From the NCBI GenBank assembly GCA_011525845.1, contig WYBP01000022.1:62001-126000 (forward strand): DNA of 64,000 bases. The letters run 5' to 3'. The position numbers were made by a program, and so were the translations under genes. The DNA comes from Gemmatimonadaceae bacterium (lineage in GTDB: Bacteria > Gemmatimonadota > Gemmatimonadetes > Gemmatimonadales > Gemmatimonadaceae). The notes under the pieces were generated by a model that saw nothing but the letters and a program-made list of their open reading frames with translations, made no database searches and was not told where the DNA came from. Positions 1 through 64,000 of the stretch are shown here, piece after piece; position 1 is the first letter of the stretch, and every line of letters begins with the position of its first letter.

Positions 1-2
1 CG

Positions 3-1517
3 CTCCGGAAGGAGCCCGAGCGCCGCTACGGCACCGTCGAGGCGCTCCTCGACGACGTGCAGCGGCACCTGGACGGTCGTCCGGTGCTCGCGCGCCCCGA
101 CACCTGGCGCTATCGCGTGCGCAAGTTCGCGACGCGCAACCGCTACGCCGTGGCCGCCACCGCGGCGGGCGTCGTCATGCTCGCTTCGATGACCGGCGTC
201 TACCTCACCGGCGTGGCGGCCGAGCGCGACGTGGCACGGGCGGAATCCGCCAAGGCGGCGGAGGTGGTGCGATTCCTCCAGGGGCTCTTCGAGGTCTCCG
301 ACCCGTCAGAGTCGCGCGGGGACTCGGTGACGGCCCGCGAACTGCTCGACGCGGGCGCGGCGCGGATCGAGCGCGAGCTGGCGGGTGAGCCCGAGGTGCA
401 GGCCACCATGATGCGCGTGATCGGCGAGGTATACGCGTCGATCGGGCTCGCCGAGCGCGGCCTCCCGCTCATCGCCGGGGCGCTCGAGCGGCATCGCGCG
501 CTGTACGGGAACCTGCACGCCGAGACGGCCAGCAGCGCGCTCGCCCTCGGCGTCCTCCGGCAGGACCTCGGCGAGCTCGAGGCGGCGGGGCCCCTCATCA
601 AGGAGGCGGTCGTCACGCGCACCGCGCTCTTCGGCACTCCGCACGCGGAGGTGAGCCGGGCGCTCCGCGACCTCTCGTTCTGGGAGGAGACGCGCGGTGA
701 CGAGGCGGAGGCCGAGCGGCTCCTGGTGGAGGCGCTCGCGCAGGACCGGCAGCTCTTCGCCCCGGACGACGAGCGCGTCGTCGATGCGCTGGTGCGGCTC
801 GGTGGCCTGCGCCGCCGCATGGGGAAGCGCGTCGAGGCGGAGCCCGTGCTGCGCGAGGGACTGGCCGCGCAGCGCCGCATCCATGGCGACACCCACCCGC
901 GCGTGGCGAGTACCATGCGGAACCTCGGCTCGCTCCTCCGCGACCTGGACCGGCACGAGGAGGCCGAGTCGCTCTACATCGGCACCATCGCGATCCTGCG
1001 CGCACTCCATGGACCGGTGCACCCGGAGGTGGCCGTCGCCCTGAACAGCTACGCGATCCTCCTCGCGAACGTGGGGAAGGTGGAGCGGGCGATCGAGGCG
1101 CAGCGCGAGATCATCGCGCAGTTCGACGCGATCTACGGTGGCCCGCATCCGAACACGGCCGCCGCGCACCACAACCTCGCCGAGGCGTACCGGTCCGCCG
1201 GCCGCTTCGACGACGCCGAGCGCTCCTTCCGGCGCGCCATCGATGTGCAGGTCGCGGTGTTGCCGCCGGGGCACCCCAACCTCGCGCGGCCCTGGCAGGG
1301 GCTCGGCAACCTGTTCCGCGACCAGCGGAAGTTCGTCGAGTCCGAGCGCGCGTTCCGTCGCGCCCTCGAGATCCGCCGCGCCGCGCTGCCACGGGGGCAT
1401 TCCCTTCGACTGGAGACGCTCCGCTCCCTGATGCTCGTGGCCGAGGACCGCGGCTCGAGTGATGCCGCAGCGGGGTACCGGGAGCAGTTCGAGGCGGAGG
1501 AATCCGCGCGCCCGTAG
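3..1517 (+). CDS. Ser/Thr protein kinase with TPR repeats, C-terminal part (5' truncated)
   Basis: The open frame runs from the window edge without a start, so the N-terminal kinase domain lies outside. The first visible residues (LRKEPERRYG, then an RRHLDGRPV-like stretch and RPDTW) match the end of the kinase domain in bacterial kinase-TPR receptors. A single hydrophobic segment follows at visible residues about 48-70. The rest, about 430 residues, consists of TPR_10/TPR_12-type repeats with recurring A-x-LG-L and HP-x-VA motifs, predicted to lie outside the membrane. Such proteins are thought to sense through the TPR part and phosphorylate through the inside kinase. The substrate is unknown. 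The family call is firm; catalytic competence cannot be judged. The next gene starts 41 bases downstream on the same strand. Confidence 0.85.
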   Translation, partial: LRKEPERRYGTVEALLDDVQRHLDGRPVLARPDTWRYRVRKFATRNRYAVAATAAGVVMLASMTGVYLTGVAAERDVARAESAKAAEVVRFLQGLFEVSDPSESRGDSVTARELLDAGAARIERELAGEPEVQATMMRVIGEVYASIGLAERGLPLIAGALERHRALYGNLHAETASSALALGVLRQDLGELEAAGPLIKEAVVTRTALFGTPHAEVSRALRDLSFWEETRGDEAEAERLLVEALAQDRQLFAPDDERVVDALVRLGGLRRRMGKRVEAEPVLREGLAAQRRIHGDTHPRVASTMRNLGSLLRDLDRHEEAESLYIGTIAILRALHGPVHPEVAVALNSYAILLANVGKVERAIEAQREIIAQFDAIYGGPHPNTAAAHHNLAEAYRSAGRFDDAERSFRRAIDVQVAVLPPGHPNLARPWQGLGNLFRDQRKFVESERAFRRALEIRRAALPRGHSLRLETLRSLMLVAEDRGSSDAAAGYREQFEAEESARP

Positions 1518-1558
1518 ATTGCTGGACCACATCCACCCCGTTCCGTCCCGAGACGTCC

Positions 1559-3655
1559 ATGCATCCGAACATCGCCCGCCTGCTCGTCATCCTCGCGTGC
1601 CTCGTCGCCCTCGATGTACCGGCCGGCGCGCAGGACCGCCTCAAGTCCATGCCCGGCTACGAGCAGTTCGCGGCCATGGCGCCGAAGATCGCGGGCGCGG
1701 TCAATTCGGGCGCAGTCGTCGGCCAGTGGACGGAGGACGGCAAGAGCTTCGAGTTCGCACGCGACGGCAAGCGCTGGCGCTTCGATGTGGCCACGGGGAA
1801 GGTCGCCGAGGCGACCGCGGCCACGACGAATGGCGGCCCCGTCGGACGGCGCGCCGGCCCCGCCCGCGGCCGCCAGTCCACCGAGGCCTGGTCCGCCGAC
1901 TCGTCGATGAAGGCGATCTACAAGGACCGCAACCTGTATGTGGCGAACCGCGACGGGTCGGGGGAGCGGCAGCTCACCACCGACGGGAGCGAGACCAACC
2001 GCATCAAGTACGGCACCGCGAGCTGGGTGTACGGCGAGGAGCTCGGCCAGACCACCGCGATGTGGTGGTCGCCGGACAACAAGCGGTTGGCCTACTACCG
2101 GTTCGACGAGCGGCCCGTGAAGGATTACTGGCTGCAGACCGACCAGACGGCGGTGCAGGGGAGCGTCGAGGTCGAGGCGTACCCGAAGGCCGGGACCGAG
2201 AACCCGATCGTGGACCTCTTCGTCTACGACCTCGCCACGGGGAAGAGCACCCGCATGGACGCGCGTGACGGCAAGCCGCTCACCGACGACGTGGTCGGCC
2301 ACTACGTGTACCGGATCACCTGGAGTCCTGACGGCCGCGAGCTCCTGCTCAACCGGACGAACCGACGCCAGAACGTGATGGAGTTCACCGCGTGCGCGCC
2401 GGAGACCGGGGCTTGCCGCGTGATCGTGCGCGAGGAGTGGCCGGCGAGCTGGACCGAGAACTCCCCGACCATCCGCTGGCTCGAGGACGGCCGGCGCTTC
2501 ATCTGGGAGTCCGAGCGCAGCGGGTTCTCGAACTACTACCTGTACGACATCGGCGGGAAGCTCCTCGCGACGCTCACCGCGCACCCCTTCGAGGTCGCGG
2601 GGATCGTGAAGGTGGACGAGAAGGCGCGGCAGCTGTGGTACTACGCCCGCAGCGGCGACAACTTCATGAAGCTCCAGCTCCACCGCGTGGGGCTCGACGG
2701 CAAGGGGGACCGGCGCCTCACCGACCCCGCGTTCAACCACACCGTGAGCGTCTCGCCCGACGGCCGCTACTTCACGGACATCGCGCAGACCCACGCCACG
2801 GCGCCGGTCACGCGAGTGATGGACGCCTCCGGCAAGACGCGCGCGACCCTCGCGGAGAGCGACCTCTCCGGCTTCACGGCCGCCGGCCTGAAGCCGGTGG
2901 AGATGTTCACCTACACCGCCGCCGACGGCGTCACGCAGCTGCAGGGGATGCTGCACAAGCCGTCGAACTTCGATCCCGCCAGGCGCTACCCCGTGCTCTT
3001 CTCGGTGTACGCCGGCCCCGCGACCAACGGCGCGCGCGAGACCTTCGGCGCGCCGAACCCGATCACGGAGTACGGGTTCCTGGTGGTCACGCTCGACACG
3101 CGGAGCGCCGCGGGGCGCGGCAAGAAGGCGCTCGACGCGATCTACGAGAAGCTCGGCGAGGTGGAGATCGACGACCTCGCCGCTGCCTCACGCCACCTGG
3201 CGACGCTCCCCTACGTGGACGGACAGCGCGTCGGTATCTACGGGACTTCCTACGGCGGCTATGCGTCGGCCCTCGCGGTCCTGCGGCACCCGGATGCCTT
3301 CGCGGCCGCATCCGCTTCCTCTGCCGTGACGAGCTGGCACCACTACGACACGATCTACACCGAGCGGTACATGTTCACGCCGCAGGCGAACCCCGAGGGC
3401 TACGAGAAGGGGAACGCGATGAGGTACGCCAAGGACCTGAAGGGGCGGCTCATGATCTACTACGGCACCGCGGACGACAACGTGCACCCCAACAACTCGA
3501 TGCAGCTCATCCGGGCCCTGCAGCAGGCCGGGAAGAGCTTCGAGGTGCAGGTGGGGCCGGACGCGGGGCACAGCGGGATCAACCCGCAGCGCATGATGGA
3601 GTTCTTCATCCAGTCGCTCGTGATCGAGCAAGGGGGACGGGTGGCGATGAACTAG
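1559..3655 (+). CDS. S9 family dipeptidyl peptidase (DPP-IV-like), secreted
   Basis: A 698-residue serine peptidase with an N-terminal signal peptide ending near VPAGA-Q. Residues about 40-440 form the beta-propeller domain; the C-terminal 250 residues form the alpha/beta-hydrolase domain. The nucleophile is Ser564 in GTSYGG, the acid Asp639 in GTADDNVHP, and the base His671 in AGHSG. The WVYGEELG stretch keeps the two glutamates that bind the free amino end of the peptide in DPP-IV enzymes (usually WVYEEE). The expected activity is release of N-terminal dipeptides, often X-Pro, in the periplasm or outside. The length fits the family. It follows the kinase gene closely and may be co-transcribed with it. 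Exact specificity is uncertain. Confidence 0.92.
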   Translation: MHPNIARLLVILACLVALDVPAGAQDRLKSMPGYEQFAAMAPKIAGAVNSGAVVGQWTEDGKSFEFARDGKRWRFDVATGKVAEATAATTNGGPVGRRAGPARGRQSTEAWSADSSMKAIYKDRNLYVANRDGSGERQLTTDGSETNRIKYGTASWVYGEELGQTTAMWWSPDNKRLAYYRFDERPVKDYWLQTDQTAVQGSVEVEAYPKAGTENPIVDLFVYDLATGKSTRMDARDGKPLTDDVVGHYVYRITWSPDGRELLLNRTNRRQNVMEFTACAPETGACRVIVREEWPASWTENSPTIRWLEDGRRFIWESERSGFSNYYLYDIGGKLLATLTAHPFEVAGIVKVDEKARQLWYYARSGDNFMKLQLHRVGLDGKGDRRLTDPAFNHTVSVSPDGRYFTDIAQTHATAPVTRVMDASGKTRATLAESDLSGFTAAGLKPVEMFTYTAADGVTQLQGMLHKPSNFDPARRYPVLFSVYAGPATNGARETFGAPNPITEYGFLVVTLDTRSAAGRGKKALDAIYEKLGEVEIDDLAAASRHLATLPYVDGQRVGIYGTSYGGYASALAVLRHPDAFAAASASSAVTSWHHYDTIYTERYMFTPQANPEGYEKGNAMRYAKDLKGRLMIYYGTADDNVHPNNSMQLIRALQQAGKSFEVQVGPDAGHSGINPQRMMEFFIQSLVIEQGGRVAMN

Positions 3656-3818
3656 TCGCTCCGCGGGGGATCAGCGGCCGGAGACGCGCACCGGATCGCA
3701 TCGAAACGATACGGCGCTGTACCGGCGCGATGCACGTCCTGCGCCTCCTTGGTGCGCGGCGGGATGTCGTAACTCCCAGCGGCACAGGCTCTTGCAGCCA
3801 GCATCCTGCCGACGCCGC

Positions 3819-3881
3819 ACCCGGCATGCCGGTTGCCTCTCTCGGAGGTGTCGAGCGCAGCGTCCGGCAAACATGCCGGGC
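3819..3881. promoter_or_regulatory. palindrome pair and inverted repeat upstream of a lipoprotein gene
   Basis: The 267-base gap after the peptidase gene contains a perfect 12-base palindrome CCGGCATGCCGG (3821-3832) and a near copy CCGGCAAACATGCCGG (3864-3879). Their outer parts also form a 9-base inverted repeat, CCCGGCATG (3820-3828) against CATGCCGGG (3872-3880), with a further TTGCC/GGCAA pairing inside. It could be a paired operator or a leader hairpin for the downstream lipoprotein gene. No clear promoter hexamers were found, so the role is open. Confidence 0.35.
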
Positions 3882-3922
3882 AGCGGGCCTCGACTCACCG
3901 CAGACAACCAGGAGCCATGCTC

Positions 3923-4708
3923 ATGCACGCAACACGGATCCTCATCGGGTGCGCCCTCGTCGGCGCGACCATCGCCTGTGACGGCGCCACGGCACCGGGC
4001 GACAGCCGGGTCTCCCTCTCGTTCTCCGGCACGCGCCCGTCGGGTGCCGCCGCGGCATTCGATGCCGGTCCGGGCGGCGTGACGGCGGACGCCGTCGGCG
4101 ACTCGCTCACCATCACCGACGGCACGAACACGCTCGTGATCACCAGGGTCGAGATCGTCGCGCGCGAGATCGAACTGCGCCGGGCCGGCGTCGCGAGCTG
4201 CGACTCGTCGGCGGCCACTGATGATTGCGAGTACTTCAGCGTCTCCGCCCGGCTGGTGACGCTCCCGCTCGCTCCGGGCGCGACCCAGGTGCTCAGCGTC
4301 GACCTCCCCGCAGGCACCTACTCCTCGCTGCGCATGAAGGTGCACAAGGTCAGTGACGACGCCGGCGACCTCGCCTTCCTCGCCGCGAACCCCGCGTGGC
4401 CCGAGGACCAGAGCATCCGCGTGACCGGCTTCTACAACGGGGCCGCGTTCACGTATCTCTCCGACGTCAACTTCGACGCCGAGGAGGAGTTGCAGCCGAG
4501 CCTCGTGGTCGACGCGGTCGCCGCGGTCAACCTCACCGTGCGCCTCGACCTGTCGCTCTGGTTCCGAACCGGCGGCATCGGGCCGCTCATCAACCCGGCG
4601 ACCGCCGGGCCGAGCGGCGTGAACAAGAGCGTGGTGGAGAACAACATCAAGAACTCCGTTCGGGTCTTCGAGGATGACGACCGCGACGGCGACGAGCGCG
4701 ACGGATGA
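3923..4708 (+). CDS. putative lipoprotein, DUF4382-like
   Basis: A 261-residue protein starting MHATRILIGC with a lipobox ending at Cys19 (ATIAC), followed by DGATAPGD, a usual lipoprotein linker. I chose the ATG at 3923 because AGGAG sits about 8 bases upstream; the ATG at 3917 is too close to it. The body has alternating beta-type sequence with TRVEIVAREIELRR, a STARVEL-like strand seen in DUF4382 proteins, and an acidic C-terminus (EDDDRDGDERDG). Two cysteines flank SSAATDD and may form a disulfide. There is no catalytic motif, and the function is unknown. It converges with tgt, 25 bases away. Confidence 0.7.
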   Translation: MHATRILIGCALVGATIACDGATAPGDSRVSLSFSGTRPSGAAAAFDAGPGGVTADAVGDSLTITDGTNTLVITRVEIVAREIELRRAGVASCDSSAATDDCEYFSVSARLVTLPLAPGATQVLSVDLPAGTYSSLRMKVHKVSDDAGDLAFLAANPAWPEDQSIRVTGFYNGAAFTYLSDVNFDAEEELQPSLVVDAVAAVNLTVRLDLSLWFRTGGIGPLINPATAGPSGVNKSVVENNIKNSVRVFEDDDRDGDERDG

Positions 4709-4733
4709 GCGCGCCGCGGATCTGCGGGGAAGG

Positions 4734-5918
4734 CTACGACGGGCGCTCACGCGGCGCGCCGTAGCGCCGCAACCACTCCTCGCTCCACGAGGGGAAACGC
4801 CCGTCCGCGATCGCGCGGCGGGCGTTCGCCATCAGGTCCAGCAGGAAGGCGACGTTGTGCAGCGCGACGAGCCGGAGCCCGAGCATCTCCTCCGCGACGA
4901 AGAGATGTCGCAGGTAGGCGCGGTCGTACTGCGTGCAGGCGGGACAGGCGCATCCCTCCACGAGCGGGCGCCTGTCGAGCCGGTGCGTGCTCTTCCGCAC
5001 CTGGAGCGTGCCGTCGGGGGTGAAGGCGGTGCCGTGGCGCCCCATGCGCGTGGGCGCCACGCAGTCGAAGAGGTCGATGCCGCGCCGCACCGCCTCGATG
5101 AGGTCGTCCGGGTGTCCCACGCCCATCAGGTAGCGCGGTTTCTCGCGCGGGAGTTCCGCGTCGCACACCTCGAGCGTCGCGTGCATCGCGGGCTTGGGCT
5201 CCCCCACCGAGAGTCCGCCGACCGCCACCGCGTCCCACTCGCCTGCCGAGAGGATGCCGCGCGCGGAGCGCCGCCGGAGCTCGGGATGCACGCCCCCCTG
5301 CACGATCGGGAGGAGGGACTGCGGCGGCGGGGCGAGTTCGTCCGTCGCGCCGCTCGAGAGCGGTGCGCGCCCGTCACGACCCAGTCGCTCGAACTCGACT
5401 CGGCATCGCTCGAGCCAGCGCAGGCTGCGCTCCATCGCCGCGTCGGAGGCCGTCTCGTCGGCGCGCCCCTCGATCAGCTCGTCGAGCTGCATGATGAAGT
5501 CGGCGCCGAGGTTCCGCTCGATCCGCATGACCGACTCGGGGGTGAACTCATGGAGCGACCCGTCGAGGTGGGAGCGGAAGGTGATCCCCGCCTCCGTGAC
5601 CGTGCGGTGCTTCGCGAGCGAGAAGACCTGGAAGCCCCCCGAGTCGGTGAGCATCGGACCCGACCAGCGCGCGAAGGCGTGGAGCCCGCCCAGCGCGCGC
5701 ACCGTCTCGTCCCCCGGCCGCAGGTAGAGGTGGAAGGCGTTCGCGAGTACCAGCCGGCCGCCCACGGCGGCCACCTCGTCCATCGAGAGCCCCTTGATCG
5801 TCCCCTGAGTCCCGACCGGCATGAAGGCCGGTGTCTCGACGGGGCCGTGGGGGGTGGAGAGGGTCCCGGTCCTCGCGGATTGTGCGCTTTGGGCAATGCG
5901 GAATGTGGTCCCGGTCAC
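4734..5918 (-). CDS. tgt: queuine tRNA-ribosyltransferase (tRNA-guanine transglycosylase)
   Basis: This enzyme replaces guanine at the wobble position of GUN-anticodon tRNAs with the queuosine precursor. The 394-residue product has the Tgt signatures: TPAFMPVGTQGTIKG near residues 29-43, the general acid/base Asp92 in TDSGGFQVFSL, the nucleophile Asp285 in DLFDCVAPTRMGRHG, and a zinc site formed by Cys323, Cys325, Cys328 and His354. It is slightly longer than the E. coli enzyme because of a low-complexity insert at about 181-200. The start is GTG at 5918; no other start keeps the conserved N-terminus. It is transcribed divergently from the giant lipoprotein gene. No queA or other queuosine gene is visible nearby. 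Confidence 0.96.
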   Translation of the reverse strand: MTGTTFRIAQSAQSARTGTLSTPHGPVETPAFMPVGTQGTIKGLSMDEVAAVGGRLVLANAFHLYLRPGDETVRALGGLHAFARWSGPMLTDSGGFQVFSLAKHRTVTEAGITFRSHLDGSLHEFTPESVMRIERNLGADFIMQLDELIEGRADETASDAAMERSLRWLERCRVEFERLGRDGRAPLSSGATDELAPPPQSLLPIVQGGVHPELRRRSARGILSAGEWDAVAVGGLSVGEPKPAMHATLEVCDAELPREKPRYLMGVGHPDDLIEAVRRGIDLFDCVAPTRMGRHGTAFTPDGTLQVRKSTHRLDRRPLVEGCACPACTQYDRAYLRHLFVAEEMLGLRLVALHNVAFLLDLMANARRAIADGRFPSWSEEWLRRYGAPRERPS

Positions 5919-6007
5919 CGCAATAAACTCGGGTGTCGCACATCGTTACGGCAGGTGTGACCCGTGCATTGACACCATCGCGGTCCGGGAGACAGGTTGG
6001 CAGCATC

Positions 6008-9000
6008 GTGAAGCGAATCGTCGGCACTCTGACCGGCTGCCTCGTGGCGGCGGTCCTGCTCGGAAGTTGCATGGGAGAGCCGACCGGCCCCGGGGCCAGG
6101 GTGGGGGCGCTCGCGATCGCCCCCCGCTACGCCAACTTGATGGCCAACGCGATCGTGGATGTCTCCGCGATCCGCATCCAGCTGCGCGAGCCGGAGACCA
6201 ACGCGACCGTGGTCGACACGACGGTCGCCTTCCCGGTGGGCGTCGACAGCATCGCGATCCGGCTCACCGTGCCCCTCGAGACCGGCCTCGACTTCCTGCT
6301 CTTCCTCGCGATGACCGACGCCGCGGGGGACACGGTCTTCCGCGCCGGCCCGCTCCCCGTCCGGGTCAGCAGTTCGCCCTTCGCGGTCCGCGTCGCCGAG
6401 CCCTTGCTCACGTATGTCGGCACGGGGGCGAACGCGACCGCGGTCCGGTTCGTGAACCCGCCCCTCGCCCTCACCTTCGGGGCAACGGCCACGCTGGTCG
6501 CGGAGGCGCTCGACGCCCAGGGGACGGTGATCCCGGGCACGCCGATCGGCTTCCAACTGGTGAACCCCGCGGACTCCACGCGGCTCTCGATCACGGACGA
6601 GCGCGCGGGGACCATCGTGGCGCGGTCGCTCCGGGGCGTCGTGCCCGTGCGCGCGGTGCTCGCGACGGGGCAGACGGCGCAACACGCGATCGCGGTGCAG
6701 CCGGTGGCGCTCGACGTGATCGCGCAATCGGGCGCTGGGCAGACGGGCACGGTGGGGCTCGCGCTCGCGCAGCCCCTGGTGGCGCGCGTCCGCGCCGCCG
6801 ACGGCCTCGGCGTGCAGGGCGTGCCGGTCAACTTCGAGGTGCTCACCGGCGGCGGGACGCTGAGCCGGCTGGTCGACACCACCGACGTCAACGGCGATGC
6901 GCGCTCCACGCTCACGCTGGGCGGCACCCCGGGCGTGCAGACGGCGCGCGCGGTGGTGCCATCGCTCGGCGGCGCCACGGCGTCCTTCTCCGCCACGGCC
7001 GTGGTGGGGGCGACGACGCAGCTGGTGTTCGGGGTGCAGCCCGTGAGCACGACCTCGGGCGCGGTGCTGGCGCCGGCCGTGACGGTGCGGGCGCGCGACG
7101 CGCTCGGGAACGACGTCACGACCTTCACCGGGAACGTGACGATCGCCCTGCTCAACAACCCCTCCGGCGCGGTGCTCGGCGGCACGCTCACGCGCGCGGC
7201 GGTCGCCGGCGTGGCGACCTTCAACGACCTCGCGCTCGCCGGGCTCGGCACCGGCATCACCATGCGGGCGACCTCGGGCGCCCTCGCGGCCGCGACGAGC
7301 GCGGCGTTCAACATCACCATCGGCGCGCCGGCAGCGCTCAGCTTCACCGTGCAGCCGCCGGCCACGAGCCCGGGCTCCCCCTTCATCGTGGCGGTCGCCG
7401 CGCGCGATGCAGGCGGGAACATCGTCCCGACCTTCACCCTCCCCGTCTCGGTCGCCATCGGCACCAACCCCGCGGGCGGCACGCTTTCCGGCGTGACGAC
7501 CGTCAACGCCGTGGCCGGCGTCGCGACCTTCGCGGGGCTCTCGATCGACAACGTCGGCACCGGGTACACGCTGAGCGCCACGCGCACGGGCCTCACGACC
7601 GCGACGTCGGTGCCGTTCAATGTCGCCGTGGGCGCCGGGATCAACGCCTGGATCAACGCCGCCGGGGGCAACTGGAGCACGCCGGGGAACTGGAGCCTCG
7701 GCACCGTGCCGACCGCCGCGGACACCGTCTGGATCCGGCAGTCGGGCACCTACTCCGTGAACGTGGACGTGGCCGCGACCGTGGGCCGGATGCTCGTGGG
7801 CGGCACGAGTGGCACGCAGACGCTCAACGTGAACACGGGCACGCTCACGATGACCGACAGCGTGCTCGTGAACGCGAACGGGGCCGTCGTCGTCGCGGGG
7901 GGCGGGATCGCCGGCACCGGCGCGATGGCGGTGGCCAGTGCGTTCACCTGGAACGGGGGCAACCTCTCGGGCACCGGCGCGCGGGTGCGCGTGCTCGCGG
8001 GCGGCTCGCTCACCATCGGCGGCACGGCCACCCGCACGTTCAACGACTTCGTCCTCGAGAACGCCGGCACCGGGAGCTGGACCGGCGCGCACACGATCAA
8101 CAGCGGCGGGGGCGCGACGCTCCGGGTGTTCGCCGGCGCGACGATGAACATCTCGGGCGACCCGCTCTGGTTCTTCAACCAGGGTGGCACGCCCGTGGCG
8201 TTCGATGTGCAGGGCGCGCTCAGCCGCACCACCTCCGCGGGGACGGCGCTCGTCACGGGGCTCGCGCTCTCGGGCTCGCTCAACCTGACGAGCGGCGACA
8301 TCGAGACGCGCGACGTGGGCACGAGCAGCGGGTCGTTCACGGCCGGGGCGGGCACCATCCTCCGCTTCGCCAACGGCACCCACGCGCTGACCGCCGCGGC
8401 GACGGTGCAGGGCGCGGGCACCGTGCTGATCGGCGGGAGCGGCGGCGTCACGAACGCGGGCACCTGGAACGTCACCGGCACCACGCGCCTCGCACCGGGC
8501 GGCACCCTCACCCAGAACGCGGCCGGGAGCACCGGCATCCTCGACCTCGCGGGCGGCGTGCGCGCCGGCACGGGGACGCTCACGGTCGCCGGCAGCATGG
8601 CGTGGAGTTCGGGCGACCTGAGCGGGGGCGGCGGGCTCACGCGCGTGGCTGTCGGCGCACCCCTCACGATCAGCGGCACCGCCACGCGCACGCTGAACGC
8701 CCAGACGCTCGAGGTCGCGGGCACGGCGGTCTGGCTCGGAACGCACACGGTCAACACCGGCAGCGCGGGCACGTTGCGCGTCGCCGCGACCGGCACGCTC
8801 GACATCCAGGGCGACCCGACCTTCGTCTACAGCCAGGGCGGGCCCGCCACGCTCTTCCAGAACCTCGGCACGGTCACGCGCTCGGTGAGTGCGGGGCTCG
8901 TGGTGCTGAACGCGCCCGTCACCAACGCGGGCTCCTTCGCGGTGCAGACCGGCATCGTCGAGCTGCGGGGCGGGGGCACGCTCGGCGGCACCTTCACGGT

Positions 9001-11809
9001 GAACTCGCCGAGCCTGCTGCGGTTCCCCGCGGGGACGCTGACGATGCAGCCAGGGCTGAGCGTGGCCGGGACCGGCTCGGCGTCGCTCGAGGGCGCGACG
9101 CTCGCGGGGCTCGCCGCGAGTGACACCGTGCAGTTCAACTCGCTCGTCCTGCAGTCCGGGGCACTCAACCCGGGCGTCGGCGGCGTGGTGCGCGTGAACA
9201 CCCTCCTCGACTGGTCGGGCGCGGCAGCGCTTGGCGGCGGCGGCACCACGCGCGTGATGCCGGCCGCGAACCTCTCGATCAACGGCGCGACCACGCGCCA
9301 GCTGAACAACCACACGATCGCGAACGAGGGGACCGCGAACTGGACCGGCGCGGCGACGATCAACAGCGGCGCTTCGGCTCGCATCCGGAACAGCGGCACC
9401 TTCACCTGGGCGGGCGACGGGTCCTACCTCTTCAACCAGGGCGGCGGGCTCAGCGTCTTCGAGAACCTCGGCGTCTTCCAGCGCACCGGCACGGGCGTCG
9501 CCCAGCTTGGCGCGCAGCTCATCGACACGCTGGGCACGAGCTTCACGCTGGCGGCTGGTGAGCTGCGGGCCGCGAACGGTGGCCGGATCGGCGGCAACAA
9601 GGCGCTGACGGGAGGTGTCTTCGAGCTCGGAGGCGGCACGCTCAGCATGCGGAGCGGAATGCTCTGGTCCGGCACTGGCGGGTATGTGCGCGTGACGGCC
9701 GGCACCCTCACGCTCGACTCGGCGGTGACGGTCACGATGCCGCGGCTCGACCTCGCCGGCGGCCAGCTGACGCACGAGGGGCTCGTGGACGTCATCACCG
9801 CCATGAACTGGTCAGCGGGCGACATCACCTCGAACACCGTCGGCGGGGGCGGCACCACGCGCGTGCGCGCCGGTGGCTTGATGACGATCAGCGGTGCGGG
9901 CACCCGCACGCTCTCGGGCACCCACCTGCTGCAGCTCCTCGGGAACACCAACTTCACGGCGACCGGCTCGATCTTCTCCGGCTCGGGTGCGGTGATCGCC
10001 AACTCGGGGCTCTTCGACCTGCAGGGGAGCGGGAGCATCCTGTGGAACCAGGGCGGGGCCGCCACCACGTTCCAGAACCTCGCGGGTGCGACGCTCCGCA
10101 GTTCGGGCGCCACCACCGGCCAGATCAGCTTCCCGGTGCAGAACCTCGGGGCGCTCTCCGTCACCGGGGATTCGCTCCAGCTCTCGGGCGGCAGCGTCAC
10201 GAACTTCTCCGGGACCGCGACGATCTCCTCCGGCGCGCTCTTCCTCTCGGGTGGCGTCTTCACCCTCACGGGCCCGCTCACCACGGCGGGCGCGAATGCG
10301 CACCTCACCGTGGGCGGCACGCTCGACCTCGCGGGCTTCACGGCCACCGTCGGCGGCAACTTCGCCACCACGGGTGCGGGCGTCTTCCAGCAGTCCGTGG
10401 CCACGTCGCAGCTGAACGTCGCGGGGAGCGTGTCGGTCGGCGGGGGCGGCTCCACCGTGACGGCGGGCCAGCTCCAGGTGGGGGGGAGCTTCACGCAGGC
10501 GGGGGCGGCGAACGCCTTCGTCGCCTCGGGCACGCACCGCACGGTGCTGAACGGCACCGGCACCCAGAACATCTCCTTCGCCAACGCGCCCACCTCCCGG
10601 TTCAACCGCCTCGACATCGTGGACATCACGCGCAACGTGGTGATCCAGTCGAACGTGTTCGTGGCGGACACGCTCCTGATGCGCGGCGGGAGCGGGGCGT
10701 CGAACCTCATCGGCTCCGGCACGTCGCAGCGGTTGACGGCGAACGGTGCGCTGGTGATGATCTGGTCCACGCTCTCGCCGCGTCTCGCACCCCCCGTGCT
10801 CGAGATCAACGCGACGCCGGCGGTCGGACCGATCGGGACGGGCGGCGGCATCCAGGCCGACACCACGGTCTTCATCGGCGGGAACGTGAACGCGCTGCCG
10901 GTCGGCGCGGGGTACAACTACCGCAGCCTCCGGATCGCCGGGACCGCCAGCTTCAGCCTCCCCTCGGACACGATCATCGGCGACCTGCACGTCGCCTCCA
11001 CCCTCGGGTTCTTCCCCGGCAGCACCACCTTCCGCGTGGGGGGCAAGCTGCGCGTGGACGGCACCGGCCAGCTGGCGATCTTCAGCACCGACGTGAACGT
11101 CACGGTGGTGGACAGCACGATCTTCGCGGGCGGGACCACGAACGGGGCGCTCACGGCGGGGACGCTGCACGCGCTGGGCGACTTCGTGCAATCGGGCGGC
11201 GATCCCGCGGCCTTCTCGGCCACCGGGACCTTCCGCGTGCGCCTCGCGGGCACGGGGCTCCAGCGCGTGCGGTTCGTGAACCCGGACAGCAGCACCACCA
11301 GCTCGCACTTCGCGGACCTCGAGATCGCGAACAGCTCGGTGGCGGGGGTGCAGTTCCAGTCGCCGGTCTTCGCGGTGAACCAGCTGCGGTCGCAGCCGGG
11401 CCGGCCCGCGATCAGCCGCGTGGCGGGATCGTCGGCCACGCCGCTCACGATCGCCGGGATCCTCGCGGACTCGATCACGTTCGACGGCGTGCCGTTGCGG
11501 ATCGCGGGCGCCGCCGCGCTCACGAACATGAGCGTGTTCACCTTCCAGAACATGAACCCGGCGGTGGACCAGTTCATCATCCGGCGCGCGGGGCTCGTCG
11601 GGACCTTCTTCCCGAACCAGTTGGTCTTCTCCACCGTGCCCAACGCCGGCGTCTACTACCTGCGGCTCGACAACACGACGGTCGTGGGGCTCGGCCTCGC
11701 GGTGACCTTCTTCAACTCGAGTCCGGTCGCCGGCAGCATGACCGGTCGCTACCTGCGGACGGGATCGCCGATCCCCGTGCTCACCTGGAATGGCACGCTG
11801 AATCCCTGA
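6008..11809 (+). CDS. giant repeat-containing surface lipoprotein (Ig-like plus beta-solenoid repeats)
   Basis: The product has about 1933 residues. I chose GTG at 6008 because it gives a compact signal (VKRIVGTLTGC..VLLGSC) with lipobox Cys21; an earlier GTG at 5933 would lie in the tgt promoter region. Order of parts: an N-terminal beta domain, one invasin-like Ig domain near residues 240-330 (VPVNFEVLTGGGTL..DVNGDA), two tandem Ig-like units of about 105 residues (about 7000-7630), an NWSTPGNWSLGTVPTAADTV segment, and then four copies of a unit of about 200 residues containing W-GG-L-G, TATRTLN and FNQGG motifs. The C-terminal 450 residues are beta-rich, and there is no clear autotransporter barrel. 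It is probably an elongated cell-surface fibre or adhesin. Composition is extremely rich in Gly, Thr and Ala. Confidence 0.85.
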   Translation: MKRIVGTLTGCLVAAVLLGSCMGEPTGPGARVGALAIAPRYANLMANAIVDVSAIRIQLREPETNATVVDTTVAFPVGVDSIAIRLTVPLETGLDFLLFLAMTDAAGDTVFRAGPLPVRVSSSPFAVRVAEPLLTYVGTGANATAVRFVNPPLALTFGATATLVAEALDAQGTVIPGTPIGFQLVNPADSTRLSITDERAGTIVARSLRGVVPVRAVLATGQTAQHAIAVQPVALDVIAQSGAGQTGTVGLALAQPLVARVRAADGLGVQGVPVNFEVLTGGGTLSRLVDTTDVNGDARSTLTLGGTPGVQTARAVVPSLGGATASFSATAVVGATTQLVFGVQPVSTTSGAVLAPAVTVRARDALGNDVTTFTGNVTIALLNNPSGAVLGGTLTRAAVAGVATFNDLALAGLGTGITMRATSGALAAATSAAFNITIGAPAALSFTVQPPATSPGSPFIVAVAARDAGGNIVPTFTLPVSVAIGTNPAGGTLSGVTTVNAVAGVATFAGLSIDNVGTGYTLSATRTGLTTATSVPFNVAVGAGINAWINAAGGNWSTPGNWSLGTVPTAADTVWIRQSGTYSVNVDVAATVGRMLVGGTSGTQTLNVNTGTLTMTDSVLVNANGAVVVAGGGIAGTGAMAVASAFTWNGGNLSGTGARVRVLAGGSLTIGGTATRTFNDFVLENAGTGSWTGAHTINSGGGATLRVFAGATMNISGDPLWFFNQGGTPVAFDVQGALSRTTSAGTALVTGLALSGSLNLTSGDIETRDVGTSSGSFTAGAGTILRFANGTHALTAAATVQGAGTVLIGGSGGVTNAGTWNVTGTTRLAPGGTLTQNAAGSTGILDLAGGVRAGTGTLTVAGSMAWSSGDLSGGGGLTRVAVGAPLTISGTATRTLNAQTLEVAGTAVWLGTHTVNTGSAGTLRVAATGTLDIQGDPTFVYSQGGPATLFQNLGTVTRSVSAGLVVLNAPVTNAGSFAVQTGIVELRGGGTLGGTFTVNSPSLLRFPAGTLTMQPGLSVAGTGSASLEGATLAGLAASDTVQFNSLVLQSGALNPGVGGVVRVNTLLDWSGAAALGGGGTTRVMPAANLSINGATTRQLNNHTIANEGTANWTGAATINSGASARIRNSGTFTWAGDGSYLFNQGGGLSVFENLGVFQRTGTGVAQLGAQLIDTLGTSFTLAAGELRAANGGRIGGNKALTGGVFELGGGTLSMRSGMLWSGTGGYVRVTAGTLTLDSAVTVTMPRLDLAGGQLTHEGLVDVITAMNWSAGDITSNTVGGGGTTRVRAGGLMTISGAGTRTLSGTHLLQLLGNTNFTATGSIFSGSGAVIANSGLFDLQGSGSILWNQGGAATTFQNLAGATLRSSGATTGQISFPVQNLGALSVTGDSLQLSGGSVTNFSGTATISSGALFLSGGVFTLTGPLTTAGANAHLTVGGTLDLAGFTATVGGNFATTGAGVFQQSVATSQLNVAGSVSVGGGGSTVTAGQLQVGGSFTQAGAANAFVASGTHRTVLNGTGTQNISFANAPTSRFNRLDIVDITRNVVIQSNVFVADTLLMRGGSGASNLIGSGTSQRLTANGALVMIWSTLSPRLAPPVLEINATPAVGPIGTGGGIQADTTVFIGGNVNALPVGAGYNYRSLRIAGTASFSLPSDTIIGDLHVASTLGFFPGSTTFRVGGKLRVDGTGQLAIFSTDVNVTVVDSTIFAGGTTNGALTAGTLHALGDFVQSGGDPAAFSATGTFRVRLAGTGLQRVRFVNPDSSTTSSHFADLEIANSSVAGVQFQSPVFAVNQLRSQPGRPAISRVAGSSATPLTIAGILADSITFDGVPLRIAGAAALTNMSVFTFQNMNPAVDQFIIRRAGLVGTFFPNQLVFSTVPNAGVYYLRLDNTTVVGLGLAVTFFNSSPVAGSMTGRYLRTGSPIPVLTWNGTLNP
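7941..10400 (+). repeat. four in-frame ~200-codon repeats within the giant lipoprotein gene
   Basis: Four units begin near 7941 (FTWNGGNLSGTGARVRV), 8594 (MAWSSGDLSGGGGLTRV), 9204 (LDWSGAAALGGGGTTRV) and 9802 (MNWSAGDITSNTVGGGG). They are about 650, 610 and 600 bases apart. Each unit then carries a T-I-x-G-x-x-T-R-x-L/F-N motif, a W-x-x-x-H/T-T-I/V-N-x-G motif and a FNQGG or WNQGG motif. The copies are diverged at protein level, so they are old duplications rather than recent ones. Boundaries are approximate. Confidence 0.8.
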
Positions 11810-11821
11810 TCGGTCGGACCG

Positions 11822-11850
11822 GGCATCCGACGGCAGGTCCGGTGGATGCC
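11822..11850 (+). other. stem-loop just after the giant lipoprotein gene
   Basis: GGCATCC (11822-11828) pairs with GGATGCC (11844-11850) around a 15-base loop, 12 bases after the stop codon. There is no T-run, so it is at most a weak or Rho-assisted terminator. It directly precedes the promoter of the met operon. Confidence 0.35.
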
Positions 11851-11852
11851 GC

Positions 11853-11881
11853 TTGACTTCCCGAAGTCGAGGGCCAATACT
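11853..11881 (+). promoter_or_regulatory. predicted sigma70-type promoter of the met operon
   Basis: TTGACT at 11853-11858 is followed after 17 bases by AATACT at 11876-11881, a good -35 and an acceptable -10. A perfect inverted repeat, GACTTC-CC-GAAGTC (11855-11868), covers the end of the -35 and the start of the spacer and could be a repressor site. Transcription would begin near 11888 and run straight into the riboswitch-like element. Confidence 0.6.
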
Positions 11882-11904
11882 GTCGCCAGCACACAACCGA
11901 AGCC

Positions 11905-11957
11905 CGTGGTCATTTGCCGCGATTGCCGCCACGCTAAAGAAAGAGCTAAAACGCGAT
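11905..11957 (+). ncRNA. SAM-II-class riboswitch candidate in the met leader
   Basis: The segment has the features I recall for the SAM-II (metA-motif) riboswitch. A P1 stem CGTGG (11905-11909) pairs with CCACG (11929-11933). The loop between them contains CATTTG and ATTGC. An A-rich linker CTAAAGAAAGA follows, then GCTAAAA (11945-11951) and a 3' strand CGCGAT whose GCGAT can pair back to loop ATTGC to make a pseudoknot. It lies between a predicted promoter and a terminator, directly ahead of metX-hom-metZ, genes that SAM-II elements are known to control. The class call is pattern recognition from memory; a covariance search against Rfam SAM-II and SAM-V would settle it. Confidence 0.75.
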
Positions 11958-11959
11958 CA

Positions 11960-11986
11960 CCCGCGGCAGTGCCGTGGGTTTTTTTT
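11960..11986 (+). terminator. intrinsic terminator in the met leader
   Basis: CCCGCGGC (11960-11967) pairs over eight positions (one G-T) with GCCGTGGG (11971-11978) around the loop AGT, followed by eight T residues (11979-11986). It starts three bases after the riboswitch-like pseudoknot strand and 81 bases before the metX start codon. This is the arrangement expected for ligand-dependent transcription termination. Confidence 0.85.
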
Positions 11987-12015
11987 GCGGCGCTGCCAGG
12001 GATCCCGAACACCGC

Positions 12016-12048
12016 GGCCCTCTCCCCCAGGAGAGGGCCTTTCGTTTT
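12016..12048 (+). terminator. second hairpin with T-rich tail ahead of metX
   Basis: A perfect 10-bp stem, 12016-12025 with 12030-12039, closes a CCCA loop and is followed by TTTCGTTTT. Its 3' arm contains AGGAGAGGG, a purine-rich stretch that resembles a Shine-Dalgarno sequence but lies about 30 bases from the metX ATG. It may be a second attenuator or a structure that affects translation. Confidence 0.6.
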
Positions 12049-12067
12049 CCACCCCAGCACGCCTCCC

Positions 12068-13096
12068 ATGTCAGGTTCCGTCACCCTCCCCGCCGACCGG
12101 CCCCTCAGGTGCGTGCCGCTCCCAGCCCTCCCACTCGAGGGCGGGGACCTCCTGCGCGGCGCGACGATGGCCTACCACCTGGATGGCGTGCCCTCCCCGG
12201 CGCGGGACAACGTGGTGGTGGTGCTCCACGCGCTCACCGGCTCAGCCGACGCGGCGGGTGACTGGTGGCGCGGGCTCATCGGACCCGGATGCGCCCTCGA
12301 CACCGACCGGTTCGCCGTCCTCTCGCCGAACCTCCTGGGCTCCTGCTACGGGAGCAGCGGCCCGAGGCACGCCGCTGATCCGTTCCCGCGCCTGACCACC
12401 CGCGACATGGCACGCGCGGTGGCCGTGCTCCTCGAACTGCTGCGCATCCCCACCGTGCGGCTCGTCACCGGGGGCTCGCTCGGTGGGATGGTCGCGCTCG
12501 AGTTCGTGGCGACCTTTCCCGCGCGCGCTCGCTCCGCCGTGGTCTTCGCCGCACCGGCGGCGCAGTCGGCCGCGGCCATCGGGTGGGTGCACGTGCAACG
12601 CGAGGCGCTGCGCGTCGGGGGCGATCGGGGCCTCTCCCTCGCCCGGCAGGTGGCGATGCTCACCTACCGCACCGCGGACGGCCTGCGCGACCGGTTCGGC
12701 CGCCTGCGGGGGCAGCACCGCGACTTCGCGGTGCAGGAGTGGCTGACCCGCCACGGGGAGCGGCTCGACGCGCGCTTCGACCGTGCGAGCTACCTCGCGC
12801 TGCTCGACGCGATGGACACCCACGACCTCGCGCGCGGCCGCGGCGGCGTGGGCGAGCGCCTCCGCGGGTCGGGGACCGCGATCACGGGCGTCGGGATCCC
12901 CGGCGACCTGTTCTATCCGGCGGTGGAGGTCGCGTCCTGGGTCGAGGCCGCCGGGGGGCGCTTCCGCACGATCGACTCGCCGCACGGACACGACGCGTTC
13001 CTGATCGAGAAGGCGCAGGTGGGTGCGCTCCTCACCGAGGCGCTCACGTCGCCGCACCGTGGTCCCGCGGCCGCCGCCGTGCGGAGGCTCGCGTGA
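12068..13096 (+). CDS. metX: homoserine O-acetyltransferase
   Basis: This alpha/beta-hydrolase-fold enzyme activates homoserine for sulfur transfer in methionine synthesis. The 342-residue product shows the MetX pattern: NVVVVLHALTGSADAAGDWW near residue 41, SPNLLGSCYGSSGP, the nucleophile Ser137 in TGGSLGGM, Asp280 in GIPGDLFYP and His308 in SPHGHDAF. The ATG at 12068 is the first in-frame start after the leader hairpins; there is no good Shine-Dalgarno site. It is the first gene of a three-gene operon, overlapping hom by 4 bases. Whether the acyl donor is acetyl-CoA or succinyl-CoA cannot be fixed by eye, since some MetX-fold enzymes use succinyl-CoA and the last gene resembles MetZ. Confidence 0.93.
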   Translation: MSGSVTLPADRPLRCVPLPALPLEGGDLLRGATMAYHLDGVPSPARDNVVVVLHALTGSADAAGDWWRGLIGPGCALDTDRFAVLSPNLLGSCYGSSGPRHAADPFPRLTTRDMARAVAVLLELLRIPTVRLVTGGSLGGMVALEFVATFPARARSAVVFAAPAAQSAAAIGWVHVQREALRVGGDRGLSLARQVAMLTYRTADGLRDRFGRLRGQHRDFAVQEWLTRHGERLDARFDRASYLALLDAMDTHDLARGRGGVGERLRGSGTAITGVGIPGDLFYPAVEVASWVEAAGGRFRTIDSPHGHDAFLIEKAQVGALLTEALTSPHRGPAAAAVRRLA

Positions 13097-14097
13097 GCAC
13101 GACCCTGGCCTCTCGCGCATCGTCCACCGCCTCGCGGCCGCCCGTCACGACCGTCCGCGTGGCGCTCGCAGGGTGCGGCACGGTGGGGGGCGCCCTCCTC
13201 GACCTCCTGGCACGGCACGCGGATGATCTCACCCGCCGCCACGCGCTGCGATTCCACGTGGTGCGCATCCTCGCCCGCGACGCGTCCCGGCCGCGCTCCA
13301 CGGCGGTGGAGCGGGCGCTGCTCACCACCTCCGTGGCGGAGTTCCTCGACACGCCGGCCGACGTGGTGGTCGAGGCCATCGGCGGGTCGTGCACGGCGGA
13401 CGTGCTGGCCCGAGGGGCGCTCGCCCATGGTCGCGCACTCGTCACCGCGAACAAGGCGCTCCTGCGCACGCAGGGACCGGCGCTCGCCGCCTTCGGGCCC
13501 CGGTTGCGCTTCGAGGCCGCGGTCGGTGGCGGCGTGCCGATCGTGCGGCTCCTGCGCGAGGGACTGGCGGGCCAGGGCGTCCACCGCGTGCGCGCTGTCC
13601 TGAACGGCACCACGAACTACATCCTCTCGCGGATCGAGCGCGGCGATCCCTACGCCGCGGCGCTCGCGGCCGCGCAGCGCGCGGGGTTCGCGGAGGCCGA
13701 TCCCTCGCGCGACCTGCAGGGCGTGGACGCCGCGGACAAGCTCGCCCTGCTCGCGTGGCTCGCGTTCGGCGCCGACCCCTCCACCCTCGAGGTCGTGACG
13801 GAGGGACTGCCGCGGGATGTCGATGCGGCCGTGCGCGGCGCGGCGCGCAGCGGCCGGCGCCTCCGGCTCGTCGCCACGGCGGAGCGCGCGGCGCGCGGCG
13901 TGACGGCGCACGTCTCCCCCGCGCTGCTCCACCTGGATGACCCGCTCGCCGCCGCCGTCGACGAGGAGAACGTGATCCAGGTGACGAGTGCCTCGAGCGG
14001 CACCCTGACCCTCCGCGGGCGCGGCGCGGGCGGTGCGGCCACGGCCGCCGCCCTCCTCGCCGACCTCATCCACCTCTTCCAACCCGGCACCCACTGA
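13093..14097 (+). CDS. hom: homoserine dehydrogenase (no ACT domain)
   Basis: The enzyme reduces aspartate semialdehyde to homoserine. It starts at GTG 13093, inside the metX stop region (GTGA overlap). The 334-residue product has a Rossmann motif GCGTVG at residues 27-32, the NGTTNYILSRIE substrate-binding stretch, and the EADPSRDLQGVDAADK signature with Glu201 and the catalytic Lys216. Most homoserine dehydrogenases have about 430 residues because of a C-terminal ACT domain that binds threonine. This one ends after the catalytic domain, so threonine feedback through that domain is not expected. The RASSTASRP N-terminus is poorly conserved and the true start could be slightly later. Confidence 0.94.
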   Translation: MSTTLASRASSTASRPPVTTVRVALAGCGTVGGALLDLLARHADDLTRRHALRFHVVRILARDASRPRSTAVERALLTTSVAEFLDTPADVVVEAIGGSCTADVLARGALAHGRALVTANKALLRTQGPALAAFGPRLRFEAAVGGGVPIVRLLREGLAGQGVHRVRAVLNGTTNYILSRIERGDPYAAALAAAQRAGFAEADPSRDLQGVDAADKLALLAWLAFGADPSTLEVVTEGLPRDVDAAVRGAARSGRRLRLVATAERAARGVTAHVSPALLHLDDPLAAAVDEENVIQVTSASSGTLTLRGRGAGGAATAAALLADLIHLFQPGTH

Positions 14098-15257
14098 TGC
14101 GCCCCGACACCCTCGCCATCCGCACCCAGGCGGCGCGCTCCGCCCATCGCGAGCACGCGGTGCCCCTCTTCCTCACCTCGAGCTTCGTCTTCGACAGCGC
14201 CGAGCAGGCGCGCGCGCTCTTCGCCGAGGAGGAGCAGGGGCCCGTCTACAGTCGCTACTCGAACCCCAACACGGACGAGTTCGTGGAGAAGCTCCGCCTC
14301 CTCGAGGGTGCCGAGGACGGGATCGCGACGGCCTCGGGGATGGCGGCGGTCTTCACGGCGCTCGCCTCGCTGCTGAGCGCCGGCGACCACGTGGTGGCGG
14401 GACGCGCCCTCTTCGGCTCCACGCACCAGCTGCTGACGCGCGTCTTCCCGCGCTGGGGCGTGACGCACGACTACGTGGACGGTGCCGACCCCGACCGGTG
14501 GCGCGCGGCGCTCCGGCCCAACACGCGCGCACTCTTCGTGGAGACCCCCTCCAACCCCGGGCTCGAGCTCGTGGACCTCGCGGCGCTCGGCGCGCTGGCC
14601 AGCGAGCGCGGGATCCCGCTGGTGGTGGACAACTGCTTCGCCACGCCCGTCCTCCAGCGTCCGATCGAGGCGGGCGCGGCGCTCGTGCTCCACTCCGCCA
14701 CGAAGTTCATCGACGGCCAGGGGCGGGTGCTCGGTGGCGCGATCGTCGGCGACGGCGCGCTGGTGGCGGAGGCGCGCTTCCACGCGAGGCACACGGGGCC
14801 GGCGCTGGCGCCGTTCAATGCGTGGGTGCTCTCGAAGAGCCTGGAGACGCTCTCGCTCCGGATGGAGCGGCACTGCGCGAACGCGCTCGCGATCGCCGCG
14901 CGCCTGGAAGCGGAGGCGCGGGTCGAGGCGGTGCGCTACCCGCACCTGCCGTCACACCCGCAATTCGCGCTCGCCAAGCGCCAGATGCGGTGGGGCGGGG
15001 GTGTGCTGACCCTCCGGCTCCCGGACTACGGGAGCGCCACCCGCTTCCTCGACGCGCTGCGCCTCTGTTCCCACTCCCCGAACCTCGGCGACACGCGCAC
15101 GATCGTCACGCACCCCGCCTCCACCACCCACTCCAGGCTCTCGGAGGCGGAGCGGGCGGCGGTCGGCATCACCCCGGGACTGGTGCGGATCTCCGTCGGT
15201 CTCGAGGACGTCGACGACCTGCTCGACGACCTCACCCGCGCCCTCAGGGAGGCGTGA
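14097..15257 (+). CDS. metZ: O-succinyl/acetylhomoserine sulfhydrylase (Cys/Met metabolism PLP enzyme)
   Basis: A 386-residue PLP enzyme of the Cys/Met metabolism family that should convert acylated homoserine and sulfide to homocysteine. The PLP lysine is Lys203 in HSATKFIDGQGRVLGG. Also visible are YSRYSNPN near the N-terminus, the SGMAAVFTAL cofactor-phosphate region, ETPSNPGLELVD, and a C-terminal RISVGLEDVDDLLDDL. The combination resembles MetZ more than cystathionine gamma-synthase. The ATG overlaps the hom stop by one base. The 3' end overlaps a convergent lipoprotein gene by 14 bases. Control is expected through the operon leader. MetB/MetY-type activity cannot be excluded. Confidence 0.92.
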   Translation: MRPDTLAIRTQAARSAHREHAVPLFLTSSFVFDSAEQARALFAEEEQGPVYSRYSNPNTDEFVEKLRLLEGAEDGIATASGMAAVFTALASLLSAGDHVVAGRALFGSTHQLLTRVFPRWGVTHDYVDGADPDRWRAALRPNTRALFVETPSNPGLELVDLAALGALASERGIPLVVDNCFATPVLQRPIEAGAALVLHSATKFIDGQGRVLGGAIVGDGALVAEARFHARHTGPALAPFNAWVLSKSLETLSLRMERHCANALAIAARLEAEARVEAVRYPHLPSHPQFALAKRQMRWGGGVLTLRLPDYGSATRFLDALRLCSHSPNLGDTRTIVTHPASTTHSRLSEAERAAVGITPGLVRISVGLEDVDDLLDDLTRALREA

Positions 15258-15699
15258 CGTCCGCGACGGTCAGCGTGTAGCCGCCGAGCTCGCCCGTCTC
15301 GTACGTGTTCGCGAACACGCGGTAGGAGCCCGGGCCGAAGGTGTGGATGATCCGCGAATCGAGGTCGGGCCCGCTGTCGTCATCCTCCACGACGAGGCGC
15401 CCGCTGCTGTTGCGCACGAAGAGCACCGCGTCGAAGTCGTCGCTGGCGAGGTCGAGCTGCAGCGTGGTGAGCGCGGTGATCTCGAGCGTCCAGACATCCG
15501 CCCGCGTCTGGTCCGCGAGCAGGCAGGACGCCGAGGTGAGCGTCCCCGCGACCATCCCGTCGATCACGACGGCGCCGACCGGGGTGGCACACTCCGCGGA
15601 GTCCTGCGGTCCCGTCGGCCCGTCATCCTTGCACCCGAGGGCGAGCATGGTCAGGAGCGCCGCGCCGGCGGCGACGGGCAGTTTGCGCAATGTGGGCAT
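15244..15699 (-). CDS. lipoprotein with PPC (pre-peptidase C-terminal) domain
   Basis: A 151-residue protein. The ATG at 15699 has GAGGAG upstream at good spacing, so the longer open frame is not used. The signal ends with lipobox Cys23 (LALGC), then KDDGPTGPQD. Residues about 40-150 look like a PPC domain: WTLEITALTTLQLDLASDDFDAVLFVR, a D-rich EDDDSGPDLDSRI, then GSYRVFANTY and GGYTLTV. PPC domains are beta-sandwiches found on secreted proteases; here the domain stands alone. It is the last gene of a minus-strand group with the LolA-like protein and the S41 protease and may be anchored in the outer membrane. The role is unknown. Confidence 0.75.
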   Translation of the reverse strand: MPTLRKLPVAAGAALLTMLALGCKDDGPTGPQDSAECATPVGAVVIDGMVAGTLTSASCLLADQTRADVWTLEITALTTLQLDLASDDFDAVLFVRNSSGRLVVEDDDSGPDLDSRIIHTFGPGSYRVFANTYETGELGGYTLTVADVTPP

Positions 15700-15772
15700 C
15701 GGTACTCCTCGGGAGGGTGTCCGGCGCGTGCGTCCGGCCGGCCAGGTCGGCGGACGCACGCGCCAGGTGGGG

Positions 15773-16519
15773 TCAGGGCTTCTTCAGCGCCTTGATCTCG
15801 GGCGGCAGCTCGAAGAGCGATGGCGCCTGTTCGCCGACCTCGACCTTCGTGATCGTGAGCACCTGCTCGAATCCCATCATCGAGTTCACGACCTTGTGCG
15901 GCATCAGGAGTCCGCCCACCGACTTGTACTCGGAGAGGCGGCCCACCGTCGCGATCTCGCCCTGCGGCGTCGCCTGCGTCCCCGCGGTCTCGAGGATCAG
16001 CCCGGACGTCACCGAGTAGCACTCCGTGGTGACGCGCTCCGACTTCCAGGTGAGCTTCACCTTGAGGCACTTCTCGCCCCCCACCTCACCCTCGCCGGCG
16101 AGTTCCATCGCCGAGAAGAGGTCCGGGGTGCGCACCATCGCGCGGAAGTCCGCGCCGTCGATGAACGTGGCCGCCTCGGCGCCCGTCAGGATCCGCGGGC
16201 CCGCCATCGGGTCGTTCGACCACACGGTCGACCCGTCGGATCCCTGCTTCATCTCCCCCATGCCGGCGATCACGATCGTCATCGCCATCAGGTTCGGCCG
16301 GCGCTGCACGGAGATGAACGACGCGCTCACCCCGGCCGCCGGCATCTCGAACGTTCCCTCGGAGCGCATGCCCTGGATGGTGGCGAGCTTCCCCTCGGGG
16401 TCCACCGCGCTGGTGAAGCGGGCGAGGATCTCCGTCGGGGTCTGGGCCGGCAGCACCGCTGCCGACGCGGCGACGAGGAGCAGGGTGGCGATCAGGTGGG
16501 ACGAGCGGCGCAGGAACAC
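15773..16519 (-). CDS. secreted LolA/outer-membrane lipoprotein-sorting-like protein
   Basis: 248 residues with a signal peptide (MFLRRSSHLIATLLLVAASAAVLPAQ). The start is GTG at 16519, with GGAGG four bases upstream. The body, with ILARFTSAVDPEGKLATIQGMRSEGTFEMP, LMAMTIVIAGMGEMKQGSDGSTVW, KVKLTWKSERVTTECYSVTSGLILE and GLLMPHKV, has the curved-sheet pattern of the LolA/LolB-like fold used by many uncharacterised periplasmic proteins. Two cysteines are present. It sits 39 bases after the S41 protease gene on the same strand and is probably co-transcribed with it. Lipid or lipoprotein binding is plausible but unproven. Confidence 0.7.
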   Translation of the reverse strand: MFLRRSSHLIATLLLVAASAAVLPAQTPTEILARFTSAVDPEGKLATIQGMRSEGTFEMPAAGVSASFISVQRRPNLMAMTIVIAGMGEMKQGSDGSTVWSNDPMAGPRILTGAEAATFIDGADFRAMVRTPDLFSAMELAGEGEVGGEKCLKVKLTWKSERVTTECYSVTSGLILETAGTQATPQGEIATVGRLSEYKSVGGLLMPHKVVNSMMGFEQVLTITKVEVGEQAPSLFELPPEIKALKKP

Positions 16520-16558
16520 GGGACCTCCGGCAGGGTGGGTGCGATCGGGACGACGGCG

Positions 16559-17938
16559 TCAGGGGTGCTGCGTGCGGAGCCAGGCGCGCGCGGCCTCGAG
16601 TGCCGCGTCGCGTCCCGATCGAAGGTCTACCCGCCGGAGCGGGACGAGTTCATCCGGGCGGACCCCGGCCCCCTCGACACGCCGGCCAGCGGCATCCTCG
16701 TGATCCGCGATGGCGTGCATGAGCACATCGCCATTGGGGAGTCGGGACATCAGCGCAGGGAGTGACTGGCCTGCGCTCACGGTCCCAAAGATACGCGCGC
16801 GTCCGATCGCCTGCATACCCGCCGAGAAGAACTCCGAGGTGCTCCCGGTGAACTCATCCACGAGGAGGGCGATCGGCGCGGTGATGGTCCCGACCCGCGC
16901 ACCACCCCGGTCGACGGTCCTCGGGTTGGCGACGAAGCGGATGGTCGCCCCGCGTCCATGCATCGTGCCGAGCGCGACCGTCGTGTCGAGCATGTGCCCG
17001 GAGACCCCGGCGAGCATCCCGATCACGCCCCCGGGGTTCCCGCGCAGGTCCACCACGAGCCCCGGGGTGCCGCGCGCGCCGAAGAGGTACTCGTCCAGCT
17101 GCGGGGCGATCGCGGGGAACCAGGCGCTGAAGCCGATGAGCGTCGCCGTGCGACCATCGCCGAGCGGGAGCGGCTCGCGCGTGGCCGAGACGACGATCGG
17201 CGGGAGGTTCCCCATCTGGGTGAGGCGGCCTTCGATCGGTGTGCGGACGAGGGCGACCTCGCGCTCCGCGCCGCGCGCGTCGCGGACGGTGAGGCGAATG
17301 GACTCGCCGACGGAACCGCCGAGCTGCGCGAGGGCGTAGGTCGTGATGAGGCGCTGCACGGTGGTGGTGTCCGCGCCGGAGCGGCCCGCGACCTCGGCCC
17401 GCAGCGCCGCGAGGCGCACGGTGTCCACGGCGACGATCGCGTCGCCGGGGCGGACCCCCGCGCGGTCCGCCGCCCCTCCCGGCGTGACGCGCCAGGCGAC
17501 GACGGTGTCGTCGATCGAGCGCAGCGCGAGGCCGACCGTGCCGGGCGCCGCGTCGACGGCCGGCTCGTCCGCGGCGCTCGCGCGCGGGGGCCTCGGCACG
17601 GGAACGGCGGCGCCGGGGATCAGCGCGAAGTGGGACTGGCCCGGCACTGCGATGAGCCGTCGGATGGCGCGACGCTCGGCCTCGGCATCCATCGCGCCGC
17701 CTTCGACGAGCGCCAGGCGGATCGAGTCATACGCCACCTGCCACCGCTGCCGCACGAAGAGCGTGTCCCAGTAGGTCCGCGAGACCGCGTTCCACGCCGC
17801 GTCGAAGCTGGCGGGCGCGGCCCGGGCGCCGCCGCGCGCGCCGGAGTCCTGTGCGCGGGCGATTTGAGGAGACGACGCCGCCAAGAGGATCGTGGCGAGG
17901 GCCGGGACGGCGAGGTGGGCGAGGGCGCGATGCATCAC
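16559..17938 (-). CDS. secreted S41 family peptidase with PDZ domain
   Basis: 459 residues with a signal peptide ending near ARAQ. A PDZ domain lies at about 133-175 (GLALRSIDDTVVAW..GGAADRAGVRPGDAIVAVD). The peptidase core shows LVVDLRGNPGGVIGML at about 294-309 and ALLVDEFTGSTSEFFSAGMQ, with the likely nucleophile Ser366. The usual catalytic lysine of C-terminal processing peptidases, in G-x-x-x-x-G-K, is replaced here: GTVSAGQSL has Gln391. That points to the tricorn/IRBP-like S41 branch, or to an altered active site. The start could be either of two adjacent ATG codons. It is divergent from the dehydrogenase gene across a 13-base tandem repeat. Confidence 0.85.
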   Translation of the reverse strand: MMHRALAHLAVPALATILLAASSPQIARAQDSGARGGARAAPASFDAAWNAVSRTYWDTLFVRQRWQVAYDSIRLALVEGGAMDAEAERRAIRRLIAVPGQSHFALIPGAAVPVPRPPRASAADEPAVDAAPGTVGLALRSIDDTVVAWRVTPGGAADRAGVRPGDAIVAVDTVRLAALRAEVAGRSGADTTTVQRLITTYALAQLGGSVGESIRLTVRDARGAEREVALVRTPIEGRLTQMGNLPPIVVSATREPLPLGDGRTATLIGFSAWFPAIAPQLDEYLFGARGTPGLVVDLRGNPGGVIGMLAGVSGHMLDTTVALGTMHGRGATIRFVANPRTVDRGGARVGTITAPIALLVDEFTGSTSEFFSAGMQAIGRARIFGTVSAGQSLPALMSRLPNGDVLMHAIADHEDAAGRRVEGAGVRPDELVPLRRVDLRSGRDAALEAARAWLRTQHP

Positions 17939-17988
17939 GGATGCTTGCGGACGGCGAGGGAGACGTCAAGAGGACGGCCACGGCGCGA

Positions 17989-18032
17989 GTCCGCGACGGG
18001 CGTCCGCGACGGGCGTTCGCGACGGGCGTCCG
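17989..18032. repeat. 13-base tandem repeat in a divergent promoter region
   Basis: The unit GTCCGCGACGGGC occurs at 17989-18001 and 18002-18014, once with one change (GTTCGCGACGGGC) at 18015-18027, and as a 5-base start at 18028-18032. It ends 17 bases before the GTG of the dehydrogenase gene and lies between two divergent genes, so copy number could affect both promoters. Confidence 0.85.
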
Positions 18033-18037
18033 GCGAC

Positions 18038-18043
18038 TAGCTT
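18038..18043 (+). promoter_or_regulatory. -10-like TAGCTT placed for a leaderless transcript
   Basis: TAGCTT ends 6 bases before the GTG at 18050, so transcription would begin at or next to the start codon. No Shine-Dalgarno site and no clear -35 hexamer are visible; the tandem repeat occupies the upstream region. Confidence 0.4.
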
Positions 18044-18049
18044 TCACGC

Positions 18050-19222
18050 GTGACCGCGACCATCCTGCCGCCCGACGAGTGCCGTGCGCTCGTGCCGGAG
18101 CTGGCCACCTCGCTGAACCCGAACGTCTGGGTCTACCGCTTCACCGATCCCGCAAAGGGTTGGACCCTCTCCGTCGCGACCCACGCGCCGCCGGGGTCGG
18201 GCAAGCTCTCGCTTGGCGGGTTCCGCATCGCGCCCGTGGAGCGCACCTCGTCGCCCGGGTTCACCACCGACCGCGAGGCCATCGCCCTCGCGATGGGCAT
18301 GGAGGAGAAGGTCCACTGGTCGCGCGTGATCGGCGTCGGCGGGCCCCTCGCGCTCCGGGACATCCAGCGGATCGTCGGCGGCAAGTGCGTCCTCGCCCCC
18401 ACGGCGGATGCGCGCATCGGCCAGCCGCGCGATGCCGCGCTCCTCGACTTCGCGATCGCCGCCTTCCAGGAGATCGAGCGCACGGCGGGGATCCACCTGA
18501 CCACGGGCCAGGACCTCGGGCACGGCACGATGCACGACGGTACGACGAGCTCACTCGGCTACCTGAACGCGCGCTACCAGGGGAGCGTCGTGGCCGACAC
18601 CTCCGTGCCGACTGGGGAGGGGAACTTCCGCATCCTCGACGGCATGCTGCGCGGGGTGGACGTGCCCCTCGAGCAGGCGGTCGTCGGCCTCATCGGCTGC
18701 GGGAACATCGGCATGCACATCGTGGCGCGCCTGCGGGAGCGCGGGAGCACGATCCTCGTCTGCGAGTCGCGCGCCGGCCGCCGCGCGGAGCTGGAGGCGC
18801 TCGGCATCCGCACCTGGGATGCGGCGGGCAAGGCGGAGTTCCTGCGCCAGCCGATGGACGCGCTGGTGCTCAACGCCGCCGGCGGCACGATGGACATGCC
18901 GACCGCACGCGCCTGTGCCGCGAACCCCCGCCTCAAGGTGATCTGCGGGAGCGAGAACCTGGCGATGCCCGACCCCGCGGCGGCCGAGGTGCTGCGCGCC
19001 GCGCGGAAGGTCTACGCGCCCACCGAGCTCGGCGGGATGATGGGGTACCTCACCGCGGTCGAGGAATACCTCGCGCGCGCCGAGGGGGTGCCGTTCAAGG
19101 TGGGGACGCTGCTCGCCGCGGCCGAGAAGCTCGATCCGGCCGGGTACGAGGCCACGCGTCGCGTCGTGGCGGGTGGCTACCGCGAGTCGTTCGAGGACGC
19201 CGTCACCGCGATCTACGCCTAG
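18050..19222 (+). CDS. Glu/Leu/Phe/Val dehydrogenase-like protein
   Basis: 390 residues, GTG start. The N-terminal half has KLSLGGFRI, TDREAIALAMGMEEKVHW and GGPLALRDIQRIVGGKCVLAP, which mimic the GLFV-dehydrogenase order (GG-x-R, D, LA-x-x-M-x-x-K, GGGK). The C-terminal half is a Rossmann domain with GLIGCGNIGMHIV near residue 205, VLNAAGGTMDMPTARACAANPRLKVICGSENLAMP and a tail containing YAPTELGGMMGYLTAVEEYL. The motifs are clearly diverged from leucine or glutamate dehydrogenase, so the substrate, and even catalysis, are uncertain. An oxidative deaminase of an amino acid using NAD(P) is the best guess. It converges with the TPR gene of the sdh operon, two bases apart. Confidence 0.6.
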   Translation: MTATILPPDECRALVPELATSLNPNVWVYRFTDPAKGWTLSVATHAPPGSGKLSLGGFRIAPVERTSSPGFTTDREAIALAMGMEEKVHWSRVIGVGGPLALRDIQRIVGGKCVLAPTADARIGQPRDAALLDFAIAAFQEIERTAGIHLTTGQDLGHGTMHDGTTSSLGYLNARYQGSVVADTSVPTGEGNFRILDGMLRGVDVPLEQAVVGLIGCGNIGMHIVARLRERGSTILVCESRAGRRAELEALGIRTWDAAGKAEFLRQPMDALVLNAAGGTMDMPTARACAANPRLKVICGSENLAMPDPAAAEVLRAARKVYAPTELGGMMGYLTAVEEYLARAEGVPFKVGTLLAAAEKLDPAGYEATRRVVAGGYRESFEDAVTAIYA

Positions 19223-19224
19223 CC

Positions 19225-19728
19225 CTACTCGCCGATCACCGCCTCCGCGCGGTGGGTCGGTCCCGGGCGCAGGTCGGTGCGCGCGTCGATCAGCCGGGCG
19301 CAGCAGTTCCAGCGGAGCAGGGCGTCGTCGTTCCCCTCGGGCCGGAGCTTCTCCGCCGCCTCGTACTGCTCCATCGCCTCGCGCAGCCACTCGTAGGCGA
19401 TGAACCCGGCGCCCGGCACGCCGGAGGCGATCTTCGCCGTGGCGCGCCGCTCGGCGATCACGCCGCCGTAGTACGCGCGCTCGTAGGCGCTCGTCACCTT
19501 CGCGAGCGCCTCATGGGCGCGCTTCGCCAGCTCGGCGGACTCCCCGGAGAACTGGTCCGTGAGGGAGAGCACCAGGTCGTGCAGGGCGCGCTGGTTGGAC
19601 GGGTCGGTGGCGAGGATGTCGTGGCAGATGCTCTCCGCCGCCCGCGGGTCGTTGATCAGCCGGTAGCGTTCGGCCTTCTCGATCGAGCGGGGGATCGCCG
19701 CGGCGCGGATCTTCTTGAGCTCGAACAT
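19225..19728 (-). CDS. TPR-like protein at the end of the sdh operon
   Basis: 167 residues (MFELKKIRAAAIPRSIEKAERYRLINDPR...). The sequence is helical and TPR-like: AESICHDILATDPSNQRALHDLVLSLTDQF, AELAKRAHEALAKV, YEWLREAMEQYEAAEKLRPEGNDDALLRWNCCARLID. There is no signal or membrane segment, so it should be cytoplasmic. It starts two bases after the sdhB stop and is surely translated with it. A chaperone, assembly factor or regulator of the dehydrogenase is an inference from context only. Confidence 0.7.
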   Translation of the reverse strand: MFELKKIRAAAIPRSIEKAERYRLINDPRAAESICHDILATDPSNQRALHDLVLSLTDQFSGESAELAKRAHEALAKVTSAYERAYYGGVIAERRATAKIASGVPGAGFIAYEWLREAMEQYEAAEKLRPEGNDDALLRWNCCARLIDARTDLRPGPTHRAEAVIGE

Positions 19729-19730
19729 GG

Positions 19731-20504
19731 TCACTTCGCGGGCGTGCCGCGCACGAGCCGCACCAGCGCCTTCAGCGGGTCGTAGAAACGGTCGGCCACG
19801 CGCTCCTTGAGCGGGATGATCGCGTTGTCCGTGATATGGATGCCCTCCGGACACACAGTGGTGCAACACTTGGTGATGTTGCAATACCCGATCCCGTCCG
19901 CCTGTTTGAGCTCGGCGGTGCGGTCGGCCGTGTCGAGCGGGTGCATCTCGAGCGCCGCCACATAGGTCAGGAAGCGGGGCCCGATGAACTCCTCGTGCTT
20001 CATGTGGTCGCGCAGCACGTGGCAGGTGTCCTGGCAGAGGAAGCACTCGATGCACTTCCGGAACTCCTGCACGCGGTCGATGTCCGCCTGCTGCATCCGC
20101 CAGGTGCCGTCGGGGGCGTCGGGGGAGCGCGGGGTGAACTTCTGGATGCGCTGCTTCACGCGGTAGTTCCAGCTCACGTCGGTCACCAGGTCGCGCACGT
20201 GCGGGAAGGCGCGCATCGGTTCCACCGTGACCGGCTTGGTGAGGTCGAGCTGGTTGAGCCGCGTCATGCACATCAGGCGGGGCTTCCCGTCGATCTCGGC
20301 CGAGCAGGAGCCGCACTTGCCCGCCTTGCAGTTCCAGCGGCAGGCGAGGTCGTGCGCCTGGTCGGCCTGGATCCCGTGCACGGCGTCGAGCACGACCATC
20401 CCGTCGGAGATCGGGGTGGTGTAGTCCTGGAACCCCGCCTGGGCGCCCTCGCCGCGCCAGACGCGGAAGGTGGCCGTGGGGGGGAGCGCGGTGGTCGTCG
20501 CCAT
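19731..20504 (-). CDS. sdhB: succinate dehydrogenase/fumarate reductase iron-sulfur subunit
   Basis: 257 residues; the ATG at 20504 overlaps the sdhA stop. The N-terminal ferredoxin domain binds [2Fe-2S] through Cys59, Cys64, Cys67 and Cys79 (CKAGKCGSC..C). The C-terminal domain has CIECFLCQDTC and CNITKCCTTVCPEGI for the [4Fe-4S] and [3Fe-4S] clusters. It passes electrons between the flavin in SdhA and the membrane quinone. Gene order anchor-flavoprotein-FeS and the type of anchor protein resemble actinobacterial Sdh1. Whether it runs as succinate dehydrogenase or fumarate reductase cannot be told from sequence. Confidence 0.95.
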   Translation of the reverse strand: MATTTALPPTATFRVWRGEGAQAGFQDYTTPISDGMVVLDAVHGIQADQAHDLACRWNCKAGKCGSCSAEIDGKPRLMCMTRLNQLDLTKPVTVEPMRAFPHVRDLVTDVSWNYRVKQRIQKFTPRSPDAPDGTWRMQQADIDRVQEFRKCIECFLCQDTCHVLRDHMKHEEFIGPRFLTYVAALEMHPLDTADRTAELKQADGIGYCNITKCCTTVCPEGIHITDNAIIPLKERVADRFYDPLKALVRLVRGTPAK

Positions 20505-22318
20505 CACTTCTCCTCCTCGATGATCTGCGCCAGCTCCTTCGTGAGCGGCGGGATCGGTTCGCGTGTGAGGTGCATGGCGCCGTCCGCGCCCTTGCGCACG
20601 ACGACGTTGAACCTGGCGGCCGCCGGGTCCTTCTCCGGGAAGTCGTCGCGGAAGTGGCCACCGCGGCTCTCCTTCCGGTCGATCGCGCTGCGGGTGATCG
20701 CTTCGGAGATCGTGATCAGGTTCCCGAGGTCCATCGCGGTGTGCCAGGCCGGGTTGTACTCCCGGTTCCCCACCGCGCCGGCCTTCTCGGCGCGCTTCCG
20801 CAGGGCGATCAGCTTGACCAGCGCCTCCTGCATCTCCGACTCCTTCCGGACGATGCCCACGTGGTCCTGCATCATCGTCTGCAGGTCGTGCTGCACGTGG
20901 TAGGGGCCCTCCCCGTCGGCGCCGCGCTCGAAGCACTCAAGCGAGCGCTTGGCGATCCCGTCGACCTCCGCCGCGTCGATCCGTCCCGGCACCTGCTGCT
21001 TCGCGAACTCCGCCGCGTACTTCCCGGCACGGCGCCCGAAGACGAGGAGGTCGGAGAGCGAGTTCCCGCCGAGGCGGTTGGCGCCGTGCAGGCCCACCGC
21101 GCACTCGCCGGCGGCGAAGAGGCCCGGCACGTCGGTCATCTGCGAGTCGGCGTCCACGCGGATCCCGCCCATGATGTAGTGCGTGGTGGGCCCGACCTCC
21201 ATCGGCTCCTTCGTGATGTCGATGTCCGCCAGCTGCTTGAACTGGTGGTACATGCTCGGGAGCTTCTTCCGGATGTGCTCGGCTCCGTTCGGGAGCCGCT
21301 CCTTGATCCAGGAGATGTCGAGGAAGACGCCGCCGTGCGGCGAGCCGCGGCCGGCGCGCACCTCGCGCATGATGCAGCGCGCCACGTGGTCGCGCGTGAG
21401 GAGCTCAGGCGGGCGGCGGGCGTTCTTGTCGCCCTGGGTGTAGCGCCACCCCTCCTCCTCGTTGTCCGCGGTCTGGCTCTTGTAGTTGGCGGGGATGTCG
21501 CCGAACATGAAGCGCTTCCCCTCCTTGTTGCGCAGCACGCCCCCCTCGCCGCGCACTCCCTCGGTCACGAGGATCCCCTTCACGCTCGGTGGCCAGACCA
21601 TCCCCGTGGGATGGAACTGCACGAACTCCATGTCCTGGAGCGCGGCGCCGGCGTTGTAGGCGAGCGTCTGCCCGTCGGCCGTGTACTCCCAGCTGTTGCT
21701 GGTGATGCTGAAGGCGCGCCCCACGCCCCCCGTGGCGAGCACGATCGCCCTGGCGCGGAAGACGCGGAAGCGGCCCCGCTCGCGGTCGTAGGCGAAGGCA
21801 CCGACCACGCGTGCGCCGTCCTTGAGGAGCGCGATGACCGTGACCTCCATGTGCACGTCGATCCCGAGGTGGATCGCGTGGTCCTGGAGGGTGCGGATCA
21901 TCTCGAGCCCGGTGCGGTCGCCGACGTGCGCGAGCCGGGGGTAGCGGTGGCCGCCGAAGTTGCGCTGGAGGATCCGGCCGTCGGGGGTGCGGTCGAAGAC
22001 CGCGCCCCACGCCTCGAGCTCGCGGATCCGGTCGGGCGCCTCCTTCGCGTGGAGCTCGGCCATCCGCGCGTTGTTCACGTACTGCCCGCCGCGCATCGTG
22101 TCGGCGAAGTGGACCTTCCAGTTGTCCCGGTCGTCCACGTGCCCCATCGCGGCGGCGGCGCCCCCCTCGGCCATCACCGTGTGCGCCTTGCCGAGGAGGG
22201 ACTTGCAGACCAGCCCGACCCGGACGCCCGAGGCCGCGGCCTCGATCGCTGCGCGGAGCCCCGCGCCGCCGGCCCCGATGATCAGGACGTCGTGCTCATG
22301 CGACTCGAACGACGCCAT
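20504..22318 (-). CDS. sdhA: succinate dehydrogenase/fumarate reductase flavoprotein subunit
   Basis: 604 residues; the ATG at 22318 overlaps the preceding anchor-gene stop (ATGA). The FAD dinucleotide motif is IIGAGGAG at residues 13-20, and the expected covalent FAD histidine is His46 in KAHTVMAEGG. Other family signatures include LATGGVGRAF, FVQFHPTGMVWP, GGVFLDISWIKERLP, THYIMGGIRVD and GLFAAGECAVGLHGANRLGGNSLSDLLVFGRRAG. It oxidises succinate to fumarate in the citric-acid cycle. Longer open frames upstream are shadows within the anchor gene. Confidence 0.96.
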   Translation of the reverse strand: MASFESHEHDVLIIGAGGAGLRAAIEAAASGVRVGLVCKSLLGKAHTVMAEGGAAAAMGHVDDRDNWKVHFADTMRGGQYVNNARMAELHAKEAPDRIRELEAWGAVFDRTPDGRILQRNFGGHRYPRLAHVGDRTGLEMIRTLQDHAIHLGIDVHMEVTVIALLKDGARVVGAFAYDRERGRFRVFRARAIVLATGGVGRAFSITSNSWEYTADGQTLAYNAGAALQDMEFVQFHPTGMVWPPSVKGILVTEGVRGEGGVLRNKEGKRFMFGDIPANYKSQTADNEEEGWRYTQGDKNARRPPELLTRDHVARCIMREVRAGRGSPHGGVFLDISWIKERLPNGAEHIRKKLPSMYHQFKQLADIDITKEPMEVGPTTHYIMGGIRVDADSQMTDVPGLFAAGECAVGLHGANRLGGNSLSDLLVFGRRAGKYAAEFAKQQVPGRIDAAEVDGIAKRSLECFERGADGEGPYHVQHDLQTMMQDHVGIVRKESEMQEALVKLIALRKRAEKAGAVGNREYNPAWHTAMDLGNLITISEAITRSAIDRKESRGGHFRDDFPEKDPAAARFNVVVRKGADGAMHLTREPIPPLTKELAQIIEEEK

Positions 22319-23118
22319 CAGAGGATCCTCCAGTCGGTCCAGATCCCCATCGAGACGAGGCGCACGTAGAGGTCGGCGAAGCCGACGCTGATCAGGCTCG
22401 CCCAGGCGAAGCGCATGTGCACGCGGTTGAGGCAGCTCGAGCAGTCGTACGCGGCCTTCCGGAGCGGGCGCTCGGAGATGCGGTCGAGGATGCCGCCGAC
22501 CATGTGCCGGAAGGAGTGGCAGCCGAGGGTGTAGGAGCCGAGGAGGAGGGTGTTGGTCGCGAGCACCAGGGTGCCGACGCCGATGCCGAACGAGACGTTC
22601 CCCGCCGCGTCGGTGAACCACATCGCCTTCCACACGTCGTGCGAGAGGAAGACGAGGAACACCAGCGCGATGTAGAGGAAGAAGCGGTGGACGTTCTGCA
22701 GGATGAGCGGGAGTGAGTGCTCCCCGCGGTAGCTCGTGCGCGGCTCGCCGACCGCACAGCTGATCGGGTCGGCCCAGAACGCCTTGTAGTAGGCGCCGCG
22801 ATAGTAGTAGCAGGTGAAGCGGAACCCGCCCGGCGCCCAGAGGATCAGGAGGGCGGGGGAGAAGGGGAGGATCGCCGGCCACCACCCGGGCTTCGGGCCG
22901 AACCACGAGTGCGGCGAGTCGCCGAAGAGCTCAGGCGAGTAGAACGGGGAGAGGTAGGGGCCCCAGGCGTAGTGCGCGTTCTGGAACGCGGCCCAGGTGG
23001 AGTAGACGATGAACGTGCTGAGGAGCAGGAAGACGACGAGCGGTTGGATCCACCAAGCGTCGGTGCGCATCGTCTCGCCGAACCCGCGCGGAGCGATGGG
23101 CAGGGGCGCGTGAGCCAT
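22318..23118 (-). CDS. sdhC: succinate dehydrogenase membrane anchor, single five-helix subunit
   Basis: 266 residues with five predicted membrane helices, near residues 22-46, 79-110, 135-165, 174-200 and 235-258. Conserved-looking histidines ([20 protein letters not shown]) could bind haem. The size and five-helix layout match the mycobacterial Sdh1 anchor rather than the usual SdhC plus SdhD pair of three helices each. There is a GGGAG Shine-Dalgarno site about 8 bases before the ATG. It is the first gene of the operon sdhC-sdhA-sdhB-TPR. The Sdh1 parallel is from memory and would need alignment. Confidence 0.88.
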
Positions 23119-23225
23119 TCACACTCTCCCGTAAGGTCTGGGGCACGGCAGGAAGCGTCAGACTGGTCGTTCGCGCCCCGAAGTTGGACGCCGGGGCCCC
23201 ACTCGGCAAGGAGCGCCCGTGGGCG

Positions 23226-24023
23226 TCAGCGAGCGCGGAACTTCTCGAGCGCCTTGCGCGTGAAGTCGGACAGCACCATGCGTCCGCTCATCGCCGCGCG
23301 CGCGTCCATCGCGGCCTCCCACCGCTCCGAACCCTCCCAATAGATGCGCTTCATCTCGCGCATCGCCTCGGGGTTGGAGGCGGCGAGGCGCTCGGCGTGG
23401 GCCGCGACCTCCGCGTCCAGCGCCGCCACGTCGTCGCACACCATCGAGTAGAGCCCATGGCGCTCGCACCAGGCGGCGTCGTGCCAGTCGGCGTGCACGC
23501 CGAGCGCCTGGAAGGGGGCGAGCCCGAGCTTCCGCTCGATCGCCACGCCCACCACGAAGGGACCGATCCCCACCTGCAGTTCGCTCAACTTCACCGAGGC
23601 GTCCCGGATGGCGATCGAGTAGTCGCTCGCCGCGATCACGCCGATCGCGCCCCCGGCCGCCTTCCCGTGCACGCGGGTCAGCACGAACTTCGGGGCGCGG
23701 ACCATCGCGAGGATCACCCGCGAGAACCCGCTGAAGAACTCCTTCCCCGCGGCGGCGTCGGCGAGCGCCGTGAACTCGTCGAACGAGGCCCCCGCGCAGA
23801 AGGCGCCGGTGCCCGCGCTCCGGAGCACGATCACGCGCGCGTCAGGGTTCTCCCCGACGGCCGTGATCTCTCGCGCGAGCAGGTCCAGGAGCTGGGCGGG
23901 GAGCGAGTTCCCCTTGGGGTGCGCGAACTCCACCGTGCCGATCCCGTCGGCGATGGAAACGGTGACCGTGCCGTCGGGTACGACACCGGGGCCGGATGCG
24001 GTCCTGCCGCTGGCTTTCGTCAT
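23226..24023 (-). CDS. enoyl-CoA hydratase/isomerase family protein
   Basis: 265-residue crotonase. Visible are [23 protein letters not shown], the oxyanion-hole region [14 protein letters not shown] and [20 protein letters not shown], then [16 protein letters not shown] with a glutamate at the usual catalytic site. It is divergent from paaA with a 36-base gap, so a role in phenylacetate or fatty-acid breakdown (a PaaF-like hydratase) is possible but not shown. The ATG at 24023 has no Shine-Dalgarno site; TATCTT sits five bases upstream, suggesting a leaderless mRNA. Confidence 0.85.
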
Positions 24024-24028
24024 GCCCT

Positions 24029-24034
24029 AAGATA
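24029..24034 (-). promoter_or_regulatory. -10-like TATCTT for the crotonase gene (leaderless geometry)
   Basis: On the minus strand TATCTT is separated by only five bases from the ATG at 24023. This puts the likely transcription start on the start codon. Confidence 0.45.
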
Positions 24035-24046
24035 CCGCCATTCCAT

Positions 24047-24052
24047 TAGATT
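24047..24052 (+). promoter_or_regulatory. -10-like TAGATT for paaA (leaderless geometry)
   Basis: TAGATT ends seven bases before the paaA ATG at 24060 and there is no Shine-Dalgarno site between. This mirrors the arrangement on the opposite strand in the same 36-base gap. Confidence 0.45.
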
Positions 24053-24059
24053 CCACGCC

Positions 24060-25031
24060 ATGGCCACCACGAAGAAGTCCCCGCCCCCGGCCGACGATCC
24101 GGCGCTGGTCGCCGCCTTCGAGGCCCGCATCGCCGCCGGCGAGAGCATCGAGCCCAAGGACTGGATGCCCGAGCGCTACCGCAAGCAGCTCACCCGGATG
24201 ATGGCGCAGCACGCGCACTCCGAGATCGTCGGGATGCTGCCGGAAGGGAACTGGATCACGCGCGCGCCGAGCCTGCGGCGGAAGCTCTCGCTCATCGCCA
24301 AGGTGCAGGACGAGGCGGGGCACGGCCTCTACATCTACTGCGGCACCGAGACCCTCGGCGTCGAGCGCGACGAGCTCGTCGCCCAGCTGCACGACGGCAC
24401 GGCCAAGTACTCCAGCATCTTCAACTACCCGACCCTCTCCTGGGCGGACATGGGCGTGATCGGGTGGTTCGTGGACGGCGCCGCGATCGTGAACCAGACG
24501 GTCCTCGCCAAGGCCTCCTACGGCCCCTATGCACGCGCGATGGTGCGCATCTGCAAGGAGGAGAACTTCCACAAGCGGCAGGGCTACGAGATCTGCGCCA
24601 CGCTCGCGAAGGGCACGCCCTCGCAGCGCGCGATGCTGCAGGACGCGATCGACCGCTTCTGGTGGCCCTCCCTCATGATGTTCGGCCCGAGCGACAAGGA
24701 CTCGCCGAACTCGGCCGAGCTCCTCAAGTGGCGCGTGAAGCGGAAGACGAACGACGAGCTCCGCCAGCGCTTCGTGAACCTCACGGTGCCGCAGGCGCAG
24801 GCGATCGGCGTCACCCTCCCGGATCCCGACCTCACCTACAACCCCGAGACCAAGAACTGGGACTTCGGGGAGATCGACTGGGACGAGTTCTGGCAGGTCG
24901 TCGGCGGGAACGGGCCGTGCAACAAGGAGCGGCTCGCCGCGCGGAACGCCGCGCACGACGAGGGCGCGTGGGTGCGGGAAGCCGCGCTCGCGCACGCCGC
25001 GAAGCAGCGGCGCGGGACCGAGGCGGCCTGA
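24060..25031 (+). CDS. paaA: 1,2-phenylacetyl-CoA epoxidase, catalytic subunit A
   Basis: The diiron subunit that epoxidises the aromatic ring of phenylacetyl-CoA. The 323-residue product has the ferritin-like metal ligand pattern: Glu55 in HAHSEIVGM, the pair Glu85 and His88 in DEAGHG, Asp130 in SWAD, and Glu168 and His171 in [10 protein letters not shown]. The C-terminal [22 protein letters not shown] stretch is typical of PaaA. It is the first gene of paaABCD; paaB starts on the last base of its stop codon. The reductase gene paaE, which normally completes the operon, is missing here. Confidence 0.97.
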
Positions 25032-25372
25032 TGGCGGCCAGGGCGAAGGGGGCACCGAAGCGCGCGGCCGCCACCGATGGAGCGGCCGCCGAGGCGGCGT
25101 GGCCCCTCTGGGAGGTCTTCACCCAGGGGGACCAGGGAAAGCCGTTCGAGCACGCGGGGAGTCTCCACGCCACCGACGCCGAGCACGCGATGCAGAACGC
25201 GCGCGACGTGTACGCACGTCGCGGCGAGGCGGTGAACCTCTGGGTGGTCCCGAGCAGCGCGATCATCGCCTCCGCCCCCGGCGACGCCGGCCCCTTCTTC
25301 GACCCGGGGAACGACAAGGCCTACCGCCACCCGCAGTTCTACAAGGTGCCGCAGGGAGTGCGCGTCTTTTGA
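25031..25372 (+). CDS. paaB: 1,2-phenylacetyl-CoA epoxidase subunit B
   Basis: 113 residues. WPLWEVFTQGDQGKPFEHAGSLHATDAEHAMQNARDVYARRGEAVNLWVVPSSAI is the PaaB core, with the conserved pattern V-F-x-x-x-x-x-G-x-x-H-x-G-S-L-H-A-x-D. About 24 extra Ala/Lys-rich residues precede it. It is a small structural subunit of the epoxidase complex. It overlaps paaA by one base, and its stop codon overlaps the probable paaC start. Confidence 0.93.
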   Translation: MAARAKGAPKRAAATDGAAAEAAWPLWEVFTQGDQGKPFEHAGSLHATDAEHAMQNARDVYARRGEAVNLWVVPSSAIIASAPGDAGPFFDPGNDKAYRHPQFYKVPQGVRVF

Positions 25373-26262
25373 CCGCGAAGTCGGTGGGCGGCGCGCGTGT
25401 CGAGCGAGCGGACGAGGACGACGACGGCCGCGACGGCGAGGCCGGCGGCGTGGGAGCCGGGTTCGCCAAGGCCGGCGACTTCGCGGTGGCAGGCCCGCGG
25501 CGTGCGCCCTTCGGCGATCCCCTCGTCGAGTTCCTCCTCCGGCTCGGCGACGACCGGCTGATCCTCGGCCACCGGCTCTCGGAGTGGTGTGGGCACGGCC
25601 CGATCCTCGAGGAGGACATCGCCACCTCGAACATGGCGCTGGACCTCATCGGGCAGGCGGCCCAGCTACTCCGCCTCGCCGGCGAGGTGGAAGGGAAGGG
25701 GCGCGACGAGGACGCGCTGGCCTACTTCCGCGACGCGGTCCACTTCCGCAACTGCCTGATGGTCGAGCAGCCGAAGGGGGACTTCGGCTACACCACCATG
25801 CGGCAGTTCCTCTTCGACGCGTACAGCGTCCTGCTCTGGGAGGCGCTCGTGGGCGCCTCGCACGAGGGACTCGCGGCGATCGCCGCCAAGGCGCTCAAGG
25901 AGGCGAAGTACCACCTCCGCCACTCGAGCGAGTGGGTCGTGCGGCTCGGCGACGGCACCGAGGAGAGCCACGCGCGGATCCAGCGCTCGCTCGACGAGCT
26001 CTGGCGCTTCACCGGGGAGCTCTTCGAGCGCGATGCCGTGGTCGAGGGTGCGGCCAGGGCCGGTGTCGCAGTGGACCTCGAGGCGCTGCGCAGCCGCTGG
26101 GACGCCATCGTGCGCGACGTGATCGATCGCGCGACACTCACGATCCCCGCGGACGTGGTGATGCAGAGCGGCGGCCGGCGCGGCCGGCACACCGAGCACC
26201 TCGGCCACCTCCTCGCCACCATGCAGATCGTCGCACGCTCGCATCCCGGGGCGAAGTGGTGA
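25369..26262 (+). CDS. paaC: 1,2-phenylacetyl-CoA epoxidase, structural subunit C
   Basis: Ferritin-like partner of PaaA. Recognised by LVEFLLRLGDDRLILGHRLSEWCGHGPILEEDIATSNMALDLIGQA, VEQPKGDFGYTTMRQFLFD, KALKEAKYHLRHSSEWVVRLGDGTEESH and the C-terminal GGRRGRHTEHLGHLLATMQ. The conserved part begins near 25500 and fits the usual length of about 250. The start is uncertain: TTG at 25369 overlaps the paaB stop (TTGA), giving 297 residues with an acidic extension (ERADEDDDGRDGE), while GTG codons at 25384 or 25450 give shorter forms. I list the TTG form because every other junction in this operon overlaps. Confidence 0.9.
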   Translation: MTAKSVGGARVERADEDDDGRDGEAGGVGAGFAKAGDFAVAGPRRAPFGDPLVEFLLRLGDDRLILGHRLSEWCGHGPILEEDIATSNMALDLIGQAAQLLRLAGEVEGKGRDEDALAYFRDAVHFRNCLMVEQPKGDFGYTTMRQFLFDAYSVLLWEALVGASHEGLAAIAAKALKEAKYHLRHSSEWVVRLGDGTEESHARIQRSLDELWRFTGELFERDAVVEGAARAGVAVDLEALRSRWDAIVRDVIDRATLTIPADVVMQSGGRRGRHTEHLGHLLATMQIVARSHPGAKW

Positions 26263-26762
26263 GCGCCCCGGTGCTGACCCGCGAGCGGGCGCTCGAGGTG
26301 CTCGGCACGGTCCCGGACCCCGAGGTGCCGGTGATCAGCGTGGTGGAGCTCGGCATCGTGCGCGACGTGGAGGTCCGCCCCGGCGGCGCGGTGACCGTGA
26401 CGATCACGCCCACCTACAGCGGATGCCCGGCGATGTTCGAGATCGAGAAGGATGTCCGCAGTGCGCTCGTCGAGGCCGGCGCCACCGCGGTGGAGGTGCG
26501 CACCGTGCTCTCCCCCGCGTGGACCACCGACTGGATCGGTCCGGAGGCGCGGGAGAAGCTCCGCGCCTACGGCATCGCGCCGCCGGGGCGCGCGGAGTCC
26601 GGCGGCCTCGTCACGCTCACGCGTGCTCGGCCGCCGGTCCCGTGTCCCTTCTGTGGTTCGTCGGACACGCGGCTGCAGAGCGAGTTCGGCTCCACCGCGT
26701 GCAAGGCGATCCACGTCTGCAACGACTGCCGACAGCCCTTCGACGAGTTCAAGGCGCACTAG
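26259..26762 (+). CDS. paaD: 1,2-phenylacetyl-CoA epoxidase assembly protein D
   Basis: 167 residues starting at GTG 26259, inside the paaC stop (GTGA overlap). The N-terminal half is a MIP18/DUF59-type domain (VPDPEVPVISVVELGIVRDV, TPTYSGCPAM with Cys56). The C-terminal part has a zinc-ribbon-like pair, Cys129/Cys132 (CPFCGS) and Cys154/Cys157 (CNDC). PaaD is thought to help mature the iron centre of the epoxidase. It overlaps the convergent lipoprotein gene by 14 bases. Confidence 0.93.
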   Translation: MSAPVLTRERALEVLGTVPDPEVPVISVVELGIVRDVEVRPGGAVTVTITPTYSGCPAMFEIEKDVRSALVEAGATAVEVRTVLSPAWTTDWIGPEAREKLRAYGIAPPGRAESGGLVTLTRARPPVPCPFCGSSDTRLQSEFGSTACKAIHVCNDCRQPFDEFKAH

Positions 26763-27513
26763 TCGCGGCGCGCGGCTCCCAGACGGTCCGCTGGAGCGCC
26801 TCACCGACCCAGAGCGGTTCCCGCAGCCTGATCGTCCGGTCGGCGTGCACCGTTCCCTCCGCCCGGAGGTTCTGGATGTAGTCCGACTCCAGTGACACGG
26901 CGCCCCGGGCGGTCACGCCGCCGAGCGCCAGCTGGCCGTGGTCGCCCCAGAGGTAGCGGAACGCCACCACGCCGTCGTGCCACTCGGTGAAGATGTGGCG
27001 GCGCGCGTACTCGCCGTCCGGCTCGATGTCGAGGATCGCCGAGTCGAGCCGGATCTCGACGTGCCGCACGATCCGGTCGCCGACGGGTTCGTCGAAGAAC
27101 TCCGCGTAGGCCGCGGGGAGCAGCCGGTCCTCGAAGGAGCGCAGCCGCCAGCGACCGGCGAGTTCCCCCGCCTGCGCAGGGAGCACTGCGAGCACGAGCG
27201 ACGCCGTCCGGCCGTCCACCGTCGCGTGGATCGTCGCCGTCCCGAGCGCGAGCGCGCGTGCCCGGCCGTCGCCCTGCATCGCGACGACGGCGGGCGATCC
27301 GCTGGTCCAGGAGACGCGGCGCCCGGGCACCGGGGTCCCGTCCGCCGCACGGGGGGTCGCGGTCAGGGCCATCACTTCCCCCGTGAGCAGGGTCGCGCCC
27401 GGTCCGGAGATCTCGACCGACGCCACCTCCCGCAGTGGAGGGACCGGACCGGTCCCTCCCTGCGGGTCGGCGCACGCGGCGAGCGCCAGGAGGAGTGCGA
27501 GTGCCCGTCTCAC
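26749..27513 (-). CDS. lipoprotein with bacterial Ig-like (Big_2) domain
   Basis: 254 residues. I chose GTG at 27513, which overlaps the stop of the upstream gene (GTGA) and gives a short signal with lipobox Cys14 (LAACADPQGG). Residues about 35-115 form a Big_2 domain (ASVEISGPGATLLTGEVMALTATPRAADGTPVPGRRVSW..ALGTATIHATVDG). The C-terminal 130 residues, beginning AGRWRLRSFEDRLLPAAYAEFF, resemble a lipocalin-like heat-shock or META-type beta domain but are not recognised with confidence. It is probably co-transcribed with the upstream DUF5602-like gene. Confidence 0.7.
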   Translation of the reverse strand: MRRALALLLALAACADPQGGTGPVPPLREVASVEISGPGATLLTGEVMALTATPRAADGTPVPGRRVSWTSGSPAVVAMQGDGRARALALGTATIHATVDGRTASLVLAVLPAQAGELAGRWRLRSFEDRLLPAAYAEFFDEPVGDRIVRHVEIRLDSAILDIEPDGEYARRHIFTEWHDGVVAFRYLWGDHGQLALGGVTARGAVSLESDYIQNLRAEGTVHADRTIRLREPLWVGEALQRTVWEPRAATSAP

Positions 27514-28424
27514 CGCGGTTCGAAGCCCGTGAGGGCCACCCGATACTCCTTCGCCTGTGCGTCCCACGTGATGCGGTAGGCGGTGGGATGCTGGCCGCTC
27601 ACCTGGGCGCGCGCCGGCGTCGAGACCGGCACCACCTCGTCCTGCTGCGTGGGGTCCGCCGTGCGCTTGGCGAGGATGTAGTCACGCGTGATCATCGGTT
27701 CGGCGAAGACGAACGAACCGCCCCAGGAGCCATAGATGAAGGTCTTGGTGAACTTCTCCTGCTTCTCGGGATGCCCGGTGAGTCCCTGCAGCTCGGGGGA
27801 GCGCACATCGAGCCAGTGGAGCCCCATCAGCGGCACCGAGACGGCGCCCGCCGGCGCCTTCGCCGCGGTCGCGGCGTCCACGTAGAACGGCATGCGGAAC
27901 TCCTCCGGCGGCAGCTGCGCGGCCTTCTGGTCGAACTCCGGGTTGCTCGGGACGATCGACGCCCGCACGTCGCGCGACGCGGTCCAGAAGTGGAAGTCGA
28001 AGTGCGGCTCGTCATAGACGCCCGGGGGCTCATGCCCACCCGGGTTCCAGTCGAGCTGCACGAAGCGGAACGGCGTCGGGTTCGGCGACGGCAGGTCGAA
28101 CAGCAGGGTGTGCGAGTCGAGCACCTCGTGCGTCGGTGCGTTGGCCGTGGGCGCGCCGTGGGCCCCGTGGGGCGCGGCCGTCGCGCGGGGTCCCGGCAGG
28201 CCGTCCATCGCGTCCACGCTGAACGCGATCCCCACCTCGAGCGGCTTGCGGGCATCGCTGGGGTTGAGCGTGATGTAGGCCCGGACGGTGCCCCGCCCGA
28301 GGCGCTGCGCCTCGCCGTAGATGCGGCGCGCGGTCGCCGACGACGACGTGGCACCCAGTGATCCGTAGACGGTGAGCGCGGCGGCCAGCGCGGTGAAGGT
28401 GAGCAGCCAGGTTCTGCGTTGCAT
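27510..28424 (-). CDS. secreted DUF5602/TTHB210-like protein
   Basis: 304 residues from the ATG at 28424, which has AGAGGA upstream; the longer frame to 28469 lacks this. The signal or anchor segment WLLTFTALAAALTVYGSLGA is followed by RRIYGEAQRLGRGTVRAYITLNPSDARKPLEVGIAFS, EVLDSHTLLFDLP, FRFVQLDWNPGGHEPPGVYDEPHFDFHFW and MGLHWLDVRSPELQG. The last two, with their histidines, look like the metal-binding core of TTHB210-like (DUF5602) domains. The family is known from Thermus as a sigma-E-controlled protein of unknown function. Here it is divergent from a BTAD regulator module. Confidence 0.7.
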   Translation of the reverse strand: MQRRTWLLTFTALAAALTVYGSLGATSSSATARRIYGEAQRLGRGTVRAYITLNPSDARKPLEVGIAFSVDAMDGLPGPRATAAPHGAHGAPTANAPTHEVLDSHTLLFDLPSPNPTPFRFVQLDWNPGGHEPPGVYDEPHFDFHFWTASRDVRASIVPSNPEFDQKAAQLPPEEFRMPFYVDAATAAKAPAGAVSVPLMGLHWLDVRSPELQGLTGHPEKQEKFTKTFIYGSWGGSFVFAEPMITRDYILAKRTADPTQQDEVVPVSTPARAQVSGQHPTAYRITWDAQAKEYRVALTGFEPR

Positions 28425-28503
28425 GGTTCCAATCCTCTCGGTAGCGCGTGATGTGCCCCACCGCGCCATGCGGTGCGGGACGCGGGAACGATGCGCGGCC
28501 GCC

Positions 28504-28568
28504 GCTTACGGTCGGTCGCATCCGGCCTCCCGTCCCAGCCCGCGGGCCCCGGTAAGCACGCTGTAAGC
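28504..28568. promoter_or_regulatory. GTAAGC direct repeats (11-base period) plus inverted copy
   Basis: GTAAGC occurs at 28552-28557 and 28563-28568, exactly 11 bases apart, and as an inverted copy GCTTAC at 28504-28509. Ten-base forms CCGCTTACGG (28503-28512 region) and CTGTAAGCGG (28561-28570) are inverted with one mismatch. SARP/BTAD regulators are known to bind heptamer direct repeats with 11-base periodicity. The site lies between the DUF5602-like gene and the hydrolase-BTAD regulator pair. Confidence 0.5.
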
Positions 28569-28590
28569 GGCCGGCACCCAGGTTGTGGCG

Positions 28591-29097
28591 ATGACGATCC
28601 ACCTCCATGAGGGGCTCGAGGGCGTGTGGGCGGAACTCCACGCCGGCGGCGGCACGATCCGCTACCGGCGACGGGGGGCCGGCGCGACGACGGTGCTCCT
28701 CTCCTCCGACGCTCCGATGGCCGGTGCACCCGAGGTGGAGCAGGCGCTCGCGCGCGCGGGGCGCGTCCTGGTGCCGTATACCCGGCCCTGGCCGGAGGGC
28801 CCGCCGGGACGCTGGCTCGAGACCTTCCTCGAGGGGCTCGGCGTGCACGATGCCCTCCTGGTCGCGTCCCACGGACCCGCGGTCGAGGCGGCGCTCGCGG
28901 TCGCCCAGCGTGCCCCCGAGATGGTGCGGGGGGTGGCGATCCTCGGCGACCCGTACCAGGCGGGTCGCCTGCACCGGGCCTGGATCGAGACCGACGCCGG
29001 TTCCCGGACGCCACTGCTCCTCGCGGGTGCGGCCGCCACGATGGCGGAAGTGCTCCCCGCGCTGACGCACCTCGCCGGGGCGGACGCACCGCGGTGA
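28591..29097 (+). CDS. small degenerate alpha/beta-hydrolase-like protein
   Basis: 168 residues (or 170 from GTG 28585). RYRRRGAGATTVLLSSDAPMAG, a stretch WPEGPPGRWLETFLEGLGVHDALLVASHGPAVEAALAVAQRAPEMVRGVAILGDPY, and TPLLLAGAAATMAEVLP follow the order of an alpha/beta-hydrolase. The nucleophile elbow reads ASHGPA instead of G-x-S-x-G, and the C-terminal catalytic histidine region is absent. It is probably non-catalytic, perhaps a ligand-binding partner of the regulator encoded 80 bases downstream. AGG at spacing 8 favours the ATG. Confidence 0.55.
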   Translation: MTIHLHEGLEGVWAELHAGGGTIRYRRRGAGATTVLLSSDAPMAGAPEVEQALARAGRVLVPYTRPWPEGPPGRWLETFLEGLGVHDALLVASHGPAVEAALAVAQRAPEMVRGVAILGDPYQAGRLHRAWIETDAGSRTPLLLAGAAATMAEVLPALTHLAGADAPR

Positions 29098-29177
29098 CGG
29101 CGATATTGATGTCGCATCCGGGGCGCGATATCGTGAGGCGCCCACGCTCCCCGAGAGAGACCGCGCCGCCGCCACCC

Positions 29178-32003
29178 ATGGCCACCGACCTTCCCGTCCA
29201 CCTGACGCGCTTCATCGGTCGCGAGACGGAGATCGCGGCCGTCGCCGCCCTGCTGGGACGCGAGCGCCTGGTGACGCTGACCGGCCCCGGAGGCACGGGC
29301 AAGACCCGCCTGGCCGGCGAGGTGTCCGTCCGTGCCCAGTCGGCGTTCGCCGCGGTCCGCTGGGTGGACCTCGCGCCGATCGGCGATGGCAAGTTGCTGG
29401 CTCGCCAGGTGTGCCTGAGCCTGGAGCTCGCCGAGCGCGCGGGCGTGCCCTTCATGCGGCTCGCGATCGAGGCGATCGGCGACGGACGGATGCTGCTGGT
29501 CCTGGACAACTGCGAGCACGTGGTGGACGCCGCCGCGACGTACGCCGAGGCGCTGCTGCGGGCCTGCCCGGGGCTGACCATCCTGGCGACGAGCCGCGAG
29601 GCGCTCGGGATCGCGAGCGAGGCGGCCTGGTTGGTGCCGCCCCTCACGACGGCCGAGGCGGAACAGCTCTTCGTGGAGCGCGCGCGGGCCGTCAGCCCCG
29701 GATTCGAGGTGTCGGAGCGCGGCGCGGACGCGGTCGCGGAGATCTGCCGGCGGCTCGACGGCATCCCCCTCGCGATCGAGCTCGCCGCCGCCCGCGCGCG
29801 CGTGCTCTCGCCGGAGCAGATCACCGCGCGGCTCGACGACGCGTTCCGCCTGCTCAACAGCGGGAGCCGCACCGCGGTCCCGCGGCACCGCACCCTCCGC
29901 GCCACGATGGAGTGGAGTCTCGCGCTCCTGGGACCCTCGGAGCGCACGCTGCTGCGCCGGCTCTCGGTGTTCGCCGGCGGCTTCGACCTCGAGGCGGCCG
30001 AGGCCGTCTGCAGCGGTGGGCCGATCGATGCCGAGGACGTGCTCGACGGCATCGCCACGCTCGTGGACAAGTCCTGGGTGGTGATGGAGCCAGACGACGG
30101 GACCGCGCGGTACACGCTCCTGGAGACCGTCCGGCAGTACGCGCGGGAACTGCTCGTCGAGGCCGGCGAGGCGGAGACGCTCGAGCGGGCGCACGGCATG
30201 CACTTCCTGGCGTTCCTCGAGCGGGTCGAACCGCAGTTCGTGGGCGGGGCGACGGACCAGGCGCTCGTGGCCCGCGTGCGCCACGCGCGCGCCGACATCC
30301 GTGCCGCAGCCGCGTGGATGCTCCACGAGACGAGCGACCCCTCGCTGGCGTTGCGCCTCCTCGGCGCGCTCTTCTGGCCCTGGTATGCGTTCGGCTCGTT
30401 CCGCGACCTGCGGATCTTCGCCGAGCGCGCCCTGCCGCGCGCGGCGGGCGTTGCGGCGCAGGTGCGGGGGCGGGCGCTCCTCAGCTCCGGGCTCACGGGC
30501 CTCGCCCAGGGAGAGTACGAGCGGGCCGCCGGCCAGCTCGACGAGGCCGTGTCGCTGCTCCAGGCGTCGGGCGACATGGCGTCCCTGCGGGTGGCCACCG
30601 CCAAGCTCGGCGCCGCTCACCTGCTCAAGGGCGACCTCGACGCGGCGGCCGCGACCCTGGACGAGGCGATGCGGCTCACGCGGGACGTGCCGGAACACGA
30701 CATGAGCGGCGTGTTCGCGCACTTCTGGCGGGCCTGGGCGTCGTATCTCCAGGGCGACTTCGCGACGGCGCGCGACCTGATGGCGCGCAACCTCGAGGTC
30801 GGCGTCCGTCACGGGCTCTCGGCCACCGAGGGCCACTCGCGGGCGGTCCTGGCGCGGGTCCACGTGGCCCTCGGCGACGTCGAGCGCGCCTGCGCGGAGG
30901 CGGCACAGAGCCTGGAGGTCGAGCGGACGATCCGGGACGGTTGGGGCATCGCGCTCGCGATGGATGCCATCGCGCTCATCGCGGCGCGCCGGGGGCGGCT
31001 CGCGGATGCGACGCGGCTCATCGCGGGGACCGAGGCGCTCCGGGAGCGGTTCGCGATGGCGATCCCCGGCGTCGCGCCGGAGGAGCGCGACGCGCTGCTC
31101 GCCGAGCTGCGCGGGTCGCTCGACGGCGCGTTCGACGCCGCCTGGACTGAGGGGCGTGCGCTCGGGACCGAGCAGCTGGTCGCGCACGGGTTCGCCGAGA
31201 CGGCGCGGGACACCACGGAGCACCGCGTCGTCGCCGTCATGCCGGCCGACGTGCCGGCGGTCGCGGGGATGCGCGTCCTGGCGCTCGGGCCCCTGCAGGT
31301 CTTCACCCGGGGAGAGCTGGTCGACGCCCGGCGCTGGGGATCCGTGCGCCCGCGCGAGCTGCTCGTCTACCTGCTGCTGCATCCGGAGGGGCGCACGAAG
31401 GAGCAGGTCGGCCTCGCGTTCTGGCCCGACGCGAGTCCCGCCCAGCTGCGCAACTCCTTCCACGTCACGCTGCATCGGCTGCGGCGCGCCCTCGGCGACC
31501 TGCGCGCGGTCGTCGTGGAGGGCGAGCGGTACCGCGTCGACCCGGCGGTGGTGGCCGAGTTCGACGTGACGACCTTCGAGCACGAGCTGCGCATGGCGCT
31601 GCAGGCCCTGCAGCGGCAGTCGGAGGGCGCGGTGCGCGAGCTCGAACAGGTGATGGCACGCTACCGTGGCGACTTCCTCGACGGCGAGCCGGTCGGCGAC
31701 TGGCACCTCGAGGTGCGTGACCGGCTGCAGCGCGCCTTCGTGGACGGCATGCTCGCGCTCGGCGGCGCGCACGCGCGCGACGGGAGGCACGCCAAGGCGG
31801 CCGAAGCCTATCGGCGGGTGCTGGCGCGCGACGAGCTGCACGAGGAGGCGCTGCGGGCACTCCTGCGCGCCCATGCGGAGCTGGGCGAACGCGCCCAGGC
31901 GCTGCGCGTCTTCCAGCGCTTCAGCGACCGGATCCGCACGGAACTCGGCTCCGCGCCCTCCGCCGAGACGGAGCGGCTGGCGGCATCGCTCCGCGGCGGC
32001 TGA
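29178..32003 (+). CDS. NB-ARC/TPR/BTAD transcriptional regulator with C-terminal DNA-binding domain
   Basis: 941 residues. The N-terminal AAA/NB-ARC-type ATPase has Walker A GPGGTGKT (residues 36-43), Walker B LLVLDNCEH (from 106) and RLDGIPLAIELAAAR. TPR-like helices fill about 390-660. A winged-helix OmpR-like domain lies at about 698-774 (LGPLQVF..RPRELLVYLLLHPEGRTKEQVGLAFWPDASPAQLRNSFHVTLHRLRRAL), followed by a BTAD domain to the end (AEFDVTTFEHEL..RYRGDFLDG). In AfsR the SARP half is N-terminal; here it is C-terminal. The start could instead be ATG 29109. It probably controls the divergent promoter region that carries GTAAGC repeats. Confidence 0.88.
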   Translation: MATDLPVHLTRFIGRETEIAAVAALLGRERLVTLTGPGGTGKTRLAGEVSVRAQSAFAAVRWVDLAPIGDGKLLARQVCLSLELAERAGVPFMRLAIEAIGDGRMLLVLDNCEHVVDAAATYAEALLRACPGLTILATSREALGIASEAAWLVPPLTTAEAEQLFVERARAVSPGFEVSERGADAVAEICRRLDGIPLAIELAAARARVLSPEQITARLDDAFRLLNSGSRTAVPRHRTLRATMEWSLALLGPSERTLLRRLSVFAGGFDLEAAEAVCSGGPIDAEDVLDGIATLVDKSWVVMEPDDGTARYTLLETVRQYARELLVEAGEAETLERAHGMHFLAFLERVEPQFVGGATDQALVARVRHARADIRAAAAWMLHETSDPSLALRLLGALFWPWYAFGSFRDLRIFAERALPRAAGVAAQVRGRALLSSGLTGLAQGEYERAAGQLDEAVSLLQASGDMASLRVATAKLGAAHLLKGDLDAAAATLDEAMRLTRDVPEHDMSGVFAHFWRAWASYLQGDFATARDLMARNLEVGVRHGLSATEGHSRAVLARVHVALGDVERACAEAAQSLEVERTIRDGWGIALAMDAIALIAARRGRLADATRLIAGTEALRERFAMAIPGVAPEERDALLAELRGSLDGAFDAAWTEGRALGTEQLVAHGFAETARDTTEHRVVAVMPADVPAVAGMRVLALGPLQVFTRGELVDARRWGSVRPRELLVYLLLHPEGRTKEQVGLAFWPDASPAQLRNSFHVTLHRLRRALGDLRAVVVEGERYRVDPAVVAEFDVTTFEHELRMALQALQRQSEGAVRELEQVMARYRGDFLDGEPVGDWHLEVRDRLQRAFVDGMLALGGAHARDGRHAKAAEAYRRVLARDELHEEALRALLRAHAELGERAQALRVFQRFSDRIRTELGSAPSAETERLAASLRGG

Positions 32004-32011
32004 CCGCGGCC

Positions 32012-32035
32012 GGCGGGTGCCGGGTGGCGCCCGCC
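32012..32035. terminator. GC-rich hairpin between convergent regulator and MATE genes
   Basis: A 10-bp stem with one G-T pair (32012-32021 with 32026-32035, loop GGGT), extendable outward by GCGGC/GCCGC with a bulge. It lies in the 57-base gap between two convergent stop codons. There is no T-run, so it may act as a Rho-assisted or weak bidirectional terminator. Confidence 0.4.
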
Positions 32036-32060
32036 GCCGCATCGCGACGGGCGCTGCACC

Positions 32061-33494
32061 TCAGACGTGCTTCAACTTCCACCGCCCACGCTTGAACAGC
32101 ACGGCACTCACGAGCGCCAGGAGCGAGTACGCCGCGCTCACGGCGATGAACACCCCGCGCTCGTCGAACCCCATCCGGTACGCGAGCACCCAGGCCAGCG
32201 GGATCTGCACCAGCCAGAACACGAACAGGTTGATCCAGGTCGGCGTCCAGGTGTCCCCGGCGCCGTTGAACGACTGCTCGAGCACCATGCCGAGCGCGAA
32301 GAGCGGGAAGCCGACCGCGATCGCGCGCAGCCCGTACGCCGCCACCCGCACGACCGCCGGGTCCGCCGTGAACCACCCGACGATCCAGGGCGCGAAGATG
32401 AAGAAGCCGAGCCCGGTGAGCCCGAGGAAGACCGCGTTGTAGCGCGCCGCCGCCCAGACGGACGCCTCCGCCCGGTCGGGGAGCTTCGCGCCCAGCGACT
32501 GGCCCACCATCGTCGCGGCCGCCGCGCCGATGCCGAAGGCCGGCATCAGCGCGAAGAGCACCACGCGGATCGCGATCGTGTACCCCGCCATCGCCACGCT
32601 CCCGAACCCTGAGATCACCCGCACGAGCCCGATCCAGCTCATCGAGCCGAGCGCGACCTGGAAGGTGCCCGATCCCGAGAGCGACGCGATGCGCCACATC
32701 GTCGCGGGCTCGAGGGAGAGGTGCCGGCGCTTCACGGCGAGGTGGCCGCTCCCCTTCGTGAGCAGCCGGAGCGCGAAGAGGAAGCCGATCCCTCGGCCCA
32801 CCGTGGATGCGACCGCCGCACCGGTCAGCCCCATCTCGGGGAACGGACCGAGGCCGAAGATCAGCGTCGGGTCCATCACGATGTTGATGCTGTTCCCGAG
32901 GATCAGCACGCGCATCGCCACGGCGGGGTCGCCCGCGCCGCGGAAGACGGCGTTGATCAGGAAGAGGAGGAAGACGGTCGAGCTGCCGCCGAGGAGCACG
33001 CGCGCGTACCCCGTACCGGTGGCGAGCACCTCCGCGTCCGCTCCCATCAACTGCAGCAGCTCGCGCGCATAGACCGCGCCGGCGATGCCGAGGACCGCCG
33101 AGATGAGCGCGCCGAGCGCGAGCACCTGCACGGCCGCGCGCGCGGCACCCTCCTTGTCCTTCTCGCCGATGCGCCGCGAGACCACCGCCGTCGCGCCGAT
33201 GCTCAGGCCGAAGGCGATGGTGTAGATGACGATCATCAGCGACTCGGTGAGCCCCACGGTCGCGACGGCCGCGGAGCCCAGCCGTCCGACGAAGAAGACG
33301 TCGACGACGGCGAAGAGGCTCTCCATCGCCATCTCGACGACCATGGGGACGGCGAGCAGGAAGATCGCGCGGCCCAGGGGGCCGCGGGTGTAATCGTGCT
33401 GCGTGCCGCGGAGCGCGTCACGCAGGTCGCGCCAGACGCCGCCGCTCGTGGTGGGAGCGGGCGTCAGGGCGATGGATTCAGGACTGGGATGCAC
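32061..33494 (-). CDS. MATE family efflux transporter
   Basis: 477 residues with about 12 hydrophobic segments. MATE hallmarks include FLLAVPMVVEMAMESLFAVVDVFFVGRLGSAAVATVGL, FRGAGDPAVAMRVLILGNSINIVMDPTLIFGLGPFPEMGLTGAAVAS, and in the second half QSFNGAGDTWTPTWINLFVFWLVQIPLAW. The family exports cationic drugs or metabolites in exchange for Na+ or H+. It starts at GTG 33494 with GAGG six bases upstream. The 5' leader contains a 13-codon mini-ORF and two mutually exclusive hairpins, so induction by attenuation is possible. Substrate unknown. Confidence 0.93.
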   Translation of the reverse strand: MHPSPESIALTPAPTTSGGVWRDLRDALRGTQHDYTRGPLGRAIFLLAVPMVVEMAMESLFAVVDVFFVGRLGSAAVATVGLTESLMIVIYTIAFGLSIGATAVVSRRIGEKDKEGAARAAVQVLALGALISAVLGIAGAVYARELLQLMGADAEVLATGTGYARVLLGGSSTVFLLFLINAVFRGAGDPAVAMRVLILGNSINIVMDPTLIFGLGPFPEMGLTGAAVASTVGRGIGFLFALRLLTKGSGHLAVKRRHLSLEPATMWRIASLSGSGTFQVALGSMSWIGLVRVISGFGSVAMAGYTIAIRVVLFALMPAFGIGAAAATMVGQSLGAKLPDRAEASVWAAARYNAVFLGLTGLGFFIFAPWIVGWFTADPAVVRVAAYGLRAIAVGFPLFALGMVLEQSFNGAGDTWTPTWINLFVFWLVQIPLAWVLAYRMGFDERGVFIAVSAAYSLLALVSAVLFKRGRWKLKHV

Positions 33495-33523
33495 GCAGGA
33501 CCTCGTCTGGACCGGGATGAAGA

Positions 33524-33614
33524 ACGCCCCACCCGCGATGTCGAAGCAGGAGGGGCGTGGATCCGCGAGGAGTGGCGCGCGTGGCCGCTGCTACCCGAGG
33601 TGCCCTGCTTCGAC
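33524..33614 (-). promoter_or_regulatory. attenuator-like alternative hairpins in the MATE leader
   Basis: On the minus strand, GTCGAAGCAGG (33614 to 33604) can pair perfectly over 11 bases with CCTGCTTCGAC (33550 to 33540). A competing stem pairs ACGCCCC (33558 to 33552) with GGGGCGT (33530 to 33524) and is followed by TCTTC. The two stems interlock, so only one can form without a pseudoknot. The 5' arm of the first stem lies inside a 13-codon open frame. Confidence 0.45.
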
Positions 33615-33632
33615 GCGCGACGTGTTGTCCAT
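33591..33632 (-). CDS. candidate leader peptide (13 codons) upstream of the MATE gene
   Basis: ATG at 33632 to TAG at 33593-33591 encodes MDNTSRVEAGHLG. A weak AGGTG lies about 6 bases upstream. Codons 7-10 (VEAG) are the 5' arm of the 11-base inverted repeat, so a ribosome translating or stalled here would prevent that hairpin. Such a short frame can occur by chance; the support is its position. Confidence 0.3.
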   Translation of the reverse strand: MDNTSRVEAGHLG

Positions 33633-33734
33633 GGCAGCACCTGGGCAGGGAGGGTGGAGAGGTTCCGGCGAGCAGGTACGGTAAAAGGGGGTCGCGCGTA
33701 GCGCAATACCCTGCGTGACCGCGTCGCCTCCGCA

Positions 33735-34988
33735 TCAGAGCCGCACGATCCGCCCGAGGAAGAGGACGGTGCCCGAGAGTCGCTCGCGCAGGGCGAAGAC
33801 GAAGGGGCGGTCGACGATGATGTCGAGCCGAGGGCTGACGGATGTCACCCCGACCACGACCGTCGTCACCGCAGCCGCCTCGGTACCGACCTCGTTCACG
33901 TCGACGAAGGTGTTCTGCTTCACGAGGCTGATGAAGAGGTTCCGCCCCTCGGATGCGCTGAGCCGCGTGAAGTCGGCGCCCCCCGGCACGAAGGCCGTCG
34001 GCATCCCCATCCGCTTGAGCGGCTCGTTGAGCGACGCCTCCCACTCGAGCCGGAACTTCGGGAGCTGCACCGTGCCCTTCCCGAGCGCCAACTCGGGGAG
34101 CGCGTTGAAGTATTCCGGACCCAGCGCGGCGAGCATCGCATCGATGTCCTCGCCCGGCCGCGGCAGCAGAATCGTCATCGAGAACGCGTCTCCGCCGTAT
34201 CCGAGGTCGGCGACGATCCGCCCGTCCACGAGTGCCGCGCGCACCGAGTCGGTGCGCAACATCATGGGGACATCGCGCGCCGCGCCGGTGCGCGGCGTGA
34301 ACGGGAGCTCGCGCGTCGCGGCCCGGTCGAACGCGTGGCGCCAGTCCCCCTTGAAGTAGATCGCGTTCATCAGGACCATCACGTCGTCGGCGTTGAGCCG
34401 CTCGAGCACCGTGGGGATCCGGCCGTTCGTTGCCTGACCCGCCCAGCCGTTGATCGTCGTGACGGCACTCGGCGCCGCGAAGTCCAGCCCCTGCACCCGA
34501 GCGTCGAAGAACGTGCGCGCGTCCGTCAGGAAGGCGGGGGCGATCGCACTCCCGAACGTGTCGCGGTACCAGATCGAGTTCGCGATGCGGAAGTCGACGC
34601 GGCGGTCGAGGCCGCGGAGCAGCGCGATGAGGTCGCGGTACGACGCGTTGATCGCCGCCGGGGACATGGAGGCGGGGAACCCGAGCGTCGCACGCATCTC
34701 GTCGTACGTCGAGCCGGCCGCCCCGTTCATCGTCATCCCCAGGGCCATCGAGGCGGACACGGGCGAGATGAAGATGTTCTCGTCCGGCGTGACGGTCGCG
34801 AGATCCCCGAGCAACTGCGCCCCGAACCGGTTGCTCGCCCCGATCAGGGCGCGCTCGTCCGAGGTGAGCTCCCGCGGGAGCGCGGTGATCAGGCGTACGT
34901 CGTCGCTCCCTCCGGGACCGAAGAGGTCCCCGCAGCCGAGGGTCAGGCTGAGCGGCAGGAGCAGGGTGGCCAGTCGACGGTACCACAT
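33735..34988 (-). CDS. serpin-type protease inhibitor, lipoprotein
   Basis: 417 residues. A lipobox at Cys19 (LTLGC) precedes the serpin fold: NIFISPVSASMALGMTMNGAAGSTYDEM, RIANSIWY, ATNGRIPTVLERLNADDVMVLMNAIYFKGDW, FSMTILLPRPGEDI and a C-terminal RPFVFALRERLSGTVLFLGRI. The reactive-centre hinge EVGTEAAAVTT keeps the small residues needed for loop insertion, so it should be inhibitory. The scissile region VVVGVTSVSPR puts P1 near Val/Thr/Ser, suggesting elastase- or subtilisin-like targets. AGGGGA precedes the ATG. It is probably anchored in the periplasm or at the surface. Confidence 0.93.
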   Translation of the reverse strand: MWYRRLATLLLPLSLTLGCGDLFGPGGSDDVRLITALPRELTSDERALIGASNRFGAQLLGDLATVTPDENIFISPVSASMALGMTMNGAAGSTYDEMRATLGFPASMSPAAINASYRDLIALLRGLDRRVDFRIANSIWYRDTFGSAIAPAFLTDARTFFDARVQGLDFAAPSAVTTINGWAGQATNGRIPTVLERLNADDVMVLMNAIYFKGDWRHAFDRAATRELPFTPRTGAARDVPMMLRTDSVRAALVDGRIVADLGYGGDAFSMTILLPRPGEDIDAMLAALGPEYFNALPELALGKGTVQLPKFRLEWEASLNEPLKRMGMPTAFVPGGADFTRLSASEGRNLFISLVKQNTFVDVNEVGTEAAAVTTVVVGVTSVSPRLDIIVDRPFVFALRERLSGTVLFLGRIVRL

Positions 34989-35051
34989 CGGGATCCCCTC
35001 GCGGAACGGTCCTCCCTCGTTACCCGCCGGTGCGCGGGCCGCGTCACCCGC

Positions 35052-37142
35052 CTAGAGGGACAGCAGGGTCTCCAGCTCGGACCGGATCGTGTCCACCCCC
35101 GGCAGCACCGCATCCAGCAGCACGGGATGATAGGGCATCGGGATGTCGCGCGGCGCGAGCCGGCGCACGGGCGCGTCGAGGTGCCAGAACGCCTCGTCCG
35201 CCACGACGCCCGCGATCTCCGCCCCGAACCCCGCCGTGAGGTTGTCCTCGTGCACGATCAGGCAGCGCCCCGTCTTCTCCACCGACGCGAGCACGGCCGC
35301 CCGATCCCAGGGCGCGATCGTCCGCAGGTCGATGAGTTCCACCCGCTCACCGAACGCCTCCACGGCCTCCGCGCAGCGGTGCACCATCGCGCCCCAGGTC
35401 ACGAGCGTCGCCGCGTCACCCGCGCGCAGGATGCGGGCGACGCCGAGCGGGAGCACGTAGTCGTCCCCGGGATAGCGCGCGCTCCCGTCCCCGGTCATGA
35501 GCAGCGAGCGGTGCTCGAAGAAGACAGTGGGGTTGGGGCTCCGCATCGCGGCGCGCAGCAAGCCGACCGCGTCCGCCGCGTTGGACGGCATCACCACCTG
35601 CCACCCGTACGCATGGGCGAAGCGCACCTCGTCGCTCAGGCTGTGCCAGGGGTCGCCGACGTCCTTGCCGAAGCCGCCCGGCATCCGCACCACCATCGGC
35701 GCGGCGAAGCGGTTGGCGGTCCGCCACCGCATCGTGCCCGTGTTGTTCAACTGCTCCGTGGCGGGGTCGGCGTACTTCCGGAACTGGATCTCGGCCACGG
35801 GCATCAGCCCGCTGATCGCGAGTCCCGACGCGCGGCCGATGATCCCCTCCTCGGAGAGGCTCGTGTCGAACACGCGGTCCGCGCCGAACTGCTTCTGCAG
35901 TCCCTCGGTCACGAGGTGCACGCCCCCCTTCTTCCCCACATCCTCGCCGAAGACCACGACCTTCGGGTTCACCGCGAGTTCGTGGCGGAGCGTGCGCCGC
36001 ACGGCCTCGGCGAATCGCAGCAGCTCCCCTCCCTCGGCCGGCGTCGCGGTGCCCCCCAGCGCCTCGCGCTCGCGGCGCGAGAGTCCGCCGAAGGCCTCGC
36101 GCGCGGACGCGCCCTCGGTGGCGTACACATGCTGCCCGATCTTCGCGGGGTCGGGCACCGCGCGCTTCCGCGCCCCGGCGATCGCGCGCTCCACGTCGCG
36201 CGCCACCTCGGCCTCCAGCGCGCTCCACTCGGCCGCCGAGAGGGTCCTGGGCACGAGGTACTTCCGGAGCCGCGGGAGCGGGTCGCGCTCGGCGTCCGCC
36301 GCGATCTCCGCGTCCGTGCGGTAGCCCTTCTGGTTGTCGGGGCCCGAATGGCTCGAGAGGCGCGGCAGCGTGAGCCGTACCAGCGCCGGCCCCGCGCCCC
36401 CACGCACGTGCTGCACCGCCTCGGTGAGTAGGGTGGCGGACTGGTGCGGGTCCGTCCCGTCACCGTCGCGCACGAGGAGGTTGGTGAACGACGCGAGGTT
36501 CTTCGCGATGTTCCCCCCCGGCGTCTGCATCTCCCCCTTCACGGAGATGCCGAGGTCGTTGTCCTCGATGTAGAAGAGCATCGGGAGCTTGAGCGTGGTC
36601 GCCATCGTGAGCGCCGCCCAGAAGCCGTTGGTGGCGACGGACGCGTCGCCGCCGAGCGCCACGCCGATCGAGCCCTTCCACTCGCCCTGCTTGAGCGTGT
36701 CGCGGTGGTAGGTGATGGCCTGCGCCCATCCCGCCGTCGGCGTGTACTGCGACCCCACGTCCCCCGACATCGGGAGCACGATCGGCCCGTCGCGGTTGGG
36801 GAGGTTGCACACCACGCCGATGTCGCGGCCGTCGGAGAACCCGCCCGCGCGCCCGAGCGGCGAGCCGTGCGCGTCCTCGAGCGAGAGTCCGAGGGAGAGG
36901 AGCAGGGGGCGGTTGCGATAGTACGCGCCGGCCGCGTCGTGGCGTCCGGTGATCAGCGCGCCCAGGATGCACTGCGCCACGTCGTGCCCGCGCGCCGAGA
37001 ACTGGTAGAGGACCACATGGTCCTTCGGCACGGAGGCGCGGTTGCGGTTCGTGGCCTCCTCGGCGTCGTCGAGCGCGCGGGAGGCGAGGACGTTGTATGC
37101 GATGCGGCGCCAGTCGAGACCGGCGAGGGGGGACTCGGCCAT
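35052..37142 (-). CDS. 2-oxoacid dehydrogenase E1, fused alpha and beta subunits
   Basis: 696 residues from the ATG at 37142. The N-terminal half (about 10-340) is the E1-alpha thiamine-diphosphate domain, with the GDA (165-167) to EDND (193-196) motif in GGDASVATNGFWAALTMATTLKLPMLFYIEDND. The C-terminal half (about 365-696) is E1-beta, with KVVVFGEDVGKKGGVHLVTEGLQKQFG, RVFDTSLSEEGIIGRASGLAISG and a transketolase C-terminal domain (LIDLRTIAPWDRAAVLASVEKTGRCLIVHED). It decarboxylates a 2-oxoacid for transfer to lipoyl-E2; branched-chain substrates are most likely, pyruvate possible. E2 and E3 genes are not in the window. It is divergent from paaG. Confidence 0.9.
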   Translation of the reverse strand: MAESPLAGLDWRRIAYNVLASRALDDAEEATNRNRASVPKDHVVLYQFSARGHDVAQCILGALITGRHDAAGAYYRNRPLLLSLGLSLEDAHGSPLGRAGGFSDGRDIGVVCNLPNRDGPIVLPMSGDVGSQYTPTAGWAQAITYHRDTLKQGEWKGSIGVALGGDASVATNGFWAALTMATTLKLPMLFYIEDNDLGISVKGEMQTPGGNIAKNLASFTNLLVRDGDGTDPHQSATLLTEAVQHVRGGAGPALVRLTLPRLSSHSGPDNQKGYRTDAEIAADAERDPLPRLRKYLVPRTLSAAEWSALEAEVARDVERAIAGARKRAVPDPAKIGQHVYATEGASAREAFGGLSRREREALGGTATPAEGGELLRFAEAVRRTLRHELAVNPKVVVFGEDVGKKGGVHLVTEGLQKQFGADRVFDTSLSEEGIIGRASGLAISGLMPVAEIQFRKYADPATEQLNNTGTMRWRTANRFAAPMVVRMPGGFGKDVGDPWHSLSDEVRFAHAYGWQVVMPSNAADAVGLLRAAMRSPNPTVFFEHRSLLMTGDGSARYPGDDYVLPLGVARILRAGDAATLVTWGAMVHRCAEAVEAFGERVELIDLRTIAPWDRAAVLASVEKTGRCLIVHEDNLTAGFGAEIAGVVADEAFWHLDAPVRRLAPRDIPMPYHPVLLDAVLPGVDTIRSELETLLSL

Positions 37143-37183
37143 GCCGGAATCTGACGGGGCGCGCCGGGAGAGGGAACCGCGCG

Positions 37184-37189
37184 TATCTT
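37184..37189 (+). promoter_or_regulatory. -10-like TATCTT for paaG (leaderless geometry)
   Basis: TATCTT ends seven bases before the paaG ATG at 37197, within the 54-base divergent gap. There is no Shine-Dalgarno site and no clear -35 hexamer. Confidence 0.45.
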
Positions 37190-37196
37190 TCGCTCC

Positions 37197-38006
37197 ATGA
37201 CTCCTGAGACCACCGGGGCCGAGGCCCTCGTCCTCTCCGAGCTCGCGGAGGGCGTCCTCACCCTCACGCTGAACCGCCCGGGCGTGCTCAACAGCTTCAA
37301 CCGGGCGATGGCGGGCGAGCTGCAGGCGGCGCTCGCCCGCGCCGCGAGCGATCCGGCGGTTCGCGCGGTGCTCCTCACCGGCTCCGGCCGCGGCTTCTGC
37401 GCCGGACAGGACCTCCAGGAGGTGCTCCCGGAGGGGGACGGCCCGATGCCCGACATCAGCGTGGTGGTCCGGGCGAGCTACAACCCGATCATCCGCGCCA
37501 TCCGCACGCTGGAGAAGCCCGTGGTCTGCGCCGTGAACGGCATCGCCGCGGGTGCCGGCGCCAACCTCGCGTTCGCCTGCGACCTCACGATCGCGGCGGA
37601 GGAGGCGAGCTTCGTCGAGAGCTTCTCGAAGCTCGGCCTCATCCCGGACACGAGCGGGACCTTCTTCGTGCCGCGCCTCGCGGGCGCGCAGCGTGCGACG
37701 GGGATGTTCTTCCTCGCGGAGAAGCTCCCGGCGCGGACGGCGAAGGAGTGGGGGCTCATCTGGGATGTCGTCCCGCTGGCAGAGCTGGCGGAGACCACCA
37801 CGCAGCTCGCTCGGCAGCTCGCCACCCAGGCCACGCGCGGCTTCGGGCTCACCAAGCGCGCGATGGACCGGTCCTGGACCAACACCCTCGACCAGCAGCT
37901 CGAGGTCGAGGCGGACGCCATGCAGGAGGCCGGGCGCACCGCGGACTACGAGGAGGGGGTGCGCGCCTTCCTCGCGAAGCGGAAGCCGGAGTATCGCGGC
38001 GCATGA
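37197..38006 (+). CDS. paaG: 2-(1,2-epoxy-1,2-dihydrophenyl)acetyl-CoA isomerase
   Basis: 269-residue crotonase that opens the epoxide to the seven-membered oxepin-CoA. PaaG-type features include GSGRGFCAGQDLQEV, PVVCAVNGIAAGAGANLAFACDLTIAAEEASFVESFSKLGLIPDTSGTFFVPRLAGAQRATGMFF, and the C-terminal LAKRKPEYRG. It is the first gene of paaG-H-I-J, and its stop overlaps the paaH ATG. The assignment over a general enoyl-CoA hydratase rests on these motifs and the operon partners. Confidence 0.93.
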   Translation: MTPETTGAEALVLSELAEGVLTLTLNRPGVLNSFNRAMAGELQAALARAASDPAVRAVLLTGSGRGFCAGQDLQEVLPEGDGPMPDISVVVRASYNPIIRAIRTLEKPVVCAVNGIAAGAGANLAFACDLTIAAEEASFVESFSKLGLIPDTSGTFFVPRLAGAQRATGMFFLAEKLPARTAKEWGLIWDVVPLAELAETTTQLARQLATQATRGFGLTKRAMDRSWTNTLDQQLEVEADAMQEAGRTADYEEGVRAFLAKRKPEYRGA

Positions 38007-39208
38007 GCGGCGCACTCGGCGCACTCGGCGCGGACACCGTGGTCGGCGTGGTGGGTGCGGGCGCGATGGGGGCCGGCATCGCGCAGGTGGCCGCCACCTC
38101 GGGCCATCGCGTGGTGCTCGCCGATGCCGCTGCGGCGGCCATCGGGCGGGCGGCGGAGGGGCACGCGCAGATCATGGCGCGGCTCGTCGAGAAGGGACGC
38201 ATGACACGCGCCGAGGCCGACGCCGCGCTCGCGCGGATCAGCTATGTGGAGGGCGTGGACGCGGCCGCCCTCCGCGCGTTCGCGCCCTGCGGGCTCGTGA
38301 TCGAGGCGATCGTCGAGGACCTCGCGGCCAAGCAGGGGCTCTTCCGCGCGCTCGAGGGAGTCGTCCAGGCGTCGTGCCTGATCGCGACCAACACCTCGTC
38401 GCTCTCGGTCGCGGCGCTCGCGGGGAGCTGTGCGCACTCCGAGCGCGTCGTGGGGATCCACTTCTTCAATCCGGCGCCGGTGATGCCGCTGGTGGAGATC
38501 GTGCCCGCCATCGTGACCGACCCGGACGTCGCGACCTCCGCACGCGCCCTCATGGACGCGTGGGGGAAGACGACCGTGCTCACGACGGACACGCCGGGGT
38601 TCATCGTGAACCGCGTGGCGCGCCCCTTCTATGGGGAGTCGCTCCGGATCCTCGAGGAGCGGGTGGCCGACATCGCGACGATCGACTGGGCGATGCGCGA
38701 GCTCGGCGGGTTCCGGATGGGGCCCTTCGAGCTGATGGACTTCATCGGCAACGACGTGAACTTCGCCGTGACGAGCTCGGTGTTCGAGGCGATGTTCTAC
38801 GACCCGCGCTACCGCCCCGCGCTCACGCAGCGGCGACTGGTCGAGGCCGGACTGCTCGGCCGGAAGTCGAAGCGCGGCTACTACGACTACCGTGAGGGTG
38901 CGCAGGCCCCGGCACCCACGCAGGACCCCGTGCTCGGGCGGGCGATCGTCGACCGCGTGGTCGCGATGCTCATCAACGAGGCGGTGGATGCCGTGCAGCT
39001 CCGCATCGCCACGCCCGAGGACCTCGAGCTCGCCATGACCAAGGGCGTCAACTACCCGCGCGGCCTGCTCGCCTGGGGCGACGCGATCGGCCCGGGCACG
39101 GTGCTCGCCACGCTCGAGTCGCTGCAGGCCGAGTACGGGGAGGATCGGTACCGTCCGAGCCCACTGCTCCGGCGCGTGGCGCGTGCCGGCGGGCGGCTGC
39201 TCACATGA
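38003..39208 (+). CDS. paaH: 3-hydroxyacyl-CoA dehydrogenase (3-hydroxyadipyl-CoA)
   Basis: 401 residues, ATG overlapping the paaG stop (ATGA). The N-terminal NAD domain has GAGAMG at residues 18-23; LVIEAIVEDLAAKQGLF and ATNTSSLSVAAL follow, and GIHFFNPAPVMPLVEIVP carries the catalytic histidine. There is then a C-terminal domain with TPGFIVNRVARPFY and ELMDFIGNDVNFAVTSSVFEAMF. A second short C-terminal repeat (LGRAIVDRVVAMLINEAVDAVQLRIAT) is present but shorter than in the 475-residue PaaC/PaaH types. It oxidises 3-hydroxyadipyl-CoA to 3-oxoadipyl-CoA. Confidence 0.93.
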   Translation: MSGALGALGADTVVGVVGAGAMGAGIAQVAATSGHRVVLADAAAAAIGRAAEGHAQIMARLVEKGRMTRAEADAALARISYVEGVDAAALRAFAPCGLVIEAIVEDLAAKQGLFRALEGVVQASCLIATNTSSLSVAALAGSCAHSERVVGIHFFNPAPVMPLVEIVPAIVTDPDVATSARALMDAWGKTTVLTTDTPGFIVNRVARPFYGESLRILEERVADIATIDWAMRELGGFRMGPFELMDFIGNDVNFAVTSSVFEAMFYDPRYRPALTQRRLVEAGLLGRKSKRGYYDYREGAQAPAPTQDPVLGRAIVDRVVAMLINEAVDAVQLRIATPEDLELAMTKGVNYPRGLLAWGDAIGPGTVLATLESLQAEYGEDRYRPSPLLRRVARAGGRLLT

Positions 39209-39650
39209 GCGAGGACGCCCCGCGCTACCAGTATGACCGTGACGTCCGGGCAGAGGAGGTCGTGCAGCGCATGCTCTCGCGCGACGCCTTCTCGCAGTGG
39301 CTCGGCGTGGAGGTCCTCGAGGTCGCCGCGCAGCAGGCGGTGATCCGGATGACCGTCCGGCCGGAGATGGCGAACGGCTTCGGCTTCGCGCACGGGGGCA
39401 TCGTCTTCTCCTTCGCCGACAGCGCCCACGCCTTCGCCACCAACTCGAGCGGCGAGATCAGCGTCGCCATCGACTGCAGCGTCAGCTACCCCGCCGCGGT
39501 GCGCACGGGGGATGTGCTCACCGCTTCCGCCGTGGAACAGACCTCGACCAACCGCCTCGCCTTCTGCGAGGTGACCGTCCGCAACCAGCGGGACGAGGTC
39601 GTCGGGCATTTCCGCGGCACCGTCTACCGCACCCGCAAACCGCTCCCCGA

Positions 39651-39654
<4 letters not shown>
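39205..39654 (+). CDS. paaI: phenylacetate-pathway hotdog thioesterase
   Basis: 149 residues, ATG overlapping the paaH stop. It has the hotdog motif NGFGFAHGGIVFSFADSAHAFATNS, with Asp72 at the position of the PaaI catalytic aspartate, and DCSVSYPAAVRTGDVLTASAVE. PaaI is thought to rescue CoA from dead-end ring-hydroxylated phenylacetyl-CoA. Its stop codon overlaps the paaJ start. Confidence 0.92.
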
Positions 39655-40862
<1,208 letters not shown>

Positions 40863-40881
40863 CGGCGGGCCGCCGCGCGCG

Positions 40882-43455
40882 CTAGGAGACGACGCTCTCG
40901 TCCGGGCGGTAGGGGTCGAGCATCGCCTTGATGCGCTCCGAGAGCTCCGCGCTCGTGAAGGGCTTGCGCAGGAGGTCGAACCCCTCGGTCGCGCGCGCCT
41001 CGCGGTCCAGCGCCGCCCCGGTGTGGCCCGAGATGAGCAGGATCGGGAGTCCCGGGTGCTCGCGGCGCAGCCAGGTGGCGAACTCGACGCCGGTCTCGCC
41101 CGGCATCATCACGTCGGTGATGACGGCGTCCACCGACGCTGCCTCCGCGGCGAGCACGGCCCGCGCGTCGGCCGCGGACGGCACCGCGATCGACGAGTAG
41201 CCGAGCACGTCGATCAACCGGATGAGCTGTTCGCGCACCGGCAGCTCGTCCTCCACGAGGAGGATCCGGCCGGCGGAATCGAGCGGGGTGCCGAATGCCG
41301 GTGTGCGGGTGGGCGAACTGCGCCGCGCCGGCGCCACCGGGGCGCCCTCGAGCTCCACCGGCAGGTAGAGCGCGACCCGGGTCCCGCGGTCCACCGACGA
41401 ATCCACGACGAGACCGCCCTTGGCGCCCTCCACGAGCGGCCGCACGCCGATGAGTCCGAGGCCCGTGCCGCGGCCCCCGCTCTTCTGGGTGAAGAACGGG
41501 TCGAACATGCGCCGGCGGACGTCCTCCGCCATGCCGTGTCCCTGGTCGACCACGGCGATGCAGACGTGGCGGCCGGGGGGAGGGGCGATCACCGAGCCTG
41601 CCGGCGCCGCCTCGAGGAGCTCCATGCTCGCGCGGACGATGATCTCGCCACCCATCGGCATCGCGTCGCGTGCGTTCGCGACGAGGTTGAACACGATGTG
41701 CTCGAGCTCGGTGAGGTCCACGAACACCGTGCCCAGCTCGCCGTCGCGCTCGCAGACCACCGTGTTCGCGTCGCCGGCCAGCCGCTGCAGGAGGGGCTCG
41801 ATGTCCTCCAGCATCCGCCGCACGTCGACGCGCTGCGCCGGCACCGGCTCCTGGCGCACGAACGCGAGGAGCCGCCGGGTGAGCGCCGCGCCGCGCTGGG
41901 CGGCCGCCTCGACCCCGACGAGGTCCTGGTGCGCGGCGTGCCCCGGCTCGAGCGACATCTGTGCGAGCTCGGTGCCGGCGATGACCGCCGTGAGCACGTT
42001 GTTGAAGTCGTGCGCCACGCCGCCGGCGAGCCGTCCGGCGACCTCCAGCTTCTGCGATTGGCGCAGCCGGTCCTCGAGCAGGGCGCGGTCCGTGATGTCG
42101 CGGGAGTGGACCACGAGCCCGCGCACCGCGGGCTCGTCGCGGAGGTCGAGGCCGACGCACTCGATCATCCGCGAACTCCCGTCCGCGCGCTCGAACCGGA
42201 GGTTGAACGTCACCGGGCGCTCCCCGCTCGTGAGCAGTTCGGCGACGAACTCGCGCCAGGGCTCGCGGTTCTGCTCCGGCAGGACGTCCGCGATCGAGGC
42301 GCCCTCGTAGGCCGCCATCGGGGCGCCGAAGAGGCGGTCGGCGGGCGCGCTCGCGAAGACGAGCCGCCCCTCGCCGTCCATCAGCAGGATGGCGTCCGAG
42401 GCGTGACGCACCAGCGCCTCCACCCGGCGCGTCGCGTCCCGTTCGGCGCTCGAGCGCAGCGCCTCGGCCGAGGCGCGGCTCGCGAGGATCTCGCGCACCA
42501 CCAGCATCGCGTTGACGACCACGAGGCCGACGAGCAGCGTCCCGGTGCCCGATGCCTGCCGCTGACCCGCCATCCAGACGAGCACGAGGGCGAGTGCGGA
42601 GACGGAGATGATCGGGAGCGGACTGAACGGGATCCGGGGCTTCTCCGCCGACTCGGATTCCGGGGTGCGGTCCTCGATGAACCGGATGGCCGAGTACACC
42701 ACCATGAGGTTGGCGACCACCGAGCTCGCGACGCTCCAGTTCCTCCCCGCGTAGCCCGCCGAGAAGAGCACCTGGAAGACGAGGTCCACGACGACGGACA
42801 CGGCGAGGGCGCCGGCGAGCCAGAGGATCGCCGCCGGGCTCGGGATGCGCCGGCCGCGCTCCATCACGCGGTTGAGCAGCATCAGGGTCGCGAGCTGCGC
42901 CGCCGCGGTCGCGGTCGTCATGAGGCGGAGCGCCGTCGAGTACACCCGCGTCTGCGCCTCGACGTTGGCGGCGTACGCGATCAGGCTCCCGAAGACGATC
43001 ACGAGCACCACCACCCCGAGCGAGTCGCGCAGGCGGTCCGCCGGCTGCTCCACGATCGGGAGTGACCAGAATCCGAGGATGAGCAGCGGATAGAACTGGA
43101 AGAAGACCAGGTCCGCCCACGAGATGTACAGCAGGGGCGTGCCCCGGGCCTCCATCACGAGCCAGGCGACCGAGCCGAGCACGAGGGCACCGAACGCCGC
43201 CGCGAGGAAGCGCAGGCCGGCGCGGGTCTCCCGGGGGAGCGTCGCGCGGCGCGCGGCGGCGAGGAGCGCGAGCATCGACGCCAGCTGCAGCGGCAGGAAC
43301 GACCCCGCCTCGTACAGCCGACGGAGCGGCCCCTTGTCGGCGTAGACCGCCGAGAGCTCGGAGATGGAGAAGGCGAGGCCGTGGATGGCGAGCAGCGCCA
43401 GCGCGACACGCAGCGCCGTCGCACGCGCGGGGGTGGGGGACACGGCGCCGTTCAT
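40882..43455 (-). CDS. membrane hybrid histidine kinase (PAS, HisKA, HATPase, receiver)
   Basis: 857 residues from the ATG at 43455; longer frames run antisense into paaY. There are about eight hydrophobic segments in the first 320 residues, a MASE-like sensor region with no recognised ligand motif. A PAS domain follows (about 355-465; ILLMDGEGRLVFASAPADRLFG). The phosphoacceptor is His482 in GGVAHDFNNVLTA, the ATPase has NLVANARDAMP, DQGHGMAEDV and GTGLGLIGV, and a C-terminal receiver has Asp781 in ITDVMMPGETG. No separate output gene is adjacent. It lies between paaJ and paaY, so control of phenylacetate use is possible but unproven. Confidence 0.92.
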   Translation of the reverse strand: MNGAVSPTPARATALRVALALLAIHGLAFSISELSAVYADKGPLRRLYEAGSFLPLQLASMLALLAAARRATLPRETRAGLRFLAAAFGALVLGSVAWLVMEARGTPLLYISWADLVFFQFYPLLILGFWSLPIVEQPADRLRDSLGVVVLVIVFGSLIAYAANVEAQTRVYSTALRLMTTATAAAQLATLMLLNRVMERGRRIPSPAAILWLAGALAVSVVVDLVFQVLFSAGYAGRNWSVASSVVANLMVVYSAIRFIEDRTPESESAEKPRIPFSPLPIISVSALALVLVWMAGQRQASGTGTLLVGLVVVNAMLVVREILASRASAEALRSSAERDATRRVEALVRHASDAILLMDGEGRLVFASAPADRLFGAPMAAYEGASIADVLPEQNREPWREFVAELLTSGERPVTFNLRFERADGSSRMIECVGLDLRDEPAVRGLVVHSRDITDRALLEDRLRQSQKLEVAGRLAGGVAHDFNNVLTAVIAGTELAQMSLEPGHAAHQDLVGVEAAAQRGAALTRRLLAFVRQEPVPAQRVDVRRMLEDIEPLLQRLAGDANTVVCERDGELGTVFVDLTELEHIVFNLVANARDAMPMGGEIIVRASMELLEAAPAGSVIAPPPGRHVCIAVVDQGHGMAEDVRRRMFDPFFTQKSGGRGTGLGLIGVRPLVEGAKGGLVVDSSVDRGTRVALYLPVELEGAPVAPARRSSPTRTPAFGTPLDSAGRILLVEDELPVREQLIRLIDVLGYSSIAVPSAADARAVLAAEAASVDAVITDVMMPGETGVEFATWLRREHPGLPILLISGHTGAALDREARATEGFDLLRKPFTSAELSERIKAMLDPYRPDESVVS

Positions 43456-43578
43456 GCCCAAAGCTAGGACGCGGCGACGACCGCCGGAACCGGCGCGTCC
43501 ACGCCCGCAAGACTGGAAATGCCCGCGCCACCTCGGCATCCTTCGCGGTATGCGACCTGCGTCACAATCCCGCCGCCC

Positions 43579-44175
43579 ATGATCTACGCCTTCGACGGGT
43601 TCATCCCCGTGGTCCACGAGAGCGCCTTCGTGCACCCGCAGGCCGCGGTGACCGGCAACGTGATCATCGGCCGGGACGTGTACGTGGGCCCCGGGGCCGC
43701 CATCCGCGGTGACTGGGGCGGGATCGTGATCGAGGACGGCTGCAACGTGCAGGAGAACTGCACCGTGCACATGTTCCCGGGCGTCACCGTGGTGCTCGAG
43801 AAGGGCGCCCACATCGGCCATGGCGCGATCATCCACGGCGCGCGGATCGGCGCCAACGCGCTGGTCGGGATGAACGCCGTGGTGATGGACAACGCGGTCA
43901 TCGGGGCGGGGTGCATCATCGGCGCGCTCGCCTTCGTGCCGGCGGAGACCGTCATCCCCGAGCGGAGCGTCGCGGTCGGGAACCCGGCGCGGGTGGTGAA
44001 GGCGGTGACCGACGAGATGCTCGCCTGGAAGAGCGAGGGCACCGCGCTCTACCAGCAGCTCCCCGCGGCGATGCGCGAGAGCTGGCGCGCCGTGGAGCCG
44101 CTCCGCGAGATCCCCGCCGACCGGCCGACGCAGTCGGCCGTGCTCAAGACCTGGAAGGAGACCCGTTCGACATGA
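43579..44175 (+). CDS. paaY: PaaY-like hexapeptide-repeat protein (gamma carbonic anhydrase family)
   Basis: 198 residues; left-handed beta-helix hexapeptides (VTGNVIIGRDVYVGPGAAIRGDWGGIVIEDG) with metal histidines His64 (NCTVHMF), His81 (HIGHG) and His86 (IIHG). PaaY is a thioesterase-like member of the gamma carbonic anhydrase fold that helps clear inhibitory CoA esters. The ATG at 43579 gives the conserved MIYAFDGFIPVV N-terminus. The stop overlaps the paaZ start, which supports the pathway assignment. Confidence 0.9.
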   Translation: MIYAFDGFIPVVHESAFVHPQAAVTGNVIIGRDVYVGPGAAIRGDWGGIVIEDGCNVQENCTVHMFPGVTVVLEKGAHIGHGAIIHGARIGANALVGMNAVVMDNAVIGAGCIIGALAFVPAETVIPERSVAVGNPARVVKAVTDEMLAWKSEGTALYQQLPAAMRESWRAVEPLREIPADRPTQSAVLKTWKETRST

Positions 44176-46220
44176 CGAGACTGCAGAGCTACGCGATGGG
44201 GGAGTGGGTGACGGGGACGGGCAAGTCCACCGACCTCTTCCACGCGGTGACCGGGGAGCGGATCGGCGAGGCCTCGAGCGGCGGCCTCGACTTCAAGGGG
44301 ATGGCCGCGTACGCGCGCACCGTCGGGGGCCCGAGGCTCCGTGCGCTCACCTTCCACGAGCGCGCGCTCCTCCTCAAGCAGATGGCCAAGTACCTGCTGG
44401 AGCGGAAGGAGGAGTTCTACGCGCTCTCGGCGGCCACGGGAGCCACGCGCAGCGACTCCTGGGTCGACATCGAGGGCGGGATCGGGACCTTCTTCGCCTA
44501 CTCGAGCCGCGGCCGGCGCGAGTTCCCCAACGAGACGTACCACGTCGAGGGGCCCGCCGAGTCGCTCTCCAAGGGGGGCACCTTCGCCGGCCGGCACATC
44601 TGCGTGCCGCTCGAGGGCGTCGCCATCCAGATCAATGCCTTCAACTTCCCCTGCTGGGGGATGCTGGAGAAGCTCGCGCCCGCGCTGCTCGCCGGCGTGC
44701 CCTGCATCGTGAAGCCCGCGACGGCCACGAGCTACCTCACCGAGGCGATGTTCCGCGCGATGGTCGAATCGCGGATCCTCCCCGAGGGCGCGATCCAGCT
44801 GATCTGCGGGAGCGCGGGGGACCTCCTCTCGCACGTCACCGAGCAGGATGCCGTGGCCTTCACCGGCTCCGCCGCCACGGGGCGGATGCTCAAGGAGGGG
44901 AAGGCGGTCGTCGAGAACTCCGTGCGCTTCAACATGGAGGCCGACTCGCTCAACTGCTCCATCCTCGGCGCCGACGCCACGCCCGGCACGGAGGAGTTCG
45001 ACCTCTTCATCAAGGAGGTCGTGCGCGAGATGACGACCAAGGCGGGGCAGAAGTGCACCGCCATCCGGCGCACGATCGTCCCGGCGGGGATGGAGGAGGC
45101 CGTGGTGAAGGCGCTCCGCGCGCGGCTCGAGAAGACCACCATCGGCGACCCGGCCGTGGAGGGCGTGCGGATGGGTCCGCTCGCGAGCAAGGGCCAGGTG
45201 CGGGACGTCGGGGCGGCCGCCGCGCGCATCCGCGAGGCGGGAGAGCTGGTCTTCGGCGGCGGCGACTACGCCGTCGTCGGCGCGGACCGGGAGAAGGGAT
45301 CGTTCTTCGGCCCGATGCTGATGGTCTGCGACGCGCCCTTCAGCCGGAGCGAGCCCCACGACATCGAGGCGTTCGGCCCGGTGAACACGGTGATGCCGTA
45401 CCAGTCGGTGGACGAGGCGATCGAGCTCGCCAAGCGCGGGCGCGGGTCGCTCTGCGGCTCTCTCGTGACCGCCGACCCGGCGCTGGCGCGCAGGGTCGTG
45501 CTCGGCGTCGCGCCCTTCCACGGTCGGCTGATGGTGCTCGACCGCACGAGCGCCAAGGAGAGCACGGGGCATGGGTCGCCGCTGCCCAACCTCGTGCACG
45601 GCGGCCCCGGCCGCGCCGGCGGGGGCGAGGAGATGGGGGGCGCGCGGGGTGTGCTCCATTACATGCAGCGCACCGCGGTGCAGGGGAGCCCGTCGATGCT
45701 CACCGCCATCACGCGCGAGTGGAGCGCGGGCGCCGCCCAGCGCACCGACGCGGTGCACCCCTTCCGCAAGACCTTCGACGAGCTCGAGGTGGGCGACACG
45801 CTCGTGACGGGGACGCGCACCATCACGCTCCAGGACATCGAGGCCTTCGCCGCGCTGAGCGGGGACCGCTTCTACGCGCACATGGACGACGAGGCGGCGA
45901 AGTCCAACGGCGTCTTCACCGGCCGCGTCGCGCACGGCTACTTCATCGTGTCGGCGGCCGCCGGGCTCTTCGTCGACCCCGACCTCGGGCCGGTGCTGGC
46001 GAACTACGGCCTCGAGCGCCTCCGCTTCACCAAGCCTGTCTATCCCGGGGACACGATCCAGGTCCGGCTGACCGTCAAGCAGAAGACGGCCAAGGACACG
46101 CCGGAGGACGGCATCCCGCAGGGCGTGGTGGAGTGGGACGTCGAGGTGCGGAACCAGGCGGACGAGGCGGTGGCGCTCTATTCGATATTGACATTGGTGA
46201 GGATGCGCCCCACTTCATAA
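44172..46220 (+). CDS. paaZ: bifunctional oxepin-CoA hydrolase / semialdehyde dehydrogenase
   Basis: 682 residues. The N-terminal aldehyde dehydrogenase has Glu256 (FNMEADSLN) and Cys295 (AGQKCTA), the same numbers as in E. coli PaaZ. The C-terminal MaoC-like hydratase has Asp565 and His570 in LSGDRFYAHMDD. The hydratase half opens oxepin-CoA and the dehydrogenase half oxidises the resulting aldehyde. The ATG overlaps the paaY stop (ATGA). With PaaA-D, G, H and J this covers most of the route to succinyl-CoA and acetyl-CoA. Confidence 0.96.
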   Translation: MTRLQSYAMGEWVTGTGKSTDLFHAVTGERIGEASSGGLDFKGMAAYARTVGGPRLRALTFHERALLLKQMAKYLLERKEEFYALSAATGATRSDSWVDIEGGIGTFFAYSSRGRREFPNETYHVEGPAESLSKGGTFAGRHICVPLEGVAIQINAFNFPCWGMLEKLAPALLAGVPCIVKPATATSYLTEAMFRAMVESRILPEGAIQLICGSAGDLLSHVTEQDAVAFTGSAATGRMLKEGKAVVENSVRFNMEADSLNCSILGADATPGTEEFDLFIKEVVREMTTKAGQKCTAIRRTIVPAGMEEAVVKALRARLEKTTIGDPAVEGVRMGPLASKGQVRDVGAAAARIREAGELVFGGGDYAVVGADREKGSFFGPMLMVCDAPFSRSEPHDIEAFGPVNTVMPYQSVDEAIELAKRGRGSLCGSLVTADPALARRVVLGVAPFHGRLMVLDRTSAKESTGHGSPLPNLVHGGPGRAGGGEEMGGARGVLHYMQRTAVQGSPSMLTAITREWSAGAAQRTDAVHPFRKTFDELEVGDTLVTGTRTITLQDIEAFAALSGDRFYAHMDDEAAKSNGVFTGRVAHGYFIVSAAAGLFVDPDLGPVLANYGLERLRFTKPVYPGDTIQVRLTVKQKTAKDTPEDGIPQGVVEWDVEVRNQADEAVALYSILTLVRMRPTS

Positions 46221-46295
46221 GTAGAGAACTCCGGCCGTCTACCTTGGCGTGCGGATCCTCCGATCCGTCGAGCTGGCGGGAGCGAGTGCAGGGCG

Positions 46296-48536
46296 ATGGC
46301 AGGCAGGCGACGGTCGATCCAATTCGTATTCCCCGCGCTGATCGTGGCGCTGGTGCTGGCGTCGAGCGCGGTGACCACATGGGCTGCCCGCGAGGCGATC
46401 GTCGGCGCGCTGTATCGCGAGGTCGGCGGCCAACTGCTCGCCGACGCGCGCCGCGTCGCGGCGACGATCGCGGAGGGGGTGCCCGGGATCCACGCGCGAG
46501 CCAGGCTGCTGGCGGGTGCGTCGCCGTCCGCCGAGATCCTCCTGGCGGCGGGGGACGGCTCCACCCCGGCGGCGCAGGCACGCTTCGTCGGCGACACCGC
46601 ACGGGCGCCCGTCGATTCGGGGCGGACGCGACTGCAGCTGCTCGACACGCTCGGCGCGCTGGTGATCGAGCACCGCTTCCGCGAGGGAACGCCGGCCCCA
46701 CGCTGGGCGGCGGAACGGGCGCAGTCGAGGGCCCTGTCCCGAGACTCGGTCGCCGTGAGCCCCATCCTGCCGCGCGGGGAGCGAGCCGCCTTCGAGGTCG
46801 CGGCGCCCGTGCGCCTCGCGTCCGACGGCCGCTTCCTCGGCTGGGTGGTCGAGTCGCGACTGATCGAGGGACGCGGTGCGGCGGCGATCCGCCAACTCGT
46901 CGGTGTCCCTACTCTCCTGATCGGCGCGATCGGCGACGGCGTATGGACCGACCTCGGGGCCATCGTCGAGCCCCCGCCGGTCACCTCGGTCCTGGACTCG
47001 GTCGTCCCCTTCGCGGACGGAGCGCGCGGAACGGGAATCGGCGCGATGGCTCGCATCGCGGGAACCTCCTGGAACGTCTGGGTCGAGTCGCCGCGCGCGG
47101 ACGTGCTCGCGCCCGCCGCTGCCTTCACCGCGCGGATGGCGCAGACAGCGGCCCTGGTCGCCCTCCTCACCGCACTGTTCGCCTGGCTCTACACCCGCTG
47201 GCTGACCCGTCGCATCGGGCGGCTGACCACGGCCATCGAACAGGCGCCGTTCGTGCCGGACGCGGCCGAGCCCGGCCCGCACGGCGGAGCCGACGAGATC
47301 GGACGGCTCGAGCGTGCGTACCACGCGTTGGTGCAGCGGATCACGGACCAGCAGAAAGTCGAGGCCGAGGTCGTGCAGGCGCAGAAGCTGGAGGCCGTCG
47401 GCCGCTTGGCGGGAGGCCTCGCCCACGACTTCAACAACGTGCTCACCGTGGTCACGAACTACGGGGAGCTGGTGCAGGGGGGTCTCGAGCCAGGAACGGA
47501 GGCGCACCGGGACGCACAGGAGGTGCTGAATGCGGCGCAGCGCGCCTCGGTGCTCACGCGGCAGCTCCTCGCCTTCAGTCGAGGGCAGGTGGTCCAGCCG
47601 CGCCGGCTCGACCTGAATGCGGTGATCGAGGGCGCCGAGCGCATGCTGGTGCGGCTCATCCCTTCGCAGGTCGAGTTCGCGACGGAACTGGACCCGGCGC
47701 TCGAACCGGTGGAGGCCGATCGCGGCCAGCTCGAGCAGGTGCTCGTGAACCTGGCGTTGAACGCCGTCGACGCGATGCCCCACGGCGGGCGCCTGCTGTT
47801 TCGGACGACCATGGCGAGTCTCGACCGCTCCGCGGAGGACTCGTCGTCCGTTGCGACCCCCTTCGTGCAGCTCATGGTGCGCGACTCGGGCGTCGGCATG
47901 CCGCGCGAGGTGGTCTCGCACATCTTCGAGCCGTTCTATTCGACCAAGGCGCCCGGCAAGGGCACCGGCCTCGGCCTCGCGAGCGTGCATGGCATCGTCA
48001 CGCAGATGGGCGGGCGGATCCACGTCTACAGCGAGCCCGGCCGCGGCACCACGTTCAAGCTCTTCTTCCCGGTGGCCGTGGGTCCGGCCGAGCCCAACTC
48101 CGGCAGCAGCGTGCTCGCACCCACCGCGCGCGCGACCGGGCTGGTGCTGCTCGTGGAGGATGATCCCGACACGCGGGAGGCGACGCGCCGCGTCCTGCGC
48201 CACCACGGCTATTCGGTGGCCACCTTCGACTCTGGTGCGGCCCTGCTCGCCCGGTTGGCAACGGATGACCGCGGCGTCGGCGTGGTGCTGACCGATGTGA
48301 TGATGCCGGGCATGACGGGATTCGACCTCGCGAAACGGGTCGCCGAGCGTTGGCCGCAGATTCCCGTCATCCTGATGTCCGGGTATGCGGACATCGACCT
48401 CCGGACGACGCATGCCGCCGAGTTCCCGTACGTGATCCTGGAGAAGCCCTTCTCCTCGGCGAAGCTCTTCGAGGCCATCGCCGGGGCGATCGCCTCGGGT
48501 CGGCAGGACGGCGGCGACACCCCGGGTGGCGGATAG
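46296..48536 (+). CDS. membrane hybrid histidine kinase (periplasmic sensor, HisKA, HATPase, receiver)
   Basis: 746 residues. One helix at about 8-30, a sensor region of about 250 residues outside the membrane, and a second helix near 285-305 (TAALVALLTALFAWLY) followed by a HAMP-like segment. The phosphoacceptor is His377 in GGLAHDFNNVLTV, with NLALNAVDAMPHGG and RDSGVGM..GTGLGLASVHG in the ATPase. A receiver carries Asp667 in LTDVMMPGMTGF. It shares the AHDFNN kinase core with the gene at 40882-43455 but has a different sensor. It follows paaZ by 75 bases; co-regulation is not shown. Confidence 0.92.
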   Translation: MAGRRRSIQFVFPALIVALVLASSAVTTWAAREAIVGALYREVGGQLLADARRVAATIAEGVPGIHARARLLAGASPSAEILLAAGDGSTPAAQARFVGDTARAPVDSGRTRLQLLDTLGALVIEHRFREGTPAPRWAAERAQSRALSRDSVAVSPILPRGERAAFEVAAPVRLASDGRFLGWVVESRLIEGRGAAAIRQLVGVPTLLIGAIGDGVWTDLGAIVEPPPVTSVLDSVVPFADGARGTGIGAMARIAGTSWNVWVESPRADVLAPAAAFTARMAQTAALVALLTALFAWLYTRWLTRRIGRLTTAIEQAPFVPDAAEPGPHGGADEIGRLERAYHALVQRITDQQKVEAEVVQAQKLEAVGRLAGGLAHDFNNVLTVVTNYGELVQGGLEPGTEAHRDAQEVLNAAQRASVLTRQLLAFSRGQVVQPRRLDLNAVIEGAERMLVRLIPSQVEFATELDPALEPVEADRGQLEQVLVNLALNAVDAMPHGGRLLFRTTMASLDRSAEDSSSVATPFVQLMVRDSGVGMPREVVSHIFEPFYSTKAPGKGTGLGLASVHGIVTQMGGRIHVYSEPGRGTTFKLFFPVAVGPAEPNSGSSVLAPTARATGLVLLVEDDPDTREATRRVLRHHGYSVATFDSGAALLARLATDDRGVGVVLTDVMMPGMTGFDLAKRVAERWPQIPVILMSGYADIDLRTTHAAEFPYVILEKPFSSAKLFEAIAGAIASGRQDGGDTPGGG

Positions 48537-48551
48537 CCCGGTGCGACTCCT

Positions 48552-49880
48552 TCAGTGCTGGGCGCGCTGGAGCCGCGCCGCCACCCGCTGCACGTCCGTG
48601 AGCACCCGCAGCAGGTTCCCGCTCCAGATCTTCGCGATCTCCGCCTCGCTGTAGCCGCGGCGCACGAGCTCGAGCGTGACGTTGAAGGTCTCGCTCGCGT
48701 TGCGCCAGCCGTCCACGCCGCCCCCGCCGTCGAAGTCGGAGCTGATCCCGGCGTGGTCGAGCCCGATCAGCTTCACCACGTAGTCGATGTGGTCCACGAA
48801 GTCCTTCACGGTAGCCGGCGGATACTTCCTCTGGATCACGGCGACCTTCGCGTCGTAGGCCGCCTTCCGGTCCGGCGCGAGCGCCGCCACCGCCGCGAAC
48901 GCCTCGCGCCCCGTGGCCGTGATCCCGAACTCCGCGCGCAGCGCCGACATCTCGGCGGCCTCGGCCTGCTGCGCCGCCGGGTCGCACTTCACGTACGAGT
49001 TGAACGCCACCAGCTGCACCACGCCGTTGTTCTTCTTGATCCCCTGCAGCTGCTCGTCGTCGAGGTTGCGGCTGTGGTCGCAGATCGCCCGCACGCCGCT
49101 GTGCGATGCCATGATCGGAGCCTGCGTGAGCGCCAGCGTCTGCATCATGCTCAGCTTGGAGGGGTGGGAGATGTCGATCATGATCCCCCACTTGTTCAGC
49201 TCCCTGATGGCGTCGCGTCCGAGCGGGCTCAGGCCGTTGTGGAGCCAGACGCCGTCGCGCTCGCCGGTGTTGCTGTCCGAGAGCTGGCTGTGCCCGTTGT
49301 GCGCGAGGGAGAGGTAGCGGGCTCCCAGGTCCGCGAACTGCTTCACCCGCGTGAGGTCGGTGCCGATCGGGTAGCCGTTCTCGACGCCGATCATGATCAC
49401 CTTGCGCCCGGAGGCGTGGATGCGCCGCGCGTCCTCCGCCGTGCGCGCGAGCCCCACCCGTGCGGGCGCGAGCGAGTCGGTGAGCCGGTGGATCGCGGCG
49501 AACTTCTCCATCGCGGCGGCGTAGGCGTTCGCGAAGCCGGCCGAGTCGTTGCGCGCCTGCCCCGTGTAGACGATGAGGAAGGCGACATCGAGCCCGCCCG
49601 CCTCCATCTTGGGCACGTCCACCTGGTTCCGCTCCACGCCGGTCACGTAGTTCGCCGCATCGCGGCGGAAGGCGGCCGGCGAGATGTCCACATGGGTGTC
49701 GAGCGTCATCACCCGGTCGTGGATCGCCCGTGCGCGGGCGACGAGCGCCGCGTCGTCCTGTGCGGCGGCGGGCGCGGCGGCCAGGAGGAGGAGCGCGAAC
49801 GCGCTCGCGAGCGCGGCCGCGAACGCGGTCGAGGATGCGCGAACGGTCGACCGGGTGGGAACGGAGCGCACGGACGTCAT
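48552..49880 (-). CDS. secreted membrane dipeptidase (peptidase family M19)
   Basis: 442 residues from the ATG at 49880, with a signal peptide ending APAAAQ. The metal-site motifs of renal dipeptidases are present: LDTHVDIS (H-x-D) near residue 54, the bridging glutamate in IGVENGYPIG, SLAHNGHSQLSDSN, MIDISHPSKLSMMQTLALTQAPIMASHSG, and GISSDFDGGGGVDGW. These dizinc enzymes cleave dipeptides, including D-amino-acid forms, in the periplasm. The longer frame to 49982 runs into the opposite OsmC gene promoter. It is divergent from the OsmC gene. Confidence 0.92.
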   Translation of the reverse strand: MTSVRSVPTRSTVRASSTAFAAALASAFALLLLAAAPAAAQDDAALVARARAIHDRVMTLDTHVDISPAAFRRDAANYVTGVERNQVDVPKMEAGGLDVAFLIVYTGQARNDSAGFANAYAAAMEKFAAIHRLTDSLAPARVGLARTAEDARRIHASGRKVIMIGVENGYPIGTDLTRVKQFADLGARYLSLAHNGHSQLSDSNTGERDGVWLHNGLSPLGRDAIRELNKWGIMIDISHPSKLSMMQTLALTQAPIMASHSGVRAICDHSRNLDDEQLQGIKKNNGVVQLVAFNSYVKCDPAAQQAEAAEMSALRAEFGITATGREAFAAVAALAPDRKAAYDAKVAVIQRKYPPATVKDFVDHIDYVVKLIGLDHAGISSDFDGGGGVDGWRNASETFNVTLELVRRGYSEAEIAKIWSGNLLRVLTDVQRVAARLQRAQH

Positions 49881-49993
49881 GGGGATCGTGGTTGGGGTGG
49901 AACGGTAGTTGTAACCGTCGCACGCCCCCTTTCGCAACGGGGCACCACTGCGCACACTCCCTGCAGCGATACGTTCACCCAACGGAGACTCCC

Positions 49994-50419
49994 ATGATCA
50001 CGCGCAATGCGGATGCGACCTGGACCGGCGACCTGAAGGCCGGGAAGGGCACCGTCAACCTCGGCAGCGGCGCCTTCAGTGGCCCCTATTCCTTCTCGAG
50101 CCGCTTCGAGGGGCAGAAGGCGGCGAACCCCGAGGAGCTCCTCGGGGCGGCGCACGCGGCCTGCTTCACGATGGCCCTCGCCAGCACCCTCGCCAAGGCG
50201 GGGCACGTGGCCACCAGCGTGCACACCGTGGCCACCGTCACCCTCGCCAAGGGGGACGCCGGTTTCAGCATCACCGGCATCCACCTCAAGACCGAGGGCA
50301 AGGTGCCGGGTGTCTCGGCCGCGGACTTCCGCAAGCACGCCGAGGACACCAAGACCGGGTGCATCGTCTCGCGAGCCCTGGCGAGCGTGCCGATGACCGT
50401 CGAGGCGACGCTCCTCTAG
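49994..50419 (+). CDS. OsmC family peroxiredoxin
   Basis: 141 residues with GGAG seven bases before the ATG. The reactive cysteines are Cys57 in GAAHAACFTMAL and Cys123 in DTKTGCIVSRAL; NPEELLGAAHAAC and ITGIHLKTEGKVPG are family signatures. It reduces organic hydroperoxides in the cytoplasm using a dithiol donor. It is closest to the OsmC (rather than Ohr) branch by these motifs. It converges with the nuclease gene, one base apart. Confidence 0.93.
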   Translation: MITRNADATWTGDLKAGKGTVNLGSGAFSGPYSFSSRFEGQKAANPEELLGAAHAACFTMALASTLAKAGHVATSVHTVATVTLAKGDAGFSITGIHLKTEGKVPGVSAADFRKHAEDTKTGCIVSRALASVPMTVEATLL

Positions 50420-50420
50420 G

Positions 50421-53336
50421 TCATCCCCCGAGGTTGGCGATGACGCGCTGGATCACCTCGCGCATCGCCATCACCTCGGCGTCCGTGAGCCGTCCGGACT
50501 GCACCATCGCCCGGAGCTCGTTCAGGAAGGCGTTGAGCGGTCCGAGCGCGGCGTCCGTGTTCCCCCGTTCGAGGGCGCGCGACGCCGCGTCGAGCTTCAC
50601 CGTGAGCGAGTTGCCCTGCCCGCGGTTGAGCCGCCCGTCGCCCACGAGCGCCTCGACCCCGGCCCGCGCACGCGCGATGCCGACCTCCGCGGGGAGGGGC
50701 GTGATCGTCGCGCCGAGCGTCGTGGTGTCGGCGAGGCCGCGGATGTCCGTCACGACGAGTTGCACGGCGTAGCTCCCCGCCGCGGCGAAGGTGTGCGACG
50801 CCGTCGCGCCGGTCGCCGTGCTCCCGTCGCCGAAGGTCCAGGCGTAGGTGAGCGCGTCGCCATCGGGATCGGACGATCCCGACGCGGAGAACGCGATCGG
50901 GTCACCGGCGTACCCCGCCCACGGACCGTCGGCCACCGCGACCGGCGGCCGCGTGCCGCTCTCGACCGCGATCTCGATGTCGTCGCGCAGCAGGGCGAGC
51001 AGGTCGTACCCGCTGAGCGCCTCCACTTCGTCGACAGTGGTGCGGTAGGTCTCCCAGTTCACGTTCCGGATGCCGGCATCGTTGGGCATGATGACCGCGA
51101 TCAGCGTCACGTCCTGCCAGCTGTTGATGCTCGTGAGTCCCCCGTTCCTCGGGAGGATGACCGCCACCTTCCAGACGGCGCTCGGGATCGTGATCCGCCC
51201 CTCGTTCTTGACCGTGCCCTTGCTCCCCGCGGGACCGGCGATGATGTAGACCTCGCGGTCGCTGAACCGCGCGAGGTCGCCGAGGTGGTTCTCCATCGCC
51301 GCCCACGGCCCCTGGTTGTTGTCGGCGGCCTGCGGGATGATGTTCGTGAAGTAGTAGGTGGTCGCGTTGTCGAGGCTCCCCGACGTGCGGTCGAAGGAGC
51401 GCGCGAGGTGGCCGCGGTCGATCCCGTAGCCGTGGAACGCGCCCGCGCCCGTGTAGTCCGCGGTGGTGTAGCGCGAGAAGGTGGCCGGCAGTTCCGGGTC
51501 GAAGGTGAAGCAGTCGCAGCGGTCCTCGGCGCCGAAGTGCGTGGCCTCGAGGTTGTAGCTCACCCAGTTCGGCGTGCCCTTGAGCGGATTGTACGAGGCG
51601 GTGTACTGGCCGCGCCGGACGATGAAGTCGTCCGACGGGTCCCCATCCGCCGGCTCCCCGAACTCCGCGTTCCCGGCGTACTGCGCCGTCGTGCTGAACG
51701 CGCCGACGTGGGTCGGCAGGGTGTACGTCGCGGTCGTGCCGTCCGCCGCGGTGGCCCGCACCGTCGCGGTGCCGGCGCCGAGCGCGCGGAGCACGCCGTT
51801 CGCATCGATGCTGGCCGTGGCCGGCGTCTCGCTCGCCCACGTGAAGGTCGTGGTGAGCACCGTGCCCGTCCCCGAGCGCAGCGTCGCGAAGAGCTGGTCC
51901 TCGAAGCCGACCGGGAGGGGCGGCTCGCTCGCGAGTCGCCCGGAGAAGCTGATCGTGTTGGGCGGCGGCGGGGGCGGCTCGGAGCTGCCGTTGCAGAAGC
52001 CGAAGCTCGACGCCGTGGGGCCGCTCCACGCGCCGGTCGCATCCCGCTGCAGCGACTGGCCGACCGGCGAGTCCGAGGCCTCGGAGACGCCGATGTCGCG
52101 CGACGTGAGGCCCGCGGCCGGGCCGTTCGTCGCGGTGAGCGTGCCTTCGTACGAGAGGAACTCGATGACCTCGTCCGCCGCGTTCACGAGCGCGAAGCCG
52201 TCCGCGGGCCCGTTCTGGATCCCGTTGGACGGGTAGTTCACCACGACGACGCCCCGGCCGCTGCACTGCACCGGGATGGTCGCGCTCAGTGTCGTGGTGG
52301 AGTAGGTGACTCCGCCCGTCTCGTTGTAGAGCACCACGCGCCACCCGGTGAGGTCCGTGCCGGAGGGACCCTCGATCTCGATCGCCTCGCCGACGTCGGT
52401 GCCGGCGTTGTCGTAGTGGATCTCGGTGAAGCGCGTCGGCGGCAATGCGACCGGGGGCGCCGCTTCCACCGTGACGGTGGCCGTGCCGGCGACGCCGTTC
52501 GCCGCCGTCGCGGAGATCGTGGCGCTCCCGGCGGCGCCGCCGGTGACCGTCCCGGCCGCATCCACGGTCGCGATCAGGGGGGCGCTGCTCGTCCAGGTGA
52601 GGGACGCGCCCGCGATCGGTGCGTCGGCGGCGTCGAATGCGGTGGCGCTGAGCGCGACGGTCGCACCGACCGCCAACGTCGCCGAGGCCGGCGCCACGGC
52701 GACGCGTGCGACGACGGCCGTCGGCTCGTCGTTCGTCGTGCCATCGTTGCACGCGCCGAAGGTGTTGGCCGCGGGCGCATTCCACGTGTTGGTGGGCGTG
52801 CGCTGCAGCGACTGCCCCACAGGCGTGGTCCCGGACTCCTTGGCGAGGATGTCGACCGAGGTCAGGCCCGCGGCGGGACCGTTCGCCGCCACGAAGGTGC
52901 CGCCGTAGGAGAGGAACTCGACCACCGCGCCCGCGGCGTTCACCAGCGCGACGCCGTCGGGGTCCCCGTTCTGGATCCCGTTCACGGGGTAGCTCTCGAC
53001 CACCACGCCGCGCTGGTCGCAAGTGGTGGGGATGATCCCAGCGAGCGTCCGCGTGCTGTACGTGGAGAGACTGGTGGCTGCGCCGTTGTAGAGCACGATG
53101 CTCCACCCGGTGAGGTCCGTGCCGGCCGGGCCCGAGATCTCGATCGCCTCGCCCGCGTCCGTCCCGGCGTTGTCGTAGTGGATCTCGCTCACCCGCACGG
53201 CGGGTCCCGCATGCGAGGCCGCCGTCCACCCTCCGAGCGCCGCCTGTTCGGGAGCGGTCGGACCGTCGGTGGCGCAGGCGAGCGCCAGGAGCAGCGCAGC
53301 AGCGGTGGCGATCGCACGGCGGGGAGAGTGGCGCAT
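50421..53336 (-). CDS. multidomain secreted DNA/RNA endonuclease lipoprotein (LTD, Ig, NUC1, PKD, FIMAH)
   Basis: 971 residues. The lipobox is Cys21 (LALACATDG). Order of domains: lamin-tail domain about 45-195 (RVSEIHYDNAGTDAGEAIEISGPAGTDLTGW), Big_2 Ig-like about 205-290, a second lamin-tail domain about 300-450, a further Ig-like domain about 470-560, the non-specific endonuclease about 565-830 with the catalytic DRGH at 640-643 and the metal asparagine region ADNNQGPWAAMENHL, a PKD domain about 835-900 (DPDGDALTYAWTFGDGS), and a C-terminal FIMAH-like helical domain (VEALVGDGRLNRGQGNSLTVKLDAA). It probably degrades extracellular nucleic acids at the cell surface. Confidence 0.92.
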   Translation of the reverse strand: MRHSPRRAIATAAALLLALACATDGPTAPEQAALGGWTAASHAGPAVRVSEIHYDNAGTDAGEAIEISGPAGTDLTGWSIVLYNGAATSLSTYSTRTLAGIIPTTCDQRGVVVESYPVNGIQNGDPDGVALVNAAGAVVEFLSYGGTFVAANGPAAGLTSVDILAKESGTTPVGQSLQRTPTNTWNAPAANTFGACNDGTTNDEPTAVVARVAVAPASATLAVGATVALSATAFDAADAPIAGASLTWTSSAPLIATVDAAGTVTGGAAGSATISATAANGVAGTATVTVEAAPPVALPPTRFTEIHYDNAGTDVGEAIEIEGPSGTDLTGWRVVLYNETGGVTYSTTTLSATIPVQCSGRGVVVVNYPSNGIQNGPADGFALVNAADEVIEFLSYEGTLTATNGPAAGLTSRDIGVSEASDSPVGQSLQRDATGAWSGPTASSFGFCNGSSEPPPPPPNTISFSGRLASEPPLPVGFEDQLFATLRSGTGTVLTTTFTWASETPATASIDANGVLRALGAGTATVRATAADGTTATYTLPTHVGAFSTTAQYAGNAEFGEPADGDPSDDFIVRRGQYTASYNPLKGTPNWVSYNLEATHFGAEDRCDCFTFDPELPATFSRYTTADYTGAGAFHGYGIDRGHLARSFDRTSGSLDNATTYYFTNIIPQAADNNQGPWAAMENHLGDLARFSDREVYIIAGPAGSKGTVKNEGRITIPSAVWKVAVILPRNGGLTSINSWQDVTLIAVIMPNDAGIRNVNWETYRTTVDEVEALSGYDLLALLRDDIEIAVESGTRPPVAVADGPWAGYAGDPIAFSASGSSDPDGDALTYAWTFGDGSTATGATASHTFAAAGSYAVQLVVTDIRGLADTTTLGATITPLPAEVGIARARAGVEALVGDGRLNRGQGNSLTVKLDAASRALERGNTDAALGPLNAFLNELRAMVQSGRLTDAEVMAMREVIQRVIANLGG

Positions 53337-53474
53337 GGATTCGGCTCTGGAGGGAAGGGGGACGTTGACGGGGGCCCGGACGCGAAGGCAGAGTTCGAGC
53401 GCAAATACTACGCCAACCGTGGGCCTTCCGCCGTGGGCGGGAAACCCTCTCCCTCATTGTCCCGTACGGCGACC

Positions 53475-54152
53475 ATGACCCAAGCCACCGCACCGCAAGC
53501 CACGGCGACCCAGGGAACGGGATCGGGGGCGGTCGTGGTCGCGACCCCGGCCGCCGCTCCCGCCGCCGCGGCCCCGACCTCGGCGGAGATCTACCAGGCG
53601 CTCCGAGCGCAGCGACGCGAGCTCGACAGCCAGCTCGACCGTCTCGTCGACACGCGGGACGACATCGCCCGCGAACTCCGCGACGGGGCGGTCGGCGACG
53701 TGGACCAGGCGGGGCTGCAGCAGCGCCTCGCGCAGGTGGACCAGCAGATCGCGTCCGTCTCGATCCGCCTGGCCGAGGCCGACGCCGCGGTCGCGCAGGC
53801 GGCCGGAGTCCCGGGGGCGACCGTCCAGCCTCCGGAGCCGGATCCCTGGCAGCATGGGCCGCCGGAGGAGATCGTCATGATGGGGATCTTCTTCAGCGCG
53901 GTGCTCCTCTTCCCGGTGATGCTCGCGTTCGCGCGCCGGATCTGGCGGCGGAGCCCGGTGGCCGCGCCCATCCCGGCGGAGCTCACGGACCGGCTCGGGG
54001 CGATGGAGCGCGCCGTCGACGCGGTCGCCGTGGAGATCGAGCGGATCGGCGAGGGGCAGCGCTTCGTGACGCAGCTGCTGGCGGAGCGCGCCTCGGGGGC
54101 GGCGGCGCCCCGCGCGGTGGCCGCGCCCGGACGGGGGCAGGGCGACGGCTGA
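53475..54152 (+). CDS. hypothetical coiled-coil protein with one membrane helix
   Basis: 225 residues. A Thr/Ala/Pro-rich N-terminus is followed by a coiled coil at about 40-110 (IYQALRAQRRELDSQLDRLVDTRDDIARELRD..LQQRLAQVDQQIASVSIRLAEADAAVA), one helix near 133-153 (IVMMGIFFSAVLLFPVMLAFARRIW), a second helical stretch (LTDRLGAMERAVDAVAVEIERIG) and an Ala-rich tail. No family was recognised. It is divergent from the nuclease gene and precedes the pilin operon by 304 bases. Confidence 0.75.
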   Translation: MTQATAPQATATQGTGSGAVVVATPAAAPAAAAPTSAEIYQALRAQRRELDSQLDRLVDTRDDIARELRDGAVGDVDQAGLQQRLAQVDQQIASVSIRLAEADAAVAQAAGVPGATVQPPEPDPWQHGPPEEIVMMGIFFSAVLLFPVMLAFARRIWRRSPVAAPIPAELTDRLGAMERAVDAVAVEIERIGEGQRFVTQLLAERASGAAAPRAVAAPGRGQGDG

Positions 54153-54456
54153 GTGGCCTGCGGGACCCCGGATCGTCCATGTTTGGGAGGGTCCGCGGAG
54201 AGCCTGCGCTCGTCCCCGTGCACACTGTCATATTGTGCGCATCCCGGGTGTGACCGTCGGCACGGCGCGGAGCGCCTCCGCTGGCGTATCATCTGACTCG
54301 AACGCAGGCGCCTGCCACTTCCCGACTTGAGCGGCGTGCCACAATCTGACAGTGATGCTGTCGGTGGCGGGGGGCGGCGGTAGTCTGCAAGCAGGCACTG
54401 GGGGTCCGGTTCCGGCGCGAGGGCGCCGTGGCGGGACTCCGGGCATGGAGGAACGT
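54153..54456. other. intergenic region upstream of the pilin operon
   Basis: About 300 bases without a convincing gene, less GC-rich than its surroundings around 54230. It holds an interrupted palindrome GCACA-N9-TGTGC (54220-54238), a short hairpin GACAG-TGATG-CTGTC (54348-54362) and two copies of ATCTGAC (one near 54289, one at 54344-54350). I did not find a clear sigma70 or sigma54 promoter. A GGAGG Shine-Dalgarno site ends six bases before the ATG at 54457. Confidence 0.5.
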
Positions 54457-56256
54457 ATGGGTCAGGGCAACGGGAACCGATCGGTGCTTCGTGCGGCGCG
54501 CCTCCGGGCGCGGCACGGTTTCGCGCTCGAGGCGACGCTGATGATCATGGTGCTCTTCGGCGTCCTCATCCTGGCCGCCGTGGGCGGCATCGGCTGGGCG
54601 ATGCGCACGACGAGCACGGACATCCAGGGCACGCGCGTCAACTACGCCACCGAGGGCGGCGCCGAGAGCGTGATGGCGAGCCTCGAGGCCGGCATGGCCG
54701 ACGGCTTCCTCGACGACGCCGAACTCGCCGCGCTGGCCCCCCCGTCGATGCCCGGCATCACCTTCGAGACCTTCGCGGCGGCCCGTGAGGGCTCGCCCTT
54801 CTCGCAGCCGGTGACCGAGGGCCCGTACGCGGGGCTCTTCTCGCTCAACCAGCGCATCAACATCACCGTGCAGGCGCGCGACGGCATCAACAACCGCAGC
54901 CGCTCGATCGTCACCGTGAACGCGCAGGCCATCCCGGTCTTCCAGATGGGCGTGTTCTACCAGGACGACCTCGAGATCCATCCGGGCGCGGCGATGGTCT
55001 TCGAGGGGTGGATCCACACCAACGCGAACCTCTACCTCAGCGCGAACAACTCGACGTACCGGTCGATCATCACGACGCCGGACTCGGTGTTCTGGCAGCG
55101 CAAGGACTCGAACCAGCGCCTGAACGGCGTCTTCATCAACAACAACGCGGCGGTGGCGACGGCGCTCAACTTCGACAGCCGGAGCACCACGGCGGCGCAG
55201 TTCGTGGCGAACTCGGAGACCATGTACAACTCGCGCCTCAAGTCGGGCGCCTCGGGGGCGACCGAGCTGCGGCTCCCGCTCCCGACCGGCATGGCGCCGA
55301 CCGAGCTGGTCGCGCCGCGCAGCATGGCGGACAACGCGCAGGTGCAGGAAGTGAAGTTCGCCTGGCGCGCCGACTGGCACATCACCGTGCCGATGAACGC
55401 GGCGGGCTTCGCCATCGCGGCGAGCAACCTCTGCGAGACTGGCGCGGGCAACCCCACCATCCGCGACGGCTCCAACGGCGCCGGCACCTCGGTGCCGCCG
55501 GTGGGCACGGGCTCGGGCGACTGCGGGGGCATCTTCCAGCTGACGAACGCGGCGTTCCACGAGGGGCGTGAGAACACGATGGTCGACGTCGTGAACATCC
55601 GCATGGACCGCCTGCGCACCTGGATCAACGGCAGTGTCGGCGACCGGCGCACGCGCATCATGTACATCACCTTCGTGCGCACGGACGGTCTCCCGATCAC
55701 CCGGTATCCGGCGGTCCGGCTCCAGAACGGCTCGCAGTTGCAGGGCCCGATCACCATCGCGACGGACCGTCCGCTCTACGTCTGGGGCAACTTCAACAGC
55801 ACCGCCCCCTGGTTCCCGGCCTCGCTCGCGTCGGATGCGCTGACCTTCCTCTCCGCCTGCTGGGTGGACGCGAACCAGCTGGTCTTCATCCGCCGCGACG
55901 CCTGCGCCTCCGGCACCACGATGAACGTGTACGCGGCCGTCGCGGCGGGCCACTCGGCCACCACCTGCGACTGGCAGCGTGCCGGCTGCGCGGCCCCGAA
56001 CTACGGCGGCGGGCTCGAGAACTTCCCCCGCTTCCTCGAGAACTGGAGCGGACGCACGCTCCTCTATCGTGGGTCGCTCGTCTCGCTCTTCACCAGCCAG
56101 TACGCCCGATTGCAGAACTGGAACTGGCGTGCGTACTACAGCGCCCCGAACCGCGACTGGCGCTTCGACACGCGCTTCAACGACCCGGCCAACATGCCCC
56201 CGGGCACCCCGATGGTCGGCAGCGTCTTCCAAGTGGCCTACCGGCCCGTATACTAG
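54457..56256 (+). CDS. PilX-like pilus assembly protein (DUF4900-like)
   Basis: 599 residues from the ATG at 54457, chosen for the strong GGAGG upstream. The N-terminus RHGFALEATLMIMVLFGVLILAAVGGIGWAMR is a type IV pilin-like segment, though Glu is at +4 rather than +5 after the glycine. The body has YATEGGAESVMASLEAG, NQRINITVQARDGINNRSRSIVTVNAQAIPVFQMGVFYQDDLEIHPGAAMVFEGWIHTNANLYL (the G-x-IHTN-x-NLYL motif of DUF4900 proteins), and a cysteine-containing C-terminal half. It is the first gene of a four-gene minor-pilin operon and is much longer than Pseudomonas PilX. Confidence 0.82.
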   Translation: MGQGNGNRSVLRAARLRARHGFALEATLMIMVLFGVLILAAVGGIGWAMRTTSTDIQGTRVNYATEGGAESVMASLEAGMADGFLDDAELAALAPPSMPGITFETFAAAREGSPFSQPVTEGPYAGLFSLNQRINITVQARDGINNRSRSIVTVNAQAIPVFQMGVFYQDDLEIHPGAAMVFEGWIHTNANLYLSANNSTYRSIITTPDSVFWQRKDSNQRLNGVFINNNAAVATALNFDSRSTTAAQFVANSETMYNSRLKSGASGATELRLPLPTGMAPTELVAPRSMADNAQVQEVKFAWRADWHITVPMNAAGFAIAASNLCETGAGNPTIRDGSNGAGTSVPPVGTGSGDCGGIFQLTNAAFHEGRENTMVDVVNIRMDRLRTWINGSVGDRRTRIMYITFVRTDGLPITRYPAVRLQNGSQLQGPITIATDRPLYVWGNFNSTAPWFPASLASDALTFLSACWVDANQLVFIRRDACASGTTMNVYAAVAAGHSATTCDWQRAGCAAPNYGGGLENFPRFLENWSGRTLLYRGSLVSLFTSQYARLQNWNWRAYYSAPNRDWRFDTRFNDPANMPPGTPMVGSVFQVAYRPVY

Positions 56257-56264
56257 GGGTACGC

Positions 56265-56825
56265 ATGCGACGCCGGCCGGCGGGCTTCACGCTGCTCGAG
56301 GTGCTGATGGTCATCACCGTCATGGGACTGATGATGACGATCATCGTGCCGCGCATGCGCACCTCCCCCGGCCAGCACGTGAACATCACGGCCCGGCAGG
56401 TCGTGCGTGACCTCGAGGGGGCGCGCGCGCGCGCGCTGACCACGCGGCGCGCCACGCGGGTCTGCTTCAACCCGGGGATCACGGCCAGCTACGCCGGGTT
56501 CCTCGACGACGACAACAACGGCGTGATCGGCGAGACCCTCGCCGAGGCGACGGCGCTGCGGGCCTTCCCGCCGCGCACCTTCCAGAATGGGGTGATCTAC
56601 GGGAAGGGGAACGCCACGGGGATCCCGGGGGACACGCTCACGGTGGCCAACACCCTGAGCAACCAGGACGTGGACTTCGACTCCCGGGGCATCCCCTCGC
56701 CCTTCGGGGAGACCGGCGTGGTGTACCTGACCCACCCGGATGATCCCAACTTCGTGGCTGCGATCCAGGTCCAGGCGGCGGGCTCCTTCCGCCTCTGGTT
56801 CTGGCGTGGCGGAGGGTGGCAGTGA
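56265..56825 (+). CDS. type IV minor prepilin, FimT/GspH-like
   Basis: 186 residues. The leader MRRRPAG is followed by FTLLEVLMVITVMGLMMTIIVP, with cleavage predicted after Gly7 and Glu at +5. The body has ARQVVRDLEGARARALTTRRATRVCFNP, as in GspH/FimT proteins, with a short calcium-loop-like DDDNNGVIGE. The C-terminus ends FRLWFWRGGGWQ. It starts eight bases after the previous stop and overlaps the next gene. It is probably a minor pilin that primes pilus or pseudopilus assembly. Confidence 0.9.
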   Translation: MRRRPAGFTLLEVLMVITVMGLMMTIIVPRMRTSPGQHVNITARQVVRDLEGARARALTTRRATRVCFNPGITASYAGFLDDDNNGVIGETLAEATALRAFPPRTFQNGVIYGKGNATGIPGDTLTVANTLSNQDVDFDSRGIPSPFGETGVVYLTHPDDPNFVAAIQVQAAGSFRLWFWRGGGWQ

Positions 56826-57235
56826 TGCGGCCGTCCGATCGATCCGTGCGCCGGGCCCGGCGGGGCAACCGCGCGGGGTTCAGCCTCATCTCCGTGGTCG
56901 TCGCACTCGTCCTCCTCCTCGTGGGGATCGCGGCGCTCGCCCGCACGCAGATGGAGGCGATCCGATCCCAGCGCGGCGACGCGGGGCGCGGCCAGGCGCT
57001 CGCGCTCGCCTCCGCCTACATGGAGGAGCTCCGCTCGCGGGACATCTCCACCATCGCGTCGGAAGCGCTCGTCGCGATCGACTCGCTGGGGAACGTGAGC
57101 GGCTCGGGCCGCTTCCAGCGCCAGGTGATCGTCTCCAACGACGCCGTGAACCTGATCCGCGTGACGGTGCAGGTCACGCCCCCTGGCGCGGCGCAGCCGG
57201 TCTCGCTCCTGACGCTGTTCTACCGGAGGACCTAG
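56825..57235 (+). CDS. PilV-like minor prepilin lacking the +5 glutamate
   Basis: 136 residues from the ATG at 56825, which overlaps the previous stop (TGATG) and has GGAGG upstream. The prepilin segment is AGFSLISVVVALVLLLVGIAALARTQMEAI. The usual PilV consensus GFTLIEVLIAL has Glu at +5; here it is Ser. The rest (GQALALASAYMEELRSRD, a short beta domain) is PilV-like. Pilins without this Glu are rare and mostly sit at the pilus tip, as with GspK/PilX. It lies between the FimT-like and PilW-like genes. Confidence 0.85.
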   Translation: MRPSDRSVRRARRGNRAGFSLISVVVALVLLLVGIAALARTQMEAIRSQRGDAGRGQALALASAYMEELRSRDISTIASEALVAIDSLGNVSGSGRFQRQVIVSNDAVNLIRVTVQVTPPGAAQPVSLLTLFYRRT

Positions 57236-57236
57236 C

Positions 57237-58187
57237 ATGCGCACGCGACGAGACCTCACCCGCCGGCGGACCGCACGCGGCCTGCGCGCGGGCCTCACCC
57301 TGATCGAACTCATGATCGCGATGGTGATGGGACTCCTGGTGGTGAGCACCGCCACGGGGTTCGCACTCTCCACCACGCGCCAGCTCATCAAGAACGAGGG
57401 ACGCGAGGACTACACCCGCAAGGCGCGATTCGTGGGCATGGCCTTCCGGCGCGACGTGGGCGAGGCGGGGGTCTCGATGTCGAGCCTCCCCGGCTTCGGC
57501 TCCGTCAACGTCTTCGGGGACACGGTGGTCTTCCTCGGCCGCCTCTGGGCTCCGACGGAGGTTCCCGTCTACACGATCGTGTGGGACTCCGCCGCCTGGA
57601 CCCCCGTGGCGGACGAGGGCGAGTGCGGCGACAACTGCGTGCACGTGCGCAAGAACCCCGCGAACACGAACATCAACCTCGTACCGGGTGACCTCGCGAT
57701 GCTCACCGTCGGCGGCGCGCGCCGGCTCCTCACGATCACCGCCGTCTCCCAGAACTCCCCGGGCGACTCGGCTCGCGTCACCTTCCTGGACGTCGACACC
57801 ACGCTTGCCTACCCGTCGAACCTGACCGGGGTCACGCTCATCCCGAACTCGTCGATCTACAAGTTGCAGTCCGTGATCTACTGGCACGACGCGGGCACCA
57901 ACTCGCTCATGCGCGCGGCGAACATGACCACGGCGGGGATCCCGAACGGCCAGGTCGTCGCGACCGACGTCACCGCGTGGGACGCCGGCGTGATCTTCGA
58001 GGACGGCACCTCGGGGGATTTCCTCACCCCCGGGACGGCCGGACGCAACTTCACGAACATCAACGCCGCCTGGGCGAGAGCGACCATCGGCGCGGACCGC
58101 GTGGACCCGCGCGACCCGGCTCCCCTGCGCCGCACCTTCGAATGGCGGGCGGTGCCACGCAACCTGATCTTCGAACGCAACCGCTGA
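57237..58187 (+). CDS. PilW-like minor prepilin
   Basis: 316 residues. A long basic leader ending RAG precedes LTLIELMIAMVMGLLVVSTATGFAL, with Glu at +5. The body has ALSTTRQLIKNEGREDYTRKARFVGMAFRRDVGEAGV, as in PilW, and a later beta-rich domain with two nearby cysteines (GECGDNCVHV). It starts one base after the previous stop. With the three preceding genes it forms a PilX-FimT-PilV-PilW set. PilY1 and the assembly machinery are not in the window. Confidence 0.88.
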   Translation: MRTRRDLTRRRTARGLRAGLTLIELMIAMVMGLLVVSTATGFALSTTRQLIKNEGREDYTRKARFVGMAFRRDVGEAGVSMSSLPGFGSVNVFGDTVVFLGRLWAPTEVPVYTIVWDSAAWTPVADEGECGDNCVHVRKNPANTNINLVPGDLAMLTVGGARRLLTITAVSQNSPGDSARVTFLDVDTTLAYPSNLTGVTLIPNSSIYKLQSVIYWHDAGTNSLMRAANMTTAGIPNGQVVATDVTAWDAGVIFEDGTSGDFLTPGTAGRNFTNINAAWARATIGADRVDPRDPAPLRRTFEWRAVPRNLIFERNR

Positions 58188-58237
58188 CGAGCGCCGGCGT
58201 GCCGACGCACTGACGCGCCTCGACGGGTTGCGGATTC

Positions 58238-58266
58238 GGGCCGCGGGAGACACTCTCCCGCGGCCC
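58238..58266 (+). terminator. strong hairpin after the pilin operon
   Basis: A perfect 13-bp stem (58238-58250 with 58254-58266) closes a CAC loop 51 bases after the pilW-like stop. No T-run follows (GGTCGTTCG), so this is a hairpin terminator lacking the classic tail, or an mRNA-stabilising structure. Confidence 0.6.
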
Positions 58267-58322
58267 GGTCGTTCGCGGGCGCCTCGTCGGCCGATCCTCC
58301 GCCTCCCCTGACAGGAATCCGC

Positions 58323-60752
58323 ATGTCCCGTCCCGCCCGCGCCGCCCACCTCCTGGCGACGACCGCCGCGCTCGCCATCGCCCTCTGGCCCGCCGCACCC
58401 GTGGCCGGCGCCCAGGCCGCAGCGACGCCCGCCGCCAGTGCCTTCATCGGCGTCCGTGTGGACGCGGACCGCAACAAGGTGCTGCTGGAACTCACCCCCG
58501 AGCGCCTCGGGCAGGACTTCCTGCACCAGAGCGTGCTCGCCACGGGGGGCGGCACGGGTGGGCTCGACCGCGGCCAGACCGGCGGGAGCGCGGTGGTCCG
58601 GTTCGAGCGCCAGGGACGCCGGGTGCTCCTCGTGCGGGACAACTGGAGCGTGCGCGCGCTCGGCGCGAACGAGGCGGGCCAGCGGGCCGCGGCCGAGGGA
58701 TTCCCCACCTCCGTGGTGGCCTCCTTCCCGATCGAGTCGGAGGCGAACGGCGTGCTCGTGGTGGACGCGACCGGGCTCTTCCTCTCGGACACGTACGGCA
58801 TCGCCGAGAGCCTCCGGCGCTCCCAGGCGGGGAATGGCCGCGTGGACGCCAACCGCAGCTTCATCGACGCGGCGCGCACGAAGGCCTTCCCGCGGAACAC
58901 CGAGATCCATGCGGTGCTCACGTTCGCGATCGACGCGCCGGGAGGCGCGCTCCGCCGCGCCGCGCCCGATGCCAGCGCCCCGACGATGCAGGTGCACCAC
59001 TCCCTCGTGGCCCTTCCCGAGGCGAGCGGATTCCGGCCTCGTCCCGCGGACCCGCGCTCCGGCCTCGGGACGAGCTCCTTCCTCGACTTCAACCAGGGGA
59101 TCGACGGCACCTATCGCGCGGCGTACGCCAACCGCTGGCGCCTCGTGCCGAAGGATCCGGCCGCCTACCAGCGCGGCCAGCTCACCGAACCCGTCACGCC
59201 GATCGTCTACTACCTCGATCCGGGGATCCCCGAGCCCTACCGCACGGCGTTCCTCGAGGGCGGCAACTGGTGGAACAAGGTCTTCGAGGGCGCGGGATGG
59301 CGGAACGCCTTCCAGGTGCGCGACCTCCCCGCGGGCGTGGACCCGATGGATTCGCGCTACAACCTCATCTACTGGATCCATCGCACCGGTCCGGGCCCCT
59401 CCGTGGGCCCCTCGCTCTCCGACCCGCGCACGGGGGAGATCCTGCGCACGGTGGTGCGCATGGACTCGTGGCGCTCGCTGGTGGACTACAACATCTATGC
59501 GGGACTCCTGCCGGCCGCGGGTCCCGGCGGGCTGAACGTCACGGCCGAGGCGTTCGCGATGGCGCGCCGCCGGCAGCACGTGGCGCACGAGATCGGGCAC
59601 ACCATCGGCTTCTCGCACAACTACATCTCGGAGTCGCAGGGCCGGACCTCGGTGATGGACTACCCGTTCCCGCTCATCGACGTGGACGCGCGCGGCACGC
59701 TCGACCTCTCCAAGGCGTACGCGCCCTTCGCGGGCGCCTGGGACTCGCTCGCCGTCCGCTACGGCTACACCTGGTATCCGGACGCGCGGAGCGAGTCCGC
59801 GGGGCTCGAGCGCATCGTGCAGGAGGGCATCCGGCGGAACGTGCGCTTCGTGGCCGACCAGCACGCGGGCGCCGAGGGATCGATCCCCGAGGCGACGCGC
59901 TGGGTGGTGGGGCGCACGATGTTCGAGGCGCTCGAGCGCACGAGTGCGGTGCGGCGCGTGGCGATCGAGAAGTTCGACGAGCGCGCCGTGAAGCCCGGTG
60001 AGCCGCTCTACCTGCTCAACATGCGCTTCGCGCACGTCTACCTGCACCACCGCTACGCCCTGGAGGGCGTGGTGAAGTACATCGGCGGGATGGACTTCCG
60101 CTATGCGCTGCGCGGGGATGGGCAGACGCCCACGCAGCCGGTCCCCGCCGCCCAGCAGCGGCAGGCCCTCAAGGCCGCGCTCGATGCGCTCGAGCCGGCC
60201 GCGCTCGCGGTGCCCGAGCGCGTGATGGCGCTCATCCCGCCGGTGCCGCCGGGGGGTGACGGTTCGTTCGAGTGGATCCAGTCCGCCGGCGGCACCACCT
60301 TCGACCAGGTCTCCCTCGCGGGGGGCGTGGCCACGGAGGTGATCGAGAACATCCTGCACCGCGAGCGCGCCGCGCGCGTGGTGCTCCAGGGCGCGCGGGA
60401 CGCCACCCTTCCGTCGCTCGATGAGGTGATGCAGGCCGTGGTCGACCGCACATGGGGCGCCGCGCCCGCAGCCAACGCCAACGAGCAGGCGATCCGCCGC
60501 ACCGCGCAACGCGTGGCGGTGAACACCCTGCTCGACCTCGCGGGGGACCGCGCGGCGCTGGCCGAGGTGCGCGCGATCGCCGAGCTCCACCTGCAGGCGC
60601 TGGCGCAGCGGATCGAGGGCATGAGCGGGGGATCGGCGGCCGACCGCGCGCTCCGCGCCTCGGCGCGCCGCGACATCGCGCGCTACTTCGAGGGCGGCGA
60701 CGACCCGGCGAAGCGCCCGCGCTTCGCGGTGATCATCCTCCCCTGGCCGTAG
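58323..60752 (+). CDS. secreted zinc-dependent metalloprotease (DUF5117/DUF4953 type)
   Basis: 809 residues with a signal peptide ending VAGAQ. The N-terminal half has FIGVRVDADRNKVLLELTPERLGQDFLHQSVLATGGG, typical of the DUF5118/DUF5117 family. The zinc site is His422, Glu423, His426 and His432 in HVAHEIGHTIGFSHNY, followed by SVMDYPFP, a metzincin-like Met-turn. Conserved DPMDSRYNLIYWIHR and GPSLSDPRTGEIL lie before it. The length and order fit the family found in Bacteroidota and Gemmatimonadota. It is probably an outer-membrane-associated or secreted peptidase. AGGAAT lies upstream of the ATG. Confidence 0.93.
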   Translation: MSRPARAAHLLATTAALAIALWPAAPVAGAQAAATPAASAFIGVRVDADRNKVLLELTPERLGQDFLHQSVLATGGGTGGLDRGQTGGSAVVRFERQGRRVLLVRDNWSVRALGANEAGQRAAAEGFPTSVVASFPIESEANGVLVVDATGLFLSDTYGIAESLRRSQAGNGRVDANRSFIDAARTKAFPRNTEIHAVLTFAIDAPGGALRRAAPDASAPTMQVHHSLVALPEASGFRPRPADPRSGLGTSSFLDFNQGIDGTYRAAYANRWRLVPKDPAAYQRGQLTEPVTPIVYYLDPGIPEPYRTAFLEGGNWWNKVFEGAGWRNAFQVRDLPAGVDPMDSRYNLIYWIHRTGPGPSVGPSLSDPRTGEILRTVVRMDSWRSLVDYNIYAGLLPAAGPGGLNVTAEAFAMARRRQHVAHEIGHTIGFSHNYISESQGRTSVMDYPFPLIDVDARGTLDLSKAYAPFAGAWDSLAVRYGYTWYPDARSESAGLERIVQEGIRRNVRFVADQHAGAEGSIPEATRWVVGRTMFEALERTSAVRRVAIEKFDERAVKPGEPLYLLNMRFAHVYLHHRYALEGVVKYIGGMDFRYALRGDGQTPTQPVPAAQQRQALKAALDALEPAALAVPERVMALIPPVPPGGDGSFEWIQSAGGTTFDQVSLAGGVATEVIENILHRERAARVVLQGARDATLPSLDEVMQAVVDRTWGAAPAANANEQAIRRTAQRVAVNTLLDLAGDRAALAEVRAIAELHLQALAQRIEGMSGGSAADRALRASARRDIARYFEGGDDPAKRPRFAVIILPWP

Positions 60753-60764
60753 GCGGGGGCGCGG

Positions 60765-62306
60765 ATGGAACGCCGTCGCTTCCTCGGCGACCTGACCCGG
60801 TACGCCGCGCTCTGTGCGGGGCTGCCGAACGAGTGGCGCCTCGTGCATCGTCCGCGCTTCGCGGACGATCCCTTCGCGCTGGGCGTCGCATCCGGCGATC
60901 CCACGCCGACCGGGGCCGTGCTCTGGACGCGCCTCGCGCCGCGGCCGTTCGAGCCGAACGGCGGGATGCCCGGGGATCGTGCCATCGTCGACTGGGAAGT
61001 CGCCACCGATGATGGGTTCCAGCAGGTGGTGCGGCGCGGGCGGCAGACGGCCGCGCCGGAGCTCGCCTACAGCGTGCACGCCGAAGTCGAGGGGCTCGCG
61101 CCGGACCGCTGGTACGTCTATCGGTTCCGCTCCGGCGATGCGGTGAGCGCCGTCGGGCGGCTGCGCACCGCGCCGGCCGCCGACGCCACCACGCCGCTCC
61201 GCCTCGGCATGGCCTCGTGCCAGAACTACGAGCAGGGCCTCTTCACGGCGCTCGAGCATCTCGCCGGCGAGCGGTGCGACCTGATCGCCCACCTCGGCGA
61301 CTACATCTATGAGTATGGCGTGCGCGACGGCGCCGTCCGGCCGCACCATGGCTTCGAGACCCAGACGCTCGACGATTACCGGACGCGGTACAGCCAGTAC
61401 AAGCTCGACCCCGCGCTCCAGGCCGCGCACGCGGCCTGCCCCTGGATCGTGACCTGGGACGACCACGAGGTCGACAACAACTACGCCAACGAGGCGAGTG
61501 AGAACGTCTGGGAGTCCGCGGAGCAGGTGCGCGCGCGGCGTGCGGCGGCGTACCAGGCCTGGTGGGAGCACCAGCCGGTGCGCGTCCCGCGCGCGCGCTC
61601 GTGGGCCGACCTCGACATCCGGCGCACGACCAACTGGGGTGCGCTCGCGCGCTTCTGGGTGATGGACACACGGCAGTACCGCGACGACCAGCCCTGTGGT
61701 GACGGCTCGCAGATGGTGCCCTGCGCGGGTTGGGCCGACCCCGCACGCTCGCTCCCCGGCCTCGCGCAGGAACGCTGGCTCACCGAGGGGCTCGGCGCCT
61801 CGCGCGCGCGGTGGCAGGTGCTCGCACAGCAGGTGATGATGGCGCCCTTCGACGACGCGGTGGGCCCGGACCGGACACGCCTGCACATGGACGCCTGGGC
61901 CGGCTACCCGGCGAGCCGCGACCGGATCCTCGGCGCGATCGCCGAGCGGGCGCCCAACCGCACGGTGGTCCTCACGGGGGACATCCACTCCAACTGGGTG
62001 AACGAGCTGCGCGCGGGGTTCGATCGCCCCAACCGGCCGGTGGTGGCCACGGAGCTCGTCGGCACCTCGCTCTCATCCGGAGGGGATGGCAGCGACGCCT
62101 GGGGTTCCGTGGCACCCGCGATGGCGGACAATCCGCACCTCAAGTGGCATTCGGCGCGCCGGGGCTACGTGATCTGCGACGTGAACGACCGGGAGTGGCT
62201 GGCCGACTTCCGCGAGGTGCCGTTCGTCACCCGTCCGGGCGCGCCGGTGCGCACGCGCACCAAGTGGCGGATCGAGCACGGACGACCCGGGGTGGTCGAG
62301 GTCTAG
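60765..62306 (+). CDS. phoD: PhoD-like alkaline phosphatase/phosphodiesterase
   Basis: 513 residues. The N-terminus MERRRFLGDLTRYAALCAG has a twin-arginine-like motif but a weak hydrophobic stretch. An N-terminal Fn3-like PhoD domain (FALGVASGDPTPTGAVLWTRLAP) is followed by the metallophosphatase core: LGMASCQNYEQG, HLGDYIYEYG, TWDDHEVDNNYAN, RTVVLTGDIHSNWVNEL and VVATELVGTSLSSGGDG. PhoD enzymes use iron and calcium and release phosphate from esters, including teichoic acids. It follows the metalloprotease gene by 12 bases and may share its transcript. Confidence 0.93.
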   Translation: MERRRFLGDLTRYAALCAGLPNEWRLVHRPRFADDPFALGVASGDPTPTGAVLWTRLAPRPFEPNGGMPGDRAIVDWEVATDDGFQQVVRRGRQTAAPELAYSVHAEVEGLAPDRWYVYRFRSGDAVSAVGRLRTAPAADATTPLRLGMASCQNYEQGLFTALEHLAGERCDLIAHLGDYIYEYGVRDGAVRPHHGFETQTLDDYRTRYSQYKLDPALQAAHAACPWIVTWDDHEVDNNYANEASENVWESAEQVRARRAAAYQAWWEHQPVRVPRARSWADLDIRRTTNWGALARFWVMDTRQYRDDQPCGDGSQMVPCAGWADPARSLPGLAQERWLTEGLGASRARWQVLAQQVMMAPFDDAVGPDRTRLHMDAWAGYPASRDRILGAIAERAPNRTVVLTGDIHSNWVNELRAGFDRPNRPVVATELVGTSLSSGGDGSDAWGSVAPAMADNPHLKWHSARRGYVICDVNDREWLADFREVPFVTRPGAPVRTRTKWRIEHGRPGVVEV

Positions 62307-62310
62307 GCGG

Positions 62311-62835
62311 GTGCGCATCCTCCGGCTCCTCGCGTGGGCCGCGCTCCTCGCGCTGATCGGACTCGCCGCCGCGAGCTACGGCCAGCTGCCTGCGGAGATC
62401 CCCGCCCACATCGGGCTCGGCGGCGAGGTCACGCGCACCTCCCCGAAGAGCATCCACGGCTGGTTCGCGCTCCCCCTCATCGCGCTCGCCGTCCACCTCC
62501 TGATCGAGGGCGTCGGCCTGATGCTGCCGAGCAGGCCGCACTGGTTCAACTTCCCCGAGAAGGCGCGCTTCCTCGCGCTGCCGAAGGCGTCGCAGGCACC
62601 GGTGATCGAGGAGATGCGCACCCTGCTGGACATCACCCTGCTCGGCACGAACGGGCTGATGCTCGTGATCCAGTACCACCTCTGGCGCATCGCGCTCGGC
62701 GATCGCTCGGACGGCGTGTTGCTGGCGGTGGCGATCGTCCCCGTCTTCCTCACCCCGGCGATCCTCTTCTGGCTCACGCGCGTGACCGCCGCGCTCGAGC
62801 GGGAGGAGGCGCGGCTCAAGTCCGGCGGCGCCTGA
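62311..62835 (+). CDS. small membrane protein, DUF1648-like
   Basis: 174 residues starting at GTG, four bases after phoD. Four hydrophobic segments (about 5-22, 48-70, 112-128 and 138-155) are visible. LAAASYGQLPAEIPAHIGLGGEVTR matches the DUF1648 motif (LP-x-x-IP-x-H-x-x-x-G) found in SdpI-like immunity and other membrane proteins. The function is unknown. Confidence 0.75.
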   Translation: MRILRLLAWAALLALIGLAAASYGQLPAEIPAHIGLGGEVTRTSPKSIHGWFALPLIALAVHLLIEGVGLMLPSRPHWFNFPEKARFLALPKASQAPVIEEMRTLLDITLLGTNGLMLVIQYHLWRIALGDRSDGVLLAVAIVPVFLTPAILFWLTRVTAALEREEARLKSGGA

Positions 62836-62959
62836 CGCCCGGTGGCCCCCGGTGACGCCGGGTGGTGGAACGCGATGGAACCGACCGCGGGCGCGCAGCG
62901 TTCGTCCTCGGATGGGGGACGACCCCCCGCACGTCACCCGAACCACGGAGAAGGCACCG

Positions 62960-63502
62960 ATGCGACTCACGACCCTGGTCACCCCGCTCGCGGCGCTCGC
63001 GCTCGCACTCCCCCTGCAGGCGCCGCAGGCGCAGGCCCCCACGAAGGGGTGGCGCGCGGAGTTCCTCGCGGTGATGGCGGCAGCGGAGGAGAAGTACGTG
63101 AAGCTCGCCGAGGCGACGCCGCAGGAGAAGTTCAACTGGCGCCCCGCCCCAGGCGTCCGCTCCGTCGCGGAGGTCTTCCTGCACGTCGCGGGCGCGAACT
63201 ACGGCCTGGTGGGGCGCCTCGGCGCCGCGCCACCGGCGGGTGTCGATCTCGCGAACCTGGAGAAGAGCACCACCGACAAGGCCGCCATCATCAAGCACAT
63301 AAAGGATGGCTTCGCCGCGTTCCGCGCGGCGGTGGTGGCGTTCCCCGAGGGAGAGGCCGAGAAGATGGTGCCGCTCTTCGGCGGCCAGCAGGTGACGGCG
63401 CGGCACTTCCTCACCTTCATCGCGGACCACAACGGCGAGCACCTGGGGCAGTCGATCGCCTACGCCCGCACCAACGGGATCGTGCCTCCCTGGTCGATGT
63501 GA
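62960..63502 (+). CDS. secreted DinB-family protein
   Basis: 180 residues from the ATG at 62960, with GGAGAAGG upstream. The signal peptide runs to about residue 24 (ALALPLQAPQAQA). The four-helix DinB fold has the three metal histidine positions in VFLHVAGANYG and IADHNGEHLGQ. DinB-like proteins include thiol S-transferases; this exported type is of unknown function. It is followed by a strong bidirectional hairpin. Confidence 0.85.
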   Translation: MRLTTLVTPLAALALALPLQAPQAQAPTKGWRAEFLAVMAAAEEKYVKLAEATPQEKFNWRPAPGVRSVAEVFLHVAGANYGLVGRLGAAPPAGVDLANLEKSTTDKAAIIKHIKDGFAAFRAAVVAFPEGEAEKMVPLFGGQQVTARHFLTFIADHNGEHLGQSIAYARTNGIVPPWSM

Positions 63503-63518
63503 GCTGAGCGTCGGATGT

Positions 63519-63559
63519 GCGAACGGGGCAGCCGGCGATCCGCCGGCTGCCCCGTTCGC
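63519..63559. terminator. 19-bp perfect hairpin between convergent genes
   Basis: The arms 63519-63537 and 63541-63559 are perfectly complementary around the loop ATC, 16 bases after the dinB-like stop and 14 bases after the DUF481 stop on the other strand. Such a long stem should end transcription from both sides, although neither side has a long T-run. Confidence 0.8.
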
Positions 63560-63573
63560 CTTCCGTCACCGGC

Positions 63574-64000
63574 TCAGAAGGTGATCTGGATGCCCGTGGT
63601 GAAGAGCTTGTCGGTGTCCGTGAACCCCGGCTCCGGCATGTTGTCGAAGCGGATCACGTACGCCAGCTTGATGCCGATCTTGGCCGAGATGGGCGCGACC
63701 ACGGCCGACTCGCTGTTCACGCGCCAATCCTCGGTCTCCTTGAGGTTGGGGATGAACTCGACGTTCTGCTGGAAGTACGCCGCCGGGGAGAAGACGTGGC
63801 GCCACGAGGCGGCCCCGCGCGCGGAGGGGAAGTTCTTCTGCACGCCGTCGGTGCCCACCTGCTGCGTGAAGCTCCCGCCGCCCTCGATGCGGACGGTGTC
63901 GGACTCGGTGCCGAGCAGGCGCGCCTGCACGCCGACGTTCTCCTCGAAGCGCCGCGCGATGCCCGCGAACCTGTCGCGGTCGAAGCCCGTCCCGATGAAG
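63574..64000 (-). CDS. DUF481 family outer-membrane protein, C-terminal part (5' truncated)
   Basis: The frame is open to the window edge; the visible 141 residues begin FIGTGFDRDRFAGIARRFEENVGVQARLLGTESDTV and include ASWRHVFSPAAYFQQNVEFIPNLKETEDWRVNSES and APISAKIGIKLAYVIRFDNMPEPGFTDTDKLFTTGIQITF. The alternating pattern and the C-terminal Phe are typical of beta-barrel proteins inserted by Bam. The sequence matches the DUF481 (YdiY-like) family. The start lies beyond position 64000. Confidence 0.88.
   Translation of the reverse strand, partial: FIGTGFDRDRFAGIARRFEENVGVQARLLGTESDTVRIEGGGSFTQQVGTDGVQKNFPSARGAASWRHVFSPAAYFQQNVEFIPNLKETEDWRVNSESAVVAPISAKIGIKLAYVIRFDNMPEPGFTDTDKLFTTGIQITF

Follow-up and report, generated by a model that had tools for sequence, protein, structure and literature searches.

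How could a small SAM-II aptamer control an intrinsic terminator that begins only three bases after it? The question is raised by the leader of a metX-hom-metZ operon in a Gemmatimonadaceae bacterium (GCA_011525845.1, contig WYBP01000022.1, 62,001-126,000; this stretch of 64,000 nt is referred to here as the window). SAM-II is structurally among the best-studied small aptamers, while its driving of termination has hardly been tested. A sequence-only reading of the window had recognized the aptamer and the terminator but gave no account of how SAM would act on the latter. We propose one here, in which a strand of the aptamer loop serves as antiterminator against the 5' arm of the terminator.

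Results and Discussion

Promoter, leader and operon

The feature is slightly larger than the 11905-11986 given before, reaching from the promoter at about 11853 to 11986 (Table 1). The window scan found one sigma-70-like promoter against 0.0 expected in shuffles, and the TTGAC and the A..CT positions of the -10 box are kept in all seven metX leaders from the genus. The inferred transcription start is near 11888, a few bases before P1; Corbino et al. (2005) described SAM-II RNA as starting a few bases before P1 (PMC1273637). The same scan found four terminator-like sites where shuffles predict 0.3. The terminator next to the aptamer has a stem of eight pairs plus a closing A-U, and it begins about 110 nt 5' of the metX ATG.

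The genes identified downstream, for MetX, homoserine dehydrogenase and MetZ, bear out the placement of the element between a promoter and a methionine operon. The suggestion of a phylum other than Proteobacteria also agrees with our search for MetX relatives, where the nearest are from Gemmatimonadaceae. Directly 5' of the leader, at 5933-11809 on the plus strand, is a repeat-rich ORF of 1958 aa with an N-terminal lipoprotein-like LGSC motif and no match in NCBIfam. One genus-mate metX match (L138, G073:C1:2052172-2053146) has a single in-frame TGA, so it is a pseudogene, a sequencing error or a case of recoding.

Table 1. Features of the metX-hom-metZ locus (window positions) and the second SAM-II element of the genome.
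Feature	Position	Strand	Evidence
Sigma-70-type promoter, TTGACT (11853-11858), 17-nt spacer, AATACT (11876-11881)	11853..11881	+	Motif search
SAM-II aptamer	11902..11957	+	RF00521 35.2 bits, E 2.4e-6; held-out model 55.3 bits, E 1.3e-11
P1 hairpin, CGUGG 11905-11909 with CCACG 11929-11933	11905..11933	+	Pairing, comparison
Loop strand UGCCGCG, common to the P2 pseudoknot (CGCG 11918-11921) and the predicted antiterminator	11915..11921	+	
Conserved SAM-II GCUAAA	11945..11950	+	Invariant in 77/77 aptamers of the training alignment
P2 3' strand CGCG	11952..11955	+	Pairs with loop CGCG 11918-11921; covariation in relatives
Intrinsic terminator, stem 11959-11967/11971-11979, loop AGU, T tract of eight Ts 11979-11986	11959..11986	+	-15.9 kcal/mol; kept in seven genus leaders
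CGCGGCA in terminator 5' arm, predicted antiterminator partner of 11915-11921	11962..11968	+	Perfect 7-nt complement; covariation with loop
Second hairpin GGCCCTCTC..GAGAGGGCC, then TTTCGTTTTC	12016..12049	+	Terminator-like scan; GCGGCCCTCTC region kept in genus
metX, homoserine O-acyltransferase, 342 aa	12068..13096	+	MetX_acetyl 256 bits, under curated cut-off of 500
hom, homoserine dehydrogenase; GTG start (inferred) overlaps metX stop	13093..14097	+	PRK06349 294.5 bits, above cut-off
metZ, O-succinyl/O-acetylhomoserine sulfhydrylase; ATG overlaps hom stop	14097..15257	+	TIGR01325 518.9 bits, above cut-off
Second SAM-II of the genome (L001), before metF	G000:C13:106211-106286	-	43 bits

The aptamer belongs to the SAM-II class

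Judged by covariance models, the element at 11902-11957 is a SAM-II aptamer. An Rfam scan of the window at gathering thresholds gave no match, the element falling 0.8 bits short of the RF00521 (SAM_alpha) gathering score of 36, but this model is by far the best match in the window and aligns end to end. The metX leaders of six genus-mates score 34.2-44.1 bits with the same model. We also built a held-out covariance model from 77 Gemmatimonadota aptamers, leaving out the window's genus; with it the element is clearly separated from the next best place in the 64 kb (10.9 bits), and a scan of the whole genome gave strong matches to this element and to just one more.

All of the parts named in the sequence-only reading (P1, CATTTG, ATTGC, an A-rich linker, GCTAAAA, a 3' strand able to pair with the loop, and a terminator with eight Ts) are present: CATTTG at 11911-11916 and ATTGC at 11922-11926 lie in the loop, and the A-rich linker and GCTAAAA (11945-11951) follow. 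These cover the conserved AUUUG, UUGC, A-rich linker and GCUAAA of SAM-II. The window's own P2 has 4 bp, and three bases, AUC (11956-11958), separate its 3' strand from the terminator stem. Over the 74 distinct sequences used for training, pairing holds in 100% of P1 cells and in 90.6% of P2 cells. P2 shows compensatory change in the same set, with 22 cells altered on both sides, a count reached in 0 of 500 shuffles, and a separate contingency count found that loops with GGC go with GCC and loops with CGC with GCG (Fisher p 2.4e-4). Aligning the metX leaders of six other members of the genus showed that aptamer elements, terminator, promoter and spacing are all kept. The window aptamer most likely senses SAM.

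We weighed two other origins for the element. SAM-V binds SAM much as SAM-II does (PMC9481103) and forms a similar H-type pseudoknot, although it acts on translation. However, the SAM-V model has no match in the window at E values up to 10, RF00521 fits far better than any other family, and the SAM-II loop and linker are conserved, so that SAM-V or another SAM-binding class is very improbable here. Even less credible is a chance resemblance in GC-rich DNA or a leader that encodes a peptide. The metX frame is indeed open back to 11846, but the ATG at that position lies 5' of the -35 box, and coincidence fits poorly with the held-out E value and the conservation of the element in the genus. We rejected all of these readings on the basis of that E value (1.3e-11), the missing SAM-V match and the genus conservation. 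The SAM-II assignment of the sequence-only reading is upheld by both models, just under the gathering score in the case of RF00521.

The aptamer loop complements the 5' arm of the terminator

Loop strand and terminator 5' arm match over 7 nt, a fit that 0.4-0.5% of the shuffled arms or of the 12-mers from the window also reach. Across 117 Gemmatimonadota leaders with terminators, the duplex of each loop with its own 5' arm is more stable than with permuted partners (z -7.9); the effect is weaker when one leader is kept per distinct loop (z -2.9, p 0.005), and the permutations do not fully remove relatedness, with each phylum sampled once. Among the same 117 leaders there was no such fit between the loop and the terminator 3' arm (z -1.0), or between the terminator arm and either the 5' strand of P1 or the linker. 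The 3' strand of P1 gave a weaker effect, and the segment tested for it takes in the end of the loop.

In 39 leaders with metX-like loops we counted the final base of the loop against its partner in the arm; the two are G-C in 18, C-G in 16, G-U in one and mismatched in four (Fisher 2e-7). Both the G-C and the C-G types occur inside and outside the window's family, so the swap probably arose more than once, and both are found at two loci of one genome (L083, genome G024). A joint change, C to U in the loop and A for G in the arm, occurs in L273, which shares a genome with the metX locus L008, and is matched in the terminator 3' arm. Pairing is weak in some relatives, such as those whose loops contain GCGCTG or AATGCA. 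Taken together, sequence and comparison show that the loop/5'-arm complementarity is conserved and covaries across the phylum.

Two choices define these counts. Pairs were counted on ungapped loop positions, as MAFFT misplaced one gap in 15-nt loops, and the first terminator after the aptamer was always used, as picking the stronger second hairpin in the genus metX leaders had diluted the signal.

At L083, two SAM-II aptamers on opposite strands diverge from each other with about 225 bp between them; loop and arm are GCCGCG and CGCGG in the first, GCCGCC and GGCGG in the second. All seven metX leaders of the genus carry an unchanged GAAGCCC (11899-11905), running up to and into P1, that could base-pair with the 3' arm and U tract of the terminator. 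The minimum-energy fold had offered this pairing of the P1 5' strand as a candidate switch; we set it aside as unsupported phylum-wide and at most a feature of the genus.

A predicted transcriptional OFF switch

We consider it probable that the riboswitch turns metX-hom-metZ OFF at the level of transcription. At low SAM, the loop strand would pair with 11962-11968 and sequester the 5' arm, and without a terminator RNA polymerase would read on into the operon. When SAM is plentiful, P1 and P2 would be stabilised, CGCG at 11952-11955 would hold the loop strand, and the free 5' arm would allow the terminator to form, stopping transcription near 11986. The 5' strand of P2, which covariation singles out as the likely switching strand, would thus be part of the ligand-sensing pseudoknot and also the antiterminator, with no separate linker helix. 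Terminator and antiterminator are mutually exclusive, both using 11962-11968.

Nearest-neighbour energies without SAM, from a model that leaves out pseudoknots, ligand and kinetics, are -35.4 kcal/mol for the antiterminator, -30.9 for the terminator and -25.5 for P1 plus terminator, and so favour the antiterminator in the absence of ligand, as an OFF switch needs. When the growing transcript was folded, the antiterminator appeared once the 5' arm was out (end 11968), before the 3' arm was complete. Larger alternative folds can also draw in other strands of the aptamer, and the precise antiterminator may therefore exceed seven pairs.

The terminator might instead be constitutive and SAM might act on translation or on the stability of the RNA, the proposal made for metA of Sinorhizobium meliloti, where the terminator 3' of the SAM-II aptamer is not predicted to respond to SAM (PMC9373788). 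The window's terminator is strong on its own, which fits. We regard this as unlikely, however, since there is covariation between the 5' arm and the aptamer loop and the arm keeps a distance of about 7 nt from GCTAAA across the phylum, and since P2, with some 110 nt and the terminator between it and the metX ATG, cannot occlude the start site directly. It could also be argued that the loop/5'-arm pairing, being 7 bp where loop:CGCG is 4 bp, is an extended form of the SAM-bound pseudoknot, in which case SAM would prevent termination. This is more doubtful still: the proximal P2 covaries by itself (in both counts given above) and adjoins GCUAAA, where P2 lies in SAM-II, and it would make little physiological sense for SAM to turn methionine synthesis on. 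The OFF switch remains our preferred reading, and the intrinsic terminator named as expression platform in the sequence-only reading stands on its stem, T tract and loop-arm covariation, its dependence on SAM being a prediction.

A second hairpin before metX

A second hairpin lies just 5' of metX, with a stem at 12016-12039 (-21 kcal/mol) and a T-rich tail; it is possibly a second terminator or a leader hairpin. CCGCGGC on its 5' side (region 12007-12049) is a second complement of the aptamer loop. In metX and metZ leaders this second copy reads CGCGGC where the loop ends in G and GGCGGC where it ends in C, and it may act as a second checkpoint, in a sample that is small and tied to relatedness. 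Other genera carry GGGCGGCACTC..GGAGAGTGCC immediately 5' of the start codon, and their hairpin includes GGAG, which resembles a Shine-Dalgarno sequence. A tentative wider picture, which we would not bet on, is a phylum-wide rewiring in Gemmatimonadota in which the loop acts as antiterminator against the 5' arm and, at metX and metZ, the second copy adds a checkpoint, giving two-level control from one aptamer.

Comparison with known SAM-II systems

SAM-II followed by a terminator is already known and not unusual; the new part is the 5'-arm wiring in Gemmatimonadota. Corbino et al. (2005) reported putative terminators in many SAM-II representatives (PMC1273637), Barrick & Breaker (2007) found SAM-II to be the class most often tied to regulatory terminators in alpha- and beta-proteobacteria (PMC2258182), S. 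meliloti metZ has SAM-II before a terminator (PMC9373788), and in SAM-II/SAM-V tandems SAM-II always precedes a terminator (PMC9481103). We found a terminator with 75 of 83 SAM-II aptamers, almost all of them obtained by searching Pseudomonadota genomes, and with 117 of 156 from Gemmatimonadota. These counts, with which the first two papers agree, contradict the earlier statement that SAM-II usually acts on translation.

The window element resembles the alpha- and beta-proteobacterial SAM-II (RF00521; Corbino 2005; S. meliloti metZ) in its aptamer, conserved nucleotides, promoter next to P1, methionine genes, downstream intrinsic terminator and expected OFF logic. It differs in that the Gemmatimonadota terminator starts nearer to GCTAAA (a median of 7 nt, versus 18 nt in Proteobacteria) and in that the loop complements the 5' rather than the 3' arm. 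In Proteobacteria the fit is between the loop and the 3' arm (z -7.4; distinct loops z -4.6), with z -1.7 for the 5' arm, and this platform of loop against 3' arm at a spacing of about 18 nt is not what we see in Gemmatimonadota. In both phyla, these computed comparisons point to the loop strand as the likely switching strand, linked to opposite terminator arms. In the openly accessible SAM-II literature that our search covered, in part, we found no description of the 5'-arm wiring.

The translational SAM-II of the Sargasso Sea metX (PDB 2QWY) shares the aptamer fold and gene type, but in the window P2 contains no ribosome-binding site and the start codon lies beyond the terminator, about 115 nt farther on. 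The predicted switch shares its general logic with the Firmicutes SAM-I with terminator and antiterminator, where the ligand frees the terminator by disrupting the antiterminator, although the SAM-I aptamer is unrelated and much larger.

Distribution and the methionine regulon

RF00521 matched 262 of 395 Gemmatimonadota genomes; at the same threshold, none of 14 control genomes had a match. This extends the mapped range of SAM-II to most of the Gemmatimonadota searched. A search of openly accessible papers found none naming both SAM-II and Gemmatimonadota. The genes 3' of the 156 Gemmatimonadota aptamers include metH (57), metF (25), metX (18) and metZ (10). In three metH leaders (L088, L092, L168) the ATG is within about 10 nt of P2 and there is no terminator, an arrangement that suggests direct translational occlusion, and Gemmatimonadota seem to use both platform types.

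In the genome studied here, the second SAM-II lies before metF; metH (G000:C13:101633-102448) follows about 4 kb downstream, with no change of contig or strand. The loop of this element, with CGAGGC, also complements GCCTCG in the hairpin that follows, which has a poor T tract. No SAM-I was found in this genome. With one SAM-II before metX-hom-metZ and another before metF, and with metH downstream of the latter, the adjacent genes fit a methionine regulon, and SAM-II seems to control both halves of methionine synthesis in this organism. One aptamer that looks to be wired to opposite terminator arms in two phyla would be a directly testable case of the re-wiring of a sensor.
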